Part shown: piece after piece, positions 1-64,000 of the stretch
How positions within the stretch are numbered: position 1 is the stretch's first letter
Layout of the letters: each line of letters starts with the position of its first letter
Origin: Fibrobacter sp. UWB2
GTDB taxonomy: Bacteria; Fibrobacterota; Fibrobacteria; Fibrobacterales; Fibrobacteraceae
Length of the DNA: 64,000 nucleotides
Assembly: GCF_002210425.1 (NCBI RefSeq)
Contig: NZ_MWQK01000002.1
Location: 496,001 to 560,000 of the forward strand
Direction of reading: 5' to 3'
Made by a program: the position numbers and the translations under genes
Notes under the pieces: model-generated
What the model saw: the letters and a program-made list of their open reading frames with translations, nothing else
What the model was told of the DNA's origin: nothing
Database searches by the model: none

Positions 1-1353
1 AACGTTTAAGCCGAGTCGTGTGAGTCGGTTGTAAAGGGCCGTGCGGTTCATACGGAGCCGTTCGGCGGCAAGGCTTACGGAACCATCGCAATTGCGGATG
101 GTCGATTTCAAAAATTCTCGTTCTTCGTCGAGCTGCAATTCGCGAAATTCTTCGTAATTGCTTGCGTTGAATGCTTTTATCGCGGCTCGGTCGACACTAG
201 AAAAGCTTGTGGAATTGTTGTCGGAACTTTCGTCAATTTGCAAATCTTCAGCGCGTAAAACGCCTGGGTCGGTGAAGCAGAGCGCTCGCTGGATGACGTT
301 TTCGAGTTCACGGATGTTGCCCGGCCAGTTGTGGTCTTGGAGCTTTTGCAAAGCTTCGGGCGAGAGCGTGTAAGGCTCGCCGGCGGGCGAGTACTGGCGG
401 ATAAAGTAATTCGCCAAGTCTTCGATGTCTTCTTTGCGGTCGCGGAGCGGCGAAAGTTGCATCGGAATCACGTTCAGGCGGTAATAAAGGTCTTCGCGGA
501 AGCGCTTTTCGCGGATTTCTTCGCGGAGGTCGCGGTTGGTAGCGGCGATGATGCGCACGTCGATGTGTCGCGTCTTGTTTGCACCGATGGGGCGGATTTC
601 GTGATTCTGGATGACGCGCAAGAGCTTGACTTGAGCGTGGAGCGGCATGTCGCCGATTTCGTCTAGGAAGATGGCGCCGCCGTTTGCATCTTCGAAAAGA
701 CCGATGCGTTCGTTTTGGGCGCCTGTGAATGCTCCGCGCGTATGGCCAAAAAGTTCACTTTCGAAAAGCGATTCCGGAATGGCGCTGCAGTTGACGGTGA
801 CAAATTTGTCGTAAACGCAAGCGATAGCTCGTGCGACTAGGTCCTTGCCAACGCCCGATTCTCCTTGAATAAGGACGGGGCCTGTGTGCAAAATGGCGCG
901 TTCCACGTTTTTGCGGAGGCGCTGCATGGCATCGCTTTTGCCGACGAGGTGCGACATTCTTTCGCGGAAAATGCGCTTCGCGTTGTAGATTTCCTTGAGC
1001 CTAGCAATTTTGCTCATCAAGTGGAGGCGAAGCGCTTCGACGGAGAGAATCGTGTCGTAGAGTTTGCTTGAAACATCGGTATAGCTTTCGGGAGATTCCG
1101 CGTAGGCGAGAATCATGGAGTCCGGGCTAAAGTCGCGAAGTCTCGAAAGCAGTTCTGCATTTTTTGCAGTGAAAGAATCGAGGTCCCAAATGACAATTGC
1201 GGCGAGCGGAGTGCGCAGAGCTTCTGCGATTTCAGGCGCTTCGTCGCTTGTGGGAGTGTGAACATCGACGGTGTTATCCACAGAAGAAAGGACGTCCAAG
1301 ATGAACGAGGACGTCGAAGTTTCTTTTGTGAAAAAGTCGATGGACGGGCGCAC
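1..1353 (-). CDS. sigma-54-dependent transcriptional activator, Fis-type HTH (partial at window edge)
   Basis: An enhancer-binding activator of sigma-54 RNA polymerase; its stop codon lies outside the window. An N-terminal segment of about 110 residues looks like a receiver domain (IVIWDLDS followed by an [11 protein letters not shown] helix) but is divergent, so phosphorylation is uncertain. Then come the AAA+ Walker A GESGVGKD, the sigma-54 contact loop GAFTGA and the Walker B-like [11 protein letters not shown]. The C-terminus is a Fis-type helix-turn-helix ([19 protein letters not shown]). The frame is closed upstream by the proC stop codon (1357-1359), so the first possible start is the GTG at 1353, four bases after that stop. 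No strong ribosome binding site is visible, so translational coupling to proC is likely. Target genes cannot be told from the sequence. Confidence 0.88.
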
Positions 1354-1356
1354 GCT

Positions 1357-2163
1357 TTACTTGCCCAGTTCCTTGCTGCGGTTCGTGCCGGCGACAACAG
1401 CCTTGATAAGCGTGCTGCGGAATGCGCCTTCTTCGAGGGCGTCGATGCCAGCGATGGTTGTACCTGCCGGAGAGCAAACCATAGCGCAGAGGTCGCTCGG
1501 GCTCTTGCCGGACTGCTTGACGAGTTCGACGCTGCCTTCGATGGTGCCGAGAGCGAGCTTCAAAGCGACATCGCGGGTGAGGCCAGCCTTTACGCCACCG
1601 CGGGTAAGGCCTTCGATGAATTCAAAGACGTATGCCGGAGCGCTGCCGGAAAGTCCGGTCACGGCGTCGATGAGGGATTCTGCAACGCGGCAGGTCACGC
1701 CGATGTTGCCAAAGATTTCTTCGGCGAGCTTGAGCGTTTCGTCGGAGACGCCGTCGGTGGCAAGGCCAACGGAGCCCTTGCCAACAGTGAGCGGCAAGTT
1801 CGGCATCACGCGGAGCACCTGGTTCTTTTCACCGAGCACTTCGATGAGGCTCTTGCGGGCGACACCGGCCATGATGCTGATGAACGTCTTTTCGCTCTTG
1901 AGAGCGGATGCGGCTGCCTTCCATTCGGCGGCGACGAGCTTGAAAATCTGCGGCTTGACGCAAAGGAATGTGACGTTTGCCTTTTCGATGCCTTCGGCAA
2001 AGCTTTTGACGCGGACGCAACCGAGGGCGCTCACGGCTTCGGCGGCCTTGTCGCTCGGGTCAAAGAAGAAAATGTTCTTGGCATCTGTGCCTGCGTTCAA
2101 AAGACCGCGGAGGATGGCTCCGCCCATGTTTCCAGTACCGGCAAAGAAAATCGTTGTGTTCAT
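1357..2163 (-). CDS. proC: pyrroline-5-carboxylate reductase
   Basis: Catalyses the last step of proline synthesis, NAD(P)H reduction of 1-pyrroline-5-carboxylate, in the cytoplasm. The 268 residues match the usual length. The N-terminus has a Rossmann motif (FAGTGNMGGAILRGL). The C-terminal dimerisation domain carries the family signature around DAVTGLSGSAPAYVFEFIE and the conserved tail region MVCSPAGTTIAGIDALE. The gene lies upstream of the sigma-54 activator on the same strand with only a few bases between them. Upstream is the rho terminator, so it probably has its own promoter. Confidence 0.97.
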   Translation of the reverse strand: MNTTIFFAGTGNMGGAILRGLLNAGTDAKNIFFFDPSDKAAEAVSALGCVRVKSFAEGIEKANVTFLCVKPQIFKLVAAEWKAAASALKSEKTFISIMAGVARKSLIEVLGEKNQVLRVMPNLPLTVGKGSVGLATDGVSDETLKLAEEIFGNIGVTCRVAESLIDAVTGLSGSAPAYVFEFIEGLTRGGVKAGLTRDVALKLALGTIEGSVELVKQSGKSPSDLCAMVCSPAGTTIAGIDALEEGAFRSTLIKAVVAGTNRSKELGK

Positions 2164-2260
2164 TTTTTGTGTCCTTTTTTAAAACTTTATGGATTGCTTC
2201 GTTGCTTTGCAACTCGCAATGACGTTACGATAGTAAACGTAAAAATTTTTCGCTTGTAAA

Positions 2261-2292
2261 AAGGAGATGCCCGTTCGGAGACGGGCATGACA
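2261..2292. repeat. dispersed hairpin repeat, 'GGAGATGCCCG' family
   Basis: AAGGAGATGCCCG followed by a short loop and CGGGCATGACA forms a hairpin. A close relative is at 51353-51383 and a longer variant at 27512-27564. Here it lies between proC and the rho terminator. Confidence 0.6.
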
Positions 2293-2299
2293 AGCATAA

Positions 2300-2340
2300 A
2301 AAAGAACAGCCCGCGCATTTGGCGGGCTGTTTGGCTTTTT
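2300..2340 (-). terminator. rho gene terminator
   Basis: Read on the minus strand, a 9-bp GC-rich stem (ACAGCCCGC at 2306-2314 with GCGGGCTGT at 2322-2330) is followed by a T-rich run. It lies immediately after the rho stop codon. The plus strand also has a T-run, so it could work in both directions. Confidence 0.85.
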
Positions 2341-4406
2341 TAGACTTTCGGTTTGGAGAGGACGCTTAAGAGTTCTGCGTTGGTTTTGAGCTTACTCATG
2401 AGCTTAAGCAGGTTCTCCATGATGCCCGTTTCCGTCTCGTTCTGGCTACCGCGTCTGAAGTTCCAGGCGGCATTCTGTTCGAGGAGCGTAAGCAAGCGTT
2501 CTTCCTTACGGGTGCCGGACTTGAACACGTCAATGGCAGGCCAGATGCGCTTTTCTGCGATGCGTCGGTCAAGCACGAGTTCCATGTTACCGGTGCCCTT
2601 AAATTCTTCGAAGATCACTTCGTCCATGCGGCTACCGGTTTCGATAAGAGCGGTACCGATGATGGTGAGAGAGCCGTTCTTCTGGACTTCTTCCGTGATG
2701 GAACCGTCTTCGTTCTTGACGGTGCGAATCTTGTCCTGAATCTTACGGGCTGCACCGAAGAACTTCTTCGGGAACTGCATAGCGTTAGCGTCCACACCAC
2801 CAGACAAAATCTTGCCGGAGTGCGGAATCACAACGTTGTTTGCACGAGCGAAACGCGTGATGGAGTCGAGCAAAATCACGACGTCCTTCTGGCTTTCGAC
2901 GAGGCGCTTTGCCTTTTCCAAAACCATGTTGGCAACGCGGGTGTGGTGCTCAGGCGGTTCATCGAAAGTAGATGCGACAACTTCAGCCTTGATTTCAATT
3001 CCCTTTTCCGCTGCCTTTTCCTTGATGTCCGTGATGATGTCGCGCATTTCGGTGACTTCTTCCGGACGTTCGTCAATGAGGAGCGTGATGAGGATGATTT
3101 CAGGATGGTTCTTTGCAATAGCGCGTGTCACGTTCTGCAAGAGAACGGTCTTACCGGTACGCGGAGGAGCGAGAATGATACTGCGCTGGCCCTTACCTAT
3201 CGGGGAGAACAAGTCCATGATACGGGTGCTGTATTCCGTTTCGTTCCATTCGAGGTGGATCTTTTCTTCTGGGTGGATCGGCGTTAAATATTCGAATGCC
3301 ACGCGGCGACGCATCTTGTCCGGTTCTTCAAAGTTCACGCGATCGATGCGGCGCATGGAGAAGTATTTATCTTGTTCGCGAGGTGTGCGGACAAGGCCTT
3401 CAATTGTATCGCCAATCTTGAGGTTGAATTTACGGATAAGGTTTTGGCTCACGTAAACGTCATCGGCGCTGGTCTGGTAGTTCTGATCCGGCATGCGGAG
3501 GAATCCGTGGCCCTGCGGCGTGACTTCGAGAACGCCTTCCGTATAAATGATATTTCCTTCGTTTTCGAGGCTCTGCAAAATGTAGTTGAGGGACTGCTTG
3601 CGCATTCTGCGGAAGTCCACTTCCTTTTGCACGGCGAGTTCCTGGAGTTCGCTCATGGAGAGCTTGCGGAACTTGAGCCAGTTTTCCTTGGCCTTCAAAA
3701 TGGCTTCGGAACCCGGTGCCGGGAGCGTTGCAGAATCATCGACAAATTCTTCTTGCTGGAAATTGCGATTATTGCGATTGTTCTTGTTGAACTTGTTGTT
3801 CTTATTGAACTTGTTGAATTTGCCGTTCTGGTTGTTGAATCGGCGGTCGTCCTGACCTTCGCCGTTCTGAGCCTGTGCGTTTTCACCCTGTTGTGCGTTC
3901 TGTTCGGCATTCGGGTCGGCAGAAGCTTCACCTTGATTTTCGGCCTGGACCTGAGCCATGTCGCCATTCTGCGGGATGACTGCTTCTCCGTTGCTTTCGT
4001 TTGCAAATGCGTTTTCTTCGGAGGGTTCTGCAGGCTTGTAGCTCTGTTCGCCGGTGAAAATCGGTTCGGAAATAGCGTCTATGTTAGAGACTCCATACTG
4101 TTCGGCAAGGCGCTTTTCGGCGGCGGCAATGCCATCAACCGGTTCCTTCTTTTCTTGATAATCCTGTTCAATATCGGCCTGGAAGCTTTCTTCGACTTCC
4201 GTATCCTTGCGCACTTTAGCTTTGGGGCCTGGCTTTCTGCCGCGACGCTTGGGCTGAGGTACGTTGTTGGCGTTTTCCGGAAGCTTGTCGGGCGTTCCCA
4301 GGTATTCGGGAACCGGGATGCCTGTGCTTTCGGGATAAACGAGGTCCGTCAAAGACTGAGCTTGTGTATTTTGTTCTGAATTTTGATTCTTAGGTGTTCT
4401 GGGCAC
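2340..4406 (-). CDS. rho: transcription termination factor Rho with long disordered N-terminal extension
   Basis: Hexameric RNA-dependent ATPase that terminates transcription. The last ~450 residues are canonical: Rho N-terminal helix region near 240-285, cold-shock-like RNA site (GHGFLRMPDQNYQTSADDVY, about 299-318), Walker A PPRTGKT near 414-420, Walker B region VVILLDSITRFARANN and the secondary-site region around GGVDANA. At 688 residues it is far longer than E. coli Rho (419). The first ~235 residues are low complexity, with an AT-hook-like KRRGRKPGPK near 53-62, a Q/N/A-rich part, and an Asn/Lys/Phe-rich stretch near 189-215. The start is a GTG with AGGA upstream. Transcription stops at its own hairpin directly after the gene. 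Confidence 0.97.
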   Translation of the reverse strand: MPRTPKNQNSEQNTQAQSLTDLVYPESTGIPVPEYLGTPDKLPENANNVPQPKRRGRKPGPKAKVRKDTEVEESFQADIEQDYQEKKEPVDGIAAAEKRLAEQYGVSNIDAISEPIFTGEQSYKPAEPSEENAFANESNGEAVIPQNGDMAQVQAENQGEASADPNAEQNAQQGENAQAQNGEGQDDRRFNNQNGKFNKFNKNNKFNKNNRNNRNFQQEEFVDDSATLPAPGSEAILKAKENWLKFRKLSMSELQELAVQKEVDFRRMRKQSLNYILQSLENEGNIIYTEGVLEVTPQGHGFLRMPDQNYQTSADDVYVSQNLIRKFNLKIGDTIEGLVRTPREQDKYFSMRRIDRVNFEEPDKMRRRVAFEYLTPIHPEEKIHLEWNETEYSTRIMDLFSPIGKGQRSIILAPPRTGKTVLLQNVTRAIAKNHPEIILITLLIDERPEEVTEMRDIITDIKEKAAEKGIEIKAEVVASTFDEPPEHHTRVANMVLEKAKRLVESQKDVVILLDSITRFARANNVVIPHSGKILSGGVDANAMQFPKKFFGAARKIQDKIRTVKNEDGSITEEVQKNGSLTIIGTALIETGSRMDEVIFEEFKGTGNMELVLDRRIAEKRIWPAIDVFKSGTRKEERLLTLLEQNAAWNFRRGSQNETETGIMENLLKLMSKLKTNAELLSVLSKPKV

Positions 4407-4673
4407 GATTGCGTCCTATAATTGATATTTCAAAAAATGAAATAGACTATATAGTGAAAGGATAATAAGGGCTAATGGCCCCATAAATTTTATTGATGAT
4501 TTAAATATTATGTCCCGAAATTGCGGAACGGGTTAAAAGATACATTAAATTTTGTGAAATGTCATAAAAAAATTTTTTTTTGTGAAAAATATTATGTGTT
4601 CATAGTTTTGTGTTTCTCAAATTTGACTGGATCCTTCCGCCTTCAGCGTCAGGATGACGAGGCTTAAATTTAT
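4407..4673. other. AT-rich intergenic region between divergent rho and folK
   Basis: About 280 bases without a gene. It holds the rho upstream region, including the short palindrome ACTATATAGT near 4447-4456, and long A/T runs near 4565-4590. A copy of the dispersed GTCATCCTGA...AGGATCC repeat lies on the minus strand at about 4630-4662. The folK promoter is at the right edge. Confidence 0.5.
4630..4662 (-). repeat. dispersed 'GTCATCCTGA ... AGGATCC' repeat
   Basis: On the minus strand it reads GTCATCCTGA, then a short middle containing AAGGCGGA, then AGGATCC. The same ends and middle occur on the plus strand at 58284-58327 downstream of glyA. Confidence 0.55.
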
Positions 4674-4686
4674 TATATTTGGGGTG
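4674..4686 (+). promoter_or_regulatory. folK -10 element, probable leaderless promoter
   Basis: TATATT at 4674-4679 is followed after 6 bases by the GTG start of folK. A normal -10 to +1 distance puts the transcription start at the initiation codon. No Shine-Dalgarno sequence precedes the GTG. Confidence 0.5.
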
Positions 4687-5195
4687 TGGATTCCTTAAAT
4701 AGAGTATATATCGCACTCGGAAGTAATCTTCCTGACCGCTCGGCCCACTTGAATGCCGGGAGGGATATGCTTCGTCGCGTGAGTGCGGGGGGCTGGGTCG
4801 AAAGCCCGATTTACGAAACACCTCCTGTTGGACCGGCTGGCCAGGGACCTTATTTTAACCAGGTCGTGAGCTTCTGGTACGATGGAGACCCGATAAAGCT
4901 CCTGTATTACTTGAAAGGATCCGAGCTTATTCTTGGACGCAAGGACCGCGGACATTGGAATTCTAGGGAAGTGGACCTGGATTTACTGTTCTTTGGCCGC
5001 GAAGTCTGTGAAGGCCGTCCGACGATTCCGCATTGTCAAATCTATAACCGCCAGTTTGTGCTTGTGCCGCTAAACGACATTGCTCCGGACTGGGTGGATC
5101 CGAAGACGAACAAGTCTGTAAAGGACTTGCTTGCGGAATTGCTCGAAAAAGAGGAAAAAATTCCGTTCCGCGTTATAGAGGGGGAGGAACCCTAA
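4686..5195 (+). CDS. folK: HPPK, 2-amino-4-hydroxy-6-hydroxymethyldihydropteridine diphosphokinase
   Basis: Transfers pyrophosphate from ATP to 6-hydroxymethyl-dihydropterin in folate synthesis. The 169 residues match the family. Visible motifs are the N-terminal VYIALGSNLPDRSAHL, the pterin site region SPIYETPPVGPAGQGPYFNQV, and the catalytic/metal motif GHWNSREVDLDLLFFG with the DxD pair. The GTG start is required by the reading frame and has no visible ribosome site; see the promoter entry. The stop overlaps the next gene's start by one base (TAATG), which implies translational coupling in an operon with the kinase and panC. Confidence 0.96.
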   Translation: MDSLNRVYIALGSNLPDRSAHLNAGRDMLRRVSAGGWVESPIYETPPVGPAGQGPYFNQVVSFWYDGDPIKLLYYLKGSELILGRKDRGHWNSREVDLDLLFFGREVCEGRPTIPHCQIYNRQFVLVPLNDIAPDWVDPKTNKSVKDLLAELLEKEEKIPFRVIEGEEP

Positions 5196-5845
5196 TGCTT
5201 CTGGATAAGAACATTCATTTTATGGCGATTGAAGGTGTGATTGGCGTTGGAAAAACCTCGCTTGCACGAGCCATTTGTGAACGCTGGAACGCAATGTTCA
5301 TTGAAGAAAACTTTGCGGATAACCCGTTCCTCCCGAAGTTCTACGAGAACCGCTCGGCGTATGCATTCCAGACGCAGCTCTTCTTTTTGCTCGACCGCTT
5401 TAAGCAGCTCCAGAATTCCGCCTTGCAGAGCGACTTGTTCCACGATTTGTTGGTGAGCGACTACACGTTTGACAAGGACCGCATCTTTGCCTCGCAGAAC
5501 CTCACTGAAAATGAAATGACGATGTACGACCAGGTGTCGAACGCGTTGAACCACGATATCCGCAAGCCGGATTACGTTGTCTATTTACAGGCGAGCGTCT
5601 CGACGCTTTTAAAGCGCATCAGGGGCCGTGGCCGTGTGATGGAAAAGACTATTGACGGCAATTACCTGAGCGACTTGCAGGACCGTTACGACCATCATTT
5701 TTGGCACTACACGGACGCTCCTGTGCTCATCATCAATACTGATAATATCGATTTTGTCCATAACGAAAGCCATTTGCAGATGGTATTGAACGCGATTGCG
5801 TCCTGCCCCAGTCAAACGACTTATTTTGTTCCAGAAGGTAACTAA
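5195..5845 (+). CDS. deoxynucleoside kinase (dGK/dAK-like)
   Basis: Phosphorylates deoxynucleosides for dNTP salvage. The P-loop is near the N-terminus (IEGVIGVGKTSLARAI, about residues 10-25). Later motifs typical of the dNK family are DRF in the LID-preceding region (FFLLDRFKQLQ), DYTFDKDRIFA, and the Arg-rich LID segment LLKRIRGRGRVMEK near 146-159. The length (216) fits bacterial deoxyadenosine/deoxyguanosine kinases. The exact nucleoside preference cannot be read from sequence. An internal ATG at about residue 10 is a possible alternative start, but the one-base overlap with folK favours the upstream one. Confidence 0.9.
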   Translation: MLLDKNIHFMAIEGVIGVGKTSLARAICERWNAMFIEENFADNPFLPKFYENRSAYAFQTQLFFLLDRFKQLQNSALQSDLFHDLLVSDYTFDKDRIFASQNLTENEMTMYDQVSNALNHDIRKPDYVVYLQASVSTLLKRIRGRGRVMEKTIDGNYLSDLQDRYDHHFWHYTDAPVLIINTDNIDFVHNESHLQMVLNAIASCPSQTTYFVPEGN

Positions 5846-5847
5846 TC

Positions 5848-6699
5848 ATGCAGATTATTAAGTCTATCGATTCCCTACGTCAAACGCTTGCTCCTCTTGC
5901 GAAGGAAGGGAAAAGAATCGGTCTCGTTCCAACGATGGGTGCACTCCATGAAGGTCATGGCGCTCTTATCAAGGCTTCCGTGAGCGAGTGCGATGTGACT
6001 GTTGTAAGTGTGTTTTTGAACCCCATCCAGTTCGGCAAGAACGAAGACCTGGACAAGTATCCGAAGCGCCTGGAAGCCGATGCGAAGCTCGCTGAATCCA
6101 TTGGTGCCGATTACGTTTTTGCTCCGTCCGTTGCTGAAATGTACCCCGATGGCGACCCGATGACACTTGTCCGCGATGAAGCTCTCGAAGGCATGTACTG
6201 CGGCGCTTACCGTCCGGGACACTTCCGTGGCGTCTTGACGGTCGTTTCCAAGCTGTTCCTCATTTCTGGTGCAAATGACGCTTACTTTGGCGAGAAGGAT
6301 TACCAGCAGGTGTTCCTGATCGAAAGAATGGTGAAGGACTTGAACTTCAACATCAAGATTCACCGCGTGAAGATTGTGCGTGAAGAAAGTGGCCTTGCAC
6401 GCTCTAGCCGTAACGAATACTTGACTCAGGAAGAACGCGAACAGGCTCTCGGCATTTACAGCGGACTCAAGGCTGCAAAGGCTGCTTACGAAGCGGGCGA
6501 ACGCAGCGTCTCGAAGATTCGCGATATCGTCGTGAAGTCGATTGTAGCTGCTCGTGGCGTTGTGCAGTATGTGGAAGTGGCTAACCAGAAGAACTTGCAG
6601 AAGTGCAATGGAGCCCTTGCCGCCGAAGACAAGGCCGTGATCCTCGCAGCAGCCTTCTTCGGAAAGACTCGCCTCATCGACAATATGGAGTTGAACTAG
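5848..6699 (+). CDS. panC: pantothenate synthetase (pantoate--beta-alanine ligase)
   Basis: Condenses pantoate and beta-alanine using ATP, the final step to pantothenate. Seen are the ATP-binding VPTMGALHEGH (HIGH-type, about 28-38), the pantoate site FLNPIQFGKNEDLDKYPK, YFGEKDYQQ, and the KMSKS-like end of the active site, ARSSRNEYL. The length of 283 residues is normal. It is the third gene of the operon, two bases after the kinase. Downstream the converging adenylate cyclase gene ends only ten bases away. A short stem (CCGCTA/TAGCGG at 6711-6726) overlaps that end but has no T-run, so termination here is unclear. Confidence 0.97.
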   Translation: MQIIKSIDSLRQTLAPLAKEGKRIGLVPTMGALHEGHGALIKASVSECDVTVVSVFLNPIQFGKNEDLDKYPKRLEADAKLAESIGADYVFAPSVAEMYPDGDPMTLVRDEALEGMYCGAYRPGHFRGVLTVVSKLFLISGANDAYFGEKDYQQVFLIERMVKDLNFNIKIHRVKIVREESGLARSSRNEYLTQEEREQALGIYSGLKAAKAAYEAGERSVSKIRDIVVKSIVAARGVVQYVEVANQKNLQKCNGALAAEDKAVILAAAFFGKTRLIDNMELN

Positions 6700-6709
6700 G
6701 AAATCCCCG

Positions 6710-9700
6710 CTATTTCTCTGTAGCGGTAAAGATTCCGTCCCATTTTTCGCCTGCGTTTGCAGGCGGATTTTGTTTATAGGCCAGGCAGCGCTTGATGTAG
6801 ACCTGGCTTGGGCAAGTCTTGCTGCCCGGATCGCGTTCCGGCAAGTGCGGCTCGAAATCCAGACATTGCGTGAATAGCGCAATAGCCTTGTCCCATTGCA
6901 TATCGAGGTAAGCGGCTCGGGCCTCTTTCCAGAGTTCGCAGAGCTTGTTTAAAACGAGTGCGTTGGCGTCGCTTGCGTAAGCGAGCAGTTCAAACGTTTC
7001 GACCGGTTCGTCTTTACCGACCACGCGGATAATGTCGAGCGAACGGTAGATGTACTGGCTTTCGATTTTTTGTTCGACAAGCTGATCGATAGTATTCTTG
7101 CAGACGTGAATGTAGGCTCCGTACTGCTTGGCTGCGCTTTCGAGGCGTGAGGCAAGGTTCACTTCGTCACCCATCATGGTGTAGTTCTTGCGCATGGTGG
7201 AACCCATGTTCCCTGTCACGATGTGGCCTGTATTGATGCCGATTCGCATGTGCATGTTGATGACGACTTCGGGCCATTTGTTGCCTTCGCCTTTCCATTT
7301 TTTGCGAAGCCTTAAAAGTTCGCTTTGCATGTCGATGGCCGTATTGCAGGCTCGCTTGGCGTGGTCGTCGTATTTCATCGGGGCGCCAAAGAATGCAATG
7401 ATGGCATCGCCTTCGTACTTGTCGAGCGTTCCTTTGTTCTTGGTTGTCAAGACGTCTGTCATTGCGGTCAGGTATTCGTTCAAGAGTTCGACGAGCTTGC
7501 TTGCGCTTCCAATCTTTTCGGAGAATGTCGAAAAACCCTGGATGTCGGTGAAGTAAGCGGTGATGTTGGATTCTTCGCCGCCGAGCTCCGGCATGTTACC
7601 TTCTGCCACCATTTCGTCAATCAGTTCCGGTGAAATGTATTGCTTGAAGGAACTTTCGATGAACTTCTTTTCTTTGTTTTCAAAGTAGGCCTGTACGACC
7701 ATGGCGATCATGTTCGGGCCAATAATCGCAAGGAGCTGCTTGGAAACGCCTATGTAAATATTGTGCTTGAAACAGATGTAGGCAAGTACGGTATAGACAA
7801 CAGCGATAGAAATCATGAAGAAGAACGACAGGAAACTTCTAGAGTAAAGCCCGATGAGCATGCAAATTAATGCCAATAGGATGACTACGACTCGCTGGTA
7901 TTTTTCATCGAGAGTCCTTAAGTAGTCGTCTTCGAGAATGTTCTTGATGATGCTTGCGTGGACGAGAATGGCGGGGATGTTTTCTTCGTGAGGGCCGTTC
8001 ACAATATCGAAAAGTGCCGAAACGGAAGACCCGAGAATAATCGTTTTTCCGGTGTACTGGTCGAGATTTGTTGAATCCCTGTAGATGTCGTAATACGAAA
8101 CGTGCTTAAACGTCCTGATTTCGGGGGCAATGCGGTTAAAGCGCCCTTTGTACTTAACGAGGTATTCGCCTTTTTCGCTAATGGGAATTCGCTTGTACGG
8201 GCCGAATCGCAATTCTTCGCCGGGCTTTAGACTGCTGATTTGTTGGTCGGTCGCTTTAGAGATGTCTTGCAAAATCTGGTTTGTAAAGAAGGCGATGGAG
8301 GCAGACCATTCATTTTTAGCCTTGTCATAGCTGATGTCCAGGTGGCGGGACAAAATCTTGTGTTCGCCATTTTTTATGTCTCTGTAAGAGGTCTCGTAAA
8401 AATGGATAGTCTTGAGGACGTTTGGAGTGATGTTGATTTCGTCTTCATCTTCGTTTTTGATGGTGTAGACGCCTTCGTCATCCTCGCTTTTGGACATCGT
8501 AAATCCGCTATCGAGCTGGGCGGATTCGCTGTCTTCGAGTTTGTCAAAAATGTTTTCGGGGAGCTTGCGCAGAACGCTTGAAAGGCTTGCGTCTAAGTGC
8601 TGGTCATCGTCGATGAAAATGTCGAAAACGATTTGTCCTTCGCTATTCCGTTTGGCGGTAATCTTGGGCGATGTCTCGACGAGGCTTGCGCTAGCCTTGC
8701 TCTCCTTGATTTGCTTCATCTTGTCGCGGAGTCCAATGAACATCGGGTAGGTGAAGTTTGGATATGTCGTGTGGTATTCGCCTGTCGAGTCTCGGTAAAT
8801 GCCAAAAGGTTTACCGATATCGATGTATTTCCCCATCTTGACTTTGATGTCCTTGGGGTCCTTATGAAACAAGTGCGAAATGGTCATCAGCGAGAGCGTC
8901 GAATAAATGCGCTGTGGGGCGAGCTTGTCATCTTCGACATACGGGAACTTGTAGAACATGTTGATGCGGCGGATGGTACCGTCGTTATCGGGGTAGGCGT
9001 TTACGGCGCCCAGTCGCGATCCGGCGGTTGCTAGTTCCGGGAATACGTTGTCGAGCAGTTGGCTTGCCTTGGCGATGTTCTGTGGCTTATCGACCTGGTT
9101 TAACTGCAGTGTCGACGAAAATCCGACTTCCTTGGCGCGCTCCCAGGAACTGAGCGGTTTCCATTCGCTTTTGTTCTTGTAGTACGAGGTGTTGACCATC
9201 AAGAAGCTGACGATGCAAATGTTGGAATTGCGCGTCGCTTCGACGAGCATGGAATCGTAGTTGTAATAGGAATGGATTTGCGAGAAAAGCGGGACATGGC
9301 TTGTGTCGGGCTCTAGCTGCGTGAGTATTTCTTGGCATTGCTCGCCTCTTCTCTTTCCAAAGTCGGCGTCCTTGAACAGAATATCGAATGCGACTGCGGC
9401 AGCACCGCCTTCGCTCAAATTCTTGATGACCTTCGCGTGGATGGAGCGGTCCCATTCGTAGTAGTGCCCGAGTTTTTGCAGCGACTTTTCGTCGATATCG
9501 GCGATGATGATGTTGGGGTCGTTGTAGGGCTTGCTCTCCATGAATACACCGTCTTTAAAGCCGGTGGAATCCTTGACCTCGGTTGTCCATTTGAAAAATT
9601 GGTCGTAGAATATGTTTTCGGCAGATTCAGCCGTAAAGTTCTTTTGCTTATTGCCAAAGAGTAAAATGAGTAAGACGGCGATTGCCGAAAAAGTTACCCC

Positions 9701-9742
9701 AAAAAACAGTTTTCTTTGATTTTTCGAATTTTTCTGTGCCAT
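6710..9742 (-). CDS. CHASE2-domain class III adenylate cyclase, membrane-bound
   Basis: A sensor enzyme that would make cAMP from ATP. After one N-terminal membrane helix comes an extracytoplasmic CHASE2 sensor (starting near IIIADIDEKSLQKLG). Three membrane helices follow (roughly residues 614-684), then the cyclase domain (about 725-915). Both metal-binding Asp positions are present (YFTDIQGFS and KYEGDAIIAFFG), as are the base-recognition Asp region (TMMGDEVN) and the transition-state Asn/Arg (NLASRLE). The Lys and Asp specificity positions point to adenylate rather than guanylate. A C-terminal tail of about 75 residues resembles a single TPR-like helix pair. The ATG at 9742 is preferred over a TTG nine codons upstream. 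It is divergent from ftsK. Confidence 0.9.
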   Translation of the reverse strand: MAQKNSKNQRKLFFGVTFSAIAVLLILLFGNKQKNFTAESAENIFYDQFFKWTTEVKDSTGFKDGVFMESKPYNDPNIIIADIDEKSLQKLGHYYEWDRSIHAKVIKNLSEGGAAAVAFDILFKDADFGKRRGEQCQEILTQLEPDTSHVPLFSQIHSYYNYDSMLVEATRNSNICIVSFLMVNTSYYKNKSEWKPLSSWERAKEVGFSSTLQLNQVDKPQNIAKASQLLDNVFPELATAGSRLGAVNAYPDNDGTIRRINMFYKFPYVEDDKLAPQRIYSTLSLMTISHLFHKDPKDIKVKMGKYIDIGKPFGIYRDSTGEYHTTYPNFTYPMFIGLRDKMKQIKESKASASLVETSPKITAKRNSEGQIVFDIFIDDDQHLDASLSSVLRKLPENIFDKLEDSESAQLDSGFTMSKSEDDEGVYTIKNEDEDEINITPNVLKTIHFYETSYRDIKNGEHKILSRHLDISYDKAKNEWSASIAFFTNQILQDISKATDQQISSLKPGEELRFGPYKRIPISEKGEYLVKYKGRFNRIAPEIRTFKHVSYYDIYRDSTNLDQYTGKTIILGSSVSALFDIVNGPHEENIPAILVHASIIKNILEDDYLRTLDEKYQRVVVILLALICMLIGLYSRSFLSFFFMISIAVVYTVLAYICFKHNIYIGVSKQLLAIIGPNMIAMVVQAYFENKEKKFIESSFKQYISPELIDEMVAEGNMPELGGEESNITAYFTDIQGFSTFSEKIGSASKLVELLNEYLTAMTDVLTTKNKGTLDKYEGDAIIAFFGAPMKYDDHAKRACNTAIDMQSELLRLRKKWKGEGNKWPEVVINMHMRIGINTGHIVTGNMGSTMRKNYTMMGDEVNLASRLESAAKQYGAYIHVCKNTIDQLVEQKIESQYIYRSLDIIRVVGKDEPVETFELLAYASDANALVLNKLCELWKEARAAYLDMQWDKAIALFTQCLDFEPHLPERDPGSKTCPSQVYIKRCLAYKQNPPANAGEKWDGIFTATEK

Positions 9743-9805
9743 GACGTGAAAAAAATAATAATTGAGCAAATAGTGTCATTTTTAGGACAAAAAATAAGGG
9801 CTATA

Positions 9806-9836
9806 AAAGATTATATTTGAGATGTAATTAGAGGAG
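9806..9836 (+). promoter_or_regulatory. ftsK promoter region and ribosome binding site, divergent from the cyclase gene
   Basis: ATTATATTT near 9810-9818 gives a TATATT hexamer on the plus strand and a TATAAT hexamer on the minus strand, so it could serve both divergent genes. AGAGGAG at about 9830-9836 precedes the TTG start of ftsK. Confidence 0.45.
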
Positions 9837-9843
9837 CACTTTT

Positions 9844-12800
9844 TTGGCTGCACAAAAGAAAAAAACTGTTAAGAAAACAAAGAAACCCAAAGTTGAACCG
9901 AAAAAGGATATTCAGGAGCCGGATTCGTATTTTGTAACGATGATGGTGGGCTACCTGGTATTGCTTGCGGGCATTATCCTGTTGCTTGGGTGCATAACGA
10001 TATCCATTGTGGGCGAGCACGAAAACTGGCTTGGGGATTACTTTGGCGTCATGTTCCCGAGTTTTATGACGTTCCTGTTTGGGCGTGTGGCGGTTGTCGT
10101 GTTTACGGCGGCTCTCGTCCTTTGGGGACTTTTCATTGCCATTGCATCGCTGCGTGCAAAGCTGTTGCGCTTTGCGGTTGGGGCGAGTTTGCTTGTGGTG
10201 AATGTTTCGTTTTTGATGTCGCTTAAGAATTTTGGCCTTAAGAATGTATCGAACGATGCGCTTTCGATGAGCGGTGGCGTATTGGGCGAGTTCTTTTTGC
10301 AGAACCTCGCGATTCCCGTGTTTGGGCGTGTGTCTATCGTGGCTCCGCTGATTATACTGCTTGTCACTCTTGCCTTGATTTTGGTGCTCTCTTTTGGCGT
10401 GCGTCCGAGGCATTTTAAGTTTGTCGCACAGACGATGCGCTATTTGGCAGGACTTTTTGGACGTCGCCGTAAAGACGAAGATGTTGAACCGAAGACGGAA
10501 TACGTGCCGAATATCCGCGATGAACGTACGGAGAAAAAGCAACTCCGCCGTGGCGTGGTGATGGAAGACGAGACGATGATTTTTGTCCCGGATTCCGTGA
10601 AGATGCGTAGGCGCGGGAAGGTGGAACCGTTTAACGGTCGCCATAACTGGCTCACAGACGATTTGGACGTGAACCGCTCGGAAATGCAGACGCAGATCGG
10701 GGATTCGTTTGGATTGCCTCAGTATGCGGCGGGGAATGTTCCGGGTAACGCTATGCCTGAAAATGTGGCGGCGAATGCGCCGGTTGCGAATGTAGCGAAC
10801 ACACCTGCGGGTGCAACGTTGGGCGGTGCTGACGATGATGGTGTCTATGAAGATCCGGAAATCCGTCGTTTGGAAGAAGAATTGCGTTTGAATGAACGCC
10901 ACATGAATGCACTCCAGATTCTGGAAATCAAGGAACGCATCGGTGCGCTCCGCCGTGCTCGCGATTTGATTGACTGGGAAAAGGGCCATAAGGGTCGTAT
11001 GCAGGTGAAGGGCGATGTGCGCCGTACGGCGGGCTCTGAAACTGTAGATGCTGCTATTGGGAATGTTGGTGGAAATATTCCGCCAAAGCAGACTAAGCCG
11101 ATGACCGTAGCAACTCCGAGGGTGGCAAAGCCTGCGGGTGGTGATGCGAAATCTTCGACAAGCGCCAATACGATTGTCCGTGACGCAACGCTTTCGGATT
11201 CTGTGGCAACGCGAGCCGCTATCCATGCCGAAGAGCTTTTGGGCGGCGATGGCGCCTACGTAGAGGACTTCCCGGGAAGCCCTGCGGTCGAAGATGATGA
11301 AACATATGCTCCGGTTGTTGTGACTGCCGATGAAGTGGGCGAGGACCCGACTTTCGGTGCCGATTTCGGTGCGACGATGGGTGGTGCTGGACATGTTGGC
11401 GGGAGTGCTGGTGGGAGTGCGCGCCCGGCTGTTCATTCTGCTACGATCCCTGCTGCTCCGACGGCATCTTACGACGAATACAAGATTCCTGAAATCGCAA
11501 AGATTCTCGACACGCACGAAGCGCAGACCGCGGATTACACCGAAGAAGAGCTGAACGCCATCGGCAAGATGCTCGAAGAAAAGCTTGAAAACTTCAAGGT
11601 GAAGGGCCGCGTAATCGGTTGTGAAACGGGCCCGATGATTACCCGTTTTGAAGTGGAACCGGGCCCGGGCGTGAAAGTGAGCCGCTTCTCGGCATTGCAA
11701 GAAGACTTGGCGCTCCCGCTGAAGGTCTCGTCTATTCGCATTTTGGCGCCGATTCCTGGCAAGGCCGCGGTTGGCGTTGAAATCCCGAATCGCAAGTTCC
11801 AGACCGTGTTCTGCCGTGATGTGTTCATGAGCGAAAAGTTCAAGCCCGCGCACGACAAAATTCTCGTGGCACTTGGCAAGGACATCACGGGTGAAGCGTT
11901 CACGATGGACTTGGCAAAGGCTCCGCATTTGCTGATTGCCGGTCAGACGGGTTCTGGTAAGTCTGTTTGCATTAACGCGCTCATGGCGTCGATGCTCTTT
12001 AGCAAGACTCCGGATGAACTCCGCATGATTCTCGTGGACCCGAAGGCGGTGGAACTCAAGATGTACGAAAACATCCCGCACCTTTTGGCGCCTGTCATCA
12101 CGAAGCCCGAAATTGCTATCCAGGCGCTCCAGTGGCTCTGCTACGAGATGGACCGCCGTACGGAAGTCTTGGCATCTGCAAAGGTGCGTAACATTGGCGG
12201 TTTCAACGCAAAGTTTGAAGCGGGCGAATTGCCGGATGAAGTTCCTGAAGAAGATCGTGGCCACCGCATGGCGTTTATCGTCGTGATTATCGACGAAATG
12301 GCGGACCTCATGATGGTTGCGGGCAAGGAAATCGAAAAGTCCGTGGCGCGTTTGGCGGCTAAGGCTCGTGCCGTGGGCATCCACTTGGTGCTTGCCACGC
12401 AGCGTCCGTCTGTGAAGGTCATTACGGGTATCATCAAAGCGAACTTGCCGACTCGTATTAGCTTCAAGGTGGCATCCCAGATTGACGCCCGCACGGTGAT
12501 GGACCATGCCGGTGCCGAAAAGCTCCTTGGCCGTGGCGACATGCTTTACAAGGCTGTGAATGACCCGGATCCGGTGCGCGTACACGGTGCATTCCTCAGC
12601 GATGAAGAAGCCGAACGCTTGGCCGACGCCTGCTCTGATCAGAATGTGTTCTACCCGCAGGTGGAATCGTTCGATGTCTCGGGCGGCGAAGAAGGCGATG
12701 AAGAAGGCGGTGGATCTCTCAAAAACGAAAAACTCGACAAGTTGCTTTTTGAAGTCGCGCAATGGGCCATTAGCGTGAACGGTCTTTCGACTTCGGCAGT

Positions 12801-12963
12801 GCAGCGTCACTTTAGCGTGGGTTACAGCCGTGCGGGGAAGATTGTGGACCAACTGTATGGCCTTGGTGTGTGTGGCCCGAGCAAGGGCAACTCAAAACCG
12901 CGAGCCATGCTCGTCGGAATGGACGAACTCATGCAACTCGAACGCTCCGGACGGTTCGGGTAA
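9844..12963 (+). CDS. ftsK: FtsK/SpoIIIE DNA translocase
   Basis: Septal DNA motor that clears and aligns chromosomes at division. A Lys-rich N-terminus precedes four membrane helices (about 31-55, 74-101, 108-126, 162-185). A poorly conserved linker runs to about residue 540. The motor then shows Walker A (AGQTGSGKSVCINAL, near 697-711) and Walker B (VVIIDEMADLMM). The C-terminal gamma winged helix (SAVQRHFSVGYSRAGKIVDQL) recognises polar KOPS-type DNA sites. The length of 1039 residues is in the family range. The start is TTG with a good AGAGGAG site 7-8 bases upstream; no nearby ATG is better placed. Confidence 0.96.
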   Translation: MAAQKKKTVKKTKKPKVEPKKDIQEPDSYFVTMMVGYLVLLAGIILLLGCITISIVGEHENWLGDYFGVMFPSFMTFLFGRVAVVVFTAALVLWGLFIAIASLRAKLLRFAVGASLLVVNVSFLMSLKNFGLKNVSNDALSMSGGVLGEFFLQNLAIPVFGRVSIVAPLIILLVTLALILVLSFGVRPRHFKFVAQTMRYLAGLFGRRRKDEDVEPKTEYVPNIRDERTEKKQLRRGVVMEDETMIFVPDSVKMRRRGKVEPFNGRHNWLTDDLDVNRSEMQTQIGDSFGLPQYAAGNVPGNAMPENVAANAPVANVANTPAGATLGGADDDGVYEDPEIRRLEEELRLNERHMNALQILEIKERIGALRRARDLIDWEKGHKGRMQVKGDVRRTAGSETVDAAIGNVGGNIPPKQTKPMTVATPRVAKPAGGDAKSSTSANTIVRDATLSDSVATRAAIHAEELLGGDGAYVEDFPGSPAVEDDETYAPVVVTADEVGEDPTFGADFGATMGGAGHVGGSAGGSARPAVHSATIPAAPTASYDEYKIPEIAKILDTHEAQTADYTEEELNAIGKMLEEKLENFKVKGRVIGCETGPMITRFEVEPGPGVKVSRFSALQEDLALPLKVSSIRILAPIPGKAAVGVEIPNRKFQTVFCRDVFMSEKFKPAHDKILVALGKDITGEAFTMDLAKAPHLLIAGQTGSGKSVCINALMASMLFSKTPDELRMILVDPKAVELKMYENIPHLLAPVITKPEIAIQALQWLCYEMDRRTEVLASAKVRNIGGFNAKFEAGELPDEVPEEDRGHRMAFIVVIIDEMADLMMVAGKEIEKSVARLAAKARAVGIHLVLATQRPSVKVITGIIKANLPTRISFKVASQIDARTVMDHAGAEKLLGRGDMLYKAVNDPDPVRVHGAFLSDEEAERLADACSDQNVFYPQVESFDVSGGEEGDEEGGGSLKNEKLDKLLFEVAQWAISVNGLSTSAVQRHFSVGYSRAGKIVDQLYGLGVCGPSKGNSKPRAMLVGMDELMQLERSGRFG

Positions 12964-13093
12964 GCTTTTTTGATACGTAGAACTGTGGGTATGGGGGGCG
13001 TTTTTATTTTATTTTGGCAGATTTTTGTCACATCTTTATAATGATATTATTTATATTTTCGTAGTAATATTGTAAAGGTGTGTGCTGAAGTGT
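12964..13093. promoter_or_regulatory. AT-rich leader of the PLP/NRPS operon
   Basis: The 130 bases between ftsK and the biosynthetic operon are very AT-rich, with TATAAT near 13036-13041 and TATATT near 13051-13056 as candidate -10 elements. No clear terminator for ftsK is seen, only a T-rich stretch after GGGGGGCG. Confidence 0.35.
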
Positions 13094-14236
13094 ATGTGTT
13101 TTTATCGGAGCAGTTTTATTGATCAGCTTTCAACTCCATGCTACATCGTTAGCACGGATGTGCTTTGCGAAAATTTTCAGAACATACGTGCAAAAGCTGA
13201 CCGCGTCGGTCTTTCTCTTTTGCTAGCCATGAAAGGCTTCCCTCTTGCAAAGGCTTTCCCTTTTATCAAGTCGTATGTTGATGGAATTTCTGCGTCTGGG
13301 CTTTTTGAAGCAAAGTTGGGTTCAAAGCTCGGAAAAGAAGTGCATGTCCATACGCCGGCATACAAAAAAGAAGATGCGGAAGAAATTGCGGCCTATTGCT
13401 CTCACATTGTCTTAAACGCCCCCCATCAGCTAGAGGTCTTTAGTCACGTCGCTACTAGCAAAAATGAGTTCGCCCTCCGCTTGAATCCTGAGGTTTCTGT
13501 AGTAAACGAATCGGTTTACAATCCATGCGCCCCGTATTCACGTTTTGGCCTTACAAAGGGAATGCTTTCGGCTGTAGATAGCCGTTTTTTTGAAAAGATT
13601 TCCGGCTTCCACGTTCATGCTTTGTGCGGTTCATCTTCAAAAGATTGTAACAACTTGATTTCCGCCGTTCTGGAAAACTTTTCTGACTACCTTCCTTCTG
13701 TATCCTGGATAAATCTTGGAGGAGGACAGGCTCTTCTCGAAGACGATTTTGATTTTGCTGACTTCGCCGAAAATCTGGACATTCTGCATTTAAAGTATCA
13801 CTTAAAAACCTACATTGAACCCTGCGAGTATTTGGTGATGGATGCGGGCTTTCTTCTGACCACTGTTTTGGACGTGGTGCATAATGGAAAGGACATCGCC
13901 ATTTTAGACACTTCTATTTCGTGCCATGCCTTGGATGTCCTTAAAAATTACTATCAGCTGCCCGTAATTTATCCACAGGCCGGGGAAAAGGGCTATTCCT
14001 ATCTGCTTGCAGGAAACAGCTGTCTTTCTGGCGATGTATTTGGCGAGTACTCTTTTTCTGCCCCCTTAAAGCCGGGTGACAAAATCGTCTTTGGTGACAT
14101 GGGTTCTTATTCCTTTGCACAGATGAATTATTTCAACGGCATCAATTATCCTGATATCTGTTTTTACAGCGAAAAAAACGGATTCCAGCAGATAAAATCC
14201 TTCGACTACATGAACTACGAGGCTCTCTATGACTGA
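13094..14236 (+). CDS. fold-III PLP decarboxylase, carboxynorspermidine decarboxylase-like
   Basis: An alanine-racemase-fold PLP enzyme. The PLP lysine sits in LLAMKGFPLAKAF (about residue 47). The NspC-type block LRLNPEVS...YNPCAPYSRFG, the GFHVHALCG segment, the glycine motif INLGGGQ and the C-terminal Cys/Asp region GNSCLSGDVFGEY all match carboxy(nor)spermidine decarboxylases more closely than diaminopimelate decarboxylase. The usual HTLCE ends in Gly instead of Glu here, and EPGE reads EPCE, so the substrate may differ. The start is uncertain: ATG 13094 is used, but GGAG at 13107-13110 is ideally placed for an ATT at 13118. First gene of the NRPS operon, overlapping the next gene by eight bases. 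Likely provides an amine for the pathway (inference). Confidence 0.8.
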   Translation: MCFYRSSFIDQLSTPCYIVSTDVLCENFQNIRAKADRVGLSLLLAMKGFPLAKAFPFIKSYVDGISASGLFEAKLGSKLGKEVHVHTPAYKKEDAEEIAAYCSHIVLNAPHQLEVFSHVATSKNEFALRLNPEVSVVNESVYNPCAPYSRFGLTKGMLSAVDSRFFEKISGFHVHALCGSSSKDCNNLISAVLENFSDYLPSVSWINLGGGQALLEDDFDFADFAENLDILHLKYHLKTYIEPCEYLVMDAGFLLTTVLDVVHNGKDIAILDTSISCHALDVLKNYYQLPVIYPQAGEKGYSYLLAGNSCLSGDVFGEYSFSAPLKPGDKIVFGDMGSYSFAQMNYFNGINYPDICFYSEKNGFQQIKSFDYMNYEALYD

Positions 14237-15356
14237 TTATGAAATTGAAATGGAATTGGAAGCTGCTTTAGAAGCATTACCAAAAGAAAATCCGCCGGTA
14301 AATCTTTCCGACTGGAATTCTGGTTCTGACTATAAGGAAAAGCTTGCATCAGTTGTAAAGCTTGGTAAAAAGTCTGACTTGTTTGATTATCAGTATTTCT
14401 TTCCTGACTGCATAAAAAAAGACCTTGCCCATAAATTGGGATTTTCTGATGAAGCTTACGAAAATTCTTTTTTTGCGCCTGTATCTCAAAGCACCCTTTC
14501 TATCGTAACGCTCGCTATATTCTTAAAAAAGCATAATCAAAAGGTGGGGATTGTAGAGCCGGTTTATTTTTCTGTACAAAGTTGCGTTGATGACATTGGC
14601 ATACCTTATCGCCTTTTTAGCGATTACATGGAAAACATAAACAGTACTTTTGATGTAGAAGAACTCCTACAGTCTGACTGTACTGCATTTTGGTTTACGT
14701 CTCCGGTCAACTCTTGCAGCATTTATTTTAAGGAGCGCGTTACAAAAGGAATTCAAAAACTCCTGGATGCAGGTAAAATAGTCATCTTAGATGAATCCCT
14801 ATGCGTAAACGGATATGAACTTTCAAGAGTTTTTGGAGTTCAGGAAAATCTCCTTTACATTTATAGCCCTCATAAGGCTTTGGGACTCCAAGGAATAAAA
14901 TTCTCTTACGTTGTGTGTCATACAAAATACTATGATGACATCAACAACCTTGAAGATATCTACGGAGGCTCTTTGTGCTATTCCTGCCAGGAAGGAGCAA
15001 GACATTTTGTTTCAAAGAATTTCGACGACTGCCGGGATGTTTACACAGCCTTTTGGCAGGATAACTTTCTGAAGGTGAAAAACATTGTAAAAAACTATGA
15101 TTTTGCCCGAATCTCGCCGGAAACCTTTGGCCACTATGCCATGATTTTTATCCGTTGCGCTGTAGATGACGCATCCTTTGTAGAGGCGATGAAACGCCTG
15201 ATGAAGGAAAAAGGCTATTTTGTCTATCCCGGCATTTTGCAGGGCTTTGCTCCCCCAAAAGGTTTTTGTTTTCGGATAAATATGCTTTTAAACACTAATG
15301 ATATTGAAAATGGGCTAAGGGTAGTCCTTGATTACATTAAAGACACCGGGAAATAA
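14229..15356 (+). CDS. fold-I PLP-dependent enzyme (aminotransferase class I/II-like)
   Basis: A 375-residue PLP enzyme of the aspartate aminotransferase fold. The cofactor Asp is in KIVILDESLCVNGYEL and the Schiff-base Lys in IYSPHKALGLQGIKFSY (about residue 217). A C-terminal FCFRINMLL may hold the carboxylate-binding Arg. It is divergent from housekeeping aminotransferases and I cannot name a substrate. It could be an aminotransferase, a lyase or a decarboxylase. It overlaps the upstream decarboxylase gene by eight bases and is followed 16 bases later by the NRPS start, so it clearly belongs to the same pathway. Lys codons are mostly AAA, unlike neighbouring housekeeping genes. Confidence 0.72.
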   Translation: MTDYEIEMELEAALEALPKENPPVNLSDWNSGSDYKEKLASVVKLGKKSDLFDYQYFFPDCIKKDLAHKLGFSDEAYENSFFAPVSQSTLSIVTLAIFLKKHNQKVGIVEPVYFSVQSCVDDIGIPYRLFSDYMENINSTFDVEELLQSDCTAFWFTSPVNSCSIYFKERVTKGIQKLLDAGKIVILDESLCVNGYELSRVFGVQENLLYIYSPHKALGLQGIKFSYVVCHTKYYDDINNLEDIYGGSLCYSCQEGARHFVSKNFDDCRDVYTAFWQDNFLKVKNIVKNYDFARISPETFGHYAMIFIRCAVDDASFVEAMKRLMKEKGYFVYPGILQGFAPPKGFCFRINMLLNTNDIENGLRVVLDYIKDTGK

Positions 15357-15372
15357 AGAGGCGTTTACAAGT

Positions 15373-17724
15373 ATGATTGATTTTTTGCAGAAATTTTTAG
15401 ATACAGTTGCCACATATCCTGAACGTGCAGCTTTTGTAGATAAAGACGGCGAACGCAGCACTTCTTATAAAAAACTGGACGAACTTTCTGGCCGTGTAGC
15501 TGCATTTCTGAAAAATAAAGGCTTTCAGAAAGAAGACCTGATTGCCATAAATCTTGAAAAATCCATGGAATATACAGCGGTGCAGTTAGGAGTAATAAAG
15601 GCTGGAATCGCCTTTGTGCCGCTTTCTGAAAGCATGGGGCAGGAAAGATTTAGTCATGTGCTGAAAGATTCAGGGGCAAAACTTGTTTTTGATGCGGCCG
15701 CCTGGGATCAAGCTATGGAATATGAGCCTCTGAATCCTGAGAAATGGGCGGACTCTGACGAACATGACCTTGCCTTCGTCATCTATACATCCGGAAGCAC
15801 AGGAAAACCAAAAGGGGTTGTAGAAGAATATGGTGCCTACCGTTTTACGACAAAGGGTACAGCCGAGGAAGTTGTAGAACCCTATACCATGAAGGACGAT
15901 GCCATCCGCTTTGCAAATGTAGCTCCGGTAACTTTTTCAGCCTTTACCATTATCAATGTGAGCATGCTCTATAATGCCGGTACTATTTATATAGTCTCCG
16001 ATGCTGTCGTCAAGAATCCTATGCTTTACATGCAGTTTTTAAAAGACCACAGGATTGACGCAATGTTTCTGACGGCCTCGATGATAAAGCCTCTTTCTGA
16101 AAACAGAAGCCTTTCCCCCAAGGCGATTATGCTTTCATCCGAACGGGTAAGCGATGTGTACAGCACGAAGTTCGCTGTTTTGAACCTCTACTGCAATACG
16201 GAACTGATGTCTACAGCCTGCAACTTTGTGATTGACAAGCCTTACTCAAACACTCCCATCGGCAGGAACTGTTCCTATACGGACATGATTCTGCTCGATG
16301 ACGGTAAAGTTTCGGAAAAAGAAGGTGAAATCTGCCTCTGTCTGCCTTATTTCAGGGGCTACCTGAACCAGCAGGAAGAGACAGAGAAGGCTTTTGTCTC
16401 GATTGGCGGGAAAAAGTTCTTCTGCACGAGGGACGTTGCCCGCCGCGGAGAAGACGGACTTCTGTATGTGCTGGGTCGGGCAGACGATATGGTAAAGATT
16501 AACGGAAACCGGGTGGAACCAGCCGAAGTAGAGACAGTACTGAAAAAAGTTCTGGAAACAAAAATGGTTGCTGTAAAAGCCTTTGAAAAAAAAGGAAAAT
16601 ATTATCTCTGCGCCTATTATCAGAAAGAATACTCTATTCCTGTGGAAACCATCCGCGCCTCGCTAAAGCCCTTGCTCCCCGCCTATATGATCCCCTCATT
16701 TTTTGTGCAGATGAAAAAGATTCCCCTGAATATAAACGGAAAAATCGACAGGAAAAATCTACTCATCCCGAATTTTGTTTCTCAAAATACATATGTTGCA
16801 CCTCGGACAGAATGTGAAAAAATACTCTGCGATGCATTCAAGGAAGCCCTTGAAGACTATGAGGAAATTGAAAAAATCGGCATTGACGATGACTTCTTTT
16901 TAATGGGAGGCGACAGCGTAAGTGCCATGGAGCTTATGCTTGCTTGTGAGGAGTTTAAGTTGACCGTGCCGCTTATTTATGAAAAACGTACTGTCCGTGC
17001 TCTTGCCGAAGTGCTAGATAAGAAGATGTCTTTAAGTTCCCCAGCCACAGCAAAAGAGACTCCAGAAGAAAAACTCCCCCTTATCCTTTCTCAAAAGGAG
17101 GTGCTTGATTATGAAGCTTGTCTCCCAGACACCATCGTAGACAATGTTCCCTTGTATTTGACTTTACGTTCGGATCTTGACGAAAAAAAACTCTATCAAG
17201 CTCTGAAAAAAGTGATTGAGGCGCACCCGGCCTTACGCACCGTGATTGAAAAGGACAGGGAACAAGGCTATGTGCAGTATCAAAAACAGAATATTGACGA
17301 AGCAATAAGCGTAGAGGCTATGTCAGAAAAAGAACTTGACGCTATCGTCGAAAACTTTGGAGAAATCTTCGCTCTTGATGGAAGCCCACTTTTCAGATGC
17401 CGCATCATCAGAACAGAAAAACGGCTTGTTCTTCTTTTAGAAGTTCATCACGCTATTGCAGACGGACTTTCCCTGCATATTTTCGCTTCCGATATAGAAA
17501 AGGCTTATCGAGGCGAAGTTCTTACAAAAGACTGCTACAATGAGTTTATAAAAGAAATCTTCGCAGCCGAAAAAGATACATCCCTGCTTTCATTGACTGC
17601 AAACCAAAATTCCACACTCACTTTATCAAATGGCAAAATCTGTTATTGTGCGCCAAAGCATGATTTTGAAAAAGAAGATAAGGTCGCTTGTCAAGTAATA
17701 GCAATCCCTTGTTCAAAAAAATAA
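15373..17724 (+). CDS. nonribosomal peptide synthetase, A-T-C module, upstream part (condensation domain interrupted)
   Basis: Activates an acid as its adenylate and loads it on a carrier domain. Adenylation motifs are A3 YTSGSTGKPKG (about residue 138), A5 NLYCNTELMST, A7 LGRADDMVKINGNRVEPAE (near 368) and A10 NINGKIDRK. The thiolation site is MGGDS (phosphopantetheine Ser near 515). A condensation domain follows with the active motif HHAIADG (near 692). That domain stops half way at a TAA right after seven adenines; the missing half is encoded in the -1 frame just downstream. In A4 the usual Asp that binds a substrate alpha-amino group is not evident (PVTFSAF), so a non-alpha-amino acid is possible. 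Start ATG 15373 is chosen because AGAGG lies upstream, rather than an earlier in-frame ATG inside the preceding gene. Confidence 0.85.
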   Translation: MIDFLQKFLDTVATYPERAAFVDKDGERSTSYKKLDELSGRVAAFLKNKGFQKEDLIAINLEKSMEYTAVQLGVIKAGIAFVPLSESMGQERFSHVLKDSGAKLVFDAAAWDQAMEYEPLNPEKWADSDEHDLAFVIYTSGSTGKPKGVVEEYGAYRFTTKGTAEEVVEPYTMKDDAIRFANVAPVTFSAFTIINVSMLYNAGTIYIVSDAVVKNPMLYMQFLKDHRIDAMFLTASMIKPLSENRSLSPKAIMLSSERVSDVYSTKFAVLNLYCNTELMSTACNFVIDKPYSNTPIGRNCSYTDMILLDDGKVSEKEGEICLCLPYFRGYLNQQEETEKAFVSIGGKKFFCTRDVARRGEDGLLYVLGRADDMVKINGNRVEPAEVETVLKKVLETKMVAVKAFEKKGKYYLCAYYQKEYSIPVETIRASLKPLLPAYMIPSFFVQMKKIPLNINGKIDRKNLLIPNFVSQNTYVAPRTECEKILCDAFKEALEDYEEIEKIGIDDDFFLMGGDSVSAMELMLACEEFKLTVPLIYEKRTVRALAEVLDKKMSLSSPATAKETPEEKLPLILSQKEVLDYEACLPDTIVDNVPLYLTLRSDLDEKKLYQALKKVIEAHPALRTVIEKDREQGYVQYQKQNIDEAISVEAMSEKELDAIVENFGEIFALDGSPLFRCRIIRTEKRLVLLLEVHHAIADGLSLHIFASDIEKAYRGEVLTKDCYNEFIKEIFAAEKDTSLLSLTANQNSTLTLSNGKICYCAPKHDFEKEDKVACQVIAIPCSKK

Positions 17725-18320
17725 GAGATTTTTGTTTCTCGCATTCCGTCAGCCAGAACGATTTTTATCTCTTTGCCGCGGCTCTTTCCCTGGCCCTTTA
17801 CAATGACTGTGAACAAGTTGCTTTTGACTGGATTTGGAATGGTAGAGATTCTGCAAAATATGCAGATACCATTGGTTATTTCTTGAAGGAAATTTTTATT
17901 GCGCTGGAACTTCCTCAAAGTACCCCCGTTCTTGACGCTCTTATAACTTGCAAAAATAAAATTTTACAATCCCTTTCCAGTGCAAATGACATGTCCCAAA
18001 AGAGGGTTCAGCCAGATGAAAATAAAATCTGCTTTATTTTTCAGGGTGAAATGTACGTTCCGAACACCCACGGCTTTGTCACTTCTGCCAAATGGATTGA
18101 AAATTCGGATAGGGCTGCAGAAAGCATCATGGACATCGAGGTTAAGGTAGATGATGAAAAAACCGAAGTTTCTTTTGAATACGACGGCGGAAAATACAAG
18201 AGAGAAAGTATCGCGACTTTTTCGAAAGTATTTGTCTTTTGCTGCCAAATGATTTTACAAATAGAAGAAAATGCCGGGCTTACGATTGGGGAAGTAAAAA
18301 AACAATGGCAAAAAAGATAA
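17688..18320 (+). CDS. second half of the NRPS condensation domain (-1 frame continuation)
   Basis: About 200 residues that complete the condensation domain begun upstream: DFYLFAAALSLALY, then VAFDWIWNGRDSAKY and IGYFLKEIFIALEL match the C5-C6 part of NRPS condensation domains. There is no ATG near its beginning, only a TTG at 17688 without a ribosome site, and the homology starts at the A7 run (17715-17721). The simplest reading is that it is made as a fusion with the upstream frame by -1 slippage, or that the gene is frameshifted. A separately translated half domain is less likely. Confidence 0.7.
   Translation: MSSNSNPLFKKIRDFCFSHSVSQNDFYLFAAALSLALYNDCEQVAFDWIWNGRDSAKYADTIGYFLKEIFIALELPQSTPVLDALITCKNKILQSLSSANDMSQKRVQPDENKICFIFQGEMYVPNTHGFVTSAKWIENSDRAAESIMDIEVKVDDEKTEVSFEYDGGKYKRESIATFSKVFVFCCQMILQIEENAGLTIGEVKKQWQKR
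17715..17724 (+). other. A7 slippery run followed by stop codon inside the NRPS condensation domain
   Basis: Zero-frame codons read TCA AAA AAA TAA. Moving back one base within the seven adenines gives AAA AAA ATA AGA and continues in frame through the rest of the condensation domain. This fits the A_AAA_AAA type of slippery heptamer, but also transcriptional slippage, a real one-base mutation or a sequencing error. Confidence 0.6.
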
Positions 18321-18344
18321 CTTTTAAGAATGCAAGGAGTCTAT

Positions 18345-18644
18345 ATGGAAATTAAGTCTAATTTGAATGGTGAAGAATTGACGGTGGAACTTTCGGGGGA
18401 GCTGAATGCAATGACGGCTCCACTGCTTTCGACATTCCTCGCTCCGCATCTTGAAAAGATAAAATCCCTTGTTTTTGACTTTAAGGAATGTGATTTTGTT
18501 TCGTCGGCAGGGATCCGCGTGCTGCTCTCTTCGTTTAAGACGCTGAAAAAGAACCAGGGCGACATGCGACTTGAAAATGTGGGTCCCAACTTTAAGGAAG
18601 TTCTCGAAGCGACGGGGCTGGATGTAGCGTTCGGTATATTGTAG
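18345..18644 (+). CDS. STAS-domain anti-sigma-factor antagonist-like protein
   Basis: A 99-residue single STAS domain of the RsbV/SpoIIAA type. It shows the edge strand ELTVELSGELNAMTAP and the switch helix start FVSSAGIRVLLSS, whose Ser is the usual phosphorylation site. AAGGAG at 18332-18337 fixes the ATG at 18345. In known systems such proteins bind an anti-sigma kinase when unphosphorylated and are reset by a PP2C phosphatase. Here the next gene is a transporter with an RsbW-like tail and the gene after it is a PP2C phosphatase, so the three can form one partner-switching circuit (inference). Confidence 0.88.
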   Translation: MEIKSNLNGEELTVELSGELNAMTAPLLSTFLAPHLEKIKSLVFDFKECDFVSSAGIRVLLSSFKTLKKNQGDMRLENVGPNFKEVLEATGLDVAFGIL

Positions 18645-18652
18645 TAGGTAAA

Positions 18653-20377
18653 ATGTTCAAGACATTTCTTTCAAGAAAGTTCTTTTCACTATTGCTGTCG
18701 AGCTCAATTAGCCTACTCGTCATTACGGTATTGGCGCTATCGGATACATTGATTGCGGGTGTCATGTTGGGCGAAGAAGCCGTTTCGGCCATTTGTCTAG
18801 TTGTCCCGGCTTATTCCTTGGCTGGCTTTGCTGGGTGCCTGATTTCATTGGGTGTTCCTATTATTTACAGTCGGGCTATGGGCGAATTCAATAAGGAAAG
18901 GGCGGATCGTTGTTTTGCGTTTGGACTCTTTATGGCTGTGGTGATGGGATTAATCCTGTATACCGTTTTTATGCTGTTTGGGGATGCCTATCTTCGTTTC
19001 TATGAGCCTTCTACAAGCGTTTTCAATGCGGCAAAGGATTATTTCTTTTGGTATAAGTACACAATCTTGTTGTTGCCTATTATGACGTTAATGGACGAAA
19101 TGGTCCTTACCGACGGCGATGAAACTTTATCGATGGTTTCAGGGATTGTACAGATTGTTGGAAATATCGTCTGCTCGATTGTTTTTGCAAAATTTGTAGG
19201 TATTGAGGGGATTGGGTTTGGATCGTTTATTGGAACTTTGGTTGCGTTACTTGTTGCTTTTGCGCATCTTCTTCGTAAAGGCAATTCTTTGAAATTGGGT
19301 TTTTATTTTTCGTTAAAATGGCTTGTCGATGTCGTGAAGTATAGCGCAATAGATGCGGGAACATATCTTTTCTTGGCTTGTTTCACCGCCGTAATGAACC
19401 GTTTTATCACCTTCGCTTATGGTCCCGAAATGCTTGTGCTTGGAGCCATCATCCTTTTTGTTAAAGAGGTACAAATTGTGTTTGATGGCATAGGGGAGGC
19501 GTTTACTCCGCTGATGAACATTTACCTAGGCGAAGAATCTTATGACGGTGTAAAAAAAATCTATGGCCTTTCTAGAAAAACAGCTGTTGTCGAAGGAGTG
19601 GTTTTGACCCTGCTGATGATATTGGTTGCGCCTTTTATTGTCAAACTTTATGACATTTCCGACTCTGTTGCCTATTCTTATGCAGTCGGGGGACTTCGAA
19701 TTGAAGCCTTGGGGTTAGTTTTCTTGAGTTTATTGTATCTGTTGAGTTCCTACTATTTGCTCATAGACAAAATTAAGCTTGGATTTGTCATGAGTGCGCT
19801 CCGGGATGTTCTCGTCGTGACTCCGGCGTGTATAGCTCTTGGATATTTCTTTGGCATATATGGAATGTTTGCCGGTGTTGCCGTAGGCCCTGCCATTGCC
19901 TATGCGATTTCGGTTCTGTACATCCGCTTCCGGTATGGAAAAGATAATTACCCTTTATTGCTTTCGGAAAAGTTAAAGGGTTTTAAACATAAATTTTATG
20001 AGTTTAAACTAAATCCGGAGTCGATTGTTGGGACTCAGCATCAAGTAGAAAAATTCCTTGTAGAAAATAATATTGAACAGAAAACCATTTCGAAAGCGAA
20101 GTTGCTTATAGAAGACCTTTATATGCTCATTTATGAAAAAAATGGCGTGGATAAAGCCGTTTATGCGGAATGTACTGTCATTATTCGAGAAACGGACGTG
20201 CAGATTATTACTAAGGATGATGGTGTTCTGTTTGATTTGTCCAATGAAGATGTCGTAGCTGGATCGATTGTTGAATTTATGGTTTCTGGCTACATGGAAA
20301 AATTAAAGGATAACAAAAAATACTTGACAACCATGAGTTATAACCGGAATACGTTCAGGATTAACTACGAGGGGTAA
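18653..20377 (+). CDS. MATE-family transporter fused to a degenerate RsbW/HATPase-like C-terminal domain
   Basis: About the first 440 residues form a 12-helix MATE (NorM/DinF-type) exporter, starting with a helix containing LLVITVLALSDTLIAGVML. A cytoplasmic tail of ~130 residues follows. It resembles RsbW-type histidine-kinase-like ATPases: a helix IEDLYMLIYEKNG where the N-box lies, two strands, then a G1-like KDDGVLFDLSNED. The N-box Asn needed for Mg-ATP is not seen, so the tail may bind the STAS protein without acting as a kinase. It starts eight bases after the STAS gene and ends two bases before the phosphatase gene. Probable role: export of the pathway product, gated by partner switching (inference). 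Confidence 0.82.
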   Translation: MFKTFLSRKFFSLLLSSSISLLVITVLALSDTLIAGVMLGEEAVSAICLVVPAYSLAGFAGCLISLGVPIIYSRAMGEFNKERADRCFAFGLFMAVVMGLILYTVFMLFGDAYLRFYEPSTSVFNAAKDYFFWYKYTILLLPIMTLMDEMVLTDGDETLSMVSGIVQIVGNIVCSIVFAKFVGIEGIGFGSFIGTLVALLVAFAHLLRKGNSLKLGFYFSLKWLVDVVKYSAIDAGTYLFLACFTAVMNRFITFAYGPEMLVLGAIILFVKEVQIVFDGIGEAFTPLMNIYLGEESYDGVKKIYGLSRKTAVVEGVVLTLLMILVAPFIVKLYDISDSVAYSYAVGGLRIEALGLVFLSLLYLLSSYYLLIDKIKLGFVMSALRDVLVVTPACIALGYFFGIYGMFAGVAVGPAIAYAISVLYIRFRYGKDNYPLLLSEKLKGFKHKFYEFKLNPESIVGTQHQVEKFLVENNIEQKTISKAKLLIEDLYMLIYEKNGVDKAVYAECTVIIRETDVQIITKDDGVLFDLSNEDVVAGSIVEFMVSGYMEKLKDNKKYLTTMSYNRNTFRINYEG

Positions 20378-20379
20378 AT

Positions 20380-21834
20380 ATGATTGCTGACAATATAACC
20401 GAGACACTTTTTGTCGAAATATCGCTCTTTTCAGTACTGTTGCTTGTTTTTATGCTGTACAATAACGTTGTACTGTATAAGATAAGCATGAAGGATAAGC
20501 TGTCACTTACCCTTATTTCGGCTATTATAGTTTCTGTATTCGATGGAATATGGCATTTTGTAGAGGGCGCTGGACGTCCGGTTTTAGAATATACTTGCGC
20601 CTACGTTTATGCAATCGGTCTCGTATTTGGAACATCGGTGTTCGCTTGGTTCACTCTAGATCGTTTTGAAATTGTTTTAAAATCGAAGAAGTTGTATGGT
20701 CTTTTATTTGTTGCCCCTATTGTTTTGACGACCCTTTTATGTCTTTCTACACCATGGACGAATTTGGTGTATTCCTATGATGAACATGGCATCGAGTATA
20801 TGCCATTGTTTGATTATTTTGTAGCGCCCATTTCCTTTCTTTATATGGGTGTCTCGATTTTTCTAGCGATTTATTATTTGGTTTTGCACCGTAAAAAGAG
20901 AAGTGAAAATATCTCTTATGCCAGAAATTTGTTGATATTTGCTGTGTTGACAGTCAGCGTAATAGCTGTGCAGACTTATGTCCTTGAAATTGATGAAAAC
21001 TACGTGGTGATAAGCTTTGCTTGGGCGGTAGGCTTTGTCTTTTTTACGACATACGTGAATACGGAAAGGTTTGTTAAAAGTCGCGAAAGAATTGCTGCGG
21101 TGGAGTCGGATTTACAGCTGGCCGCAAATATCCAGTCGGGGGCGCTCCCTACGGTGGTGCATGCGTTTTCGAAACACCCCGAACTCGATGTTTTTGCATC
21201 AATGACCACGGCAAAAGAAGTGGGTGGTGATTTCTACGATTTCTTTGAAATAGACGGTACGCATATTTGCTTTGTCATTGCCGATGTGTCGGGAAAAGGT
21301 GTGCCGGCGGCACTCTTCATGATGGTTGTGAAAACGATGATTCGTGACCATGCATCCATGAAACTTTCTACGGCAGAGATATTCAATGATGTGAATCGAC
21401 TTTTATGTGAGAACAATGCTGAAGAAATGTTTGCTACGGCTTGGATAGGAATTTTGGATACTAAAACAAAGGTCATGAAATGTACCAATGCGGGGCATAA
21501 TGCCGTATGCTTTGCCAAAAAAGACGGCTCGTTCGAGTTCCTGCGGCAACGCCATGGGGTGTTCCTCGCCGGGTTTGACACTACGCAGTATAAAGAATCT
21601 GAAATTCAGTTTGAAAGCGGAGATTGCCTTTTCCTTTATACCGATGGTCTTACTGAAGCTCACAATGCTTCCGCAGAACTTTATGGTGAAGAACGACTTT
21701 TGAAAAAATTAAATTCCATCAAAATTCGTGGCGGTGAAAAATTCTTGAGGGAAATCTCGGATGACGTGAATGTATTCTCTGAAGGAACAGATCCCTTTGA
21801 TGACCTTACAATGATGGTCCTCAAGGTGGACTAA
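20380..21834 (+). CDS. 7-TM SpoIIE/PP2C-type serine phosphatase (RsbU-like)
   Basis: Seven predicted membrane helices fill the first ~230 residues, a sensor-like arrangement. A short coiled linker (ERIAAVESDLQLAANIQSGALP) leads into a PPM/SpoIIE phosphatase domain. Metal-binding Asp residues are present in KEVGGDFYDFF, FVIADVSGKGVPAALF, LYTDGLTEAHN and DPFDDLTMMV. Such enzymes dephosphorylate STAS proteins, and the adjacent STAS gene is the obvious substrate. It is the last gene of the operon; ispE begins 25 bases downstream, with no terminator seen between them, so read-through is possible. Confidence 0.92.
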   Translation: MIADNITETLFVEISLFSVLLLVFMLYNNVVLYKISMKDKLSLTLISAIIVSVFDGIWHFVEGAGRPVLEYTCAYVYAIGLVFGTSVFAWFTLDRFEIVLKSKKLYGLLFVAPIVLTTLLCLSTPWTNLVYSYDEHGIEYMPLFDYFVAPISFLYMGVSIFLAIYYLVLHRKKRSENISYARNLLIFAVLTVSVIAVQTYVLEIDENYVVISFAWAVGFVFFTTYVNTERFVKSRERIAAVESDLQLAANIQSGALPTVVHAFSKHPELDVFASMTTAKEVGGDFYDFFEIDGTHICFVIADVSGKGVPAALFMMVVKTMIRDHASMKLSTAEIFNDVNRLLCENNAEEMFATAWIGILDTKTKVMKCTNAGHNAVCFAKKDGSFEFLRQRHGVFLAGFDTTQYKESEIQFESGDCLFLYTDGLTEAHNASAELYGEERLLKKLNSIKIRGGEKFLREISDDVNVFSEGTDPFDDLTMMVLKVD

Positions 21835-21859
21835 AAATTTTTTTGCTAGGTTTGTGGTC

Positions 21860-22765
21860 ATGAAAGAATACGCTCCTGCAAAAATCAATTTGTTTTTAGA
21901 TGTCATCCGCAAGCGCGAAGACGGTTACCACGATTTGGGAACCGTGTTCCAGACTGTCGATGCCGGTGATACAGTCGAAGCGACGCTCCGTGAAGATGGC
22001 GAACTCCACCTGACGTACAACGAACCGCAGAATTACCCGCTGGAATCCGACCTCGTGTTCAAGGCCGCGAAGGCCCTCAAGGAATATGCCAATTGCGCTC
22101 TTGGTGCGGACATCCACCTCACGAAGGTCATGCCGCTTGGGGCAGGTCTTGGTGGTGGCAGTGCCGATGCCGCGGCGACGCTCCGTTTGCTCAACCGCCT
22201 GTGGAATTTGGACTATCCGTTTGAGGTTTTGGAATCTATCGGCGCTCGGCTTGGCGCCGACGTGCCGTTCCTCGTTCGTGGCGGAACCGCTTTTGCTGAA
22301 GGTATTGGCGAGCGTTTGACGTTCGTGGAACCGCTCGAACTCCCGGAGGGGGCCGCTCTCCTCATTGCGACTCCGCTCGATTCTGTTCCGACGAAGGATG
22401 CCTATGCGGGGGTCCCGAAGTCTGGGCCCGACCGCTGGGAGCAGTACAAAGCGGCGTGGAAATCAAAAATGAATCCTCCGTTGTGTGGAGATCCTATTGC
22501 TGAACCGCTTTCGGAAACGTTTAAGCAGATTGTCAATCCCGAAATGTGTTTCAATGCTTTCGAAATCTCGGTTTTCCCGACGCACCCGCTTGTTGCCGAG
22601 ATGAAGCAGAAATTCATTGAACTTGGGGCTGATGTCGCCTTGATGTCTGGTTCGGGCGCTTCCGTTTTCGGGATTTTCAAGACCAAGGAACTCGCTGAAA
22701 AGGCTGCCGCCGTTCTAAAGCCGATTTCCCGCTACCAGACCGTCACCAAATTCTGGCATAGGTAG
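21860..22765 (+). CDS. ispE: 4-diphosphocytidyl-2-C-methyl-D-erythritol kinase
   Basis: ATP-dependent kinase of the MEP isoprenoid pathway, GHMP family. Seen are the N-terminal YAPAKINLFLDVIRKREDGYHDL, the ATP loop MPLGAGLGGGSADAAATL (about 92-109), and the C-terminal glycine motif MSGSGASVFGIF. The 301-residue length is slightly above average, with a short insertion after PLDSVPTKDAYAG. ATG 21860 is preferred to the GTG two codons earlier because it begins the conserved KEYAPAK segment. Confidence 0.96.
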   Translation: MKEYAPAKINLFLDVIRKREDGYHDLGTVFQTVDAGDTVEATLREDGELHLTYNEPQNYPLESDLVFKAAKALKEYANCALGADIHLTKVMPLGAGLGGGSADAAATLRLLNRLWNLDYPFEVLESIGARLGADVPFLVRGGTAFAEGIGERLTFVEPLELPEGAALLIATPLDSVPTKDAYAGVPKSGPDRWEQYKAAWKSKMNPPLCGDPIAEPLSETFKQIVNPEMCFNAFEISVFPTHPLVAEMKQKFIELGADVALMSGSGASVFGIFKTKELAEKAAAVLKPISRYQTVTKFWHR

Positions 22766-22996
22766 AGCGACTTCGCCGCAGTTATTAGTTCGGAGTTACT
22801 AGTTACTAGGCAGGCTTTACCGCATCTTGTAGTTCTTGGTTACTAAAATTGTTTATATAGCAATCTCTAGTAACTACTAACTATTAACTAGTAACTCAAT
22901 TTTACGGTTTAAGTCCTGGAAATTGCTTGTTTTTTTGAAATTTATGCACGTTTGTCTTTGACAAAAGGGACTTTTTTACTATCTTTGTCGCATCAT
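22766..22996. repeat. intergenic region with clustered TTACTAGTTA-type repeats
   Basis: Between ispE and tRNA-Gln. Overlapping direct and inverted copies of AGTTACTAGT/ACTAACTATT occur at 22781-22808 and 22866-22898, so the two blocks can pair with each other. A related block lies at 30505-30537. TACTATCTTTG at about 22977-22987 may be the tRNA promoter -10. No gene is seen. Confidence 0.5.
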
Positions 22997-23068
22997 TGGG
23001 GTATCGTCAAGTGGTAAGACAACGGATTTTGATTCCGTTATTCGTAGGTTCGAATCCTGCTACCCCAA
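22997..23068 (+). tRNA. tRNA-Gln (anticodon TTG)
   Basis: A 72-nt cloverleaf. Acceptor strands TGGGGTA and TACCCCA pair over 7 bp with discriminator A. The anticodon stem ACGGA/TCCGT holds the loop TTTTGAT, anticodon TTG at 23029-23031. The T-loop reads GGTTCGAATCC. CCA is not encoded. It is very close to E. coli tRNA-Gln at the acceptor end. Confidence 0.97.
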
Positions 23069-23098
23069 TGAATTTTTTTATCTAATGGAGATAACACA

Positions 23099-23725
23099 AT
23101 GGAACTCACAACGCTCAAAGCTGCCTCGAGAGTGCTAGGTGCAAACCGCGACAACGCCCGTTTGCGTAAGGCTGGTCAGATTCCGGCCGTCTATTATGGT
23201 AAGGGTATCGAAGCTAAGAACATCAGCGTCAGCGAAATCGACTTGCGCAAGGTTCTTGCTCCGGGCAAGCGTTACACGCTTCTTGACCTCGAAATCGATG
23301 GCAAGGCTGGCAATCCGGCTCTCGTCTACAGTGTCCAGAAGGACGCTCTCACCCAGAAGATCACGCACGTTGACTTCATCAAGATCGCTGATGACGAATT
23401 CGTTAAGGTTCGCATCCCGGTCAAGCTTTCCGGTCTCCCGGTTGGCGTGAAGACTCAGGGCGGTCTCTTCTCTCAGGAAGCTCGTTATCTCATGCTCGCT
23501 GCTAAGCCGGCAAGCATCCCGTCTGTTCTCGAATTGGACATCTCCAACTTCGAAACGAACGTGACCTTCTACGCTAAGGATTTCAAGCTCCCGGAAAACG
23601 TTACGCTCGCTTCTGGCCCGCGCACCGTTATCTTCACGATTTCTTCTAAGTCCAAGAAGAAGGACGCTGCTGCTGCTCCGGCTGCTGACGCCGCTGCCGC
23701 TGCCGCTGCTCCGGCTGCCAACTAA
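23099..23725 (+). CDS. rplY: ribosomal protein bL25 (CTC/TL5 long form)
   Basis: Binds 5S rRNA in the large ribosomal subunit. An N-terminal L25 domain (residues ~1-92; RLRKAGQIPAVYYGKG) is followed by the C-terminal beta domain of CTC-type proteins (ISNFETNVTFYAKDFKLPENV) and an Ala-rich tail of about 25 residues. The ribosome site GGAG lies 9 bases before the ATG. It follows tRNA-Gln by 30 bases and precedes pth, a common rplY-pth pairing in bacteria. A hairpin terminator follows directly. Confidence 0.96.
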   Translation: MELTTLKAASRVLGANRDNARLRKAGQIPAVYYGKGIEAKNISVSEIDLRKVLAPGKRYTLLDLEIDGKAGNPALVYSVQKDALTQKITHVDFIKIADDEFVKVRIPVKLSGLPVGVKTQGGLFSQEARYLMLAAKPASIPSVLELDISNFETNVTFYAKDFKLPENVTLASGPRTVIFTISSKSKKKDAAAAPAADAAAAAAAPAAN

Positions 23726-23753
23726 TTCTGGCAACAAGCTGAAAGGCATTAAG

Positions 23754-23784
23754 AGACCGGCTCCGATTGGGGCGGGTCTTTTTT
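23754..23784 (+). terminator. rplY terminator
   Basis: AGACC-G-GCTCC pairs with GGGGC-G-GGTCT across a GATT loop and is followed by six or more T residues. Confidence 0.88.
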
Positions 23785-23796
23785 CGTTGAAAATTC

Positions 23797-23810
23797 TATA
23801 TTTTAAGTTA
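23797..23810 (+). promoter_or_regulatory. -10 element of the small lipoprotein gene, probable leaderless promoter
   Basis: TATATT at 23797-23802 is followed by 7 bases and then the ATG at 23810. No Shine-Dalgarno sequence fits in between. Confidence 0.5.
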
Positions 23811-23962
23811 TGAAATTACTCAAGCTTTTATCTTGCCTTTCTTTTATCGCCCTTCTTGGGTGTGCTAGTTCTGAACCTGTCGTGCAGCAACAGGATAGCA
23901 ATGCTGATGAAGTTCGCGCAAATGCCGCAAAAGCGTATAGCGAACTCGATGCGGAAAAGTAA
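23810..23962 (+). CDS. small lipoprotein, 50 residues
   Basis: A short open reading frame with a convincing lipoprotein signal: KLLKLLSC followed by SFIALLGC and ASSE, giving a lipobox LLGC with Cys near residue 18. The mature part of about 33 residues is charged and helical (DEVRANAAKAYSELDAEK). Function unknown. It lies between the rplY terminator and pth, 23 bases before pth, with its own TATATT element, so it may be the first gene of a two-gene transcript with pth. It resembles no family I can name. Confidence 0.7.
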   Translation: MKLLKLLSCLSFIALLGCASSEPVVQQQDSNADEVRANAAKAYSELDAEK

Positions 23963-23985
23963 CGATATTTTTTAAAGGTCTTATT

Positions 23986-24540
23986 ATGTACTTAATTGTC
24001 GGTCTTGGAAATCCTGGAACGCAGTATTCGAATACGCACCACAATGCCGGTTTTATGGCAGTTGAAAAGCTCGCTGACCCGAGCAAGGACTGGAAATCGG
24101 AACACAAGGCGCTCACCATGAAGGTGAACATTGCAGGCGAAGAATGCCTCCTCGTGAAGCCGCAGACTTACATGAACCTCTCCGGCGAAGCGGTTCAGGC
24201 GCTTATGACGTGGTACAAGGTCAAGGTTGATCATTTGCTCGTTTTTAGCGATGATATTAATTTGGATGTTGGCCGTATCCGTTGCCGCAAGGACGGCAGC
24301 CACGGCGGTCAGAATGGGCTACGCAACATTATCGAGCATGTGGGCGACAAATTCCCGCGCATCCGCTTTGGCGTGGGCAAATGCCCTCCGAAATTTGACC
24401 TCAGCAACTGGGTTTTGGCGAAGTTCTCGCCCGAAGACCGCCCGAAATTCGATGAAGCAATCGCAAAGGTCCCTGCCCTTGTGGAATGCTACTTTAAGCT
24501 CGGCATGGAAAAGTGCATGGAACGCTACAACGGGAAGTAA
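23986..24540 (+). CDS. pth: peptidyl-tRNA hydrolase
   Basis: Recycles peptidyl-tRNA released from stalled ribosomes. The conserved N-terminal LIVGLGNPGTQYSNTHHNAGF carries the catalytic His and the Asn/Asp set; KPQTYMNLSGEAV and DGSHGGQNGLRNII are the other family signatures. At 184 residues it has a normal length. It is downstream of rplY and the small lipoprotein gene. Confidence 0.97.
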   Translation: MYLIVGLGNPGTQYSNTHHNAGFMAVEKLADPSKDWKSEHKALTMKVNIAGEECLLVKPQTYMNLSGEAVQALMTWYKVKVDHLLVFSDDINLDVGRIRCRKDGSHGGQNGLRNIIEHVGDKFPRIRFGVGKCPPKFDLSNWVLAKFSPEDRPKFDEAIAKVPALVECYFKLGMEKCMERYNGK

Positions 24541-24646
24541 AGCCGTTATATGCAACGGATACATTAAAATTGTTATGAGCTCGACTAGTGATTAACTTGT
24601 CGGGCTTTTTTATTATATTGAAAGTAACCTTTTGGTGGAGGTATGT

Positions 24647-25750
24647 ATGGTGAATAAAATTATTATCGCTTTGAGTATGGGACTCACGGCGGGGGCATTG
24701 GCACAGGATTTTTGCAATACAGCGAAACATACTGGTGCAAGCAAAAAAGTGAACGGGAACGAAGTGAGCTCGTACAACGGTGTCGGTTACGAGCTTTGGT
24801 ACGACAGGGCTACTTCAGGTTCGCTTACAATTTATGAAGATGGATCCATGGCATGTTCTTTCCAGAGTGCTGGAGACTACCTTTGCCGTGCGGGGCTTTC
24901 GTTCGATAGCGACAAGAAGTATGACGAACTTGGCGGCGATATGCTTGCGGAATTCAAGCTCGTGAAACAGAATATCAATGGTGCCGATTACTCCTATGTC
25001 GGTGTCTACGGTTGGATGGAAGAAGTTTCGAAATCCCCGAGCAAACTGGTCGAATATTATGTTGTCGATAACTGGCTGACGGGGTGGAGGCCTGGCGATT
25101 GGGTCGCTAGCCATAAGATGGGCGATTACACAATCGATGGTGCCAAATACTCCGTTTATTGGGGTGAACATACGGGGCCGGCCATCAAGACACAGGGCAA
25201 TACGACTTTCTTGCAGTATTTCAGCATTCGTGAAAATGCCCGTGATTGCGGAGTCATCAATATTAGCGCTCACATGAGACAGTGGGAAAAGCTGGGCATG
25301 GAGATGGGAAAACTCTACGAAGCCAAGGTGCTTGGCGAAGCGGGGAGCATGAGTAACGGCGTTTCCGGTACGGCTGATTTCCCGCACATAAAGGTTTACG
25401 TCAAAGGTGAAGAAGTTCCGTCGTCCAGTTCCGTTGCTTTAAGTTCAAGTTCTGTGGCGTCGAGTTCGTCAAAAATGGTGCCGAGTTCGTCATCGGAGAA
25501 GGTAGCGAAATCTTCGAGCAGTGTTGGCGGTTCTTCGAGTTCGGGGACCGATGCGATTCCGTTTACGGTACAGCGCTTTGACAAGGCGGGGATTTATCAA
25601 GTGTTCGATATGCAGGGAAATTTCCTCGGCAAGGTTGAACTGAAGAGTGGTTTGTCGCTTAAGCAGGCTGTAGCAAACAAGTTTGCTCGTTCGTCCGTTT
25701 ATCTGGTCAAGCGTGGGGCCTTTGCCAAGACGATTGCTGTCGAGCGATAA
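24647..25750 (+). CDS. GH11 endo-1,4-beta-xylanase with Ser-rich linker and Fibrobacter C-terminal domain
   Basis: A secreted xylanase. A signal peptide (IIIALSMGLTAGALA) precedes a GH11 jelly-roll of about 230 residues. The nucleophile Glu is in KLVEYYVVDNW and the acid/base Glu in AKVLGEAGS. A linker of repeated SSSS blocks (about 264-305) leads to a C-terminal domain of ~60 residues (FTVQRFDKAGIYQVFDMQG) ending in a basic tail. That tail recurs in Fibrobacter secreted proteins and probably serves export or surface retention. The ATG at 24647 has GGAGG 6-7 bases upstream; an earlier in-frame GTG is less well placed. A strong terminator follows. Confidence 0.93.
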   Translation: MVNKIIIALSMGLTAGALAQDFCNTAKHTGASKKVNGNEVSSYNGVGYELWYDRATSGSLTIYEDGSMACSFQSAGDYLCRAGLSFDSDKKYDELGGDMLAEFKLVKQNINGADYSYVGVYGWMEEVSKSPSKLVEYYVVDNWLTGWRPGDWVASHKMGDYTIDGAKYSVYWGEHTGPAIKTQGNTTFLQYFSIRENARDCGVINISAHMRQWEKLGMEMGKLYEAKVLGEAGSMSNGVSGTADFPHIKVYVKGEEVPSSSSVALSSSSVASSSSKMVPSSSSEKVAKSSSSVGGSSSSGTDAIPFTVQRFDKAGIYQVFDMQGNFLGKVELKSGLSLKQAVANKFARSSVYLVKRGAFAKTIAVER

Positions 25751-27402
<1,652 letters not shown>

Positions 27403-27465
27403 TCGTTTGCTGAATGCCCGAGACTTAATCGGGAAAGCGCGCCTTTTTGGAAATGATTATTTAAG

Positions 27466-27495
27466 AGACCCGTAACTTGATGTTGCGGGTCTTTT
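27466..27495 (+). terminator. guaB terminator
   Basis: AGACCCG pairs with CGGGTCT around a TAACTTGATGTTG loop and is followed by TTTT. Confidence 0.85.
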
Positions 27496-27511
27496 GATAT
27501 ATATTGGTGAA

Positions 27512-27564
27512 AAGGAGATGCTCTGTCATTCTGGAACGAAGTGACGGGATCGACGGGCATGACA
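27512..27564. repeat. dispersed repeat (GGAGATG ... GTCATTCTGGA ... CGGGCATGACA)
   Basis: This element combines the ends of the GGAGATGCCCG hairpin family with a GTCATTCTGGA segment also seen at 59616. It lies directly before the expansin gene and makes the reading frame look falsely longer at its 5' end. Confidence 0.5.
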
Positions 27565-27581
27565 GCAAGGTAGCGTTTTTT

Positions 27582-28670
27582 ATGAATAAAAGGTCACGTT
27601 CGAGTTGGTTGTTGGCGGCGGTGCTCGCAGGTTCGCTTGCGGTGCCGTTTGCGTTTGTGGCGTGTGGCGATTCGACTGATGGTGCGCCGGTTGCTATGGG
27701 CGAGGATCTATCTTCTTCCGAGATGTTGGCGGAATCTTCGTCTTCTCAAGAATCCGCGAAGCCATTGAGCAGTTCTGCGAAAATTTCTGCAAGTTCCAGC
27801 TCGGTGAAGTCCGAAAGCTCGAGCTCGGAAAAGTCCGCGGAATCTTCTTCTGAAAAGGTCACGCAATCATCAAGCTCTAGTGCCGAGAAGGCCGCAGAAT
27901 CGTCTTCTTCCGAGAAGCCTGCGGAATCGTCGGATAGCGGTGTTTGCACGAACTGCGATAGCTATACGGCGGCAGACCCGACGCTTGTGGAAAACGGCGG
28001 TAAGGGCTCTGTGACAACTTACGGGAGCATCACTGCGAAAGAAACGAGTCTCGGTGGCGCCTGCAATTACGGACAGACGAATATTCAGTATTATGCGGCT
28101 ATCCATGTGAATGTCTCGCCGGGCGATGACAAAGGCCCGTGGGATGGCGGCGCTGCTTGCGGAGGCTGCGTTCATGTGAAGGCAAAAACGCCGGATGGCT
28201 GGAAAGAAGTGACGGTACGCATTACGGACCGTTGCCCGGATGCAAACTGCGGCGTGGATTTGGGCGGTGCGCCCGCTAGCGATATCATGGGAATCCAGGT
28301 CGGCCGCTACTACGGTGAATGGGAATTCGTGAGCTGCGAAGGTGTTGAAGGCGTGTGGGGTGATTCCACATCCATTTGGGTCAAAGAAGGTGCAAGCACG
28401 TATTGGAGCATTATCCAGGTTCGTAACCCGAAAGATGCTGTCCGCAAAATCGTGTTCAATGAGTTGGATGGTGACAAGTCTTATACGCTTGAGTTTGTTG
28501 TGGGGACGGAAAACTTCTGGACCGTTCCGCAAGAAATTTTGCAGTCCAATAAAAAATATAGCGTAGTCGTTACGTATCGCAGCGGTACTGACGATGAATG
28601 GATTTTAGAAAGCTCCGAATTAACAATTCCTGAGGCGAACCTTTATCTGTACGAACACAGGAAGGAATAA
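27582..28670 (+). CDS. expansin-like lipoprotein (DPBB plus CBM63-type domain)
   Basis: A plant-wall-loosening expansin homologue, probably exported and lipid-anchored (signal LLAAVLAGSLAVPFAFVACG). A Ser/Glu-rich linker of about 75 residues follows. The double-psi beta-barrel domain has GGACNYGQ, CGGCVHVKA and VRITDRCPDANCGVDLGG; the last includes the Asp needed for expansin activity. The C-terminal beta-sandwich (SIIQVRNPKDAVRKIVFNE) resembles the cellulose-binding CBM63 of bacterial EXLX1 proteins. The ATG at 27582 is chosen because it begins the signal peptide; upstream codons belong to a dispersed repeat. Expansins have no hydrolytic activity and help other enzymes reach cellulose. Confidence 0.88.
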   Translation: MNKRSRSSWLLAAVLAGSLAVPFAFVACGDSTDGAPVAMGEDLSSSEMLAESSSSQESAKPLSSSAKISASSSSVKSESSSSEKSAESSSEKVTQSSSSSAEKAAESSSSEKPAESSDSGVCTNCDSYTAADPTLVENGGKGSVTTYGSITAKETSLGGACNYGQTNIQYYAAIHVNVSPGDDKGPWDGGAACGGCVHVKAKTPDGWKEVTVRITDRCPDANCGVDLGGAPASDIMGIQVGRYYGEWEFVSCEGVEGVWGDSTSIWVKEGASTYWSIIQVRNPKDAVRKIVFNELDGDKSYTLEFVVGTENFWTVPQEILQSNKKYSVVVTYRSGTDDEWILESSELTIPEANLYLYEHRKE

Positions 28671-28672
28671 AA

Positions 28673-28703
28673 AAAACGGCGCCTTGGTGGGCGTCGTTTT
28701 TTA
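28673..28703 (+). terminator. expansin gene terminator, possibly bidirectional with gatA
   Basis: ACGGCGCC pairs with GGGCGTCGT over a short TTGGT loop. T-runs follow on the plus strand and an A-run precedes it, so it could also stop the convergent gatA transcript. Confidence 0.8.
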
Positions 28704-28735
28704 TGAGAGTCGCGGCTTTTAAAGTCGCACTTTTT

Positions 28736-30154
28736 TTACTTGTTCAAGCGTTCCGTTGCTTCGGCAACTGCGAGCAAGTCTGCTTCCTGGAACGGCTTGC
28801 CAATCCACTGGAGGCCAACTGGGAGTCCGCCTGCCATACCGCACGGAACGCTCACGCCCGGGAGACCGGCGAGGTTCAAGCTGACGGTATAGATGTCGGA
28901 GAGGTAAACGGCCATCGGATCGGATTCGTTCATGCCGCACTTGAGCGGGAGACCCGGCATCGTCGGGCTTGCAATCACGTCGCAAGTCTTGAATGCTTCA
29001 GTGAAGTCGTCCGTGATGAGGCGGCGAACCTTCTGGGCCTGCACGTAGTAAGCGTCATAGAAACCGGCGGAGAGAACGTAGCTTCCGAGGAGGATGCGGC
29101 GCTGCACTTCCTTGCCGAAACCTTCGCTGCGGGACTTGGCGTAAAGGTCGAAGAGCTTACGAGCTTCGGGACTGCGGTAGCCGTAACGCACGCCGTCGTA
29201 GCGGCTGAGGTTGGAACTAGCTTCTGCCGTTGCGATGATGTAGTAGCTGGACACAGCGTAGCTGATGTGCGGGAGGCTCACTTCCTTGATCGTGGCGCCT
29301 TCGGCTTCCATCTTCTTGAGCATGTTTTCGATAGCGGCCTTGCATTCTGCATCGAGGCCTTCGCCAAAGTATTCCTTCGGAACGCCGATGACCTTGCCCT
29401 TCACGCCAGTGCCGAGCTTTGCGGTAAAGTCTTCGGTCGGGCGAGTGCTCGTGGTGTTGTCGTGCGGGTCAATGCCGCAAATCGCACCAAGGAGCGTTGC
29501 GCAGTCACGAACGGTTGCACCGAACGGACCAATCTGGTCAAGAGAGCTTGCGTAGGCGAGGAGGCCGTAACGGGAAACGCGGCCGTAGGTCGGCTTCAAA
29601 CCGACAACGCCTGTGCAGGCAGCCGGCTGGCGGATAGATCCACCCGTGTCGGAACCGAGAGCGCAGGGAACTGTGCCAGAGGCTACGGCGACTGCGGAAC
29701 CACCCGAGGAGCCACCCGGAACGCGGGATTCGTCGAGCGGATTCTTGACCGGGCCGTAGTAAGAGGTTTCGTTGCTGGAACCCATGGCGAATTCGTCCAT
29801 GTTCGTCTTGCCGACGATGATGGCGCCTGCGGCTTCGAGCTTTTCGAGAGCCGTTGCGGTGTATGGAGCAACAAAGTTGTCGAGAATCTTGGAGGCAGCC
29901 GTGGTGCGTGTGCCGGTCAAGCACATGTTGTCCTTCACGGCGACCGGGATGCCATCGAGGGCGCCCAGAGATTTGCCTTCGGCGCGGCGCTTGTCGCTTT
30001 CCTTAGCGCGTTCGAGAGCGCGGTCGTTCAGCACCGAGATGTAGGCGTTCAAATTCTTTGTAGATTCAATTTTTTCGAGGGAAGCTTTTGCGAGCTTTTC
30101 GGCAGTGGTGCTGCCGTTAGCCAGTTGAGCCTGAAGTTCCTGAATAGTCTGCAT
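28736..30154 (-). CDS. gatA: Asp-tRNA(Asn)/Glu-tRNA(Gln) amidotransferase subunit A
   Basis: The amidase subunit of GatCAB, which releases ammonia from Gln to amidate mischarged Glu-tRNA(Gln) or Asp-tRNA(Asn). The amidase signature is clear: catalytic Lys in GIPVAVKDNM, and the Ser pair in RVPGGSSGGSAVAVASG and GSDTGGSIRQPAA. The ATG at 30154 is preferred: GGAG lies 7 bases upstream and the codon overlaps the stop of the upstream gene (TAATG). The longer frame starting at 30172 is unlikely. Partner subunits gatB and gatC are not in the window. Confidence 0.96.
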   Translation of the reverse strand: MQTIQELQAQLANGSTTAEKLAKASLEKIESTKNLNAYISVLNDRALERAKESDKRRAEGKSLGALDGIPVAVKDNMCLTGTRTTAASKILDNFVAPYTATALEKLEAAGAIIVGKTNMDEFAMGSSNETSYYGPVKNPLDESRVPGGSSGGSAVAVASGTVPCALGSDTGGSIRQPAACTGVVGLKPTYGRVSRYGLLAYASSLDQIGPFGATVRDCATLLGAICGIDPHDNTTSTRPTEDFTAKLGTGVKGKVIGVPKEYFGEGLDAECKAAIENMLKKMEAEGATIKEVSLPHISYAVSSYYIIATAEASSNLSRYDGVRYGYRSPEARKLFDLYAKSRSEGFGKEVQRRILLGSYVLSAGFYDAYYVQAQKVRRLITDDFTEAFKTCDVIASPTMPGLPLKCGMNESDPMAVYLSDIYTVSLNLAGLPGVSVPCGMAGGLPVGLQWIGKPFQEADLLAVAEATERLNK

Positions 30155-30480
30155 TATCTTTCTCCGGACCATTTCATGATGTAAATAGCTAAGCCCATGC
30201 CAACTGCACCTAAGGCATTCCCTTTGAAGCCAAAACCAAGTGCAAATTTGACAAAGTACAAATCAATGACGACGGGCTGCGGTGTATCGCCAGAAAACCC
30301 GATACTGAAATCGGGACCTTCTGTAAAGAAGGTGTGTACAATGTTATCGTAGCCACCAGCGTTCAAGAGGACTCCGAGTTCTCCAAACAAAGCTCCGAGA
30401 GCTTCGCTCAAGATGCCGCCCAAAATAAGGCCGACAAAAATGAATAGTAAGAGACGTCCTAGTGAGTTCTTGTGAGTCAT
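30154..30480 (-). CDS. small membrane protein, DUF4321-like
   Basis: A 108-residue protein with a hydrophobic helix near the N-terminus (LGRLLLFIFVGLILGGILSE) and another at the C-terminus (GNALGAVGMGLAIYIMKW). It matches my recollection of DUF4321 proteins, which have no known function. It is co-transcribed with gatA through a one-base stop/start overlap. A TATATT hexamer lies 6 bases before the ATG, and there is no ribosome site, suggesting a leaderless transcript for this two-gene operon. Confidence 0.68.
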   Translation of the reverse strand: MTHKNSLGRLLLFIFVGLILGGILSEALGALFGELGVLLNAGGYDNIVHTFFTEGPDFSIGFSGDTPQPVVIDLYFVKFALGFGFKGNALGAVGMGLAIYIMKWSGER

Positions 30481-30492
30481 GCCGCAAATATA
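30480..30492 (-). promoter_or_regulatory. probable leaderless promoter of the DUF4321-like/gatA operon
   Basis: TATATT on the minus strand at 30492-30487 is separated by 6 bases from the ATG at 30480. Confidence 0.5.
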
Positions 30493-30504
30493 GTATTTTG
30501 GAAA

Positions 30505-30537
30505 TGAGTTACTAGTTATTAGTTACTAGTTACTAGG
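30505..30537. repeat. TTACTAGTTA-type repeat block
   Basis: Four near-tandem copies of AGTTACT/AGTTATT. It is the same sequence family as the block between ispE and tRNA-Gln. Confidence 0.5.
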
Positions 30538-30565
30538 GGATTTTTATCTCTCGTCTATAAGCTCA

Positions 30566-31702
30566 TTAACCTAAATCGATGTCGGGTGAAACTTGAATCT
30601 TGTAATCGGGGTAGAGCTCTGCCGCTTCGCTCTTGATGGTATCGAGGGCTTCCTGGGCGTTCACGCCGAATTTAATGACCACGTCAAAGCGCATTTCCTT
30701 GGCTTCGATATCTACGTAAAAACCGTGCATCTGGAGAGCCCAATTGTGAGATTTGACTTTATTTGAAATCGTGTCGCGGATTTTGGCGGATTCGTCGTTT
30801 TGGGTATTGTAAGAGTAGACTCCGATAGCGGTGAGGATGACGCCTGTTTCGCGGTAGACTTTCTTTTCGAGTTTGCGGGTGAGGGAATCCAGGTTGGCGA
30901 CAGTCATGGAGTCGGGGAGTTCCACGTGCACGGAGGCGAGTTTCTTTTCTGGACCATAATCGTTAATGACGAGGTCGTATGCACCGTGGACGCCTTCTTC
31001 GCTGCGGATGAGGCTCTTGATTTGCTTGGTGAGTTCGCTGTCATTTTTCTTGCCGAGCAAGTCGCTCACGGTGTCCTTCAACATTTCAAAGCCGGCCTTG
31101 ATAATGAAGATGGAAATGAGGACGCCAACGTAGGCTTCGAGCGAGAGACCTGTGAAAATGAAGATGAGTGCCGAGGCGAGAACGGAAAGGGAGAGGATGG
31201 CGTCGAAGAGCGCGTCGGAACCGGAGGCGATGAGCGAACCAGAATTTACGCGTTCTCCTTGCGATTTCACGTAACGCCCGAGGACGACTTTCACGACGAC
31301 GGCGATGGCGATGATAATCAGCGAAACTGTGGAGTAATCGGCTTCTTCGGGATGGATGATTTTCTTGACGGATTCCACGCAAGAGGTGATGCCCGCGTAA
31401 ATCACGATGGAGGCGATGACCATGGCGGTTAGGTATTCAATGCGGCCGTAACCGAGCGGGTGCTTTTCGTTGGGCAATTTTCGCGAGAGCTTGTTACCGA
31501 CAATCGTGATGATGGACGAGAGTGCGTCCGAGAGGTTGTTCACAGCATCGAGAACGACGGCAATGGAGTTTGCCATAAGGCCGATAACCGCCTTGACGCT
31601 CGCGAGAATGACGTTGGTGACAATCCCGACAACGCTAGTTCTGACGATGACCTTATTGCGGTTTTCTTCGTTGTGCTTTTCTTCATTGCAGTTCTTTGCC
31701 AT
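30566..31702 (-). CDS. cation diffusion facilitator (CDF) family efflux transporter
   Basis: Exports divalent metal ions, probably Zn or Fe/Mn, in exchange for protons. Six membrane helices occupy about residues 20-230. The metal-site motif is SIAVVLDAVNNLSDALSS on helix 2, matched by GSLIASGSDALFDAILS on helix 5. A cytoplasmic C-terminal domain of ~150 residues is longer than the usual ~90 and seems to hold two ferredoxin-like units (LASVHVELPDSMT and MHGFYVDIEAKEMRFDVVI). It has a good AGGAG ribosome site. No Zur-type palindrome is seen upstream. Confidence 0.93.
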   Translation of the reverse strand: MAKNCNEEKHNEENRNKVIVRTSVVGIVTNVILASVKAVIGLMANSIAVVLDAVNNLSDALSSIITIVGNKLSRKLPNEKHPLGYGRIEYLTAMVIASIVIYAGITSCVESVKKIIHPEEADYSTVSLIIIAIAVVVKVVLGRYVKSQGERVNSGSLIASGSDALFDAILSLSVLASALIFIFTGLSLEAYVGVLISIFIIKAGFEMLKDTVSDLLGKKNDSELTKQIKSLIRSEEGVHGAYDLVINDYGPEKKLASVHVELPDSMTVANLDSLTRKLEKKVYRETGVILTAIGVYSYNTQNDESAKIRDTISNKVKSHNWALQMHGFYVDIEAKEMRFDVVIKFGVNAQEALDTIKSEAAELYPDYKIQVSPDIDLG

Positions 31703-31822
31703 ATGATTCTCCTACTAATTTTTCTTTGGATTATCGCTTTGCTCTAATCCCAAATGCTAACCTCGGTCATGCCAAAACAAGTTTTGTCGCGACTCTCGGC
31801 TTTCGCATTTGTCGTCTCTCGT

Positions 31823-32500
31823 CTATTTTATGCTCCAGTCGATGGGTTCGAGCCCTTTGCTGACAAGGTAAGCGTTTGCCTTGCTGAAGTGCTTGCAACC
31901 GAAGAATCCGCGGTATGCTGAGAGCGGGCTCGGGTGCGGAGCGGTAAGAATCAGGTGGCCACGGTTTGGCGCGATGAGAACCTGTTTTTTAATCGCAAAA
32001 CTGCCCCAGAGCAAAAAGACGAGGTTCTCGCGGACTTGCGAAAGTCGCTGGATAATCGTGTCCGTGAACTGCTGCCAGCCAATGCCTGCGTGGCTTGCCG
32101 CCATGTGGGCGCGCACCGTGAGTGATGCGTTCAAAAGCAAAATTCCCTGGTGAGCCCAGCCTTCCAAATTCCCGTGTGGCGGCGGCGTGATGCCCAAGTC
32201 ATCATGAAGTTCCTGGAAAATGTTCACGAGGGATGGCGGCGGTTCAATGCCAAATGGCACCGAGAAGCAAAGCCCGTGAGCCTGACCTGGATTGTGGTAC
32301 GGGTCTTGTCCGATGATGACGGCCTTGACTTTATCGACGGGGCAATAGTCGAGGGCTGCAAAAATCTGCGGTCCAGGAGGATACACCACGTGATGCTCCG
32401 CGTGTTCCTGCAAAAGTTTTGCCTTGATTTGCTTAAAATACGGCTGTTCGAACTGGTCGGCGAGCAGTTTTAGCCAAGATTCTTCAAGTTTGACGGACAT
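31823..32500 (-). CDS. ung: uracil-DNA glycosylase, family 1
   Basis: Removes uracil from DNA. The water-activating loop GQDPYHNPGQAHGLCFSV, the aromatic/Asn region LLLNASLTV and the DNA-intercalation loop HPSPLSAYRG are all intact. The 225-residue length is normal. The gene lies 16 bases downstream of the methyltransferase-like gene on the same strand, so they are probably co-transcribed. Confidence 0.98.
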   Translation of the reverse strand: MSVKLEESWLKLLADQFEQPYFKQIKAKLLQEHAEHHVVYPPGPQIFAALDYCPVDKVKAVIIGQDPYHNPGQAHGLCFSVPFGIEPPPSLVNIFQELHDDLGITPPPHGNLEGWAHQGILLLNASLTVRAHMAASHAGIGWQQFTDTIIQRLSQVRENLVFLLWGSFAIKKQVLIAPNRGHLILTAPHPSPLSAYRGFFGCKHFSKANAYLVSKGLEPIDWSIK

Positions 32501-32516
32501 AATAGCTGTTATTGGG

Positions 32517-33863
32517 TTATAGGTTCTTTACAGAATTCGCGAGTATCGCGATTTTCTCGCCGTCGAGGCGTGTGTAGAATAGCGTTGCGCTGTTTTTGCC
32601 TTTGGGCTTGAGGCGCTTGATTTCTTGGTCGGGGTCGACTTTGACGCCTCGCAGCTTGAGCGTGAGTTTTCCGATGTCGTGCGATTTGAGCATCGCGCGG
32701 ACGGCGCCTGTCGAAATCTCGGACGATTCCAAAATCTCGTAGTTGGCGAAAGCGGGGGCGGGGAGCGGCTTTTCGCTCGTCACGTAAGCGATGCCTGGCG
32801 AAATCAGGTGTGTTGTTGCGTCGTGGGCGATGGCGACCACTCCAAAGAGGTGGCTGCGGAGCAACACCGGCGCGGGTTCTGCGATGAACTTTGAAATCCC
32901 GCCGAGTGGCAAGTCGGATTCGCTGCTCGATGTGCGGTAAATGCGGTCGCGGCCTTCGAGCTCGTAATTGTGGTCGTATTGCGATTGTTCGCTCTCGTTG
33001 CGAGCTTCGCGCTTCTCGTCGCGGGCGAACGTCCAGTTGGCAATTTCGTTTCCTGTTTTGTCGACCATTACAGCGCGGACTTGGTCTGGATTTTGGGCGA
33101 GTTCGCCGAACAGCACTAAGCATTCGCGGCAGTCCGTGCGGGAGCCAATGTACAAGATTTCTGTGCCTCGCGGAATTTCGCAAATGGGGTAGCCAGGCGG
33201 AATTTTTGCCATGCCGCCTTTGTAATGCTTTGAAATCTCGATGACTTCTTCGAATGTGGGCGTGAGGTTGCGCAGGTCACGCTGATTCTCGCCTTCGATC
33301 GCTCGACGGGCAGGGTCAATCGTGAAATAATCGGCTTTGGGGCGGGTGAGCGTCGCATTCTTGGAATCGTTTTCTTTGGCGACTTCGCGGACATCTCCGA
33401 GAATGGTGTGTGCGTTGCAGGCTTCTGGCGAAACGCCACGCATTATGCAACTGTTGTAGCGATACATTGCAAGGCGGTTTTCGTCGAGGTCAACGCCAAT
33501 TGCAGTTAGTTCCTTCGGCAAAAAGAAGGAATCGCCACCCATGCCACAGCAAAGGTCATGAACAGTTTTGCCGACGGCTTCGGGGCCGCTTGGCCACAAG
33601 TTTGCTTTCCAGCGTCCGATATCTTGCGCGGTGCTCTGTTCCAGCGCTAGTTTGTCGCAAAGGAGGAATGCGGTACTCTCGATTCCGAATTTCTCGCGGA
33701 ATTTCGGCACAAGCGCCATATAGTCCATAATGACGGCTCGTTCTTCGTTGCTGAATTCCTTGGCAAGTTGCGTCGAAACTTGCAATGCATCCAATTTTTT
33801 CTTGGTTGCAAGCTTGATGAAATCCTGAACTTTAGCCGAAGTGAGTAAATCCGCGTTGAACAT
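32517..33863 (-). CDS. class I SAM methyltransferase with THUMP-like C-terminal domain
   Basis: A 448-residue protein with SAM-binding motif I HDLCCGMGGDSFF (about 106-118), motif II AIGVDLDENRL and an active-site-like TIDPARR segment. The C-terminal ~90 residues (from ISTGAVRAMLKSHDIGKLTLKLRGV) match the THUMP-like domain found in this family; such proteins are usually annotated as methyltransferases of unknown substrate, probably an RNA. The middle includes a charged insertion (about 275-310). Forms an operon with ung. Confidence 0.82.
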   Translation of the reverse strand: MFNADLLTSAKVQDFIKLATKKKLDALQVSTQLAKEFSNEERAVIMDYMALVPKFREKFGIESTAFLLCDKLALEQSTAQDIGRWKANLWPSGPEAVGKTVHDLCCGMGGDSFFLPKELTAIGVDLDENRLAMYRYNSCIMRGVSPEACNAHTILGDVREVAKENDSKNATLTRPKADYFTIDPARRAIEGENQRDLRNLTPTFEEVIEISKHYKGGMAKIPPGYPICEIPRGTEILYIGSRTDCRECLVLFGELAQNPDQVRAVMVDKTGNEIANWTFARDEKREARNESEQSQYDHNYELEGRDRIYRTSSSESDLPLGGISKFIAEPAPVLLRSHLFGVVAIAHDATTHLISPGIAYVTSEKPLPAPAFANYEILESSEISTGAVRAMLKSHDIGKLTLKLRGVKVDPDQEIKRLKPKGKNSATLFYTRLDGEKIAILANSVKNL

Positions 33864-33960
33864 GCTAGAAATTTAATTTTTATGCGGGAATTTTACAATT
33901 TAAAATTTTGAGGATTGCCGATAAAGATGTATTTTTAAGGAAGAAAAGGACTGGGTTGGT

Positions 33961-35451
33961 ATGAAGTTTTTGAAAAATCTTGCGGCGTGCGTGTCTTGCG
34001 CTTTTGTTGCTTTGCTAATGCAATCTTGTGGTGACGATACGGCATTGTCACCTGTTTATGCTTTGAGTTCTTCGTCTGTGCAAGAATCTTCGTCATGTCA
34101 TTCCGGACTTGATCCGGAATCTTCATCGAGCGTGCCGGAGTCCTCGGCTCAAGAATCGTCGTCATCTTTTGAAAATTTATCATCTTCAGGCCAAGATGTA
34201 GGTGGTTCCTCGTCCTCGGAAACCTCTTTGTCGGCGGGGACAGAATCGTCTTCATCCGTCGCGACATCGTCTGCGGTAGAACCGACGTCGTCTGAAACGT
34301 TGCAGAGTTCCTCCTCGTCCGAAGCTCAGTCATCGGCGGCAGAATCCTCGTCATCGCAAGCGTCTAGTTCTTCTTCGAAAACTCCAAGCTCATCTTCCGC
34401 TCAACCTATAAAAATTGACTTTTACAATGGCGCGGATATTTCCGAAGTCCAGGAATACGAACGAAATAACACAAAGTTTTACGATGTCGATGGCAAAGAA
34501 AGCGACATTTTTACGATTCTAAAAAATCACGGATTCAACTCCATTCGCTTGCGCACGTTTGTATCGCCTAAGGCAAAGTACGGCTATGCGGCAAGCGGTT
34601 GCGGTCATGATTCCGAAGCGTATGGTGACAAGGACCATGTGGTCGCTTATGCGAAAAAAGTAAAGGCTGCGGGCATGGGGCTCCTTGTGGATATCCATTA
34701 CAGCGATGTCTGGGCGGATCCTGGCAAGCAGATTATCCCCGAACGCTGGCGTAACGTGAACAACGCTGATGCGATGGCTGATTCCGTGTACGCATACACC
34801 AAGGATTTGATGATTGCTCTTAAGAATGCTGGCGCAACGCCGGACATGGTGCAGGTTGGCAATGAAACGACTCCTGGCATCTTGATCCACAAGCCAAACA
34901 GCAAAACAGACTGTTGGGGAAATGGTGTCGATAAGGCGGCGACTTCCGTCAATGGCGATATGGGAACTGCCGCAGGCAAGGCAAATGCCGCCAAGTATTT
35001 CAATGCTGGCATCAAGGCTGTTAAAGAAGTCTCACCGACAACGAAAACGGTGCTTCACATTGAACGTATCCGCAAAGAAGAAACAGTTAAATGGTGGATG
35101 GGTGTCATCTTTGATGACTATAAAATCCCTGCCGATGTGATGGGTTTCTCTGCTTACACAGCATATGGTGACGGCACACCCGATAAGTGGAAGAATTTGT
35201 TCAATACGATTACGACAAAGTATTCAAAATTGGAATTTATCGTTGCAGAATACAACGGTGGTGATTCCGATAACCACTACAATTTCGACAAATCCCGCCA
35301 AAAGACTCGTGAATCCGTCCGTGAAATGAACCGTTGGATCGGCTCCTTCTTCTGGGAACCGACTATCGGCGGCGCGTGGGGTTCGGGACTTTTTGACTGG
35401 CGCGGTAAAGACCTTTACGCAAACGCCAAAGCTTTCGAAGAGTTTTTCTAG
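33961..35451 (+). CDS. GH53 endo-1,4-beta-galactanase lipoprotein with Ser-rich linker
   Basis: Degrades the galactan side chains of pectin. The signal (AACVSCAFVALLMQSCG) ends in a lipobox. A Ser/Glu linker of about 110 residues follows. The GH53 barrel starts at KIDFYNGADISEVQEYE. The acid/base Glu is in DMVQVGNETTPGIL and the nucleophile Glu in KLEFIVAEYNGG; the barrel ends in FFWEPTIGGAWGSGLFDW. The linker contains CHSGLDPES, an in-frame copy of a palindromic DNA repeat (34096-34122). It stands alone and convergent with the phosphotransferase gene. Confidence 0.92.
   Translation: MKFLKNLAACVSCAFVALLMQSCGDDTALSPVYALSSSSVQESSSCHSGLDPESSSSVPESSAQESSSSFENLSSSGQDVGGSSSSETSLSAGTESSSSVATSSAVEPTSSETLQSSSSSEAQSSAAESSSSQASSSSSKTPSSSSAQPIKIDFYNGADISEVQEYERNNTKFYDVDGKESDIFTILKNHGFNSIRLRTFVSPKAKYGYAASGCGHDSEAYGDKDHVVAYAKKVKAAGMGLLVDIHYSDVWADPGKQIIPERWRNVNNADAMADSVYAYTKDLMIALKNAGATPDMVQVGNETTPGILIHKPNSKTDCWGNGVDKAATSVNGDMGTAAGKANAAKYFNAGIKAVKEVSPTTKTVLHIERIRKEETVKWWMGVIFDDYKIPADVMGFSAYTAYGDGTPDKWKNLFNTITTKYSKLEFIVAEYNGGDSDNHYNFDKSRQKTRESVREMNRWIGSFFWEPTIGGAWGSGLFDWRGKDLYANAKAFEEFF
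34096..34122. repeat. palindromic repeat inserted in the GH53 linker
   Basis: TGTCA is followed by the stem TTCCGGA, loop CTTGA and TCCGGAA. It encodes CHSGLDPES in frame, breaking an otherwise uniform Ser-rich linker. Confidence 0.65.
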
Positions 35452-35454
35452 GAA

Positions 35455-36360
35455 CTAAACTTCCGCCGCCATTATGTCGGCAACGTCTTCCAGAATGATT
35501 CCCTTGAGGGCGTTTCTAAGCATAATATTCAATATGATATACTTTATAGGCCCAGGTGCAGGGATTATGTGGTATTTTATAGTCACAGCCAAGGCTAAGT
35601 GAAGCCGAATCTTTTTCCCGAACATTTCGTCTGGTTGAATTGATCTGCCAAAATATGCGGCTGTAAATTCCACCCAGTAATCGCGCAACTGTTGTTCTGT
35701 CATGTGAAATATTTGTTGCACGCTTTTTTTGGTACAAAGAATGTTGGTAAACATGTACAGAAAGGCTATATCAAAAAGGTAATGCCCATAGCCGAAATCG
35801 CCCATGTCTATCCAGTAATTTTCACCGGTCTTGTTTGAATGTACGATATTGCCAGGCTGGAAATCGTACTGTAGGCATCCATAGCTGTCAGGAACTAGCT
35901 CTATAGTGGCCTTCAAGATATCTTTGTACTTCTTGAATGTGAATAGCTTTGGAATGGCCTTGCGTATGGTTTCTTTATAGCACAAGAATTGGGTTGGGTC
36001 GCAGTTTATGCCATGAAATTTTTTCGCTTCTTCGGCGTGGATTTTGGCAATGCGGGGCAGGTCACTTGGATTGTCGTGAATCATCCTTGTGAACGAAATT
36101 TTTTCTTGCACTTTCTCATAGATTATGCCAAGGCGTCCCGATTGACTTTCTTCAACCATTTCGATTGCTGCAGGAGTTTTAAAGCCGACGGAAGCGATCT
36201 TTCTAGAATTTTCAAACTCTGCGATAATGTCTTCCTTGCGCCCCTCTGGTTTCATGAGCTTGAGCATAATGCTCGAATCTGTTTTAGAAAAGTAGCTTTC
36301 TCCGAAAGCCCCTTCCCCTTGCAATTCCCAGTCATTTAAATTGATCTGTTTGTAATTCAT
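35455..36360 (-). CDS. TIGR02172-type phosphotransferase (APH/choline kinase fold)
   Basis: A kinase-like protein of the family first noted as a Fibrobacter paralogous set. A glycine-rich loop (LQGEGAFGESYFS), a Lys strand (SIMLKLMKP), the catalytic loop YDFQPGNIV (HGD-like, with Tyr for the usual His) and the metal Asp in YWIDMGDFGYG are visible. The substrate is unknown; small-molecule phosphorylation is typical of the fold. The ATG at 36360 is preferred over an ATG six codons upstream because a TATATT element lies only 7 bases before it. It converges on the GH53 gene, with stop codons four bases apart and no terminator between. Confidence 0.83.
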   Translation of the reverse strand: MNYKQINLNDWELQGEGAFGESYFSKTDSSIMLKLMKPEGRKEDIIAEFENSRKIASVGFKTPAAIEMVEESQSGRLGIIYEKVQEKISFTRMIHDNPSDLPRIAKIHAEEAKKFHGINCDPTQFLCYKETIRKAIPKLFTFKKYKDILKATIELVPDSYGCLQYDFQPGNIVHSNKTGENYWIDMGDFGYGHYLFDIAFLYMFTNILCTKKSVQQIFHMTEQQLRDYWVEFTAAYFGRSIQPDEMFGKKIRLHLALAVTIKYHIIPAPGPIKYIILNIMLRNALKGIILEDVADIMAAEV

Positions 36361-36376
36361 AATTATGAATATAAAC

Positions 36377-36414
36377 AAAAAGGCGACTCAGTGATTGTCT
36401 GGTCGCCCTTTTTT
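36377..36414 (-). terminator. terminator downstream of the CobW-type GTPase gene
   Basis: GGCGAC (36382-36387) pairs with GTCGCC (36402-36407). On the minus strand a T-run follows; on the plus strand there is also one, so it may be bidirectional. Confidence 0.65.
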
Positions 36415-36453
36415 CGAATTTTTTGCGGTTAAACAAATATTTTGTGATACCCG

Positions 36454-37611
36454 TTAAGCAAATGCTCTTTCGTCAAGGCATTTTTCAAGCTCGACAATGA
36501 TGTCATCCTTGTTGTAGCCTTTGCCGATGAACACGACCTGGTTCTCGCGGTCGCCAAATTGAGTGTCCCAGTTTTCTTTGATTTCTGGATTGTCGTCAAT
36601 GTACGATTGCTTTACATCTTCGCTCAATGCGTCAATCCAATACGAAACGGGCAAAATCGAGGAATTTCTGCCGGCCTGTTCGAATAGCTGTACGTCCTTG
36701 CTGGCATCCGAGAACCAGATGTAGCCCTTGGAACGGATGAGCTGTGACGGGTATCTGTTGTTGACAAATTCCATAAAGCGTGTTCTGTTAAACGGGCGCC
36801 TGGCTTCGAAAACAAACGATGTGATTCCGTATTCGTCTACGCAACCATTGTTCTTTCGACCTGGCTGGGTTAATGTTGCGGTAGCCTTTTGAATGGCCGA
36901 AGAGGAATCAATTTGATCGTAGTTGAACGGCTTTGTTGTCATTATTTTTTCGATGTCGATATCGCCGTTGACGGAATGGATAATCGGAGCACGCGGCTGG
37001 AAATCGCGAACGATAGATTCCACTTCCTTGAGCTGGTCTGCGCTGAGCAAATCGCACTTGTTCAAAATGATGAAATTGCAGAATTCAATCTGGTCGACAA
37101 TCAGTGTCGAAATTTCTTCATCGCTCAAGTCGTACTTTTCGGCGAGGCTATCTCTTTCTTCTTTTTTCTGCTTTAATTCGCTAAGGAATTCGCGGTAAAT
37201 TCTATCGCCATCGACGACTGTGACGATGGAAGTCAAGTAGACATTCGTATTTGGATTGTCTTCTTCGTAAGCGAGGAAACTGGCGCTCACCGCACCCGGG
37301 TCGCTGATGCCGGAGGCTTCGACAAACACGACTTCAATGGAATCGAGGTTGGAAATTTTTTCAACATGTTCAATGAATTCATCGCGCAACGTGCAGCAGA
37401 TGCAACCGTTTTGCAATTCGAACATCGGGCATTCGGTGACGTTCGAACCGTTCTTTTTCAAGATTTCGGCATCGACATTGATGCTTCCCATATCGTTTAC
37501 GATGAGGGCGACTTTTCTCTTTTCTTGTTTGAGAAGATTGTTCAAAAGCGTGGTTTTACCCGACCCCAAATACCCGGTGATGAGTACCACCGGTTTCTTA
37601 TTCTTTTTCAT
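36454..37611 (-). CDS. CobW/ZNG1-type G3E GTPase, zinc metallochaperone-like
   Basis: A P-loop GTPase of the CobW/YciC/ZigA group, which moves zinc to client proteins during zinc shortage. It has Walker A GYLGSGKTTLLNNLL, the metal-binding CICC motif (NGCICCTLRDEFI), the SGISDPG switch region and NKCD for guanine. The CobW C-terminal domain starts near GITSFVFEARRPF. It lies 35 bases downstream of a Fur-family repressor gene on the same strand, and AAGGA precedes the ATG. The upstream palindrome probably controls both genes, which supports a low-zinc role (inference). Confidence 0.93.
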   Translation of the reverse strand: MKKNKKPVVLITGYLGSGKTTLLNNLLKQEKRKVALIVNDMGSINVDAEILKKNGSNVTECPMFELQNGCICCTLRDEFIEHVEKISNLDSIEVVFVEASGISDPGAVSASFLAYEEDNPNTNVYLTSIVTVVDGDRIYREFLSELKQKKEERDSLAEKYDLSDEEISTLIVDQIEFCNFIILNKCDLLSADQLKEVESIVRDFQPRAPIIHSVNGDIDIEKIMTTKPFNYDQIDSSSAIQKATATLTQPGRKNNGCVDEYGITSFVFEARRPFNRTRFMEFVNNRYPSQLIRSKGYIWFSDASKDVQLFEQAGRNSSILPVSYWIDALSEDVKQSYIDDNPEIKENWDTQFGDRENQVVFIGKGYNKDDIIVELEKCLDERAFA

Positions 37612-37646
37612 AAGAATCCTTTGCTAAAAATTATGTAATTATGTTG

Positions 37647-38063
37647 TTAGGTCGCTAGGCGGCAGTTCTCACAGAGTCCGTAAAAAACAGTGCGGAATGG
37701 ATCAAGTGCAAAACCGTGTTCTGCCATCAGGTGCGAACTCAGCTGTTCAAGATCGTGACATTCGAGATGGATGAGCGTGCCGCATTTTTCGCACTTCAGG
37801 TGAAAATGCGAAACTTCTTTGTGGCATTCTTCGCCCATGTATTGGAAGCAGGCGGCATTCTGTTCGCCAAGGAAATACTTTTGAACAACGCCCATCGCCA
37901 CAAACTTTTCAATCTGGCGATAGATAGTTGCAATGCCGATAGAAATGTTCTGCTTCTGGAAATAAGTCGCCACGTCTTCTGCTGTGAAATGGCGGCCCTG
38001 CATCGCTTTGAAGCAGGAAAGGAGAAGTTCCTGCTGTTTTGTTTTGTATTTAATAACGCCCAT
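37647..38063 (-). CDS. Fur-family repressor, probably Zur
   Basis: A 138-residue metal-sensing repressor. A winged helix (FTAEDVATYFQKQNISIGIATIYRQ) precedes the dimer domain. The structural zinc site uses CEKCG and CENC at the C-terminus, and HFHLKCEKCGTLIHLECH carries regulatory-site ligands. It sits upstream of a CobW-type zinc chaperone gene. A perfect 23-bp palindrome overlaps the -10 element of its promoter, so autorepression is expected. Zur is favoured by the context, but PerR or Fur cannot be excluded from sequence alone. Confidence 0.88.
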   Translation of the reverse strand: MGVIKYKTKQQELLLSCFKAMQGRHFTAEDVATYFQKQNISIGIATIYRQIEKFVAMGVVQKYFLGEQNAACFQYMGEECHKEVSHFHLKCEKCGTLIHLECHDLEQLSSHLMAEHGFALDPFRTVFYGLCENCRLAT

Positions 38064-38074
38064 GCTTATCTCGA

Positions 38075-38097
38075 AATTTGATAACTGTTATCAAATT
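38075..38097. promoter_or_regulatory. Fur/Zur-type operator, perfect 23-bp palindrome
   Basis: AATTTGATAAC, a central T, then GTTATCAAATT. Every position of the 11-bp arms pairs. It lies 11 bases before the repressor's ATG and overlaps the minus-strand TATAAT at about 38100-38095, so a bound repressor would block RNA polymerase. Confidence 0.85.
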
Positions 38098-38137
38098 ATA
38101 CTAAAGTAAAAGATATTTGGCAAGGGGAAAGGTATAT

Positions 38138-39376
38138 TTACGGTTCCACTCTAAAAATAAACTTGTTCTTTAGGCGACTTTCATGGCCTTTGTTTTGTAC
38201 GCTTTTTCCGAGTGCATCTACGCGCTTTGTTTGCGCATTCGGTTTTTTCGAGGCGTCTAGCCGAGAGCTCGTCGCGCGCTTCTTGTGAATGTCGCGGATT
38301 CCTGTCGTTTCTTCGTGCAATACAATAGCGATGCTATCGAGAATCGGATTTCCGACGCCTTCGATGTAGTCGTGAGAAACTTCCCAGACCATGATGCCGG
38401 CGTAACCGTTTTCCTTGACCCAACGCGATTTGACGGTGGAAGAATGCGGGTCTTCGAAGGTCACGTATCCGGTCGAAGATACGCCGTAGGGTTCTACAGC
38501 GACGCTGTCATAGAAGTATTTCCAGTCGGTATTTGTGACGATATCCTTGTATGCGATTTGCTTGGCGGTACCTTTGGTAAAGTCGGTGCCAGGGCCTGTT
38601 GCTCCTTGAAACTGAAAGCCAAATGAGGGTATGCCAAAGACCATCTTTTCTGTCGGGACGCCACGCTTTTTCCAATAGTCGCGCGTTTCTTCCCACGACC
38701 AGGTGGTATAACCTTCGTGCGGGTAGAGCGGCGAATCGAACATGGCTTTTTCGTCCCAGTCGCCGGTGATGTCGTAGGTCATGAATCCGAACCAGTCCAA
38801 GTTTTTCACGAGGACTTCGGCTGTGAACCATTTCCCGTAATAGGGCGAGCAGGGAAGTGCTGCCGAAAGGCTTTTGTCTTTGGGGAGGGCTTCGCGTAGC
38901 TCTGTGAGCAATTTGCTGTAGGCGATAGTGTCTGCCTCGGGGACGGGATTGTATTCCCATTCCCAATCCATGTCAAGACCATCAAGATTGTGGTCTGCGA
39001 CGTATTTGACGAGGTTTGCGATGAATTTTTGACGGAGCGCATCGTTTGATGCTACGGGCACAAAATTGTCGCTCTGTCCGCCACCGCCAAGCGAGACGAT
39101 GACTTTTGTACCGGCCGCATGGGCGAGCGTTACCATTTCGTCAAGGGCTCTGGGGTCTTCTGCTGCATCGCCTTTGAGCGTCCCGTCCGTGTTAGGCGTG
39201 ATGAAACTCCACAGCACATGCGTTAATTTGTTGTACGGAACTTTATCTACAGTGTAGGCGGGCTTGTGCCATTTGCCCCAATCAGGGTAATAGCCGATAA
39301 ACAGCGGTGCTGCCCACGCGGAGCAAATTCCGCCGAGCATGCAAAATGCTTTAAGTAAGTTTCTTGTACTAGACAT
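38138..39376 (-). CDS. GH18 chitinase-type glycoside hydrolase with conserved C-terminal tail
   Basis: A secreted GH18 enzyme. A signal peptide (LLKAFCMLGGICSAWA) precedes the barrel, which begins FIGYYPDWGKW. The catalytic DxxDxDxE motif is complete in LDGLDMDWEWEY. YDITGDWD and the late Trp in GIMVWEVSHDY also fit. A linker leads to a basic tail (RVDALGKSVQNKG) much like the tail of the CE12 protein ending at 53148, suggesting a common secretion or sorting role. Substrate may be chitin or another GlcNAc polymer. It follows the GH8 gene but has a terminator in front of it, so it is likely transcribed separately. Confidence 0.9.
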   Translation of the reverse strand: MSSTRNLLKAFCMLGGICSAWAAPLFIGYYPDWGKWHKPAYTVDKVPYNKLTHVLWSFITPNTDGTLKGDAAEDPRALDEMVTLAHAAGTKVIVSLGGGGQSDNFVPVASNDALRQKFIANLVKYVADHNLDGLDMDWEWEYNPVPEADTIAYSKLLTELREALPKDKSLSAALPCSPYYGKWFTAEVLVKNLDWFGFMTYDITGDWDEKAMFDSPLYPHEGYTTWSWEETRDYWKKRGVPTEKMVFGIPSFGFQFQGATGPGTDFTKGTAKQIAYKDIVTNTDWKYFYDSVAVEPYGVSSTGYVTFEDPHSSTVKSRWVKENGYAGIMVWEVSHDYIEGVGNPILDSIAIVLHEETTGIRDIHKKRATSSRLDASKKPNAQTKRVDALGKSVQNKGHESRLKNKFIFRVEP

Positions 39377-39399
39377 ATTTGTAATTTAAGTTTTTTTTA

Positions 39400-39430
39400 T
39401 AAAAAAAGAGCGTACATTTCTGTACGCTCA
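39400..39430 (-). terminator. GH8 gene terminator
   Basis: GAGCGTACA (39408-39416) pairs perfectly with TGTACGCTC (39421-39429). Seven A residues on the left become a T-run on the minus strand. Confidence 0.88.
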
Positions 39431-39473
39431 GTTGTCAATCTCACCTCAATTTGGAAGTCACCCATTTACATTA

Positions 39474-41096
39474 TTACTTCACGACCTTGTAAGTCTTGTT
39501 GCCAACAATGACGAGGAAGTTGCCTCTGCTGTTGATGCGGACTTCTTGCATGGGGGAGCTTGTCTTTGCAGACTTGAGCACGCGACCATTCATGTCCGTC
39601 ACGGCGAACTTGGAGCCGACTACAGCGTTTTCAATAACGATGGCGCTGTTGGTGGACCAAACTCTTACGTTGTTGTTCAATCTGATTGTGGTGTTGATGG
39701 CCTGTTCCGGTTCCGGCTTTGCGTTCACCTTGTAGAGCTTGCAAGATTCGAACGAATAGAACGTCGTATCCTTAGCAATCTTGACACCGTTGTGTTCGTT
39801 GGCGGTGACTTCCTTTTCAGTCACTTCCGGCTTCGGCTTCCAAATCTTGAACGTTCCGCTCAAGTGGAGCATGGCGAGGTAGTGCACCAAGCCATCGTAG
39901 TAGCGGTACTGACCAGTCATGAGGCTTGCGTCCCAAGCCATCTTGAGATTCTTCTTGACGGCTTCATCATACTTTGAATCGTTGATCAAAGCCATTGCTG
40001 CCACAGCGTTTGCGCCAGTTTCGCCAAGCGTGTACTGTTCCTGCGGATTGGAACCGTCCCAGTTGAAACGGGCATGCTTGTAGTTGTCCTTTTCGAAGAA
40101 GTCGATGATGCGGCGGGCCATTTCTTCTTGGCGTGCAGAATCAGCACCGAAGAGGTAGTAGTCCATACCGAAGTTCATAGCGCAGCGCATGGCATCGTAC
40201 ATGTACTTTTCAGCATTGCCGTTGTAGCTTACGCCGTGCGGAGTACCGTCGAAGTTGTTGTAATCCGAGAACAAGCCGGACTTTGTGTTGGAGGATTTGT
40301 ACAAGTGATCGCGTGTAGCCTTTGCAGCCTTGCTCCACTTATCCTGATTGGAGGTGGACCAGCGAGCGAAAAGATCAACGTAAGCCGGCAAGTCGTAAGA
40401 CGGGTCGGAGAAGTTGTTTTCGTTGCCCTGCGGCTGGAACGTGATAACGTAATGTTGCGGGTTGAAAAGGCTATGCTGGCCGTTGTCCCACATCTTCTTC
40501 AAGATGTACTGGGCATCGTCCATGTACTTGCTGTCATTCCAGCGGTTCGCTGCAAAAAGTAGCGACATCATAAAATACATTTCGCCGTCCGGAGCGCAGT
40601 TGTCGTCACCGCCGGAACCGCTTTCGTTGCGCTGCCAAGCGAAGTAGCCATCCCAGCCACCGCTCTTGTGCCACATGTGGTTCTTGGCCCAGTTCCAGAG
40701 CTTGTCGAATTCTTCTTTGTGGCCGGTCTGCACAGCAATCATCATACCGTAAGACATGCCTTCAGAACGGACGTCTCTGTTGTTCACGTCGAGAATGTAA
40801 GCTTCGTTGCCCTTGTCGTAATAGACCTTGGAATTGTTGTCGCCCTTAAAATAATGGTTCCACAACTGATCCATTTTTTCCTGGATTTCTTCGTCGGTCT
40901 TGCCCAAGACGGTCTTGAACGGGCTTTCATAGTTACCGGTGTAGTAAGCGCCGGAATAGTTTTTTTCTTTATCGCAGTCCGGGCCGTAGTAGGCGCCGTT
41001 TTCGTCAAAGAAATTACCTGCGGTATCGGCTGCAGTGGCCATAGCGGCACTGAACAGCAAAGAGAGAGAGAATGCAGAAAGTTTTGTTGATTTCAT
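39474..41096 (-). CDS. GH8 family xylanase/oligoxylanase-type enzyme with T9SS-like C-terminal tail
   Basis: A secreted (alpha/alpha)6-barrel enzyme. A signal peptide (LSLLFSAAMATAADTA) precedes the GH8 domain. The general acid Glu is in DVRSEGMSYGMM and the catalytic Asp in NCAPDGEMYFMM. The layout resembles reducing-end xylose-releasing exo-oligoxylanases and GH8 xylanases more than cellulases, but specificity is uncertain. The last ~70 residues (FAVTDMNGRVLKSA ... GNFLVIVGNKTYKVVK) look like a type A sorting domain of the type IX secretion system. TATAAT lies 7 bases before the ATG with no ribosome site, suggesting a leaderless mRNA. Confidence 0.9.
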   Translation of the reverse strand: MKSTKLSAFSLSLLFSAAMATAADTAGNFFDENGAYYGPDCDKEKNYSGAYYTGNYESPFKTVLGKTDEEIQEKMDQLWNHYFKGDNNSKVYYDKGNEAYILDVNNRDVRSEGMSYGMMIAVQTGHKEEFDKLWNWAKNHMWHKSGGWDGYFAWQRNESGSGGDDNCAPDGEMYFMMSLLFAANRWNDSKYMDDAQYILKKMWDNGQHSLFNPQHYVITFQPQGNENNFSDPSYDLPAYVDLFARWSTSNQDKWSKAAKATRDHLYKSSNTKSGLFSDYNNFDGTPHGVSYNGNAEKYMYDAMRCAMNFGMDYYLFGADSARQEEMARRIIDFFEKDNYKHARFNWDGSNPQEQYTLGETGANAVAAMALINDSKYDEAVKKNLKMAWDASLMTGQYRYYDGLVHYLAMLHLSGTFKIWKPKPEVTEKEVTANEHNGVKIAKDTTFYSFESCKLYKVNAKPEPEQAINTTIRLNNNVRVWSTNSAIVIENAVVGSKFAVTDMNGRVLKSAKTSSPMQEVRINSRGNFLVIVGNKTYKVVK

Positions 41097-41109
41097 GACA
41101 ACAATTATA
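41096..41109 (-). promoter_or_regulatory. probable leaderless promoter of the GH8 gene
   Basis: On the minus strand TATAAT (41109-41104) is followed by 7 bases and the ATG at 41096. A second TATAAT lies farther upstream near 41201-41196. Confidence 0.45.
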
Positions 41110-41219
41110 TTTTCATTTAGGTCGTTTTTATAGTGGTTTCGTTAAAATCTCGATGTAAGTTTTTACAACAAAAACGCAGAATTTGTGAATCTGCAATTAT
41201 ATTGGATTTTGGTAAAGTT

Positions 41220-43730
41220 TTATTTTCGCTTTAGCTCTGCAACGTAATCTGCGGCATCAACAAAATCTTGTGCGTGTTCTATGGCGATGACGGTGTGGCC
41301 TGCGTTACAAAGCCCGTGAATGAGGCCGAGCAACTGCTGAATATCCTTTTGATGGAGACCGCGGGCGGGTTCGTCAAAGAGGAATAGCGTGTTTGGCGCT
41401 TTGGCACGTGCGAGCGTGATGGAAAGCCTGAGTCTTGCGCGTTCGCCGCCGGAGAGGTGCGCTGTCGTTTGTCCGAGTTTCAGGTAGTCAAGGCCTGTGT
41501 CTACGAGCGGTTTTAGCTTTTCGGCGAACGGCTTCATGTTTGTGAATAGCTTGTATGCACTGCCGATTTCCATGTCCAAAATATCGGCGATGGAAAGCGA
41601 CTTGAATCGGATTTCCAAGACTTCATCGCGGAAGCGCTTGCCGAGGCACACGGGGCATTCGGATTCTTCGTAACCGAGCGGATCGTAGATGACGCCTTCG
41701 CCTTTGCAGTTCTCGCAACGGCCACCGGGGGCGTGCATGCTGAATTTGGAGGCGGTGTAGCCGCGCACTTTGCTTTCGGGGAGCTTCGCAAACAAGTCTC
41801 GCAATAGCGTGGTGAGGCCGATGGCACTCAAGACGGTGCTGCGCTTACTCCCGTGAAAATCTCCGGTCGTGAGAATCGAAAGAGCGTCGATGCCGAGCTT
41901 TTTGAATTCTTCGGCTTTGGCACGTTTGGCGATGTTTTCGAAAAGGAGTGTCGATTTTCCGCTGCCGCTTTGGCCTGTAATCACGCTGAATTTGTTGATG
42001 GGGAAGGTGGCGTTTACCGGCGCCATGTCGAACTTCGCGAAGTTCTTGACGAGGATTGCTGCGCTTTCTTTGGGGCTATGGATTGCCGCCGAGCGGGAAT
42101 CCCCTTTTACTCCTAATTCCTTAATCCACTTTCCTGTGGGCGATTCCGGATTGTTCATCACTTCGTCGCGAGTACCTTGGAACAAAATCTCGCCGCCTTT
42201 TTCGCCTGCGCCTGGCCCCATTTCAATGATGTAATCAGCTCGCTTGATGATTTGCGGATTGTGTTCGATAAGCACGAGCGTGTTGCCGCGCTTGCGGATT
42301 TTTTCGAGGACTTTCCAAAGTGCAGAGACGTCACTAGCATGGAGACCGCTAGCGGGTTCGTCAAGGGCTATCAAAAGACCATTCAAGTGACCTGTGCTGA
42401 GGCTTGCGAGCTTGAGTCTTTGCAATTCACCTCCCGAAAGCGTTTGACCTGCGCGCCCTGGCGTGAGGTAGCCAATGCCCAAATCGTTGATGGCTTCAAT
42501 ACGGTCGAGGAGCGAATTGAATGTCGCCTTTAAATTTTGCCCGATTTTATTATCGAAAATTTTGTGCAAAAGTGCGGGCAATTCTGCAAATTCCGTCGTA
42601 AGAATTTGCTTGTAACTGACTTCGTCTACGGTGGCGTTCAAGTATGTTTTTTTGAGGCGGAGACCATTGCAGTGCGGGCATTCTGCGTTTTCGTCCTCGT
42701 CGCTTTCCGAGGCTTCCAAAATAAGTCCTGTGCCGTCGCAGTATTCGCAGACGCTGGTGCGGCTGTATGGCGAGAACGCGCGTGCGTCCAGGCTGGCGAC
42801 GGTTTCGTTTGACTTTTGCGATTGATGCTGCTCATCGCTTGCATTCGGGCAGCACGGCTTTGTGCTATAGAACTTGCGTTCGCCAGCAATGTCAAGCGTG
42901 ATTGCGGAATGTGTAAGCTTTAGCGTTCCGTCAACAGCTTCTGCGATTCGTGTGCGTGTGTTTTCACGGACGATGATTCTATCAACGATGATGAAAAATT
43001 CTTTGGGCGTCAAAACCTTTTCGCCAGGGAGCAAGTCTGCAAGCGAATACATAGTGCCATCGGCAATCGCGCGTGTAAAACCTTGCGCTAAAAACACCGC
43101 AGAAAGCTTATCCAACGTCGTGCGACTCTTGCCCTGCGCTTTCTTTTTGTCATTCCCGGCTTGACTGGGACTGCCATCAAGGTGAGTGTCGCAACAGTCT
43201 GCTTGCAGACTGTTATGACCGAACCGCTGGGGTTGGGGCTTTGGCCCCATCTCCTTCTCCGTTTCAATCTTCGCCAAGAACTGTAGCTTTGTCCCTATTG
43301 GCATTCCCGCAATTTCTCGGATAATCTCTTCGCGGCTCTGGCTCACCATCGGAGCTCCGCAAATGGGGCAGGCGGGCTTTGCAAATGCAGCGAACAATGT
43401 ACGCAATGCGTTGTCGCATTCGGCGATTGAAAGTGCTGATGCTTTCGCGGGAGCCTCTCCGCGCGTGGCGGCAATCGCCAAGCTCGCCGGGAGTCCTTCG
43501 GCGCTGTCGAGCGGAATAGTTCGCTTGCCTCCGAGCAAATCTGCCGCAAAAGGTGAGAGCGTTTCAAGGTAACGTCGCTTGCTTTCGCCGTGGAGCGTGT
43601 CCATCACGAGCGTTGATTTCCCGCACCCCGACGGTCCGCACACAACTGTGATTTTCCCCAGCGGAAACTGGGCGTTGACATTTTTTAAATTATGGAGTCT
43701 GCAACCGCGAAGAGAAATAAAATCAAGCAT
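41220..43730 (-). CDS. UvrA-family ABC ATPase paralog
   Basis: A protein of the excision-repair UvrA family, 836 residues against about 940 for canonical UvrA. ATPase I has GPSGCGKSTLVMDTLHG. Zinc Cys pairs CPICG, CEYC...CPHC and CENC...CPVC are present. Signature motifs are TLSGGELQRLKLAS and HLSGGERARLRLS, and a second Walker A GQSGSGKSTLLFEN. The start of the family's insertion domain is shortened. Near residues 172-215 is an odd stretch (HNSLQADCCDTH, GSPSQAGNDKKK) coming from DNA repeats at 43149-43245. It could be a UvrA2-like resistance or repair factor rather than the main UvrA. Confidence 0.85.
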   Translation of the reverse strand: MLDFISLRGCRLHNLKNVNAQFPLGKITVVCGPSGCGKSTLVMDTLHGESKRRYLETLSPFAADLLGGKRTIPLDSAEGLPASLAIAATRGEAPAKASALSIAECDNALRTLFAAFAKPACPICGAPMVSQSREEIIREIAGMPIGTKLQFLAKIETEKEMGPKPQPQRFGHNSLQADCCDTHLDGSPSQAGNDKKKAQGKSRTTLDKLSAVFLAQGFTRAIADGTMYSLADLLPGEKVLTPKEFFIIVDRIIVRENTRTRIAEAVDGTLKLTHSAITLDIAGERKFYSTKPCCPNASDEQHQSQKSNETVASLDARAFSPYSRTSVCEYCDGTGLILEASESDEDENAECPHCNGLRLKKTYLNATVDEVSYKQILTTEFAELPALLHKIFDNKIGQNLKATFNSLLDRIEAINDLGIGYLTPGRAGQTLSGGELQRLKLASLSTGHLNGLLIALDEPASGLHASDVSALWKVLEKIRKRGNTLVLIEHNPQIIKRADYIIEMGPGAGEKGGEILFQGTRDEVMNNPESPTGKWIKELGVKGDSRSAAIHSPKESAAILVKNFAKFDMAPVNATFPINKFSVITGQSGSGKSTLLFENIAKRAKAEEFKKLGIDALSILTTGDFHGSKRSTVLSAIGLTTLLRDLFAKLPESKVRGYTASKFSMHAPGGRCENCKGEGVIYDPLGYEESECPVCLGKRFRDEVLEIRFKSLSIADILDMEIGSAYKLFTNMKPFAEKLKPLVDTGLDYLKLGQTTAHLSGGERARLRLSITLARAKAPNTLFLFDEPARGLHQKDIQQLLGLIHGLCNAGHTVIAIEHAQDFVDAADYVAELKRK
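43149..43245. repeat. repeat-derived in-frame insertion in the UvrA paralog
   Basis: Contains GTCATTCCCGG...TGGGACTGCC, a perfect hairpin ACAGTCTGC-TT-GCAGACTGT (43194-43213) and GGGGCTTTGGCCCC. It stays in frame and adds about 35 residues. Confidence 0.6.
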
Positions 43731-44087
43731 CGTTTAAAAGATAATTATTAAGTGTGGAGGTCCTTTTATCAATGATTGCTAATATCGCCGAAGTTTGCTT
43801 CTTGAATTCCATGGAGGCTCGCTATGTGTCATTTCCACTAATTTTACGCTCCTTGATATTTTACTGTTCGAGGTAAAATCTACGATTATGAAATTTCTTA
43901 GTGGTTCTAGACATAAAATTGCCTGTTTACAGTCTAAAAACAATGATTTTGTCTCTTTGGGAAAAACGTGGTGGCTGTTAACGGGCGAACGGAATATCAA
44001 ATAATGATTATTTTTTTTGCCCTATTCTGTTACGTTTCGTAAAATTAAATTATAGATTTCTTACAAAAAGCTTATTATGGAGGTCCT
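43731..44087. other. intergenic region between divergent UvrA paralog and TIGR02145 lipoprotein
   Basis: About 357 bases. TGGAGGTCCT occurs twice, at 43754-43763 and 44078-44087, the second being the ribosome site of the lipoprotein gene. The first precedes a 34-codon open frame (43772-43876). The rest is AT-rich; no other feature is recognised. Confidence 0.4.
43772..43876 (+). CDS. possible small ORF, 34 codons
   Basis: It begins with ATG eight bases after TGGAGGTCCT and encodes a mostly hydrophobic peptide (MIANIAEVCFLNSMEARY and on). The only support is the ribosome site, which is the same as that of the downstream lipoprotein gene. It could be a leader peptide, or the remnant of a duplicated gene start. 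No family is recognised. Confidence 0.2.
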   Translation: MIANIAEVCFLNSMEARYVSFPLILRSLIFYCSR

Positions 44088-44837
44088 ATGAAATACCTGA
44101 AACATTTGCGACTTTGGAGCCGCGTAGTGGCTGTAGGATCCCTGGCACTCCTTGCTGCTTGCGGTGGCGTCAGCGATTCTAGTAAGGTCACTGAACCTGC
44201 CGATGTGACTAACGGAAATCTTACCGACAGCCGCGATGGTAAAACGTACAAGACCGTGACAATCGGTTCCCAGACCTGGATGGCCGAAAACCTTAACTAC
44301 GCCGACAGTGCCAATACCCCGAGCCTCAAGGGGAAGAGCTGGTGCTACAATGATTCGGTCGCAAATTGCGAAGCGGCAGGTCGCCTTTACACCTGGGCGG
44401 CAGCCATCGACTCGGTGAAACTTGCAAACGATGCCTCGAATTCGTTGGACTGCGGTTTTGGCAAAACCTGCGGTCTTTCTGGCAAGGTGCAGGGGATTTG
44501 TCCTAGCGGTTGGCACCTGCCTAGTCCGGCAGAATGGAAAACGTTGTTCGCGGCAGTGGGTGGCCAGGACAATGCGGGCAAGGTTCTTAAGTCCCAGAGT
44601 GGTTGGGACGAAAATGGAAACGGTACGGATGCTTACGGCTTTTCTGCACGGCCCGTTGGCTACAGGGAAGGGGATGGCTATTTCTACGATGGTGGCAAAT
44701 ACGCGTACTTTTGGTGTGCTACGGAGTTCACTAGCGGCTATGCCAACAACATGTACCTGCGCTACTACTATGGAGACGGGTATCTGTACGACTTCAGCAA
44801 GAACAATGCCTTCCCGGTTCGTTGCCTAAAGGACTAA
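44088..44837 (+). CDS. lipoprotein with Fibrobacter major paralogous domain (TIGR02145-like)
   Basis: A 249-residue surface lipoprotein; the signal (VVAVGSLALLAACGG) has a clear lipobox. The rest is one major paralogous domain. Its start is marked by DSRDGKTYKTVTIGSQTWMA and NLNYAD, then GRLYTWAAA, GICPSGWHLPSPAEWKTLF, and the end by AFPVRCLKD. The fold is related to FGE-sulfatase/C-type-lectin-like domains and the function is unknown, often assumed to be cell-surface binding. The gene at 58438 is a paralog. GGAGG lies 7 bases before the ATG, and a strong terminator follows. Confidence 0.9.
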   Translation: MKYLKHLRLWSRVVAVGSLALLAACGGVSDSSKVTEPADVTNGNLTDSRDGKTYKTVTIGSQTWMAENLNYADSANTPSLKGKSWCYNDSVANCEAAGRLYTWAAAIDSVKLANDASNSLDCGFGKTCGLSGKVQGICPSGWHLPSPAEWKTLFAAVGGQDNAGKVLKSQSGWDENGNGTDAYGFSARPVGYREGDGYFYDGGKYAYFWCATEFTSGYANNMYLRYYYGDGYLYDFSKNNAFPVRCLKD

Positions 44838-44900
44838 CAACAAGGGACTCTGCAGAAGTTCCGTAGAAAATGGACAGCTTTGGGCTGTCCGAAATTTGCA

Positions 44901-44940
44901 AAAAAAAAGCCCGCGCAGTTCACATACTGCCGGGCTTTTC
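44901..44940. terminator. bidirectional terminator between convergent genes
   Basis: AGCCCG plus GCAGT pairs with ACTGC plus CGGGCT around TCACAT. An A-run precedes it and a T-run follows, so it serves the lipoprotein gene (plus) and the converging gene ending at 44965 (minus). Confidence 0.88.
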
Positions 44941-44964
44941 TAATGGCTATTGAAGGAATTAAGC

Positions 44965-45564
44965 CTATTCCTTAAACGTGAATCTCAGTTCGCCAAACGG
45001 GCTGCGGAAATCTTTGTTCTTCAGGTTGTTTTCTTCGATGCCAGCAAAGAGCCTGTAACCGCCACCGATAGAAATTTCAAAGAGCTTTGTCATGCGGAAG
45101 TTGAACTGGGCCGAAAAGTCTGCGGTAAAGAATCCGTCTTCGGCCTTGAAACCGTCTTCGTCACCCTTGTCCATGAAGTCTACTTCGCCACCGCCGATGC
45201 TCACCGGGAGCGAAATCGAGAAGAATCCGTTGCGGTAAACGGTCGGTTCAGCAAAAACGCCGAAAGCATGGTAGTCAATCATCTGGGAATGGCGAACCTT
45301 CGGGTTCTTCACGTTGCTCATGATGGAAGAATGGTATGCACCAAAGCTGATGTAGGGGTTCAGTGCGATACCGATGCGGATGTTCATGAAAATCGTCCCG
45401 TCGCGGGCAATCAGCGAATTACCGCCGCTAACGCCAAAAAGGGCGCTCCATTCGGATTTTTCTGCCTGGCCCGGTTCGTAATCTTGGGAACCCTGGAGTT
45501 CGGCGTGGGAACTTACGGCGAGCGTGAGCGCCATGAGGATAGATGTCAAAAGTTTAGTTTTCAT
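44965..45564 (-). CDS. putative outer-membrane beta-barrel protein, 199 residues
   Basis: A signal peptide (LLTSILMALTLAVSSHA) is followed by alternating strands rich in aromatic and Gly residues (MNIRIGIALNPYISFGAYHS, FFSISLPVSIGGGEV) and an aromatic C-terminal strand, SPFGELRFTFKE. This fits a small outer-membrane barrel, though no named family is recognised. The ATG at 45564 overlaps the stop of the upstream YihY/BrkB-type gene (ATGA), so the two are translationally coupled. A longer reading frame begins inside that gene and is not used. Confidence 0.72.
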   Translation of the reverse strand: MKTKLLTSILMALTLAVSSHAELQGSQDYEPGQAEKSEWSALFGVSGGNSLIARDGTIFMNIRIGIALNPYISFGAYHSSIMSNVKNPKVRHSQMIDYHAFGVFAEPTVYRNGFFSISLPVSIGGGEVDFMDKGDEDGFKAEDGFFTADFSAQFNFRMTKLFEISIGGGYRLFAGIEENNLKNKDFRSPFGELRFTFKE

Positions 45565-46526
45565 AGTCCGTCCGTGTTTCCTTCCCATCTCCAGTTCTTT
45601 GTGCTGACTGCGGGCCAGTGGCAAATCGTCCACACGAGACTGTTGCCGCACAAAATGATGGACCAGACGCCAAAGAGCAAGAAGAGGAATAGTGGAATAA
45701 AAGCTAGCGATCCATAGAAAATGGACATACGCGTGACCATAGCGGTCTGGATGAGCATCAAAATCTTCACGTAGATGTTGATGGCAAGCCAAGAAAGCAA
45801 AGTCGAGAGCATCGACGCCAAGAACAGCTTACGGCGGGTGTAGGGCTTGTGGCCTGCCGGGCGAGCCGGGAGCGCGTAAAGCATGATGAAAATCACGAGA
45901 AGGGCCGCGATGTGGAAGGCCGAGTACCAGAATACGGTGATGAGCGCCTTGATGACTTCGGGCGAAAAGTGGAATCCGTCAACGATGATGACCTTGAGCA
46001 CGTTCTGCACGTGGTTCACGAATCCTGCGAACATGCCGACCACGGCTGCTCCGATGAGGAGGAACGGCGTGTAAATCTTAATCTGGCGAATCAAAGTTCT
46101 GGAAGTCTTGTTTTCCCAGACGACGTTGAAGTTCGTTTCGAGGCTTCCGAACGCGAGGATAAATGTGACAAAAAGACCGCCTGCACCGATAAATCCGAGT
46201 TTTTTGATGGGAATGTGTTCGGCGTTTTCGACAATGTCCATGATTTGCTCGGTCGGCCAGTCCAAATTGAGCATGTCAATCACGATGGGGAGGTAGTCCG
46301 AAATGAAGTTACCGAACCCGACGGCGAGCGTGATGGAAGTGAGCATGATGAGGAGTGGAACGACTGCCACGAGCGTCGTGTAGGTCAAAGATGCGGCACG
46401 GGTCATTCCGTGATAGTACAGGAACGACTTTCCGGTGACAACCATAATTTTGACGAACGTCGGAGAACGGGCTGCGATATGATCGAACAACCACTCCCAC
46501 GAAAAATTTTTCCACCAATGCGGCAT
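45561..46526 (-). CDS. YihY/virulence factor BrkB family membrane protein
   Basis: A 321-residue inner-membrane protein with about six helices. The family signature near the start is YYHGMTRAASLTYTTLVAVVPLLIMLTSI; later there is a GSLAFIPLFLFLLFGVWSIILCG segment. Members were once annotated as ribonuclease BN, which is not supported; the function is not known, with export or stress roles suggested. It is first in a two-gene unit with the beta-barrel-like protein and divergent from the pectin locus. Confidence 0.9.
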   Translation of the reverse strand: MPHWWKNFSWEWLFDHIAARSPTFVKIMVVTGKSFLYYHGMTRAASLTYTTLVAVVPLLIMLTSITLAVGFGNFISDYLPIVIDMLNLDWPTEQIMDIVENAEHIPIKKLGFIGAGGLFVTFILAFGSLETNFNVVWENKTSRTLIRQIKIYTPFLLIGAAVVGMFAGFVNHVQNVLKVIIVDGFHFSPEVIKALITVFWYSAFHIAALLVIFIMLYALPARPAGHKPYTRRKLFLASMLSTLLSWLAINIYVKILMLIQTAMVTRMSIFYGSLAFIPLFLFLLFGVWSIILCGNSLVWTICHWPAVSTKNWRWEGNTDGL

Positions 46527-46798
46527 ACTCGTGTTAAATATAGTTAAAGGAACGACTTACGAGAACTTTTGGCGCGTTTCGTTTCGTTTTTTTACGAAAA
46601 ACTGTACTTTTTGTGGTCGAAATTTCCTAAAAACAGGTTTACTAATGTAGACAAATAATAAATTCCTTTTGTGGACTTTTTCTAGCAAATTATTGTTTGA
46701 AAGTTAAAAGTATAATAAAAAATGTGGACTTTTTATTGAAAAGAGATTATATTTGAAAGAAACAAGAGTTTGGTTTTACACCGTTAGGAGCGTTGTAT
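46527..46798. promoter_or_regulatory. regulatory region upstream of the pectin locus with GTGGAC repeats
   Basis: AT-rich from 46620. TGTAGAC (about 46650) and two TGTGGACTTTTT copies (about 46672 and 46721) are regularly placed. TATATT at about 46749 is a likely -10 and TAGGAG at 46785-46790 is the ribosome site for the lyase gene. The GTGGAC copies may be regulator sites (inference). Confidence 0.45.
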
Positions 46799-49432
46799 AT
46801 GGGATATAATCATAATTTCAAGGCTATTTTGGCAAGTTCGCTGTTGGCTGCGGGCTTGGCTGTTCCATCTTTTGCTGCGCCTCGTCAAATGGAAAACTTG
46901 ACACGCGGTCTTGTGGCGTCCAATGTGGGCAAGGGTATGCTTGTCAGTTGGCGCTTGTTGGGTACAGATGACCCGACGACGGAATTTGTTCTCTATCGTG
47001 ATGGAAAGAAGATTGCCTCGATTGGCAAGTCTGCCGGCACGAGCTACCTTGATGCTGCTGGCACCGCTACCTCCAAGTACACGGTGGCTGCCGTTGTCGA
47101 TGGCAAGGAGCAATCTCAGGTTGGTTTGTCGCTCGTTTTGGATAAAACGGTCTCCAATAGCGGAAAATCCTTCCCATATAAGACTTTTAAAGTGGAGCCG
47201 CCTGCAGCACAGACTATGCCGAATGGTGAAACGTGCACTTACGTTCCGAACGATATGAGCACGGCTGACCTCGATGGTGACGGCGAATATGAATTGGTTC
47301 TCAAATGGGATCCGTCTAACGCTCACGATAACTCGCAAACGGGTTATACGGGTACGGTGTTTATCGATGCCTACAAGCTCGACGGCAAGCGCCTTTGGCG
47401 CATTGACCTCGGCAAGAATATCCGCGCAGGTGCTCATTACACGCAATTCCAGGTCTTTGACTACGACGGCGATGGCAAAGCCGAAATGATTGTGAAGACT
47501 GCCGACGGAACGATTGATGGTACGGGCAAGGCTGTGGGCGACAAGTCCAAGGATTATCGTGACGGTAACGGCCTTGTGCTTAAGGGGCCGGAATACTTGA
47601 CTGTTTTCCGCGGTGCTGATGGCGCTGCGGTTTCGACGGTTGATTTTGTGCCGAGTCGAGACATCAACCAGCATGTGAAGGGCAAGGATGGCAAGGGCTA
47701 CTGGGGCGACAACTACGGTAACCGTTGCGAACGCTACCTGGCTGCGACTGGCTACTTGGATGGCGTCCATCCGAGTGCAATTTTTGCACGTGGTTATTAC
47801 ACGTCTGCTTATGTGGTTGCGTATGATTTTGATGGCAAAACATTGAAGCAACGCTGGTACCACAAGTCTGAAGACCCGGGCAAGGGTCTCTATGGCGAAG
47901 GAAACCACAGCCTCCAGGCGGCTGACCTCGATGGCGATGGTTATGATGAAGTGTTTTTCGGTGCTGCAGCCTTGAATCACGATGGCACCCTGCGTTACCG
48001 CACTGGTCTTGGCCATGGCGACGCTCACCATATCGGTGATCTGGATCCGGACCATCCGGGGCTTGAATCCTGGGATGTGCATGAACACAAGGATGCTAAG
48101 TACACTGATGAATTACGTGCCCATGATGGTACGATTATCTGGGGAACGGCTCAGCCGAACCCTGGCGTAGATAACGGACGCGGCATGGCTGCTGACGTAG
48201 ATTCTACCCATCGCGGTTACGAAATGTGGTCTGCAAAGGGCGGTGGAATGTTTACTGTAAAGCACGAAAAAATCGGTTCTCCGGCTGTTTCGCAGAATTT
48301 CCGCATTTACTTCGACGGTGACGCCTACGATGAACTTCTGGACGGTGCTTACGTGACCAAGTTCAATTCTAAGGATGTCAAGGCCGAGGTTTACTTTGAT
48401 GGCCCGACGGCGCTTGGCGTAACGGGTTGCAATGGCACCAAGAATACTCCGAGCCTTATTGCAGACTTGTTTGGTGACTGGCGTGAAGAACTCGTTGTGC
48501 GCTCTGAAAAGGATCCGACGACGATTTATATCATTGCCACTCCGGTTACAAGCCCGCACCGCGTCTATACCTTGATGCACGACGCCACGTACCGTACTGC
48601 GGTTGCCTCCGAAAATACGGCATACAACCAGCCGCCGCATGTGGGATTCTTTATGCCGGACATGGTGAAGAAACTCAAACAGCCGGATATTTACGTGGTC
48701 GGTGAAAATGTCGTAGTGCCGGTCGATACGACTCCGGTTGTGAACGACGGTTTGTCTATGCTCGATGCTTCTACGCCGAAGGATGGTGTGGGGTGGACCG
48801 AAAAAACAAACGAAGGGTTCCTCAAGAACGGTTACTTCAATTTTGATAACACACTTTCTAGCTATGGTGTTTGGGAAATCTTCTCGAAGACCGAGGCTAA
48901 GACGACTTTGACAATCCGTTACGCCAATGGTGGAAATGCTGATCGTAGCATGGCTGTTAGCGTGAATGGCAAGTCGGCAGGTACGGTTAGTTTCCCGGCT
49001 ACAGGATGGACAACGTATAAAGAGGCCTCTGTAGATGTGAAGCTGAAGGCTGGCGTCAATACGCTCAAGCTGACGTCGATGACAAGTGACGGTGGCCCGA
49101 ATATCGATATGTTCACGTTCGGAATTGACGGCGTAGAACTTTACGATGGAACGCAGGTTGTTGACAAGCCGGTATCGATTGCGCCTCAGTCGTTCAGGCC
49201 GAATGTTTATAATCCGGTAACGGGAATTCTTAGAACGCGCGAAGCAGGCCTTGCTGAAATCTATGCCTTTGATGTGACAGGTAAGCTCGTTGGCGGAATC
49301 TCCCGCAATGTGACTGCCGGAACGTCTAAGGTGATGTTTGACCGCGAAATGCTCCCGCGTGGTGCTTACATGATGGTTGTGAAATTGAACGGTCGCGTGA
49401 TTTCGAAGTCCATGCACAACGCTGCGAAGTAA
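46799..49432 (+). CDS. rhamnogalacturonan lyase (PL11) with CBM35-like module and C-terminal sorting tail
   Basis: Cuts the rhamnogalacturonan-I backbone by beta-elimination. Signal peptide, then a short Fn3-like domain (TRGLVASNVGKGMLVSWRLL) and the eight-bladed PL11 propeller. Blades carry Ca-binding DxDxDG motifs such as ADLDGDGEYELVLK, FDYDGDGKAEMIVK and AADLDGDGYDEVFF. A CBM35-like beta-sandwich follows near residues 640-775 (GWTEKTNEGF, YANGGNADRS, SDGGPNIDMF). The last ~70 residues (IYAFDVTGKLVGG ... GAYMMVVKLNGRV) resemble a T9SS type A sorting domain. ATG 46799 has AGGAG 8 bases upstream and is preferred over an in-frame TTG at 46793. First gene of the pectin locus. Confidence 0.94.
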   Translation: MGYNHNFKAILASSLLAAGLAVPSFAAPRQMENLTRGLVASNVGKGMLVSWRLLGTDDPTTEFVLYRDGKKIASIGKSAGTSYLDAAGTATSKYTVAAVVDGKEQSQVGLSLVLDKTVSNSGKSFPYKTFKVEPPAAQTMPNGETCTYVPNDMSTADLDGDGEYELVLKWDPSNAHDNSQTGYTGTVFIDAYKLDGKRLWRIDLGKNIRAGAHYTQFQVFDYDGDGKAEMIVKTADGTIDGTGKAVGDKSKDYRDGNGLVLKGPEYLTVFRGADGAAVSTVDFVPSRDINQHVKGKDGKGYWGDNYGNRCERYLAATGYLDGVHPSAIFARGYYTSAYVVAYDFDGKTLKQRWYHKSEDPGKGLYGEGNHSLQAADLDGDGYDEVFFGAAALNHDGTLRYRTGLGHGDAHHIGDLDPDHPGLESWDVHEHKDAKYTDELRAHDGTIIWGTAQPNPGVDNGRGMAADVDSTHRGYEMWSAKGGGMFTVKHEKIGSPAVSQNFRIYFDGDAYDELLDGAYVTKFNSKDVKAEVYFDGPTALGVTGCNGTKNTPSLIADLFGDWREELVVRSEKDPTTIYIIATPVTSPHRVYTLMHDATYRTAVASENTAYNQPPHVGFFMPDMVKKLKQPDIYVVGENVVVPVDTTPVVNDGLSMLDASTPKDGVGWTEKTNEGFLKNGYFNFDNTLSSYGVWEIFSKTEAKTTLTIRYANGGNADRSMAVSVNGKSAGTVSFPATGWTTYKEASVDVKLKAGVNTLKLTSMTSDGGPNIDMFTFGIDGVELYDGTQVVDKPVSIAPQSFRPNVYNPVTGILRTREAGLAEIYAFDVTGKLVGGISRNVTAGTSKVMFDREMLPRGAYMMVVKLNGRVISKSMHNAAK

Positions 49433-49443
49433 GAGGTTTGAAT

Positions 49444-51303
49444 ATGGGACTGTTTAGCAAATTTTGGCAGGGCGTTGTTGCGACTTCGATGATTGCGGCT
49501 CCACTTGCAATGGCTAAGGTTACAATTTATATGCTTGGCGATTCCACCATGCAGGACTGGGCTGATGGTTATTATCCCAAACAGGGCCAGGGCCAGGATT
49601 TTCATTACTGGTTCGATGTAAACAAGGCGGCAGTGGTGAACCGTGGACAGGGCGGCATGTCGCTTGGTGGCGGCGGTAAGGACAAAAAGGGTAACACCGC
49701 GGTCGGCTATTACGACATGTTCTTTAAGAAGGGCTGCTCCAATGGTGGTTGCATTGCGGACAAGTTGCAGGCTGGCGACTATGTCGTTGTCCAGTTCGGT
49801 ATTAACGACGTGAACTACAGCACGGAAGACTTCTTTGCCTCCAACATGAAAAAGCTTGTGAGCGATGTCAGGGCGAAAGGCGCTTATCCGATTATCATGA
49901 GCCCGATTCGTCGCTTGTACTATGATTCTCCAACGCAGATTCATAACAGCTATCGTGGCTACCCGGCTCTTAACCAGAGCCTTGCAACGGAATTGAACGT
50001 TCCGTTTATCGATATGAGCGAAATGGTCGCGAACTACATGATTTCTGTGGGCGAACGCTATTCGGCACAGTTTATCTTCAACTATGCTACAAAATCTGAA
50101 TATAGCAACTTGGGCAGTGACCAGACGGACCAGGTGCATTTACAGATGAACGGTGCGAATGCCTTTGGACGTATCATTACAGAACAGATGCGCGCCCACA
50201 AGGATCCGATTGTGAAAAAACTTGGTGACTACATGGCGCCTATGTACCAGGTAGATGTCAAGGTGAGCCCGGAAGGCGCTGCCGAAGCGACTTCTCTTAG
50301 CGCTTACTACCCGAAGGGCATGACGGTTATGCTCAAGACCATTCCGAAGTCCGGCAAAAAGTTCTTGGGCTGGTATGACGGTAACGGCAACAAGGTCGGC
50401 GCCCCGAGCCGCTCCAATGTAAAGTCTCCGTACATCCACACATTTGTCATGGGTTCTGCATCGACGCAGTTCACTGCAGTGTATGAAGGCGGTACCGCTC
50501 AGAAGTACACGGGCGATGGCAAGGCTTTGACCGCATTCCCGACAACGACCCCGAAGAGCCTTGACGATGTGACGTTTGAACCGTTCACGCCGATTGATGG
50601 CAGTCAGGAGACAGAAACCAAGGTGGATAAGGATATCAAGAAATTCTTTGACGCAAGTAAGCCGGATACTGCAGGAATTGGCTGGACCCAAACGGAATGG
50701 ACTGGCTATATTGGCGATGGCTATTTCAACTTGGATAACACGAACGTGTCGTTTGCAAGTTACAAGGTGAAGTTCCCCGGTGCAGGCTACGTGACGCTTG
50801 CTGTGCGTTACGCCAATGGCGGTTCTACAGACCGTATGTTCAATGCCTACCTTGACCACGACTACTATTTGAGCGCCCCTCCGACAGGTGGCTGGGACAA
50901 GTGGGATACCGCTTACGTTGTGATGGATGCGCCGCAGGGCGAAGCCGAACTCAAGTTTATGTCGGTGACTTCTGATGGTGCTCCGAACCTTGATGCGTTT
51001 GGCTTTAACCTAGATGGTGTCTGCCGTGTTGGTGTGGATTGCAAGGATGCTAAGGATTCAATTCCGACATCGCTGCAAGGTATCAAGATGGCGGCTAGAG
51101 CAAAGCTCCTTGGCGATAAGCTTTTGCTTCCGGAACGTGCTGACATAAGCGTGTTCGATATGAGCGGAAGTCTTGTCGTGCGTAAGGCTGTTTTGGCGGG
51201 TGAGGTGGATATGTCTTCTCTCGTGCGTACAAACGGAGTTTACCGCGTTGTCGTTCGCCAGGGTCGTGAAAAGCTTGTTGCGACTTGGGCAAAGGTGAAA
51301 TAG
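49444..51303 (+). CDS. rhamnogalacturonan acetylesterase (CE12) with CBM35-like module
   Basis: Removes acetyl groups from rhamnogalacturonan, helping the upstream lyase. After the signal peptide, the SGNH fold has the nucleophile Ser in YMLGDSTMQDW, the oxyanion block VVQFGINDVNY and the catalytic Asp/His in TDQVHLQMNG. A middle domain (VKVSPEGAAEATSLSAYYPKG ... FTAVYEGG) resembles an InlB-type repeat. A CBM35-like module (GWTQTEWTGYIGDGYFNLDN) and a short tail with ISVFDMSGSLVVRKA follow. ATG 49444 is chosen over a TTG two codons upstream; AGAGG precedes both. It starts 11 bases after the lyase gene, so one transcript is likely. Confidence 0.93.
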   Translation: MGLFSKFWQGVVATSMIAAPLAMAKVTIYMLGDSTMQDWADGYYPKQGQGQDFHYWFDVNKAAVVNRGQGGMSLGGGGKDKKGNTAVGYYDMFFKKGCSNGGCIADKLQAGDYVVVQFGINDVNYSTEDFFASNMKKLVSDVRAKGAYPIIMSPIRRLYYDSPTQIHNSYRGYPALNQSLATELNVPFIDMSEMVANYMISVGERYSAQFIFNYATKSEYSNLGSDQTDQVHLQMNGANAFGRIITEQMRAHKDPIVKKLGDYMAPMYQVDVKVSPEGAAEATSLSAYYPKGMTVMLKTIPKSGKKFLGWYDGNGNKVGAPSRSNVKSPYIHTFVMGSASTQFTAVYEGGTAQKYTGDGKALTAFPTTTPKSLDDVTFEPFTPIDGSQETETKVDKDIKKFFDASKPDTAGIGWTQTEWTGYIGDGYFNLDNTNVSFASYKVKFPGAGYVTLAVRYANGGSTDRMFNAYLDHDYYLSAPPTGGWDKWDTAYVVMDAPQGEAELKFMSVTSDGAPNLDAFGFNLDGVCRVGVDCKDAKDSIPTSLQGIKMAARAKLLGDKLLLPERADISVFDMSGSLVVRKAVLAGEVDMSSLVRTNGVYRVVVRQGREKLVATWAKVK

Positions 51304-51312
51304 GTGCAAATT

Positions 51313-51383
51313 GTCATCCCCGCGTAGGCGGGGATCACCTTTCATAATACAAGAAGGAGATGCCCGACTGAATCGGGCATGAC
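51313..51383. repeat. two adjacent hairpin repeats between the CE12 genes
   Basis: First, ATCCCCGC-GTAG-GCGGGGAT (51316-51335). Second, ATGCCCGA-CTGAA-TCGGGCAT (51360-51380) inside the AAGGAGATGCCCG family sequence. They may also attenuate or stabilise the operon mRNA. Confidence 0.65.
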
Positions 51384-51399
51384 AATAAAAGGATTTGCT

Positions 51400-53148
51400 A
51401 TGAATAAGTTTATAAAAATCTTTCTCGCTGCTGCCGTGTTTACGGGTGTTGCCGTGAGCGACTCGACGTCATTCTCGATTTACGTGGTGGGCGATTCGAC
51501 CGTACAGACGTATAAGGATAACGTCTATCCGCAAACGGGCTGGGGCCAGGTGCTTGGGCATTTCTTTGACGCCTCCCGTGTGAAAGTCCTTAACTATGCA
51601 ATCGGTGGCCGTAGCTCTAGAACGTTCATCGAAGAAGGCCGCTTGGACGAGGTCAAGGGAAAGCTCCAAAAGGGCGACTACCTCTTTGTGCAATTTGGCC
51701 ATAATGACCGCGACTATTCAAAGGCCGCGCGTTATGTGGAGCCGTCGAAGTTCTCTGGATTCATCCAACAGTATGTCGATGCTGGCAAGGGCAAGGGCGC
51801 CAATGTCGTCCTCGTCTCTCCGATGAACTTGAACGGTAGCCGCAACGTGTTCTCGACGGGCTCTAACAACTACGATGCCCGCGGCATGATGCAGACGGTT
51901 GCCAAGAACAACAAGATTCCGTTTGTCGATTTGAACATGAAGTCGTACAACACGTATAACAATACGTACAAAGGTATGGGCGATTATGTGACCCGCTATC
52001 TCTATAAAAAGCTGGAAAAGGGTGAATACCCGAATTTCCCTGATGGTGTGAACGATGGTACGACGCACTTCCAGGAAATGGGCTCGATGGGCCACGCCCA
52101 GATGATTTGCGAAGAGCTTGCAGATAATCTCAAGTCCAACACGAACCTCTCTGCCGATGCAAAGGCTGCGCTTACGATGCTTGTGTCTGCAATTAAGAAG
52201 CGTTATACCATCAAGGTCAAGACGAACCTCTCGAATTACAACGGCCTCATTACGCAGACGCAGTATTTCCCGGCGGGTTCCCCGATGACGCTCCGCGTGA
52301 CGCCGAACGGCCAGACGTTTGAAAAGTGGGTCGATGATGACTGCAACGAGCTCTCGAAGGACATGATTTATTATGGCTTCAAGACGAAGGCCCGTGACAT
52401 CACATACACGGCGATGTTCAAGGGCGGTGCCGCTTGCACGCCGATTTCTCATGCTTCGGAAGATTCTTACGAAGAAGGTCCTGGTGGTGGTTCGAGCAGT
52501 TCAAGCGGTGAAGTGGAAGTCAAGGAACTTGACGAAGCTCTGTGCTCGCTCAAGGCTGGTACGGATGCTTGGCCGTCAGTGATTGACATGGCGGAACCTG
52601 AATTTGGAGATGGCTGGACTGAAAAGAATCATGAAGGCTATACTGGCGGCGGTTTCTTCAATCTTGATAATTCTGCCTACAGCAAGGCCACGTACATGGT
52701 GACTTCGGACCAGTCTGCAGAAAAGGCCCGTGTGATGATCCGCTATTCGTTTTCGGGGAGCGCTAATCGCGATATGAAGGTTACGGTAGATAATGGCACC
52801 TACGATGTGACATTCAAGTCCACCGGAAGCTGGGACAAGTGGGATACGGTCTATATCGACAACGTCTGGGTGGATGCCTTGGACTTCAAAGTGATTTTAC
52901 AGTCGGCGACGGCAGATGGCGGCCCGAATATCGACATGATTGCGTTTGATATGAAGGATGTTTATCGTACCGGTTGCAAGGCCGCTCGCGAAAATCAGCA
53001 GGGACCTGTTTCGATTGTTCCGACAAAACTTGCGACAAAGCCGCGAGCCAAAGGCATCACGGTCAATGCGCTTGGCCAAAAAGTGCAAAATGTTCGCGAT
53101 CAGTCGGATTTGCGAAACCTCCCCAAAGGCAACTACTTCCGCTATTAA
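51400..53148 (+). CDS. second rhamnogalacturonan acetylesterase (CE12) with CBM35-like module
   Basis: A paralog of the preceding enzyme but diverged. A short signal peptide (FIKIFLAAAVFTGVAVS) precedes the SGNH domain: Ser in VVGDSTVQTY, FGHNDRDY, and a late DGTTHFQEMGS with the catalytic Asp/His. An InlB-like domain (YTIKVKTNLSNYNG), a short GSSSSSG linker, and a CBM35-like module (GWTEKNHEGYTGGGFFNLDN) follow. The tail (GITVNALGQKVQNVRDQ) matches that of the GH18 protein. ATG 51400 begins the signal peptide and has AAAGG upstream. Two CE12 copies suggest different acetyl positions or locations (inference). Confidence 0.92.
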   Translation: MNKFIKIFLAAAVFTGVAVSDSTSFSIYVVGDSTVQTYKDNVYPQTGWGQVLGHFFDASRVKVLNYAIGGRSSRTFIEEGRLDEVKGKLQKGDYLFVQFGHNDRDYSKAARYVEPSKFSGFIQQYVDAGKGKGANVVLVSPMNLNGSRNVFSTGSNNYDARGMMQTVAKNNKIPFVDLNMKSYNTYNNTYKGMGDYVTRYLYKKLEKGEYPNFPDGVNDGTTHFQEMGSMGHAQMICEELADNLKSNTNLSADAKAALTMLVSAIKKRYTIKVKTNLSNYNGLITQTQYFPAGSPMTLRVTPNGQTFEKWVDDDCNELSKDMIYYGFKTKARDITYTAMFKGGAACTPISHASEDSYEEGPGGGSSSSSGEVEVKELDEALCSLKAGTDAWPSVIDMAEPEFGDGWTEKNHEGYTGGGFFNLDNSAYSKATYMVTSDQSAEKARVMIRYSFSGSANRDMKVTVDNGTYDVTFKSTGSWDKWDTVYIDNVWVDALDFKVILQSATADGGPNIDMIAFDMKDVYRTGCKAARENQQGPVSIVPTKLATKPRAKGITVNALGQKVQNVRDQSDLRNLPKGNYFRY

Positions 53149-53551
53149 AAACCAAAATTCTATTTTGAGTCAAAAATTACGTGAATATCTTCAAAATAAG
53201 CTTGATATTCACGTAAAATTTTGATGTTGTATGTAGTTAAAATCCGCTTGAATGCGGATTTTTGCTTTAAAATGAAAAATTTTGAGCTTTTAAAGCTTAA
53301 AACACTGTCTAAAAGGTGGCGAAAGATACTTTTTGCTGAATTTTTAATAAGTTTGTCTGAATTTTTACGTGAGAAAATCTGATAATTCGATATTTTTCAC
53401 GTAAAAAATGAACTTTTTTAGATTTTTCAAAAAAAATAACACATTTTTTTATAACATAATGTGGACATAAAATTTGCAAAACTGTGGACAATAATGTATA
53501 TTAAGTTATGCAGTTCCTGCCTACTGTCTACTTCTAACTGCCTACTAAAAC
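53149..53551. promoter_or_regulatory. AT-rich 400-bp region with ACGTGA inverted repeats and GTGGAC motifs
   Basis: Two inverted repeats contain the same half-site. One is 13 bp: TTACGTGAATATC (53177-53189) with its complement at 53204-53216. The other is TTTTTACGTGA (53362-53372) with TCACGTAAAAA (53397-53407). Two GTGGACA motifs follow near 53462 and 53484, then TATATT near 53495. The stretch 53510-53545 has repeated CTAC/CCTACT elements. No gene is seen. Confidence 0.5.
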
Positions 53552-54469
53552 ATGATCAATATCTTTGAATATTTGAATTACCGCGATTTTTTGAAAGACG
53601 CCTACGAAGAGCGCCATGCAAGCGATTGGCGTTTTAGCCATCGTTTTATTGCCGAAAAAGCGGGCTTCGATTCATCGATGTTCAATAAGATTTTGCAGGG
53701 CAAACGCAATTTGACCGACCGCATTGTCGAAGTTTTTGCGTCTATCTTTTGCAGTGACGAACGCGAAAAAGCGTACTTTGCAAACATGGTTGCTTTTAAC
53801 CAGGCTAAAACGCATACCGAAAGCCGTCAATTCCTGGAAAAGCTTGTCGCGTCCAAGGAATGCAAGGTGGAAAACTTGGCGAAGGACCAGTTTGAATATT
53901 TTGACCATTGGTACCATGCTGTCGTTCGTGAACTTGTGACTTTTTACCCGTATGTGGGTGACGATGCCGCCTTGGGCCTTATGGTGCGCCCGCCGATTTC
54001 TGCAAGTCAGGTCAAGTCTTCGATTGCGCTTTTGGAACGCTTGTCGATGATCAAGAAAAACGAGCAAACAGGATTTTATGAACAAACGCAAGGTCTTGTT
54101 TCAAGTGGCTTTGAATCGTACAATACGGCGGTGAACGCTTACATCCAACAGAATCTGGACGTGGCGCAAACGGCGATGGACCGCTTTGATCGCGGTGAAC
54201 GCAATCTTTCGACGCTCGCATTTGGTTGTGACGAAACGACTTATAAAGAGCTTGTCGAAATGGTGCGCAGGTTCCGTCGCGAAGTGCTTGCTAAAGTAGG
54301 TGCGTGTCAAAAGCCGAATCGCGTTTTCCAGCTCGGCATGCAGCTTTTTCCGCTTTCGGACCCGTATCCGCCACCGCAGAGGCGTGGTCGCAAGCGCCGC
54401 ATTCGCGGTGCAGAAATGCAGCAATCTCGCGAACCTGAAGAAGTTCAAGGGGGCAATCATGAAAACTAG
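53552..54469 (+). CDS. TIGR02147/DUF4423-type regulator
   Basis: A 305-residue protein of the Fibrobacter TIGR02147 family. It begins INIFEYLNYRDFLKDAYEERH, has an HTH-like region (FSHRFIAEKAGFDSSMFNKILQGKRNLT) and the DUF4423-type domain (DHWYHAVVRELVTF, then FGCDETTYKELVEMVRRFRREVL). The C-terminus is basic and Pro-rich (PPPQRRGRKRRIRG), likely DNA- or membrane-associated. Members often sit next to secreted proteins. Here the last 11 bases overlap the PL1 lipoprotein gene, so the two are coupled. It may control the pectin genes (inference). Confidence 0.85.
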   Translation: MINIFEYLNYRDFLKDAYEERHASDWRFSHRFIAEKAGFDSSMFNKILQGKRNLTDRIVEVFASIFCSDEREKAYFANMVAFNQAKTHTESRQFLEKLVASKECKVENLAKDQFEYFDHWYHAVVRELVTFYPYVGDDAALGLMVRPPISASQVKSSIALLERLSMIKKNEQTGFYEQTQGLVSSGFESYNTAVNAYIQQNLDVAQTAMDRFDRGERNLSTLAFGCDETTYKELVEMVRRFRREVLAKVGACQKPNRVFQLGMQLFPLSDPYPPPQRRGRKRRIRGAEMQQSREPEEVQGGNHEN

Positions 54470-56153
54470 TTGGATGACGGTTGCTCAAATGCGCTTGTTG
54501 GCTTTGCTTGGCGTGATTTCTTTTGGCCTTGTGGCTTGTGGTGATAACGGCAAAGTGGCTGGTGGCACCGAAGCCGAGTCAACTATTGCTTTGTATGTTC
54601 AAATGGCGGATGGAACGCCCGCTTCGATGGCGCGCGTCCGCATTTTGCCGGACAATTACCTTTCTAGCGGCCCTGCGGAAAATGCTTGGAACGAAACAGA
54701 TGAGGATGGGCAAGTCTCGTTTGAAGTCCGTAACGGCCGCTACACCATTGAAGCTCGTAACGTGAACAAGTCTGAGGCTTCGGGCGCTGTGCATTCTGTA
54801 GCTCTTGCCAAATCGGATTCCAAGGTCGATACCATCAAGCTTGGCGAGCTTTCGTCTATCGAAGGTTATGTGGTGCTTGGTGAATCGCCTGTCGTTCGCG
54901 TGGCGGGTCTTGACCGTTACGTTGTTCCTGATAGTACGGGCCATTTTGTGATTGACTCGCTTCCGCAGGGAAGCTTCGATGTGCAAATTGGCGACCCGGA
55001 AGAAGTCCATTCGACGGTGGTGCAATCCAATGCGGGGGACACTTTGTTTGTGGATGGTTCCGACACGTCATCGACCATTAAGGTGGTGATGTCGAAAACG
55101 TCAACTGCAACGGAATACCCTGAGAGCGACTGGAGCGCTCACGATGAATTGCTCAAACAAATTCAAGGCTATGCTGCAGGGACGCTCGGAGCTTCTGGCC
55201 GAACCGACAGCACGGGGAAAATTGAAAAGACCGAAGGCGAAATTTGCATTGTTACGACAACGGATGATTTAATTGATGTTGTCGACTCTTCAAAGGTGGA
55301 TTCGTTGGGAAATTACGGGACGAAGGTCGCCTTGTCCCAGGGCTCTTTCCGTGAATGCGCCGAGAAGGAAACACCTGTCTGGATTCTTTTTGAAAAAGAT
55401 GGTACGTATAATTTACGCTCTCCACTGCGAATAAAGTCTGATAAAACTGTGGACGGCCGTGGGCGCGATATTCGCATTACCGGTATGGGAATTTTGACAA
55501 ATGAATCGTCCAATCTCATTTTTGAAAACTTGACTTTTACGGCGCCTGCGATAACAGCTCATGATACAACAAGCCGTCGCGCTCTCTCGATCCACAACCG
55601 CACGCACCACGTTTGGGTGGACCATTGTACGTTCGAAGAATATCCGTTAATTCTGGTGGATGTCAAGCGCGGTTCAAATGCGGTTACGCTCTCGTGGAAT
55701 CGTTTTGAAAATGCACAGTCAGGCATTTTATTTGGGCTGGAACCGGACCTTTTCGTTGATTCAGCACAGACGTTGACTTTGCATCACAATTACTTCTCGA
55801 ACTTGGAACTTCGAGGCGTGCTTGCGCGTCGTGGTAAAATTCATGCCTATAACAATTTCATCTACGATGTGGGGGATGCTGGAATGGAATGCTCGGATTC
55901 GGCGTCTTGTTACATTGAAGGTAATGTTTACAATAACAATGTGCCTGTTCGGGACTATCGCCTGAAAATTGAAGATGGCTCGCCGGATAAGGCTACGGAA
56001 GGCTATGTTTACATGATAGACAACTGGTTTGGCCGTAGTGGCGAAAATATTTCAGGCGATGCACTTGGGTTTAGGCCTGCTTACAAGGTCTCTGTAGATG
56101 ATTCTAGCGCGGAGTTGGCGGTCCGTGTGAGGAATGAAGCCGGTCCTCGGTAA
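54459..56153 (+). CDS. pectate lyase family 1 (PL1) lipoprotein
   Basis: A 564-residue lipoprotein (signal ending GVISFGLVACGD). An N-terminal carboxypeptidase-regulatory-like region (LYVQMADGTPASMARVRILP, GYVVLGESPVVRVAG) precedes a right-handed beta-helix. Helix features match PL1: VWVDHCTFEEYP, VDVKRGSNAVTLSWNRFEN, and LRGVLARRGKIHAYNNFIY where the catalytic Arg lies. The usual DGLID before KRGS is replaced by LILVD, so the calcium site should be checked. ATG 54459 has AAGGGGG 7 bases upstream and overlaps the regulator gene by 11 bases. Likely cuts homogalacturonan at the cell surface. Confidence 0.86.
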   Translation: MKTSWMTVAQMRLLALLGVISFGLVACGDNGKVAGGTEAESTIALYVQMADGTPASMARVRILPDNYLSSGPAENAWNETDEDGQVSFEVRNGRYTIEARNVNKSEASGAVHSVALAKSDSKVDTIKLGELSSIEGYVVLGESPVVRVAGLDRYVVPDSTGHFVIDSLPQGSFDVQIGDPEEVHSTVVQSNAGDTLFVDGSDTSSTIKVVMSKTSTATEYPESDWSAHDELLKQIQGYAAGTLGASGRTDSTGKIEKTEGEICIVTTTDDLIDVVDSSKVDSLGNYGTKVALSQGSFRECAEKETPVWILFEKDGTYNLRSPLRIKSDKTVDGRGRDIRITGMGILTNESSNLIFENLTFTAPAITAHDTTSRRALSIHNRTHHVWVDHCTFEEYPLILVDVKRGSNAVTLSWNRFENAQSGILFGLEPDLFVDSAQTLTLHHNYFSNLELRGVLARRGKIHAYNNFIYDVGDAGMECSDSASCYIEGNVYNNNVPVRDYRLKIEDGSPDKATEGYVYMIDNWFGRSGENISGDALGFRPAYKVSVDDSSAELAVRVRNEAGPR

Positions 56154-56807
56154 TTACATTCCCCAGTGACGTTCGTTGGGCTTGAAATCCTTAACCTTGA
56201 TTAAAAAGCCGTACTGCAACGGCAAGAAGTTGCTGTGGGCGAGAAACCTCGGCATAAACTTGAGCTGTTTTCTAATGCCTATAGTCTGCTCAATTTCGAG
56301 ACCGTTTTCTTTTGCGAAACGGCGGAAGCTCTTTTTGGTCCAGAACGTCTTGTGGTTGATGTCCAGGACGCCATAGCAGCGTTCGCCCTGGTCTACGCGC
56401 ACATAGCGGAAGTCGCGGAACACGAGAATCTGGAAAATCGTCTCGATGCTCAAGAAGTTCGGAAGTGAAATCAGGATGTGGCCTTCCGGATTTAGATGCT
56501 TCTTGCAGAAGTTGATCATGTCTACCGGGTCGTTTACATGTTCCAAGACATCGCAAATGACAATGAGGTCGAACTTGCGGTCTTCGGTGTACTGTTCGTA
56601 AAAGACGTGGTGGTATTCGTTGAACCCGCCTGGAACCTTGTCCGCAGTCTGCATATCTTCGCGATTTTCGGGCTCGATGGCGACCTTGTAGGCGTCTTTC
56701 GGGTAAAGAACGCAGTTTCTGCCGGATCCGGCTCCGATTTCTAGAACACTTTTAACATCGGGCGGAACGAGAATGGCAATATCACGGCGAACTTTATTTG
56801 GGTACAT
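56154..56807 (-). CDS. class I SAM-dependent methyltransferase (UbiG/methyltransf_11-like)
   Basis: A 217-residue methyltransferase. Motif I is SVLEIGAGSGRNCVLYP; the motif II acidic residue is in VAIEPENRED; the motif IV region is FDLIVICDVLEHVNDP, and LNPEGHILISLPN follows. This layout is common in polysaccharide- or lipid-associated methyltransferases; no substrate can be named. It is convergent with the PL1 gene (the stop codons nearly touch) and divergent from glyA, with AGGAT before the ATG. Confidence 0.85.
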   Translation of the reverse strand: MYPNKVRRDIAILVPPDVKSVLEIGAGSGRNCVLYPKDAYKVAIEPENREDMQTADKVPGGFNEYHHVFYEQYTEDRKFDLIVICDVLEHVNDPVDMINFCKKHLNPEGHILISLPNFLSIETIFQILVFRDFRYVRVDQGERCYGVLDINHKTFWTKKSFRRFAKENGLEIEQTIGIRKQLKFMPRFLAHSNFLPLQYGFLIKVKDFKPNERHWGM

Positions 56808-56876
56808 GGTCTATCCTTTTGGGGGTAATATACAAAATTTTACTATATTTGCGGTGCGAACTTTAAAGGAGCTATA

Positions 56877-58160
56877 ATGCTTAAATCTACATTGCAACAG
56901 ACCGATCCGGAAATCTATAACATCATCCAGAAGGAAGCCGAACGCCAGGAATATGGTATCGAACTTATCGCTTCTGAAAACTACACTTCCAAGGCTGTGA
57001 TGGAAGCCATGGGTTCTGTGCTCACGAACAAGTACAGTGAAGGTTACGTTGGCAAGCGCTACTACGGTGGTAACGAAGTTATCGACGAAATGGAAGCTCT
57101 CGCTATCGATCGTTGCAAGAAGCTCTTTGGTTGCGACCATGTGAACATCCAGCCGCTTTCCGGTTCTCCGGCTAACGCTGCCGTGTACTTCGCCGTTCTC
57201 AAACCGGGCGACAAGGTCCTCGGCCTCAAGCTCGACCACGGTGGACACCTTTCTCACGGTCATCCGGTGAACTTCTCCGGCATGCTCTACAACTTCGTGC
57301 AGTACGAAGTCGATAAGGAAACTGGTCGCATCGATATGGACAAGGTCCGCGAAATTGCTCTTCGCGAAAAGCCGAAGATGATTCTCGCTGGTTTCTCTGC
57401 CTACAGCCGTAACCTCGACTGGAAGCGCTTCAAGGAAATCGCAGACGAAGTTGGCGCTCTCACGATGGCTGACATTTCTCACATTGCAGGCCTCATCGCC
57501 GGTAAGGCTATCGATTCTCCGGTGCCGTATTTCGACATCGTGACGACCACGACCCACAAGACTCTCCGTGGCCCGCGTTCCGCTATCATCATGTGCAAGG
57601 ACCGCACGATCCAGAAGATGGTGAAGGGCGAACTCAAGGAAGTTTCCCTCGCTAAGGAAATTGACAAGGGCGTGTTCCCGGGCATGCAGGGTGGTCCGCA
57701 CGACCACATCAACGCCGGTAAGGCCGTTGCATTCCTCGAAGCTTTGCAGCCGGAATTCCAGGTCTATGCAAAGAATGTTATCAAGAACGCTCAGGCTCTC
57801 TGCGCCGAAATGCAGAAGCTCGGCTACAAGGTCATCAGCGATGGTACCGACAACCACCTCATCGTTGTCGATATGACTTCTAAGGGCGTTTCCGGTAAGG
57901 AAGCTGAAGTTGCCATGGAAAAGGTCGGCATCTCCTGCAGCCGTTCTACGATTCCGTTCGATCCGCGCAAGCCGATGGACCCGTCCGGTGTTCGTCTCGG
58001 TACTGCTGCTATCACGACCCGTGGCTTCGACGAAGAAGACACCCGCGAAGTGGCACGCATCATCGACCGCGCTATCCAGGCTAAGGATGACGAAGCAGCT
58101 CTCGCCAAGATTCGCGAAGACATCGTCGCTCTCTGCAAGAAGCACCCGCTTTACAAATAA
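56877..58160 (+). CDS. glyA: serine hydroxymethyltransferase
   Basis: PLP enzyme converting serine and tetrahydrofolate to glycine and methylene-THF. The N-terminal ELIASENYTSKAVMEAMGS, the PLP Lys motif TTTTHKTLRGPRS (about residue 229) and GTAAITTRGFDEED are diagnostic. The length of 427 is standard. AAAGGAG lies 7 bases before the ATG, and TATATT at 56845 gives a -10 element with a normal leader. Codon use is strongly biased (AAG, GGT, CGC), as for a highly expressed gene. Two terminators follow. Confidence 0.98.
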   Translation: MLKSTLQQTDPEIYNIIQKEAERQEYGIELIASENYTSKAVMEAMGSVLTNKYSEGYVGKRYYGGNEVIDEMEALAIDRCKKLFGCDHVNIQPLSGSPANAAVYFAVLKPGDKVLGLKLDHGGHLSHGHPVNFSGMLYNFVQYEVDKETGRIDMDKVREIALREKPKMILAGFSAYSRNLDWKRFKEIADEVGALTMADISHIAGLIAGKAIDSPVPYFDIVTTTTHKTLRGPRSAIIMCKDRTIQKMVKGELKEVSLAKEIDKGVFPGMQGGPHDHINAGKAVAFLEALQPEFQVYAKNVIKNAQALCAEMQKLGYKVISDGTDNHLIVVDMTSKGVSGKEAEVAMEKVGISCSRSTIPFDPRKPMDPSGVRLGTAAITTRGFDEEDTREVARIIDRAIQAKDDEAALAKIREDIVALCKKHPLYK

Positions 58161-58216
58161 GACCGCTCGGCTCTTATGCAAGGCGGGGACTCCGTCTTCG
58201 CCTCGCTCTCGCAACC

Positions 58217-58243
58217 GCCCCAGTTTAATAACTGGGGCTTTGT
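58217..58243 (+). terminator. glyA terminator
   Basis: GCCCCAGTT (58217-58225) pairs with AACTGGGGC (58230-58238) and is followed by TTTG. Confidence 0.75.
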
Positions 58244-58283
58244 TGCTCACGGAGTAAAATGTAGCGGGGTGAACGCTCCGCGC

Positions 58284-58327
58284 ATTACGTCATCCTGAGC
58301 GAAGCCGTAAGGCGGAGTCGAAGGATC
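58284..58327 (+). repeat. dispersed 'GTCATCCTGA ... AGGATCC' repeat
   Basis: GTCATCCTGAGCGAAGCCG and then AAGGCGGAG, ending in GAAGGATCC. It is the opposite orientation of the copy before folK. Confidence 0.55.
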
Positions 58328-58338
58328 CTGTGAATTTT

Positions 58339-58366
58339 GCCCTCGATTAAAATCGAGGGCTTTTTT
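58339..58366 (+). terminator. strong intrinsic terminator
   Basis: GCCCTCGATT (58339-58348) pairs perfectly with AATCGAGGGC (58351-58360) and is followed by six T residues. It is a second stop after glyA. Confidence 0.85.
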
Positions 58367-58437
58367 GATGTGTTTTTTTTATAGCTTGTTTTGTATATTG
58401 CGGACAAAAAAATGGTTCATTTGTAGTGAGCGTTGGA

Positions 58438-59250
58438 ATGAATAATATTTATGCTCTTATTTTGTCTATCGCAATGTTTTTCCTTGCCGCGTGCGGTGAA
58501 AGCGACTCGTCTGTGAATCCCGTTGATGACACGGGTTCCTCTCTATCATCTTATGAAAAATCCTGTAGCAGTTCCGCAAAATCAAGTAGCTCTGTAAAAC
58601 CTAAATCAAGTGAGTCCGCAAAAAAAGTTAATGAAGATTGTGTTTATGATGCAAAGGCAAATACGCTCAAAGATTTGCGTGATGGACAAACGTATAAAAC
58701 GGTAAAAATTGGTAATCAGGTATGGATGGCGGAAAACCTCAACTACAAAACTGTAGATAGCTATTGTTATAACAATAACGACAAAAATTGCTCTAAATAC
58801 GGACGACTTTATACTTGGACAGCTGCAATGGATAGTGTTGGCGTATTTAGTGAAAATGGCGAAGGCTGCGGTTATGGCAAGAAATGTTCGCCAACGTATC
58901 CAGTGCGTGGAATTTGCTTTAACGGATGGCATATTCCTGATGCTAGCGAATGGAATAGGTTGTTTGCGATGGCAGACGATTCTATTGGAACAAAACTCAA
59001 GTCTGTATCGGGTTGGAGTTTTAACAGTGGAAATGGCACGGATTTATTCGGCTTTTCGGCTCTTCCTGCGGGACACAGGGATTTTATTGGCGGTTTCTAT
59101 GGCGATAGTACCGAAGCGTATTTTTGGAGCTCTACAGAACGTGATTGGTATAATGCTCGCTATGTGGGGCTGCAAAAACATAATAGTGAGGGGGCTCGAT
59201 GGGGGCTCGAAAAGGACAAAGCCATTTCCATCCGTTGTGTTAAAGACTAA
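58438..59250 (+). CDS. lipoprotein with Fibrobacter major paralogous domain (TIGR02145-like), second copy
   Basis: A 270-residue lipoprotein with lipobox FLAACGE and a Ser-rich spacer before the domain. The domain shows DLRDGQTYKTVKIGNQVWMA, NLNYK, YGRLYTWTAAMDSVG, GICFNGWHIPDASEWNRLF and the end SIRCVKD. It matches the protein at 44088 in all landmarks. Function unknown. ATG 58438 is used because it starts the signal peptide; a GTG four codons upstream is also possible. Codon use here is more AT-rich than in glyA. Confidence 0.9.
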   Translation: MNNIYALILSIAMFFLAACGESDSSVNPVDDTGSSLSSYEKSCSSSAKSSSSVKPKSSESAKKVNEDCVYDAKANTLKDLRDGQTYKTVKIGNQVWMAENLNYKTVDSYCYNNNDKNCSKYGRLYTWTAAMDSVGVFSENGEGCGYGKKCSPTYPVRGICFNGWHIPDASEWNRLFAMADDSIGTKLKSVSGWSFNSGNGTDLFGFSALPAGHRDFIGGFYGDSTEAYFWSSTERDWYNARYVGLQKHNSEGARWGLEKDKAISIRCVKD

Positions 59251-59333
59251 TTTCTCATTTTGTCAACGATTAACCTAGCCTAAAAACGCCTAATTTCGCA
59301 AAATAAGCATATATTCCATACGGGAGATATTGT

Positions 59334-59456
59334 ATGGTATGTTTTAAAACTTCTCTTTGCGCGGCGTTTTCGCTTGCTGTTTCTACTTTTGCTGGCCCAA
59401 TCATGACGGTTCCTTGGAACGGTCATCCGGGCGCAGCCAAACTTGTTTGGACATGA
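59334..59456 (+). pseudogene. truncated copy of the CE4 polysaccharide deacetylase gene start
   Basis: A 40-codon frame with a GGGAGATAT ribosome site. It encodes a signal peptide and GPIMTVPWNGHPGAAK, then a stop. The gene at 63525 begins with the same elements (GPITTVPWNGHPGAA) and continues as a full deacetylase. So this is a duplicated 5' end that lost the rest of the gene. Confidence 0.75.
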
Positions 59457-59752
59457 CCGAGACCAGCATTTAACGCCGTTGGCGTTCGTGGCTGCGGTTA
59501 TGCCATATCTGAATACAAGTATTCAGTTGCGTCATAACCTTGCACACTATTGGTACTTGAACGAAGTGAATGTACAAGTAGACAGTGGTTAGGAATTGCT
59601 GCTGGACACTGCTGTTGTCATTCTGGAGCCACGCAGTGGCGATAGAATCCAAACAAGTGTTGTCTGTAGAGGACACTTTGCAAAGCTCGCCCTTTTTTTG
59701 TGTGATTTTGTACGCTTCCCGTTTTAGATTTATCCCCAAAAAAGGTGTCGGG
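59457..59752. other. non-coding stretch with stacked hairpins and a dispersed repeat
   Basis: Three perfect stems: AACGCC/GGCGTT (59472-59486), GGTTATG/CATAACC (59496-59539), and nested CTGAATAC/GTATTCAG (59509-59526). GTCATTCTGGAGCC...GATAGAATCC at 59616-59653 belongs to the dispersed repeat family. No convincing gene is seen. Confidence 0.45.
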
Positions 59753-62700
59753 ATGTTGAAAAAATATGTGTTAGGGCTGTTTCTAGGCATTACGGCTGCT
59801 TTTGCAAGCGGCCAACAAAAAACAATTGCTTTCTTTACTCCGTGGTCGAATACGAATGCTGTCCTTTATATGGGCGGCGATTCTGTAGCCACCATGACTT
59901 CGCTTGAAAATTACTGCGGGTGGTTCAAGGCTACGGTAGATGCCCCTGAAAGCGATTTCAAGGTTTACTTTAAACAGACCGTCGGATTTAATTATGTCGG
60001 CGCCGAAGGCTTGGTCTCGACGGAACCGACTATGGCGACTGAAATTGCGCTTGATTCTGTGGCGGCCCTTTCGGATACGATTTGGGTTCAAGGCTACAAG
60101 ACGGATGTGCCCGCGCTATTTTCGAAATATCCTGGCGTTCTTGGCGATTGCCCGCTAAAGAAAATTCCTGTGACGGTTTACGACTGGCTTCATGGAACTA
60201 AGGGCGATGGAGACGGTAGCGGTAAAAATGGCGACCCGGCAAACGGTGTGAGCGCTGATTTTGGGTCGGGAGGATGCTCTGGCAAATCGAAGGCTGTGAC
60301 GGGCATGGTCGAATACAATCTCGGTCCAAACGGCGTTCCTGTTCGTGCAAATCCGTTCCCGGAAAACTGCAAGATTACGGATCATTTGGATAGCTGGTTC
60401 TTGCCACAGGTTATCGGCATGGATACTGCGGGTAACGAGTACACCAATATGACTTGCCGCGACCTTTATGTTTCTTTGGACGATGATGGATTTTGGCTTG
60501 CAGAAGTGTCGAAAGACCGCATATCGGAAGGCAACGAAAAGAATTCAGATGGCATGTTCCTACTGGATGATTTTGAATATCTCGATGATGCAAAGACCGT
60601 TCCGAATCCTTATTTTGACCAACTTAAGGGAACAAAAATCGGCAAGCATAATTTTGGCTATACTGCAAAAATTCAGGCGACCTTTGAATATGTTCCAGGG
60701 CAGTATTTTGATTTTTATGGAGACGATGACGTTTGGGTGTTTATTGATAATCGATTGGCTGTAGATATCGGTGGCCAGCACGCCCAAGTGGCGGGTGCCG
60801 TGGATCTCGATACGATTGGTCAAAATACTGGGAACAAGCTTATTCCTGGAAAGACTTATGATTTCCACATTTTTTACGTTGAACGCCATACGGGTTCCTC
60901 GAATTTCCGCATGCGCACCTCCATTGACTTGCATGTGGATGCGTCGATTTTCTTGACGTCTGATAATCGCGATGAAGGAAAGCGTTTTGAAATTTGGCAA
61001 ATCAATAAGAAAAATAAGCTGTCTTGCAATTACGATGCAAATTCAACGGAACTGGATACGATTGGAGGCGCCTCTACGTTTACGCTCACCGGCGGAAATC
61101 TTGCAGAACCTGAAATTCTTGATGTCGGAACGCATTACGAAGGCATCGTAATTACAAGCGATTCGACATTCTACATTGACTCGGCGGCGATTGTGTCGAA
61201 TGTTGCCCTTGCTCCTGGTCATTACTTCTTGGAAATTACGTTGAAGGCAGATCCCAGCCAAAAGACTAAAGTTGAAATTACGGTTCCCTCTTATGCGGTG
61301 CCAAGCGTTGCTTTTATGAAGACGGATTGGACTATTCTCGGGAAAAATGTTTCTGGCGATACTGCGCAAATTGGCGAATGGGCGTATGCGACCTATCAAG
61401 TGAATATTGCCTTCTTTGAAGAATGGGCGAAGGTCAACAATTACAATCGAAAGATAAATCTATCATTCTCCGATGTGAATATTGATATTTTGGATACTGT
61501 GGACGGAAATAAAATCAATGCTGTGAATTTGGATGCAAATGGAAAAGCAACATTCTTTGTCCGTGCTAATGCGCCTGTGTCGGGCGTGACGCTTACGGCG
61601 AAGGGTGCTGCTGCAGGTGTGTCCGTGTGGACGGACCTTGTGTTTGCGGCTCCGCCGGTTCCCCGTGTGTCAAATGCCATTGCGATTGACCGAAACGGTG
61701 ATGGTCGTGCCGATAGTTTGTATGTGCATTTTGATAAATCTCTCAAGCAAAAGAGCAAACTCGATTCTATCCAGTTTACTTTTGGGGAATCGTTTAATAC
61801 GACCTCCAAGTTTACGATTGTCAATGAAAATGATATTGTAATTACGGCTGAAAACTTGACTCCGCAAAATTGCTCTGGGGATGTGTGCGGCTTTGGAAGC
61901 AAGGTCTTTACAGGGGGCACCTCGGACGTTTATGTCGGAAGTTTAAACAATTGGTTTACCTATGAAGACAAAGGAAAGACTGGTCGCTTCTATATGGAAA
62001 ATGAACCCATTGCTGATGGGGTCGGGCCTGTTATTCTTACGGCTGTAAAATCAAAAAATAATAGTGGAAATGTAATGCTCGTGCTTACTTTCAGCGAAAC
62101 CGTGTCCGATGAATCCAAAAAGAATTTTGTACAAATGTTCGATTTCCTCTGTGTACGTTCAGGAGAAAATCGTACTCCTGAAAATCCGATGCTGCAAGGA
62201 GGGGCTGATAAAACCATGTGGCTCATTTACGGGGCGACTGCAAAAGATGCGGTGCTCCCGACTAGTGGTGATCGCGTTCGTTTTACCGTTGATGGAATTG
62301 TTACAGACCTTGCACAAAATAAGGCCCATAAAGAGAACCCTTGGGTTGTCATAGCCGGGAATCAGGAACTTTCTCTTGAAAGTCCCAATGTGGTACTGAT
62401 TGGCGAAGATCCTTATGATATCATCAAGAAGGATGCCGTTACACAGGCTCTGCTTATTCCTAACACAGCGCAGAATGCTCAGGAAATAGGGGATTCTCTT
62501 GGCGTTCAGGGAAGTCTTGTCGATTTCGATGTCTCGAAAATTATGATTGAACAGACTCAGACTGCAGTGAATCATCTTGATGCGTTTATTGAATCTCGAA
62601 TTGATAATACGGTCCACTACGACACCACCGTTACAAGCATCAGCGAAGAAGAAGCTCTTGTGCAACTTTTTAACGACATCCGTACCGTAGTTGTGGATAC

Positions 62701-63352
62701 GTCTTACGGGTTTTGCGAAGAGACGGTCAACGGGATTTTAGACGGAGCTATAAACGAGGGTAATTATAAATTAATAGTTCGACCGGAAGACCAGGTGCTT
62801 ATCGCGACGATGGTCGAAGCGAATGTTGATGCGAGCCGCGATACCACCATTGCGATAGATGAAATTTTATCTGTAACGCAGGCAGACTTGTTCGATGCAA
62901 TTCGACAAGGAAAAATGGATAGAGAACTTTTGCAAGCCGGTGTAAGCCAAGAACTGATTGATGCCATAAAAAATGGCGATGTAAATGAATTCAATATCGG
63001 TGAATATCGCAGTGGCGAAAAAACTGTAATTTCGGGTGATGATGTTGAACTTTATTACCATACGCGGTATTTCAGTCACTTGGGAGAATTTGTTGGAGAT
63101 TATTCCAGTTCAATTAAATGTTCGGATCGTGATTTATATGGAGAAGAAGGTTGCTTAAAAACCAAGGGAAGAATTTTCCTAGCTTGGAATATGCGCTCTA
63201 ATAATGGCCGTTTAGTGGGCACCGGAGTTTATATCGAACGCCTTGAAATCAAGGTTATCGTGAACGGGAAAAAAAATATACACCAGGTTCGGGATAAATT
63301 GATGGGCGTACGCCGTAAAGGTGGCGCGTTGTCTCATAAAAATAGTCTTTGA
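59753..63352 (+). CDS. large secreted fibro-slime (PA14-like) domain protein
   Basis: An exported protein of 1199 residues. A signal peptide (YVLGLFLGITAAFASG) precedes a small beta-sandwich (IAFFTPWSNTNAVLYMGG ... DSVATMTS). The fibro-slime domain spans roughly residues 110-400: GDPANGVSADFGSGGC, DDFEYLDDAK, YVPGQYFDFYGDDDVWVFI and FHIFYVERHTGSSNFRMR, which resembles the PA14 carbohydrate-binding fold. Beta-rich repeats follow, including an EF-hand-like DRNGDGRADSLYVHFD and a Ca-binding-like GGADK segment. The C-terminus (RIFLAWNMRSNNGRLVGTGVYIERLEIKV) resembles a FlgD-type or sorting-like Ig domain. An adhesin role is inferred. The ATG at 59753 begins the signal peptide; the upstream open frame is repeat DNA. 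Confidence 0.87.
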   Translation: MLKKYVLGLFLGITAAFASGQQKTIAFFTPWSNTNAVLYMGGDSVATMTSLENYCGWFKATVDAPESDFKVYFKQTVGFNYVGAEGLVSTEPTMATEIALDSVAALSDTIWVQGYKTDVPALFSKYPGVLGDCPLKKIPVTVYDWLHGTKGDGDGSGKNGDPANGVSADFGSGGCSGKSKAVTGMVEYNLGPNGVPVRANPFPENCKITDHLDSWFLPQVIGMDTAGNEYTNMTCRDLYVSLDDDGFWLAEVSKDRISEGNEKNSDGMFLLDDFEYLDDAKTVPNPYFDQLKGTKIGKHNFGYTAKIQATFEYVPGQYFDFYGDDDVWVFIDNRLAVDIGGQHAQVAGAVDLDTIGQNTGNKLIPGKTYDFHIFYVERHTGSSNFRMRTSIDLHVDASIFLTSDNRDEGKRFEIWQINKKNKLSCNYDANSTELDTIGGASTFTLTGGNLAEPEILDVGTHYEGIVITSDSTFYIDSAAIVSNVALAPGHYFLEITLKADPSQKTKVEITVPSYAVPSVAFMKTDWTILGKNVSGDTAQIGEWAYATYQVNIAFFEEWAKVNNYNRKINLSFSDVNIDILDTVDGNKINAVNLDANGKATFFVRANAPVSGVTLTAKGAAAGVSVWTDLVFAAPPVPRVSNAIAIDRNGDGRADSLYVHFDKSLKQKSKLDSIQFTFGESFNTTSKFTIVNENDIVITAENLTPQNCSGDVCGFGSKVFTGGTSDVYVGSLNNWFTYEDKGKTGRFYMENEPIADGVGPVILTAVKSKNNSGNVMLVLTFSETVSDESKKNFVQMFDFLCVRSGENRTPENPMLQGGADKTMWLIYGATAKDAVLPTSGDRVRFTVDGIVTDLAQNKAHKENPWVVIAGNQELSLESPNVVLIGEDPYDIIKKDAVTQALLIPNTAQNAQEIGDSLGVQGSLVDFDVSKIMIEQTQTAVNHLDAFIESRIDNTVHYDTTVTSISEEEALVQLFNDIRTVVVDTSYGFCEETVNGILDGAINEGNYKLIVRPEDQVLIATMVEANVDASRDTTIAIDEILSVTQADLFDAIRQGKMDRELLQAGVSQELIDAIKNGDVNEFNIGEYRSGEKTVISGDDVELYYHTRYFSHLGEFVGDYSSSIKCSDRDLYGEEGCLKTKGRIFLAWNMRSNNGRLVGTGVYIERLEIKVIVNGKKNIHQVRDKLMGVRRKGGALSHKNSL

Positions 63353-63524
63353 AATTGAAACATATACAACACCCACAGACTCCAAATGCGCAGACTCGAA
63401 AGAGCCTGCGTTTTGCAATTCAGGGTGCTTTTAGCATTTTGTCAATGTTTTTTGTAACGTAGTTTGTTCTCTTTACCTTAAAAGAGGGTATTTTCATGCA
63501 TAGAAAAATGTATGGGAGATATGT
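63353..63524. promoter_or_regulatory. upstream region of the CE4 gene
   Basis: About 170 bases. GGGAGATAT just before the ATG at 63525 is the ribosome site and is shared with the truncated copy at 59334. No clear -10 element is identified. Confidence 0.35.
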
Positions 63525-64000
63525 ATGGAATGTTTAAAATTATCCTTTGCTGCGCTTTCTTTGGCCGCTGTTTCGGCTTTTGCGGGCCCCATCACAACGG
63601 TTCCTTGGAACGGTCATCCGGGTGCAGCCACTTTCACGTTTGACGATGGTCTCCATTCCCAAACGAACAACCTTACGTTCTTGGACAACATGGATGCAAA
63701 GGTGACGTTCTTTGTTTGCACGGGAACGATGGATTTTTCGACCAATTCGCAACCGCACTTGAATTATGCCAAGAAAGGCCACGAAATCGGGAACCACACG
63801 GTCAACCACAAAAATTTGACGCAGGGTGCGGATCTCAATTCAGAAATTGGCGGTGCTGCCACAAAGCTCCGTAGCATGGGGCTAGAAGCGACTTCCTTGG
63901 CGACGCCTTATTGCGCCCAGAACGCGACCGTTAAGAATGCGATTAACCAGGAACATTTCATCAATCGCGGGTGCGGTGGCGGCGGCCTCACGGGCTGGGA
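63525..64000 (+). CDS. CE4 polysaccharide deacetylase (partial at window edge)
   Basis: The first 158 codons of a secreted deacetylase. Signal peptide (LSFAALSLAAVSAFAG) then the NodB fold: motif 1 FTFDDG with the base Asp and metal Asp, motif 2 HEIGNHTVNHKNL (HxxxH metal ligands), and motif 3 ATPYCAQN, where the usual RPPxG-type Arg is replaced. Typical substrates are acetylated xylan, chitin or peptidoglycan; acetylxylan fits the surrounding genes (inference). The gene continues past the window. Confidence 0.9.
   Translation, partial: MECLKLSFAALSLAAVSAFAGPITTVPWNGHPGAATFTFDDGLHSQTNNLTFLDNMDAKVTFFVCTGTMDFSTNSQPHLNYAKKGHEIGNHTVNHKNLTQGADLNSEIGGAATKLRSMGLEATSLATPYCAQNATVKNAINQEHFINRGCGGGGLTGW

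What the first reader, a model, noticed from the sequence alone, without database searches (positions are those of the whole stretch)
13094..21834. Compact PLP/NRPS operon with its own partner-switching module and exporter
Seven reading frames in one direction, overlapping or a few bases apart: NspC-like decarboxylase, fold-I PLP enzyme, NRPS A-T-C, STAS, MATE-ATPase fusion, 7-TM PP2C phosphatase. Seen: domains and spacing. Known: STAS, RsbW-like and PP2C proteins form partner-switching circuits; NRPS condensation domains make amides. Inferred: the decarboxylase makes an amine, the NRPS activates an acid and joins it to the amine, and the MATE exports the product under partner-switch control. 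I know of no described pathway with this gene set.
Basis: partly seen in the sequence, partly recalled or inferred. Interest (0 to 1): 0.9.

Follow-up and report, generated by a model that had tools for sequence, protein, structure and literature searches.

The report
Swappable NRPS cassette on switch-gated exporter
Gut bacteria of several phyla carry a small operon that makes an unknown compound and exports it through a pump with a built-in but catalytically dead regulatory-kinase domain, so export is probably switched on and off by a protein signalling relay while the compound-making genes are swapped between species.

Summary
The gene set is real. Six gene functions lie in seven same-strand frames. 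The seventh frame exists because the NRPS gene is one A short in a run of A's (17715-17721); three Fibrobacter relatives have one intact 982-aa A-T-C frame. The set recurs. In 41 Fibrobacter genomes all 13 single-module NRPSs sit beside this MATE and PP2C genes. A search of about 85,000 genomes also found it in Spirochaetia and Lachnospiraceae, mostly from ruminants. The constant core is NRPS + MATE + PP2C, usually with STAS; NspC and PLP genes are optional. The MATE's C-terminal domain has the RsbW/SpoIIAB fold, but in all 19 tails aligned the catalytic Asn is Met and the GxGLG box is missing. An intact RsbW kinase is encoded beside it in some loci, and elsewhere in this genome. Best reading: a partner switch whose target is the exporter itself. 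At one chromosomal site the exporter/switch genes stay while the biosynthetic genes are replaced, and the window's adenylation core was exchanged separately, being closer to spirochaete copies. A similar neighbourhood was published in 2010 for Methanobrevibacter ruminantium, so this is a new variant of a known association. Product, binding and direction of gating are inferred, not shown.

The parts
13014..13042 (+). sigma-70-like promoter TTGGCA-17-TATAAT ahead of the operon
   Evidence: consensus match 11/12; consensus only
13082..14236 (+). NspC-family fold-III PLP decarboxylase (376-384 aa depending on start), operon paralogue
   Evidence: TIGR01047 E 3e-99 below cut-off; PDB carboxynorspermidine decarboxylase 9eaf E 1e-86, catalytic Lys and CLxGD kept; 72-74% identical to spirochaete module copies, 35% to this genome's other NspC
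14229..15356 (+). fold-I PLP enzyme PLP1 (aminotransferase superfamily, GntC-like at distance)
   Evidence: PF00155, GntC profile E 1e-12 far below cut-off; N161, D188, K216, R349 invariant in 11 homologues
15373..17724 (+). NRPS: A domain, T domain and first half of C domain (frame closed early by the frameshift)
   Evidence: YTSGSTGKPKG, NGKID, GGDS, HHAIADG present; residue at position 235 is Ser, not Asp
15733..16392 (+). adenylation core (aa 121-340) acquired by recombination; closest to Fibrobacter L055 and spirochaete copies
   Evidence: A-core 67% aa to L031 against 87-88% to Spirochaetia L061/L063; T-C half 98% against 42%; 4-fold-site identity 0.62 to L061 against 0.26-0.43 in flanking module genes
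17715..17721 (+). run of 7 A where relatives have 8: frameshift in the C domain
17688..18320 (+). second half of the C domain in the shifted frame
   Evidence: PF00668 positions 238-434; continuous with the NRPS in L031/L032/L066
18345..18644 (+). STAS protein, RsbV/SpoIIAA-like
   Evidence: PF01740 E 6e-16, TIGR00377 over cut-off; phosphosite motif SSAG(I/L)R kept in all module members
18653..19969 (+). MATE transporter domain
   Evidence: PF01554; predicted structure pLDDT 87.6; Foldseek to MATE 4mlb E 6e-13
19970..20377 (+). C-terminal RsbW/SpoIIAB-like domain, ATP-dead
   Evidence: VIA-align Z 12.1 to RsbW 6m37, 11.8 to SpoIIAB 1tid; N-box Asn replaced by invariant Met, no GxGLG in 19/19
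20380..21834 (+). 7TM sensor + PP2C/SpoIIE phosphatase
   Evidence: PF07228 E 7e-47, PF16927; VGGDxYD, DVSGKG, TDGxTEA, DD(L)T kept

Best explanation
An exchangeable small-molecule operon. A single-module NRPS (A-T-C) activates a carboxylic acid that is probably not an ordinary alpha-amino acid, loads it on its T domain, and its terminal C domain releases it as an amide on a free amine, since there is no thioesterase. In this version NspC and PLP1 supply or trim the amine or acid. The product leaves through the MATE exporter. The exporter's cytoplasmic tail is an RsbW/SpoIIAB-fold domain that has lost ATP binding and serves as the docking site for the STAS protein. A separate RsbW-type kinase (beside the module in some Spirochaetia and Lachnospiraceae, elsewhere in this genome) phosphorylates STAS; the membrane 7TM PP2C senses a signal and dephosphorylates it; STAS on or off the tail gates export. 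Shown: gene content, recurrence, fold and motif loss, cassette replacement and A-core recombination. Inferred: STAS-tail binding, gating and its direction, product chemistry. In the window strain the NRPS frame is broken unless the missing base is an assembly error or is bypassed by slippage.
For: Fibrobacter: of 17 C-domain loci in 41 genomes, all 13 single-module ones lie beside MATE-tail and PP2C, and the other 4 are large NRPSs. Other phyla: same set in Spirochaetia L061, L063 and Lachnospiraceae L062, L064, L068; release factor 1 on L063's 180-kb contig is only 50% identical to this genome's, so that contig is not Fibrobacter. L067 has a GH3 acyl-amido synthetase where the NRPS would be. 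Tail: RsbW fold with invariant loss of N-box Asn and G2 box, while stand-alone kinases L061:13204-13623, L067:13534-13953 and G000 C4:9550-9915 keep both. STAS phosphosite and PP2C motifs intact. No Asp235 in any module A domain. PPTase present in the genome. Cassette exchange at the FtsK...IspE site: L035 keeps STAS 92%, MATE 80%, PP2C 79% but has an NRPS of 37% and no PLP genes.
Against: No binding, phosphorylation or transport data. L056 and L060 (Spirochaetia) lack STAS and PP2C beside NRPS-MATE; L092 lacks STAS. No RsbW kinase in the window operon. The A-domain argument is from sequence alone. Many loci are MAGs: L055 ('Treponema') begins with the Fibrobacter FtsK tail and is mis-binned, so labels can be wrong.
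Confidence: 0.55

Rival explanations
1. The tail is itself the kinase of the circuit: MATE-RsbW phosphorylates STAS using an unusual ATP site.
For: Same fold as RsbW/SpoIIAB; no other kinase gene in the Fibrobacter operons.
Against: N-box Asn is Met in 19/19 tails and the G2 box is absent; canonical kinases sit beside the module in L061, L063 and L067, and this genome has one on contig C4.
Confidence: 0.12
2. The STAS/PP2C pair controls transcription through an unseen sigma or anti-sigma pair, as suggested for M. ruminantium, and the tail is a vestige.
For: Partner switches mostly control sigma factors; PMC2812497 proposed regulation of NRPS expression; this genome has a stand-alone RsbW with its own STAS.
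Against: No sigma factor in the operon. The tail keeps invariant residues (E487, M491, N497, D522, G524, T560, N564, R565) in 29 proteins down to about 26% identity, so it is under selection.
Confidence: 0.22
3. Genes are merely clustered by horizontal transfer; MATE is a general multidrug pump and the NRPS product is unrelated to it.
For: Other MATE-tail relatives lie near unrelated genes.
Against: 13/13 linkage in Fibrobacter and retention through different gene orders in three phyla; in one Lachnospiraceae locus the NRPS is replaced by another amide-forming enzyme.
Confidence: 0.11

Closest known systems
Methanobrevibacter ruminantium M1 NRPS clusters mru0066-0071 and mru0512-0516 (PMC2812497)
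   Same: NRPS + MatE + anti-sigma antagonist (STAS) + serine phosphatases; second cluster PPTase + STAS + phosphatase + RsbW-type kinase; rumen organism; authors suggested bacterial origin and sensing/export roles
   Different: archaeon; two-module C-A-T NRPS with a terminal release domain; no NspC/PLP genes reported; whether its MatE carries the degenerate tail could not be tested here
RsbU-RsbV-RsbW / SpoIIE-SpoIIAA-SpoIIAB partner switching
   Same: STAS with phosphosite, PP2C phosphatase, RsbW-fold domain
   Different: the RsbW fold is fused to a transporter and lacks ATP-binding residues; no sigma factor in the operon
BtrU/V/W (Bordetella type III secretion) and SiaA/B/C (Pseudomonas)
   Same: BtrU/V/W shows partner switching aimed at a non-sigma process (PMC8256260); SiaB is among the structural neighbours of the tail (Z 9.2)
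   Different: BtrW and SiaB are separate kinases, not fused to a transporter (own knowledge)
ClbM, MATE exporter of precolibactin
   Same: MATE fold, NRPS-linked exporter (4z3n)
   Different: no RsbW-like tail, no STAS/PP2C (own knowledge)
FigC/FslC N-citrylornithine decarboxylase (PMC7857480)
   Same: an ODC-related fold-III decarboxylase repurposed in a natural-product pathway
   Different: different subfamily (FslC profile hit only 29 bits); partner is a NIS synthetase

Membership tests
Canonical partner-switching module (RsbU/V/W) | STAS protein with phosphorylatable Ser | tested here: met
   SSAG(I/L)R motif in all compared module STAS proteins
Canonical partner-switching module (RsbU/V/W) | PP2C/SpoIIE phosphatase with metal motifs | tested here: met
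Canonical partner-switching module (RsbU/V/W) | serine kinase with intact N, G1 and G2 boxes in the operon | tested here: not met
   tail lacks N-box Asn and G2; intact kinase only in trans in this genome, in cis in L061/L063/L067
Canonical partner-switching module (RsbU/V/W) | sigma factor target in the operon | tested here: not met
   none among the seven frames
NRPS (A-T-C) | A, T and C catalytic motifs | tested here: met
NRPS (A-T-C) | one intact reading frame | tested here: not met
   frameshift at 17715-17721 in the window; intact in L031/L032/L066
NRPS (A-T-C) | Asp235 typical of alpha-amino-acid A domains | tested here: not met
   Ser here; Ser/Val/Ala/Ile/Leu in the other module A domains
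Carboxynorspermidine decarboxylase (NspC equivalog) | score above TIGR01047 cut-off (409 bits) | tested here: not met
   332 bits
Carboxynorspermidine decarboxylase (NspC equivalog) | catalytic Lys and CLxGD | tested here: met
MATE transporter | fold | tested here: met
M. ruminantium-type NRPS/MatE/STAS/phosphatase cluster | same gene functions together | tested here: met
   PMC2812497 text
M. ruminantium-type NRPS/MatE/STAS/phosphatase cluster | MatE with the RsbW-like tail | not testable with these tools

The most novel reading that the evidence does not exclude
A partner switch whose output is a membrane transporter: dephosphorylated STAS docks on a pseudokinase (RsbW-fold, ATP-dead) domain fused to a MATE pump and gates export of a small amide signal or toxin. 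Herbivore-gut bacteria of several phyla exchange the biosynthetic cassette and its adenylation core while keeping the gated exporter.
Probability: 0.42. Interest if true: 0.86.

Novelty: new variant of a known kind. Interest (0 to 1): 0.72.

Why it matters
It suggests that partner switching, best known for controlling transcription, can act directly on a transporter through a catalytically dead kinase fold, and it gives a sequence signature (E-x-x-x-M ... DDG ... YNR) for finding such pumps. It also points to a small-molecule system shared between gut phyla, with evidence of cassette replacement and adenylation-core exchange, which is a direct target for metabolite discovery in the rumen.

Tried and rejected
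(1) Seven independent genes: rejected, the seventh frame is a frameshift product. (2) Active ATPase tail: disfavoured. (3) L055 as evidence for transfer to Treponema: rejected, the contig starts with the Fibrobacter FtsK tail. (4) Phage carriage: the viral-contig scan found no relative. (5) Plasmid carriage: only a distant MATE-tail on Selenomonas ruminantium pSRC2, beside GCS2 rather than an NRPS. (6) NspC-like gene as the housekeeping polyamine enzyme: unlikely, a 35% paralogue lies elsewhere in the genome. (7) PLP1 against PDB sequences: no hit. (8) The W-private changes in the T-C part (16, codon positions 3:6:7) are too few to tell a decaying gene from sequencing error. (11) iqtree produced no tree file, so FastTree was used. 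(12) Literature searches for a MATE-HATPase fusion or a partner switch acting on a transporter returned nothing relevant.
Full report
OBSERVATION. The window is contig C2:496001-560000 of a 3.53-Mb genome; named relatives that share the locus are labelled Fibrobacter. Between FtsK (9844-12963) and IspE (21854-22765) seven same-strand frames lie end to end. Pfam and NCBIfam identify an NspC-family decarboxylase, a fold-I PLP enzyme, an A-T-C NRPS, a STAS protein, a MATE protein with a C-terminal extension, and a 7TM-SpoIIE/PP2C phosphatase. The region is AT-rich against its flanks (GC 0.39-0.46 against 0.54-0.55). A good promoter match precedes it (13014-13042) and the scan lists no terminator-like site between the NRPS and STAS. 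The seventh frame is not a gene: in three relatives the NRPS is one 982-aa frame, and the window has seven A's (17715-17721) where they have eight. Whether this is a real lesion, phase variation or an assembly error cannot be told; the 16 private changes in the T-C part have no informative codon-position pattern.

RECURRENCE. In 41 Fibrobacter genomes the condensation domain occurs at 17 loci: 13 single-module A-T-C genes, every one beside the MATE-tail gene and PP2C, and 4 large unlinked NRPSs. Gene order varies. Type 1 is NspC-PLP1-NRPS-STAS-MATE-PP2C (window, L031, L032, L066). Type 2 is STAS-PLP1-NRPS-MATE-PP2C (L033, L034, L046-L049). Type 3 is NRPS-STAS-MATE-PP2C (L035, L036). Type 4 has the NRPS divergent from MATE-(STAS)-PP2C (L037, L038, L071). 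A scan of 84,980 genome representatives with the MATE-tail alignment, annotated locally, found the module in Spirochaetia (L056, L060, L061, L063) and Lachnospiraceae (L062, L064, L068, L092; there MATE-PP2C-STAS-NRPS or similar). L067 has a GH3 acyl-amido synthetase in place of the NRPS. L065 and L069 end too early to judge. Exceptions: L056 and L060 lack STAS and PP2C, and L092 lacks STAS. The spirochaete L063 locus lies on a 180-kb contig whose release factor 1 is 50% identical to this genome's, so it is not a mis-binned Fibrobacter piece. L055, labelled Treponema, is one, since it begins with the Fibrobacter FtsK C-terminus. Many record titles name ruminant forestomachs.

THE EXPORTER TAIL. 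AlphaFold models give a MATE fold (pLDDT 87.6; Foldseek E 6e-13 to 4mlb) plus a C-terminal domain whose best structural neighbours are RsbW, SpoIIAB and UsfX in complex with their STAS partners (VIA-align Z 11-12). A profile comparison with stand-alone kinases gives probability 93.6, E 2e-7. The tail has lost catalysis: the Mg/ATP-binding N-box Asn is Met in all 19 tails and the G2 box GGLGIF is absent, while E487, M491, N497, D522, G524, T560, N564 and R565 are invariant across 29 proteins. Intact stand-alone kinases are encoded directly downstream of PP2C or STAS in L061, L063 and L067. This genome has one on contig C4 next to another STAS gene. STAS keeps its phosphosite and PP2C its metal motifs. 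The likely layout is therefore kinase (separate), phosphatase (membrane sensor), STAS (messenger) and MATE tail (target). Binding, gating and its sign are inferred.

CHEMISTRY. All module A domains keep K517 (NGKxD) but none has Asp235, which normally holds the alpha-amine (Ser in the window; Val, Ala, Ile or Leu elsewhere). The T Ser and the C-domain catalytic His are intact in the window. With the C domain last and no thioesterase, release onto a free amine is the simplest scheme (inference from NRPS knowledge). PLP1 keeps N161, D188, K216 and R349, so it should act on an amino acid. NspC keeps its Lys and CLxGD and is 72-74% identical to the spirochaete module copies but 35% to this genome's other copy. 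It may make the amine, or decarboxylate after coupling as FigC does in rhizoferrin synthesis (PMC7857480). In Spirochaetia a 2-hydroxyacid dehydrogenase, an aminotransferase and a flavodoxin-fold oxidoreductase are contiguous upstream, hinting at a 2-hydroxy or 2-keto acid substrate (speculative). A PPTase exists in the genome.

EXCHANGE. At the same FtsK...IspE site L035 keeps STAS (92%), MATE (80%) and PP2C (79%) but carries an NRPS of 37% identity and no PLP genes: the biosynthetic cassette was replaced and the exporter/switch genes kept. Within type 1 the window's T-C half is 98% identical to L031 (4-fold sites 120/120 identical) but its adenylation core only 67%. That core is 87-88% identical to spirochaete L061/L063, whose T-C half is only 42% identical. 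Synonymous-site identity to L061 is 0.62 in the core and 0.26-0.43 in the other module genes, so this is recombination and not just constraint. The direct donor is unknown: Fibrobacter L055 carries nearly the same core (94%).

COMPARISON AND NOVELTY. The closest published case is the M. ruminantium M1 genome (PMC2812497): NRPS mru0068 among two serine phosphatases, an anti-sigma antagonist and a MatE protein, and a second cluster with PPTase, STAS, phosphatase and kinase. The association as such is therefore known from one rumen archaeon. I found no description of the RsbW-fold tail on a MATE, of its loss of ATP-binding residues, of the cross-phylum recurrence, or of the cassette and core exchange (searches; open-access literature only). 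I rate it a new variant of a known kind.

Noticed in passing
L055 (CAMOEE010000126.1) 1-90: Contig labelled Treponema begins with the Fibrobacter FtsK C-terminus: mis-binned Fibrobacter, with an internally deleted NspC and an extra STAS gene.
   Followed up: partly
L107 5890-7623 (Selenomonas ruminantium plasmid pSRC2): A distant MATE with the same degenerate tail (EEIGM...RDNG...NYNR) directly follows a GCS2 family carboxylate-amine ligase: another amide-forming enzyme beside this kind of pump.
   Followed up: partly
L067 14016-15728: GH3 acyl-acid amido synthetase next to MATE-PP2C-STAS-RsbW where other loci have the NRPS.
   Followed up: no
L042 7053-11424, L043 7024-11445: More distant MATE-tail (27-29% identity) with STAS and a PP2C (dCache-HAMP-SpoIIE-HATPase_c_2 in L042) but no NRPS; in L043 two GGDEF genes adjoin.
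   Followed up: partly
L084, L086 (Spirochaetia): Tandem MATE-tail genes with GNAT and metallo-beta-lactamase/beta-CASP neighbours.
   Followed up: no
G001:C2, G004:C4, G061:C10, G007:C34: Large multi-module NRPS loci in four Fibrobacter genomes, not linked to the MATE-tail gene.
   Followed up: no
window 9811-12852 minus strand: A 1013-aa open frame exactly antisense to FtsK; most likely a coding-bias artefact.
   Followed up: no
L033 12358-18328 and L066 13179-19184: An outer-membrane protein / MMPL exporter / LolA-like block lies next to the module in several Fibrobacter genomes in either orientation; it looks like a neighbour and not a part.
   Followed up: partly

Follow-up and report, generated by a model that had tools for sequence, protein, structure and literature searches.

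A single open reading frame in the window (the whole 64,000-nucleotide stretch of Fibrobacter sp. UWB2 DNA analyzed here) joins a MATE transporter, residues 1 to about 430, to a C-terminal tail of 130 residues that is, by profile comparison and predicted structure, a diverged HATPase_c_2 domain of the RsbW/SpoIIAB type. The frame (18653-20377, + strand, 574 aa) lies between genes for a STAS protein and a membrane-bound PP2C/SpoIIE phosphatase. We lean toward reading this set as a partner-switching module with an exporter as its output, in which the C-terminal domain of the MATE protein would act as a pseudo-kinase that holds the STAS protein. The fusion appears to be new and would be classed as a variant of partner switching; its tail is unannotated in both Pfam and NCBIfam.

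The operon and its transporter

The tightly packed genes of the operon occupy the + strand from 13082 to 21834, in the order PLP decarboxylase, aminotransferase-like enzyme, NRPS, STAS, MATE with tail and 7TM-PP2C/SpoIIE:

13082..14236, +, PLP decarboxylase related to carboxynorspermidine decarboxylase (nspC-like; TIGR01047 332 bits, below the nspC cut-off of 409)
14229..15356, +, PLP-dependent aminotransferase-like enzyme (Pfam Aminotran_1_2 9e-8)
15328..17724, +, NRPS A-T-C protein (adenylation, carrier, condensation), frame broken near its end
17688..18320, +, second part of the NRPS condensation domain, in another frame (Pfam Condensation 2e-8)
18330..18644, +, STAS-domain protein of the anti-anti-sigma type, 104 aa (Pfam STAS 5.6e-16; NCBIfam TIGR00377 over its cut-off)
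18504-18506, +, candidate phospho-serine S59 of the STAS protein, motif VSSAG
18653..19942, +, MATE transporter domain, residues 1-430 (Pfam MatE E=8e-16, two stretches)
18743-18745, +, conserved TM1 aspartate D31, invariant in 10 of 10 aligned rows
20380..21834, +, membrane-bound PP2C/SpoIIE phosphatase, 484 aa (Pfam SpoIIE 6.6e-47, HisKA_7TM 5.7e-7)
about 20425-21054, +, HisKA_7TM-type sensor of the phosphatase
about 21256-21828, +, SpoIIE domain of the phosphatase

The name GntC for the aminotransferase was dropped, its best NCBIfam match reaching 47.6 bits against a cut-off of 415. The operon is flanked by an ftsK-like gene on one side and an ispE-like gene on the other, whose proteins served as markers. 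Its G+C content is 37-45% per kilobase, against 49-56% in most kilobases of the flanks (45.5% in one), a depression that would fit acquisition from outside; the same operon is present in Spirochaetia MAGs, with transporter identities of 56-57%. A contig filed as Treponema (L035) carries a Fibrobacter-type operon with 83% transporter identity, an additional STAS gene and an nspC gene that is split, which could be either a recent transfer or a binning error. A PADLOC search of five operon proteins for defense systems returned no match. The break in the NRPS maps to an A run at about 17715-17721, with seven A residues versus eight in the relatives L031, L032 and L039, where the NRPS is a single 982-aa frame. 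Real inactivation, slippage and sequencing error cannot be told apart here, and since the frame is broken, the window strain or its assembly may not make the product.

In the PDB, the full-length model matches MATE transporters best (top 6fhz, E=1.3e-13, TM by target 0.85), and by its domain repeats and predicted fold we place the protein in the MATE family, with a putative export activity. The STAS gene ends 8 bases upstream of the transporter gene and the phosphatase gene starts 2 bases past it. Five matches each to STAS and SpoIIE in the 3.5-Mb genome of the window strain put chance adjacency, by simple arithmetic from five places in 3.5 Mb, at about 2% per gene for either family. A serine aligns with S59 in all 30 distinct STAS sequences, and the phosphatase has the Asp-containing motifs GGDFYD, ADVSGKG, TDGLTEA and DDLTMM; Asp residues in these PP2C motifs have a metal-ligand role. 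Hence, the arrangement proposed in the original prediction—a MATE transporter with an extra C-terminal domain, a STAS gene before it whose product has a phosphorylatable serine, and a PP2C gene after it—is borne out, and the span given there for the tail, 19980-20377, is accurate to within a few bases, 19980 lying out of frame.

Ancestry of the tail and its lost motifs

The tail and its recognizable elements are as follows:

19985..20362, +, C-terminal degenerate HATPase_c_2 (RsbW/SpoIIAB-like) tail, residues about 445-570 (from profile-profile comparison, model and relatives' matches)
20078..20143, +, N-box helix, residues 476-497 (aligned with kinases; helix also in the model)
20213..20236, +, G1 box KDDGVLFD, residues 521-528, kept (aligned with kinases)
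20339..20356, +, conserved C-terminal motif YNRNTF, residues 563-568

Taken alone, the window tail has no match in Pfam, NCBIfam or PDB sequences. PDB profile searches returned the GHKL ATPase HtpG, at E=0.17 and 0.51, and DOA1 at 0.67 and worse in a second search, all too weak for use. We compared a tail profile built from 18 relatives with a kinase profile of 31 HATPase_c_2-type rows, which omits L002, L075 and L080 and holds one HATPase_c protein (L081) and the duplicate pairs L073/L050rsbw and L061/L048kin. The profile-profile score is 55.4 (P=6e-9), whereas none of 99 column shuffles exceeded 24.1 and the profile in reverse scored 13.3; when 57 neighborhood ORFs of 100-220 aa were used as decoys, the top three scores were the three RsbW kinases. 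HATPase_c_2 is matched by 20 of 64 tails at E<=0.05, the next Pfam family by 4 of 64, and the C-terminus of the MATE protein of L050 reaches 5.4e-11.

An AlphaFold2 model of the tail from nine sequences (mean pLDDT 59.5, good to about residue 85, with residues 94-139 of 139 below 50) gives the order strand, helix, helix, strand, strand, strand, helix. Anti-sigma factors (SpoIIAB, RsbW, UsfX and alike), all with structures solved in complexes, take the first 16 places among its Foldseek matches, none of which falls below E=0.001, and VIA-align superposes 87 residues on 1tid at Z 9.3, unrelated rows reaching about 7.3 at best. The model thus points to an RsbW/SpoIIAB-type fold for its residues 1-95, with low confidence C-terminally. 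We assign the tail to a diverged HATPase_c_2 ancestry because the profile-profile score, the HATPase_c_2 matches of its relatives and this modest model, which matches SpoIIAB, RsbW and UsfX, all indicate it. This agrees with the ancestry that had been proposed from the letters alone and with the outcome expected from folding the tail by itself; the suggested search with HATPase_c_2 succeeded for relatives and failed for the window tail. The fold class is also the one point in favor of a tail that is still an anti-sigma domain, keeping a sigma factor at the membrane. We regard this as highly improbable, as no sigma-factor family was matched among the operon proteins and the subset of neighbors scanned.

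Three alignments were used: A1 (9 of 10 rows; L035 left out, its tail ending at the contig end), A2 (18 of 21 MATE proteins, without L035, L049 and L050) and A5 (64 of 65 rows, one L171 copy with an empty reference left out). Asn and Arg of the YNRNTF motif are invariant in A2 and at least 90% conserved in A5. In the N-box, the acidic residue D488 is kept and the position of the metal-binding asparagine is taken by L492 (20126-20128), as had been predicted. Just 2 of 64 tails (those of L050 and L176) have the N-box Asn, versus 35 of 35 distinct kinases, and the GxG of G2 is present in none of the 64 tails versus all 35 kinases, the glycine-rich G2 box being absent from the window tail too; these counts omit L177_2, which had been grouped with the kinases and is a fragment of a MATE-tail protein. 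Clustering at 50% leaves the picture at 2 of 20 tails for Asn and 0 of 20 for GxG, versus 13 of 13 kinases for each. The acidic N-box residue is kept in 64/64 tails, the G1 Gly in 63/64 and the G1 Asp in 57/64, and the motifs E, N, E, DDG, T and NR remain conserved even between tails of about 25% identity. In GHKL proteins, the N-box Asn is the Mg ligand and the G2 loop grips the phosphates. By its sequence the tail therefore falls outside the active anti-sigma kinases such as RsbW, lacking both the N-box Asn and the G2 glycine motif, and activity as a kinase is unlikely.

Distribution, gene neighborhoods and dedicated kinases

A search of 167 Fibrobacterota genomes with the tail profile gave 50 matches, spread over 39 genomes. 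Open frames of 570-613 aa that are transporter fusions account for 49 of the matches; the exception, in G106, is a broken remnant. There, beside an ftsK-like gene, a 106-aa ORF (G106:C17 about 256933-257121; L168:7419-7739) has an aminotransferase match at one end and a tail match at the other, and is, judging from this composite sequence, what an internal deletion has left of the operon. In the Spirochaetota, 9 of 392 sampled genomes match the tail profile, some through kinases instead of transporters, and the Selenomonas ruminantium plasmid pSRC2 (Bacillota) codes for one MATE-tail protein. Within the window genome only one of the MATE genes bears the tail. The matches delineate a recurrent fusion family rather than a single case; the view that the fusion is unusual holds for the libraries and papers searched, where open-licence PMC articles yielded no description of a MATE-RsbW fusion.

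We collected 68 distinct MATE-tail genes in 72 loci, several ending at contig ends, after dropping three identical proteins; all loci were fetched via the transporter or the tail, never via the partner genes. Within 6 kb of these genes there is a STAS gene in 31 cases, a PP2C/SpoIIE gene in 36, a HATPase kinase in 10, any of the three in 41 and an NRPS gene in 40, counts that are inflated by relatedness; in clusters at 50% identity, STAS or PP2C is nearby in 11 of 20. The STAS gene precedes the transporter in the window, L048, L155 and L163, follows it in L156, L158 and L162, and lies 4.2 kb upstream in L040-L043. Such variation of gene order between lineages favors a functional connection over the inheritance of a single fixed operon. 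Single proteins combining MATE, tail and STAS were not seen in the ORFs of the examined loci. A mirror-tree test over 28 loci gave a tail-STAS partial correlation of -0.02 given transporter distance (1203 of 2000 permutations as high); specific co-evolution of the two beyond transporter ancestry is thus not seen.

At the other end of the range, for 21 of the 68 genes none of the four kinds of partner (STAS, PP2C, kinase, NRPS) lies within 6 kb, so that the tail must there use partners elsewhere or work differently; in the orphan or partner-poor loci L154, L130, L163, L161, L175 and L166, the scanned neighbors share no relationship. One way of working differently would be a nucleotide sensor, the tail binding an adenine nucleotide without hydrolysis to couple energy state to transport, with no need of STAS. 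The genes without nearby partners would suit it, as would the retention of the G1 Gly and Asp in most tails, the Asp being the adenine contact of GHKL proteins. We consider it unlikely, given that the Mg-binding Asn and the G2 lid are lost and that the linkage to STAS and PP2C would go unexplained. The orphan cases could equally be called on for a tail that is a structural or dimerization relic of gene fusion with no regulatory role, and RsbW/SpoIIAB domains do dimerize. Such a relic would hardly keep its motifs down to so low an identity, or recur with its partner genes in different orders, and we give it a rather small chance.

Several contexts stand out individually. Two Spirochaetia MAGs have tandem MATE-tail gene pairs (L175:1452-4861 and L171) with no STAS or PP2C gene nearby, the pair in L175 adjoining a CDP-alcohol phosphatidyltransferase gene. 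On the Selenomonas plasmid (L130:13646-16623), the gene that the MATE-tail gene follows is of the glutamate-cysteine-ligase family and not an NRPS gene, a context that suggests another peptide-like cargo. A 751-aa protein is encoded after the MATE-tail gene in L159:5499-7754 and L164:8377-10632, the L159 copy having no Pfam match. In L048, a GGDEF protein gene (13455-14627) lies directly upstream of the PP2C-HATPase, STAS and MATE-tail set.

The dedicated kinases bear most directly on the role of the tail. The last gene of the operon in L037 and L038 codes for an intact, separate RsbW (HATPase_c_2 1e-18 in L037), in L163 and L165 an RsbW gene comes first, followed by STAS and MATE-tail, and in L048, L155 and L162 the phosphatase itself bears an intact HATPase_c_2 domain, adjoining STAS and the degenerate MATE tail. 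With L050 and L177, these make up nine loci whose dedicated kinase can be read; eight of them, all but L050, pair an intact kinase with a transporter tail that has lost the Asn. PP2C-HATPase_c_2 fusions also occur in the Fibrobacter loci L053, L060, L062, L076 and L079, away from MATE-tail genes as far as seen. A dead tail beside a live kinase, with a shared substrate, is the pattern expected of a docking or output domain, and it lends indirect support to the tail as a docking site for the STAS protein.

Among the proteins scanned from the window operon there is no kinase. Elsewhere in the same genome (G000), a single HATPase_c_2 protein that is short and stands alone exceeds the cut-off; its gene, G000:C4:9550-9915, adjoins its own STAS gene, the two forming a STAS/RsbW pair (G000:C4:9209-9915). 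This second pair could be the target if the flow were reversed, that is, if the transporter were the sensor and the tail sequestered or released the STAS protein according to transport, leaving it to act elsewhere, for instance on an RsbW kinase. The same gene set would serve such a scheme. It would, however, turn the operon's own membrane PP2C, with its 7TM sensor, into a second input, and the operon proteins scanned include no sigma factor or other output, making it improbable.

A proposed switch on export and its known relatives

In the partner-switching reading that we favor, the tail would have lost the ability to phosphorylate the STAS protein and kept that of binding it, in the way that RsbW binds RsbV. 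A separate RsbW kinase—encoded in the operon in some relatives, and elsewhere in the window genome, e.g. by G000:C4:9550-9915—would phosphorylate the STAS serine and free the protein. The 7TM-PP2C, on its signal, would dephosphorylate STAS at S59; the dephosphorylated STAS protein would then dock on the tail and change export, until the kinase, in cis or in trans, resets the switch. The likely cargo is the small product made by the neighboring one-module NRPS. As for the sign of the STAS effect, our guess is that an autoinhibition is released, export being on when STAS is dephosphorylated. Counting against this reading are the negative mirror-tree test, the 21 genes without nearby partners, the lack of a kinase gene in the window operon, the low confidence of the tail model, the Asn retained in the L050 and L176 tails and the broken NRPS frame. 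We are evenly divided on the broader proposition that partner switching has moved onto exporters in at least three phyla, with STAS Ser-phosphorylation gating the export of NRPS products directly, without transcription.

If true, the list of known partner-switching outputs would gain a transporter, and there would be an explanation for the 130-residue domain, unannotated so far, of a MATE family whose genes accompany those of one-module NRPSs in Fibrobacter and in Spirochaetia of the rumen. It would also give reason to expect a signal-triggered release of such NRPS products.

Partner switching is known mainly for freeing sigma factors. The proposed module shares with the RsbW/SpoIIAB, RsbV/SpoIIAA and RsbU/SpoIIE systems the HATPase_c_2 fold, a STAS protein with a phosphorylatable Ser and a PP2C/SpoIIE phosphatase; it differs in that the domain is fused to a transporter and catalytically degraded, and no sigma factor is seen in the operon. 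SLC26/SulP transporters carry a fused STAS domain and are thus likewise secondary transporters with a C-terminal partner-switching domain; there it is the STAS half that is fused, whereas here it would be the STAS-binding half. PP2C-HATPase fusions such as Rv1364c (PDB 3ke6) also join HATPase_c_2 to another module, in their case the phosphatase, and fusions of that type adjoin MATE-tail genes in L048, L155 and L162. For partner switching with another output, a precedent is SiaABC of the SiaABCD system of Pseudomonas aeruginosa, which acts through the diguanylate cyclase SiaD; it comprises the PP2C SiaA, the kinase SiaB and the anti-sigma-antagonist-like SiaC, and its output is cell aggregation, not a transporter (PMC7647112). 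The SiaB structure is among the weaker structural matches of our tail model. For control of a transporter by a STAS protein, the precedent is MlaFEDB, in which MlaB docks on the transporter's cytoplasmic part, on MlaF; the accessible text places the docking site on the ABC ATPase itself and describes no kinase, PP2C or pseudo-kinase domain (PMC7367683). Thr52 of MlaB, at the position equivalent to the STAS Ser, lies at this interface, and the phospho-mimic T52E was measured to weaken binding (PMC7367683).
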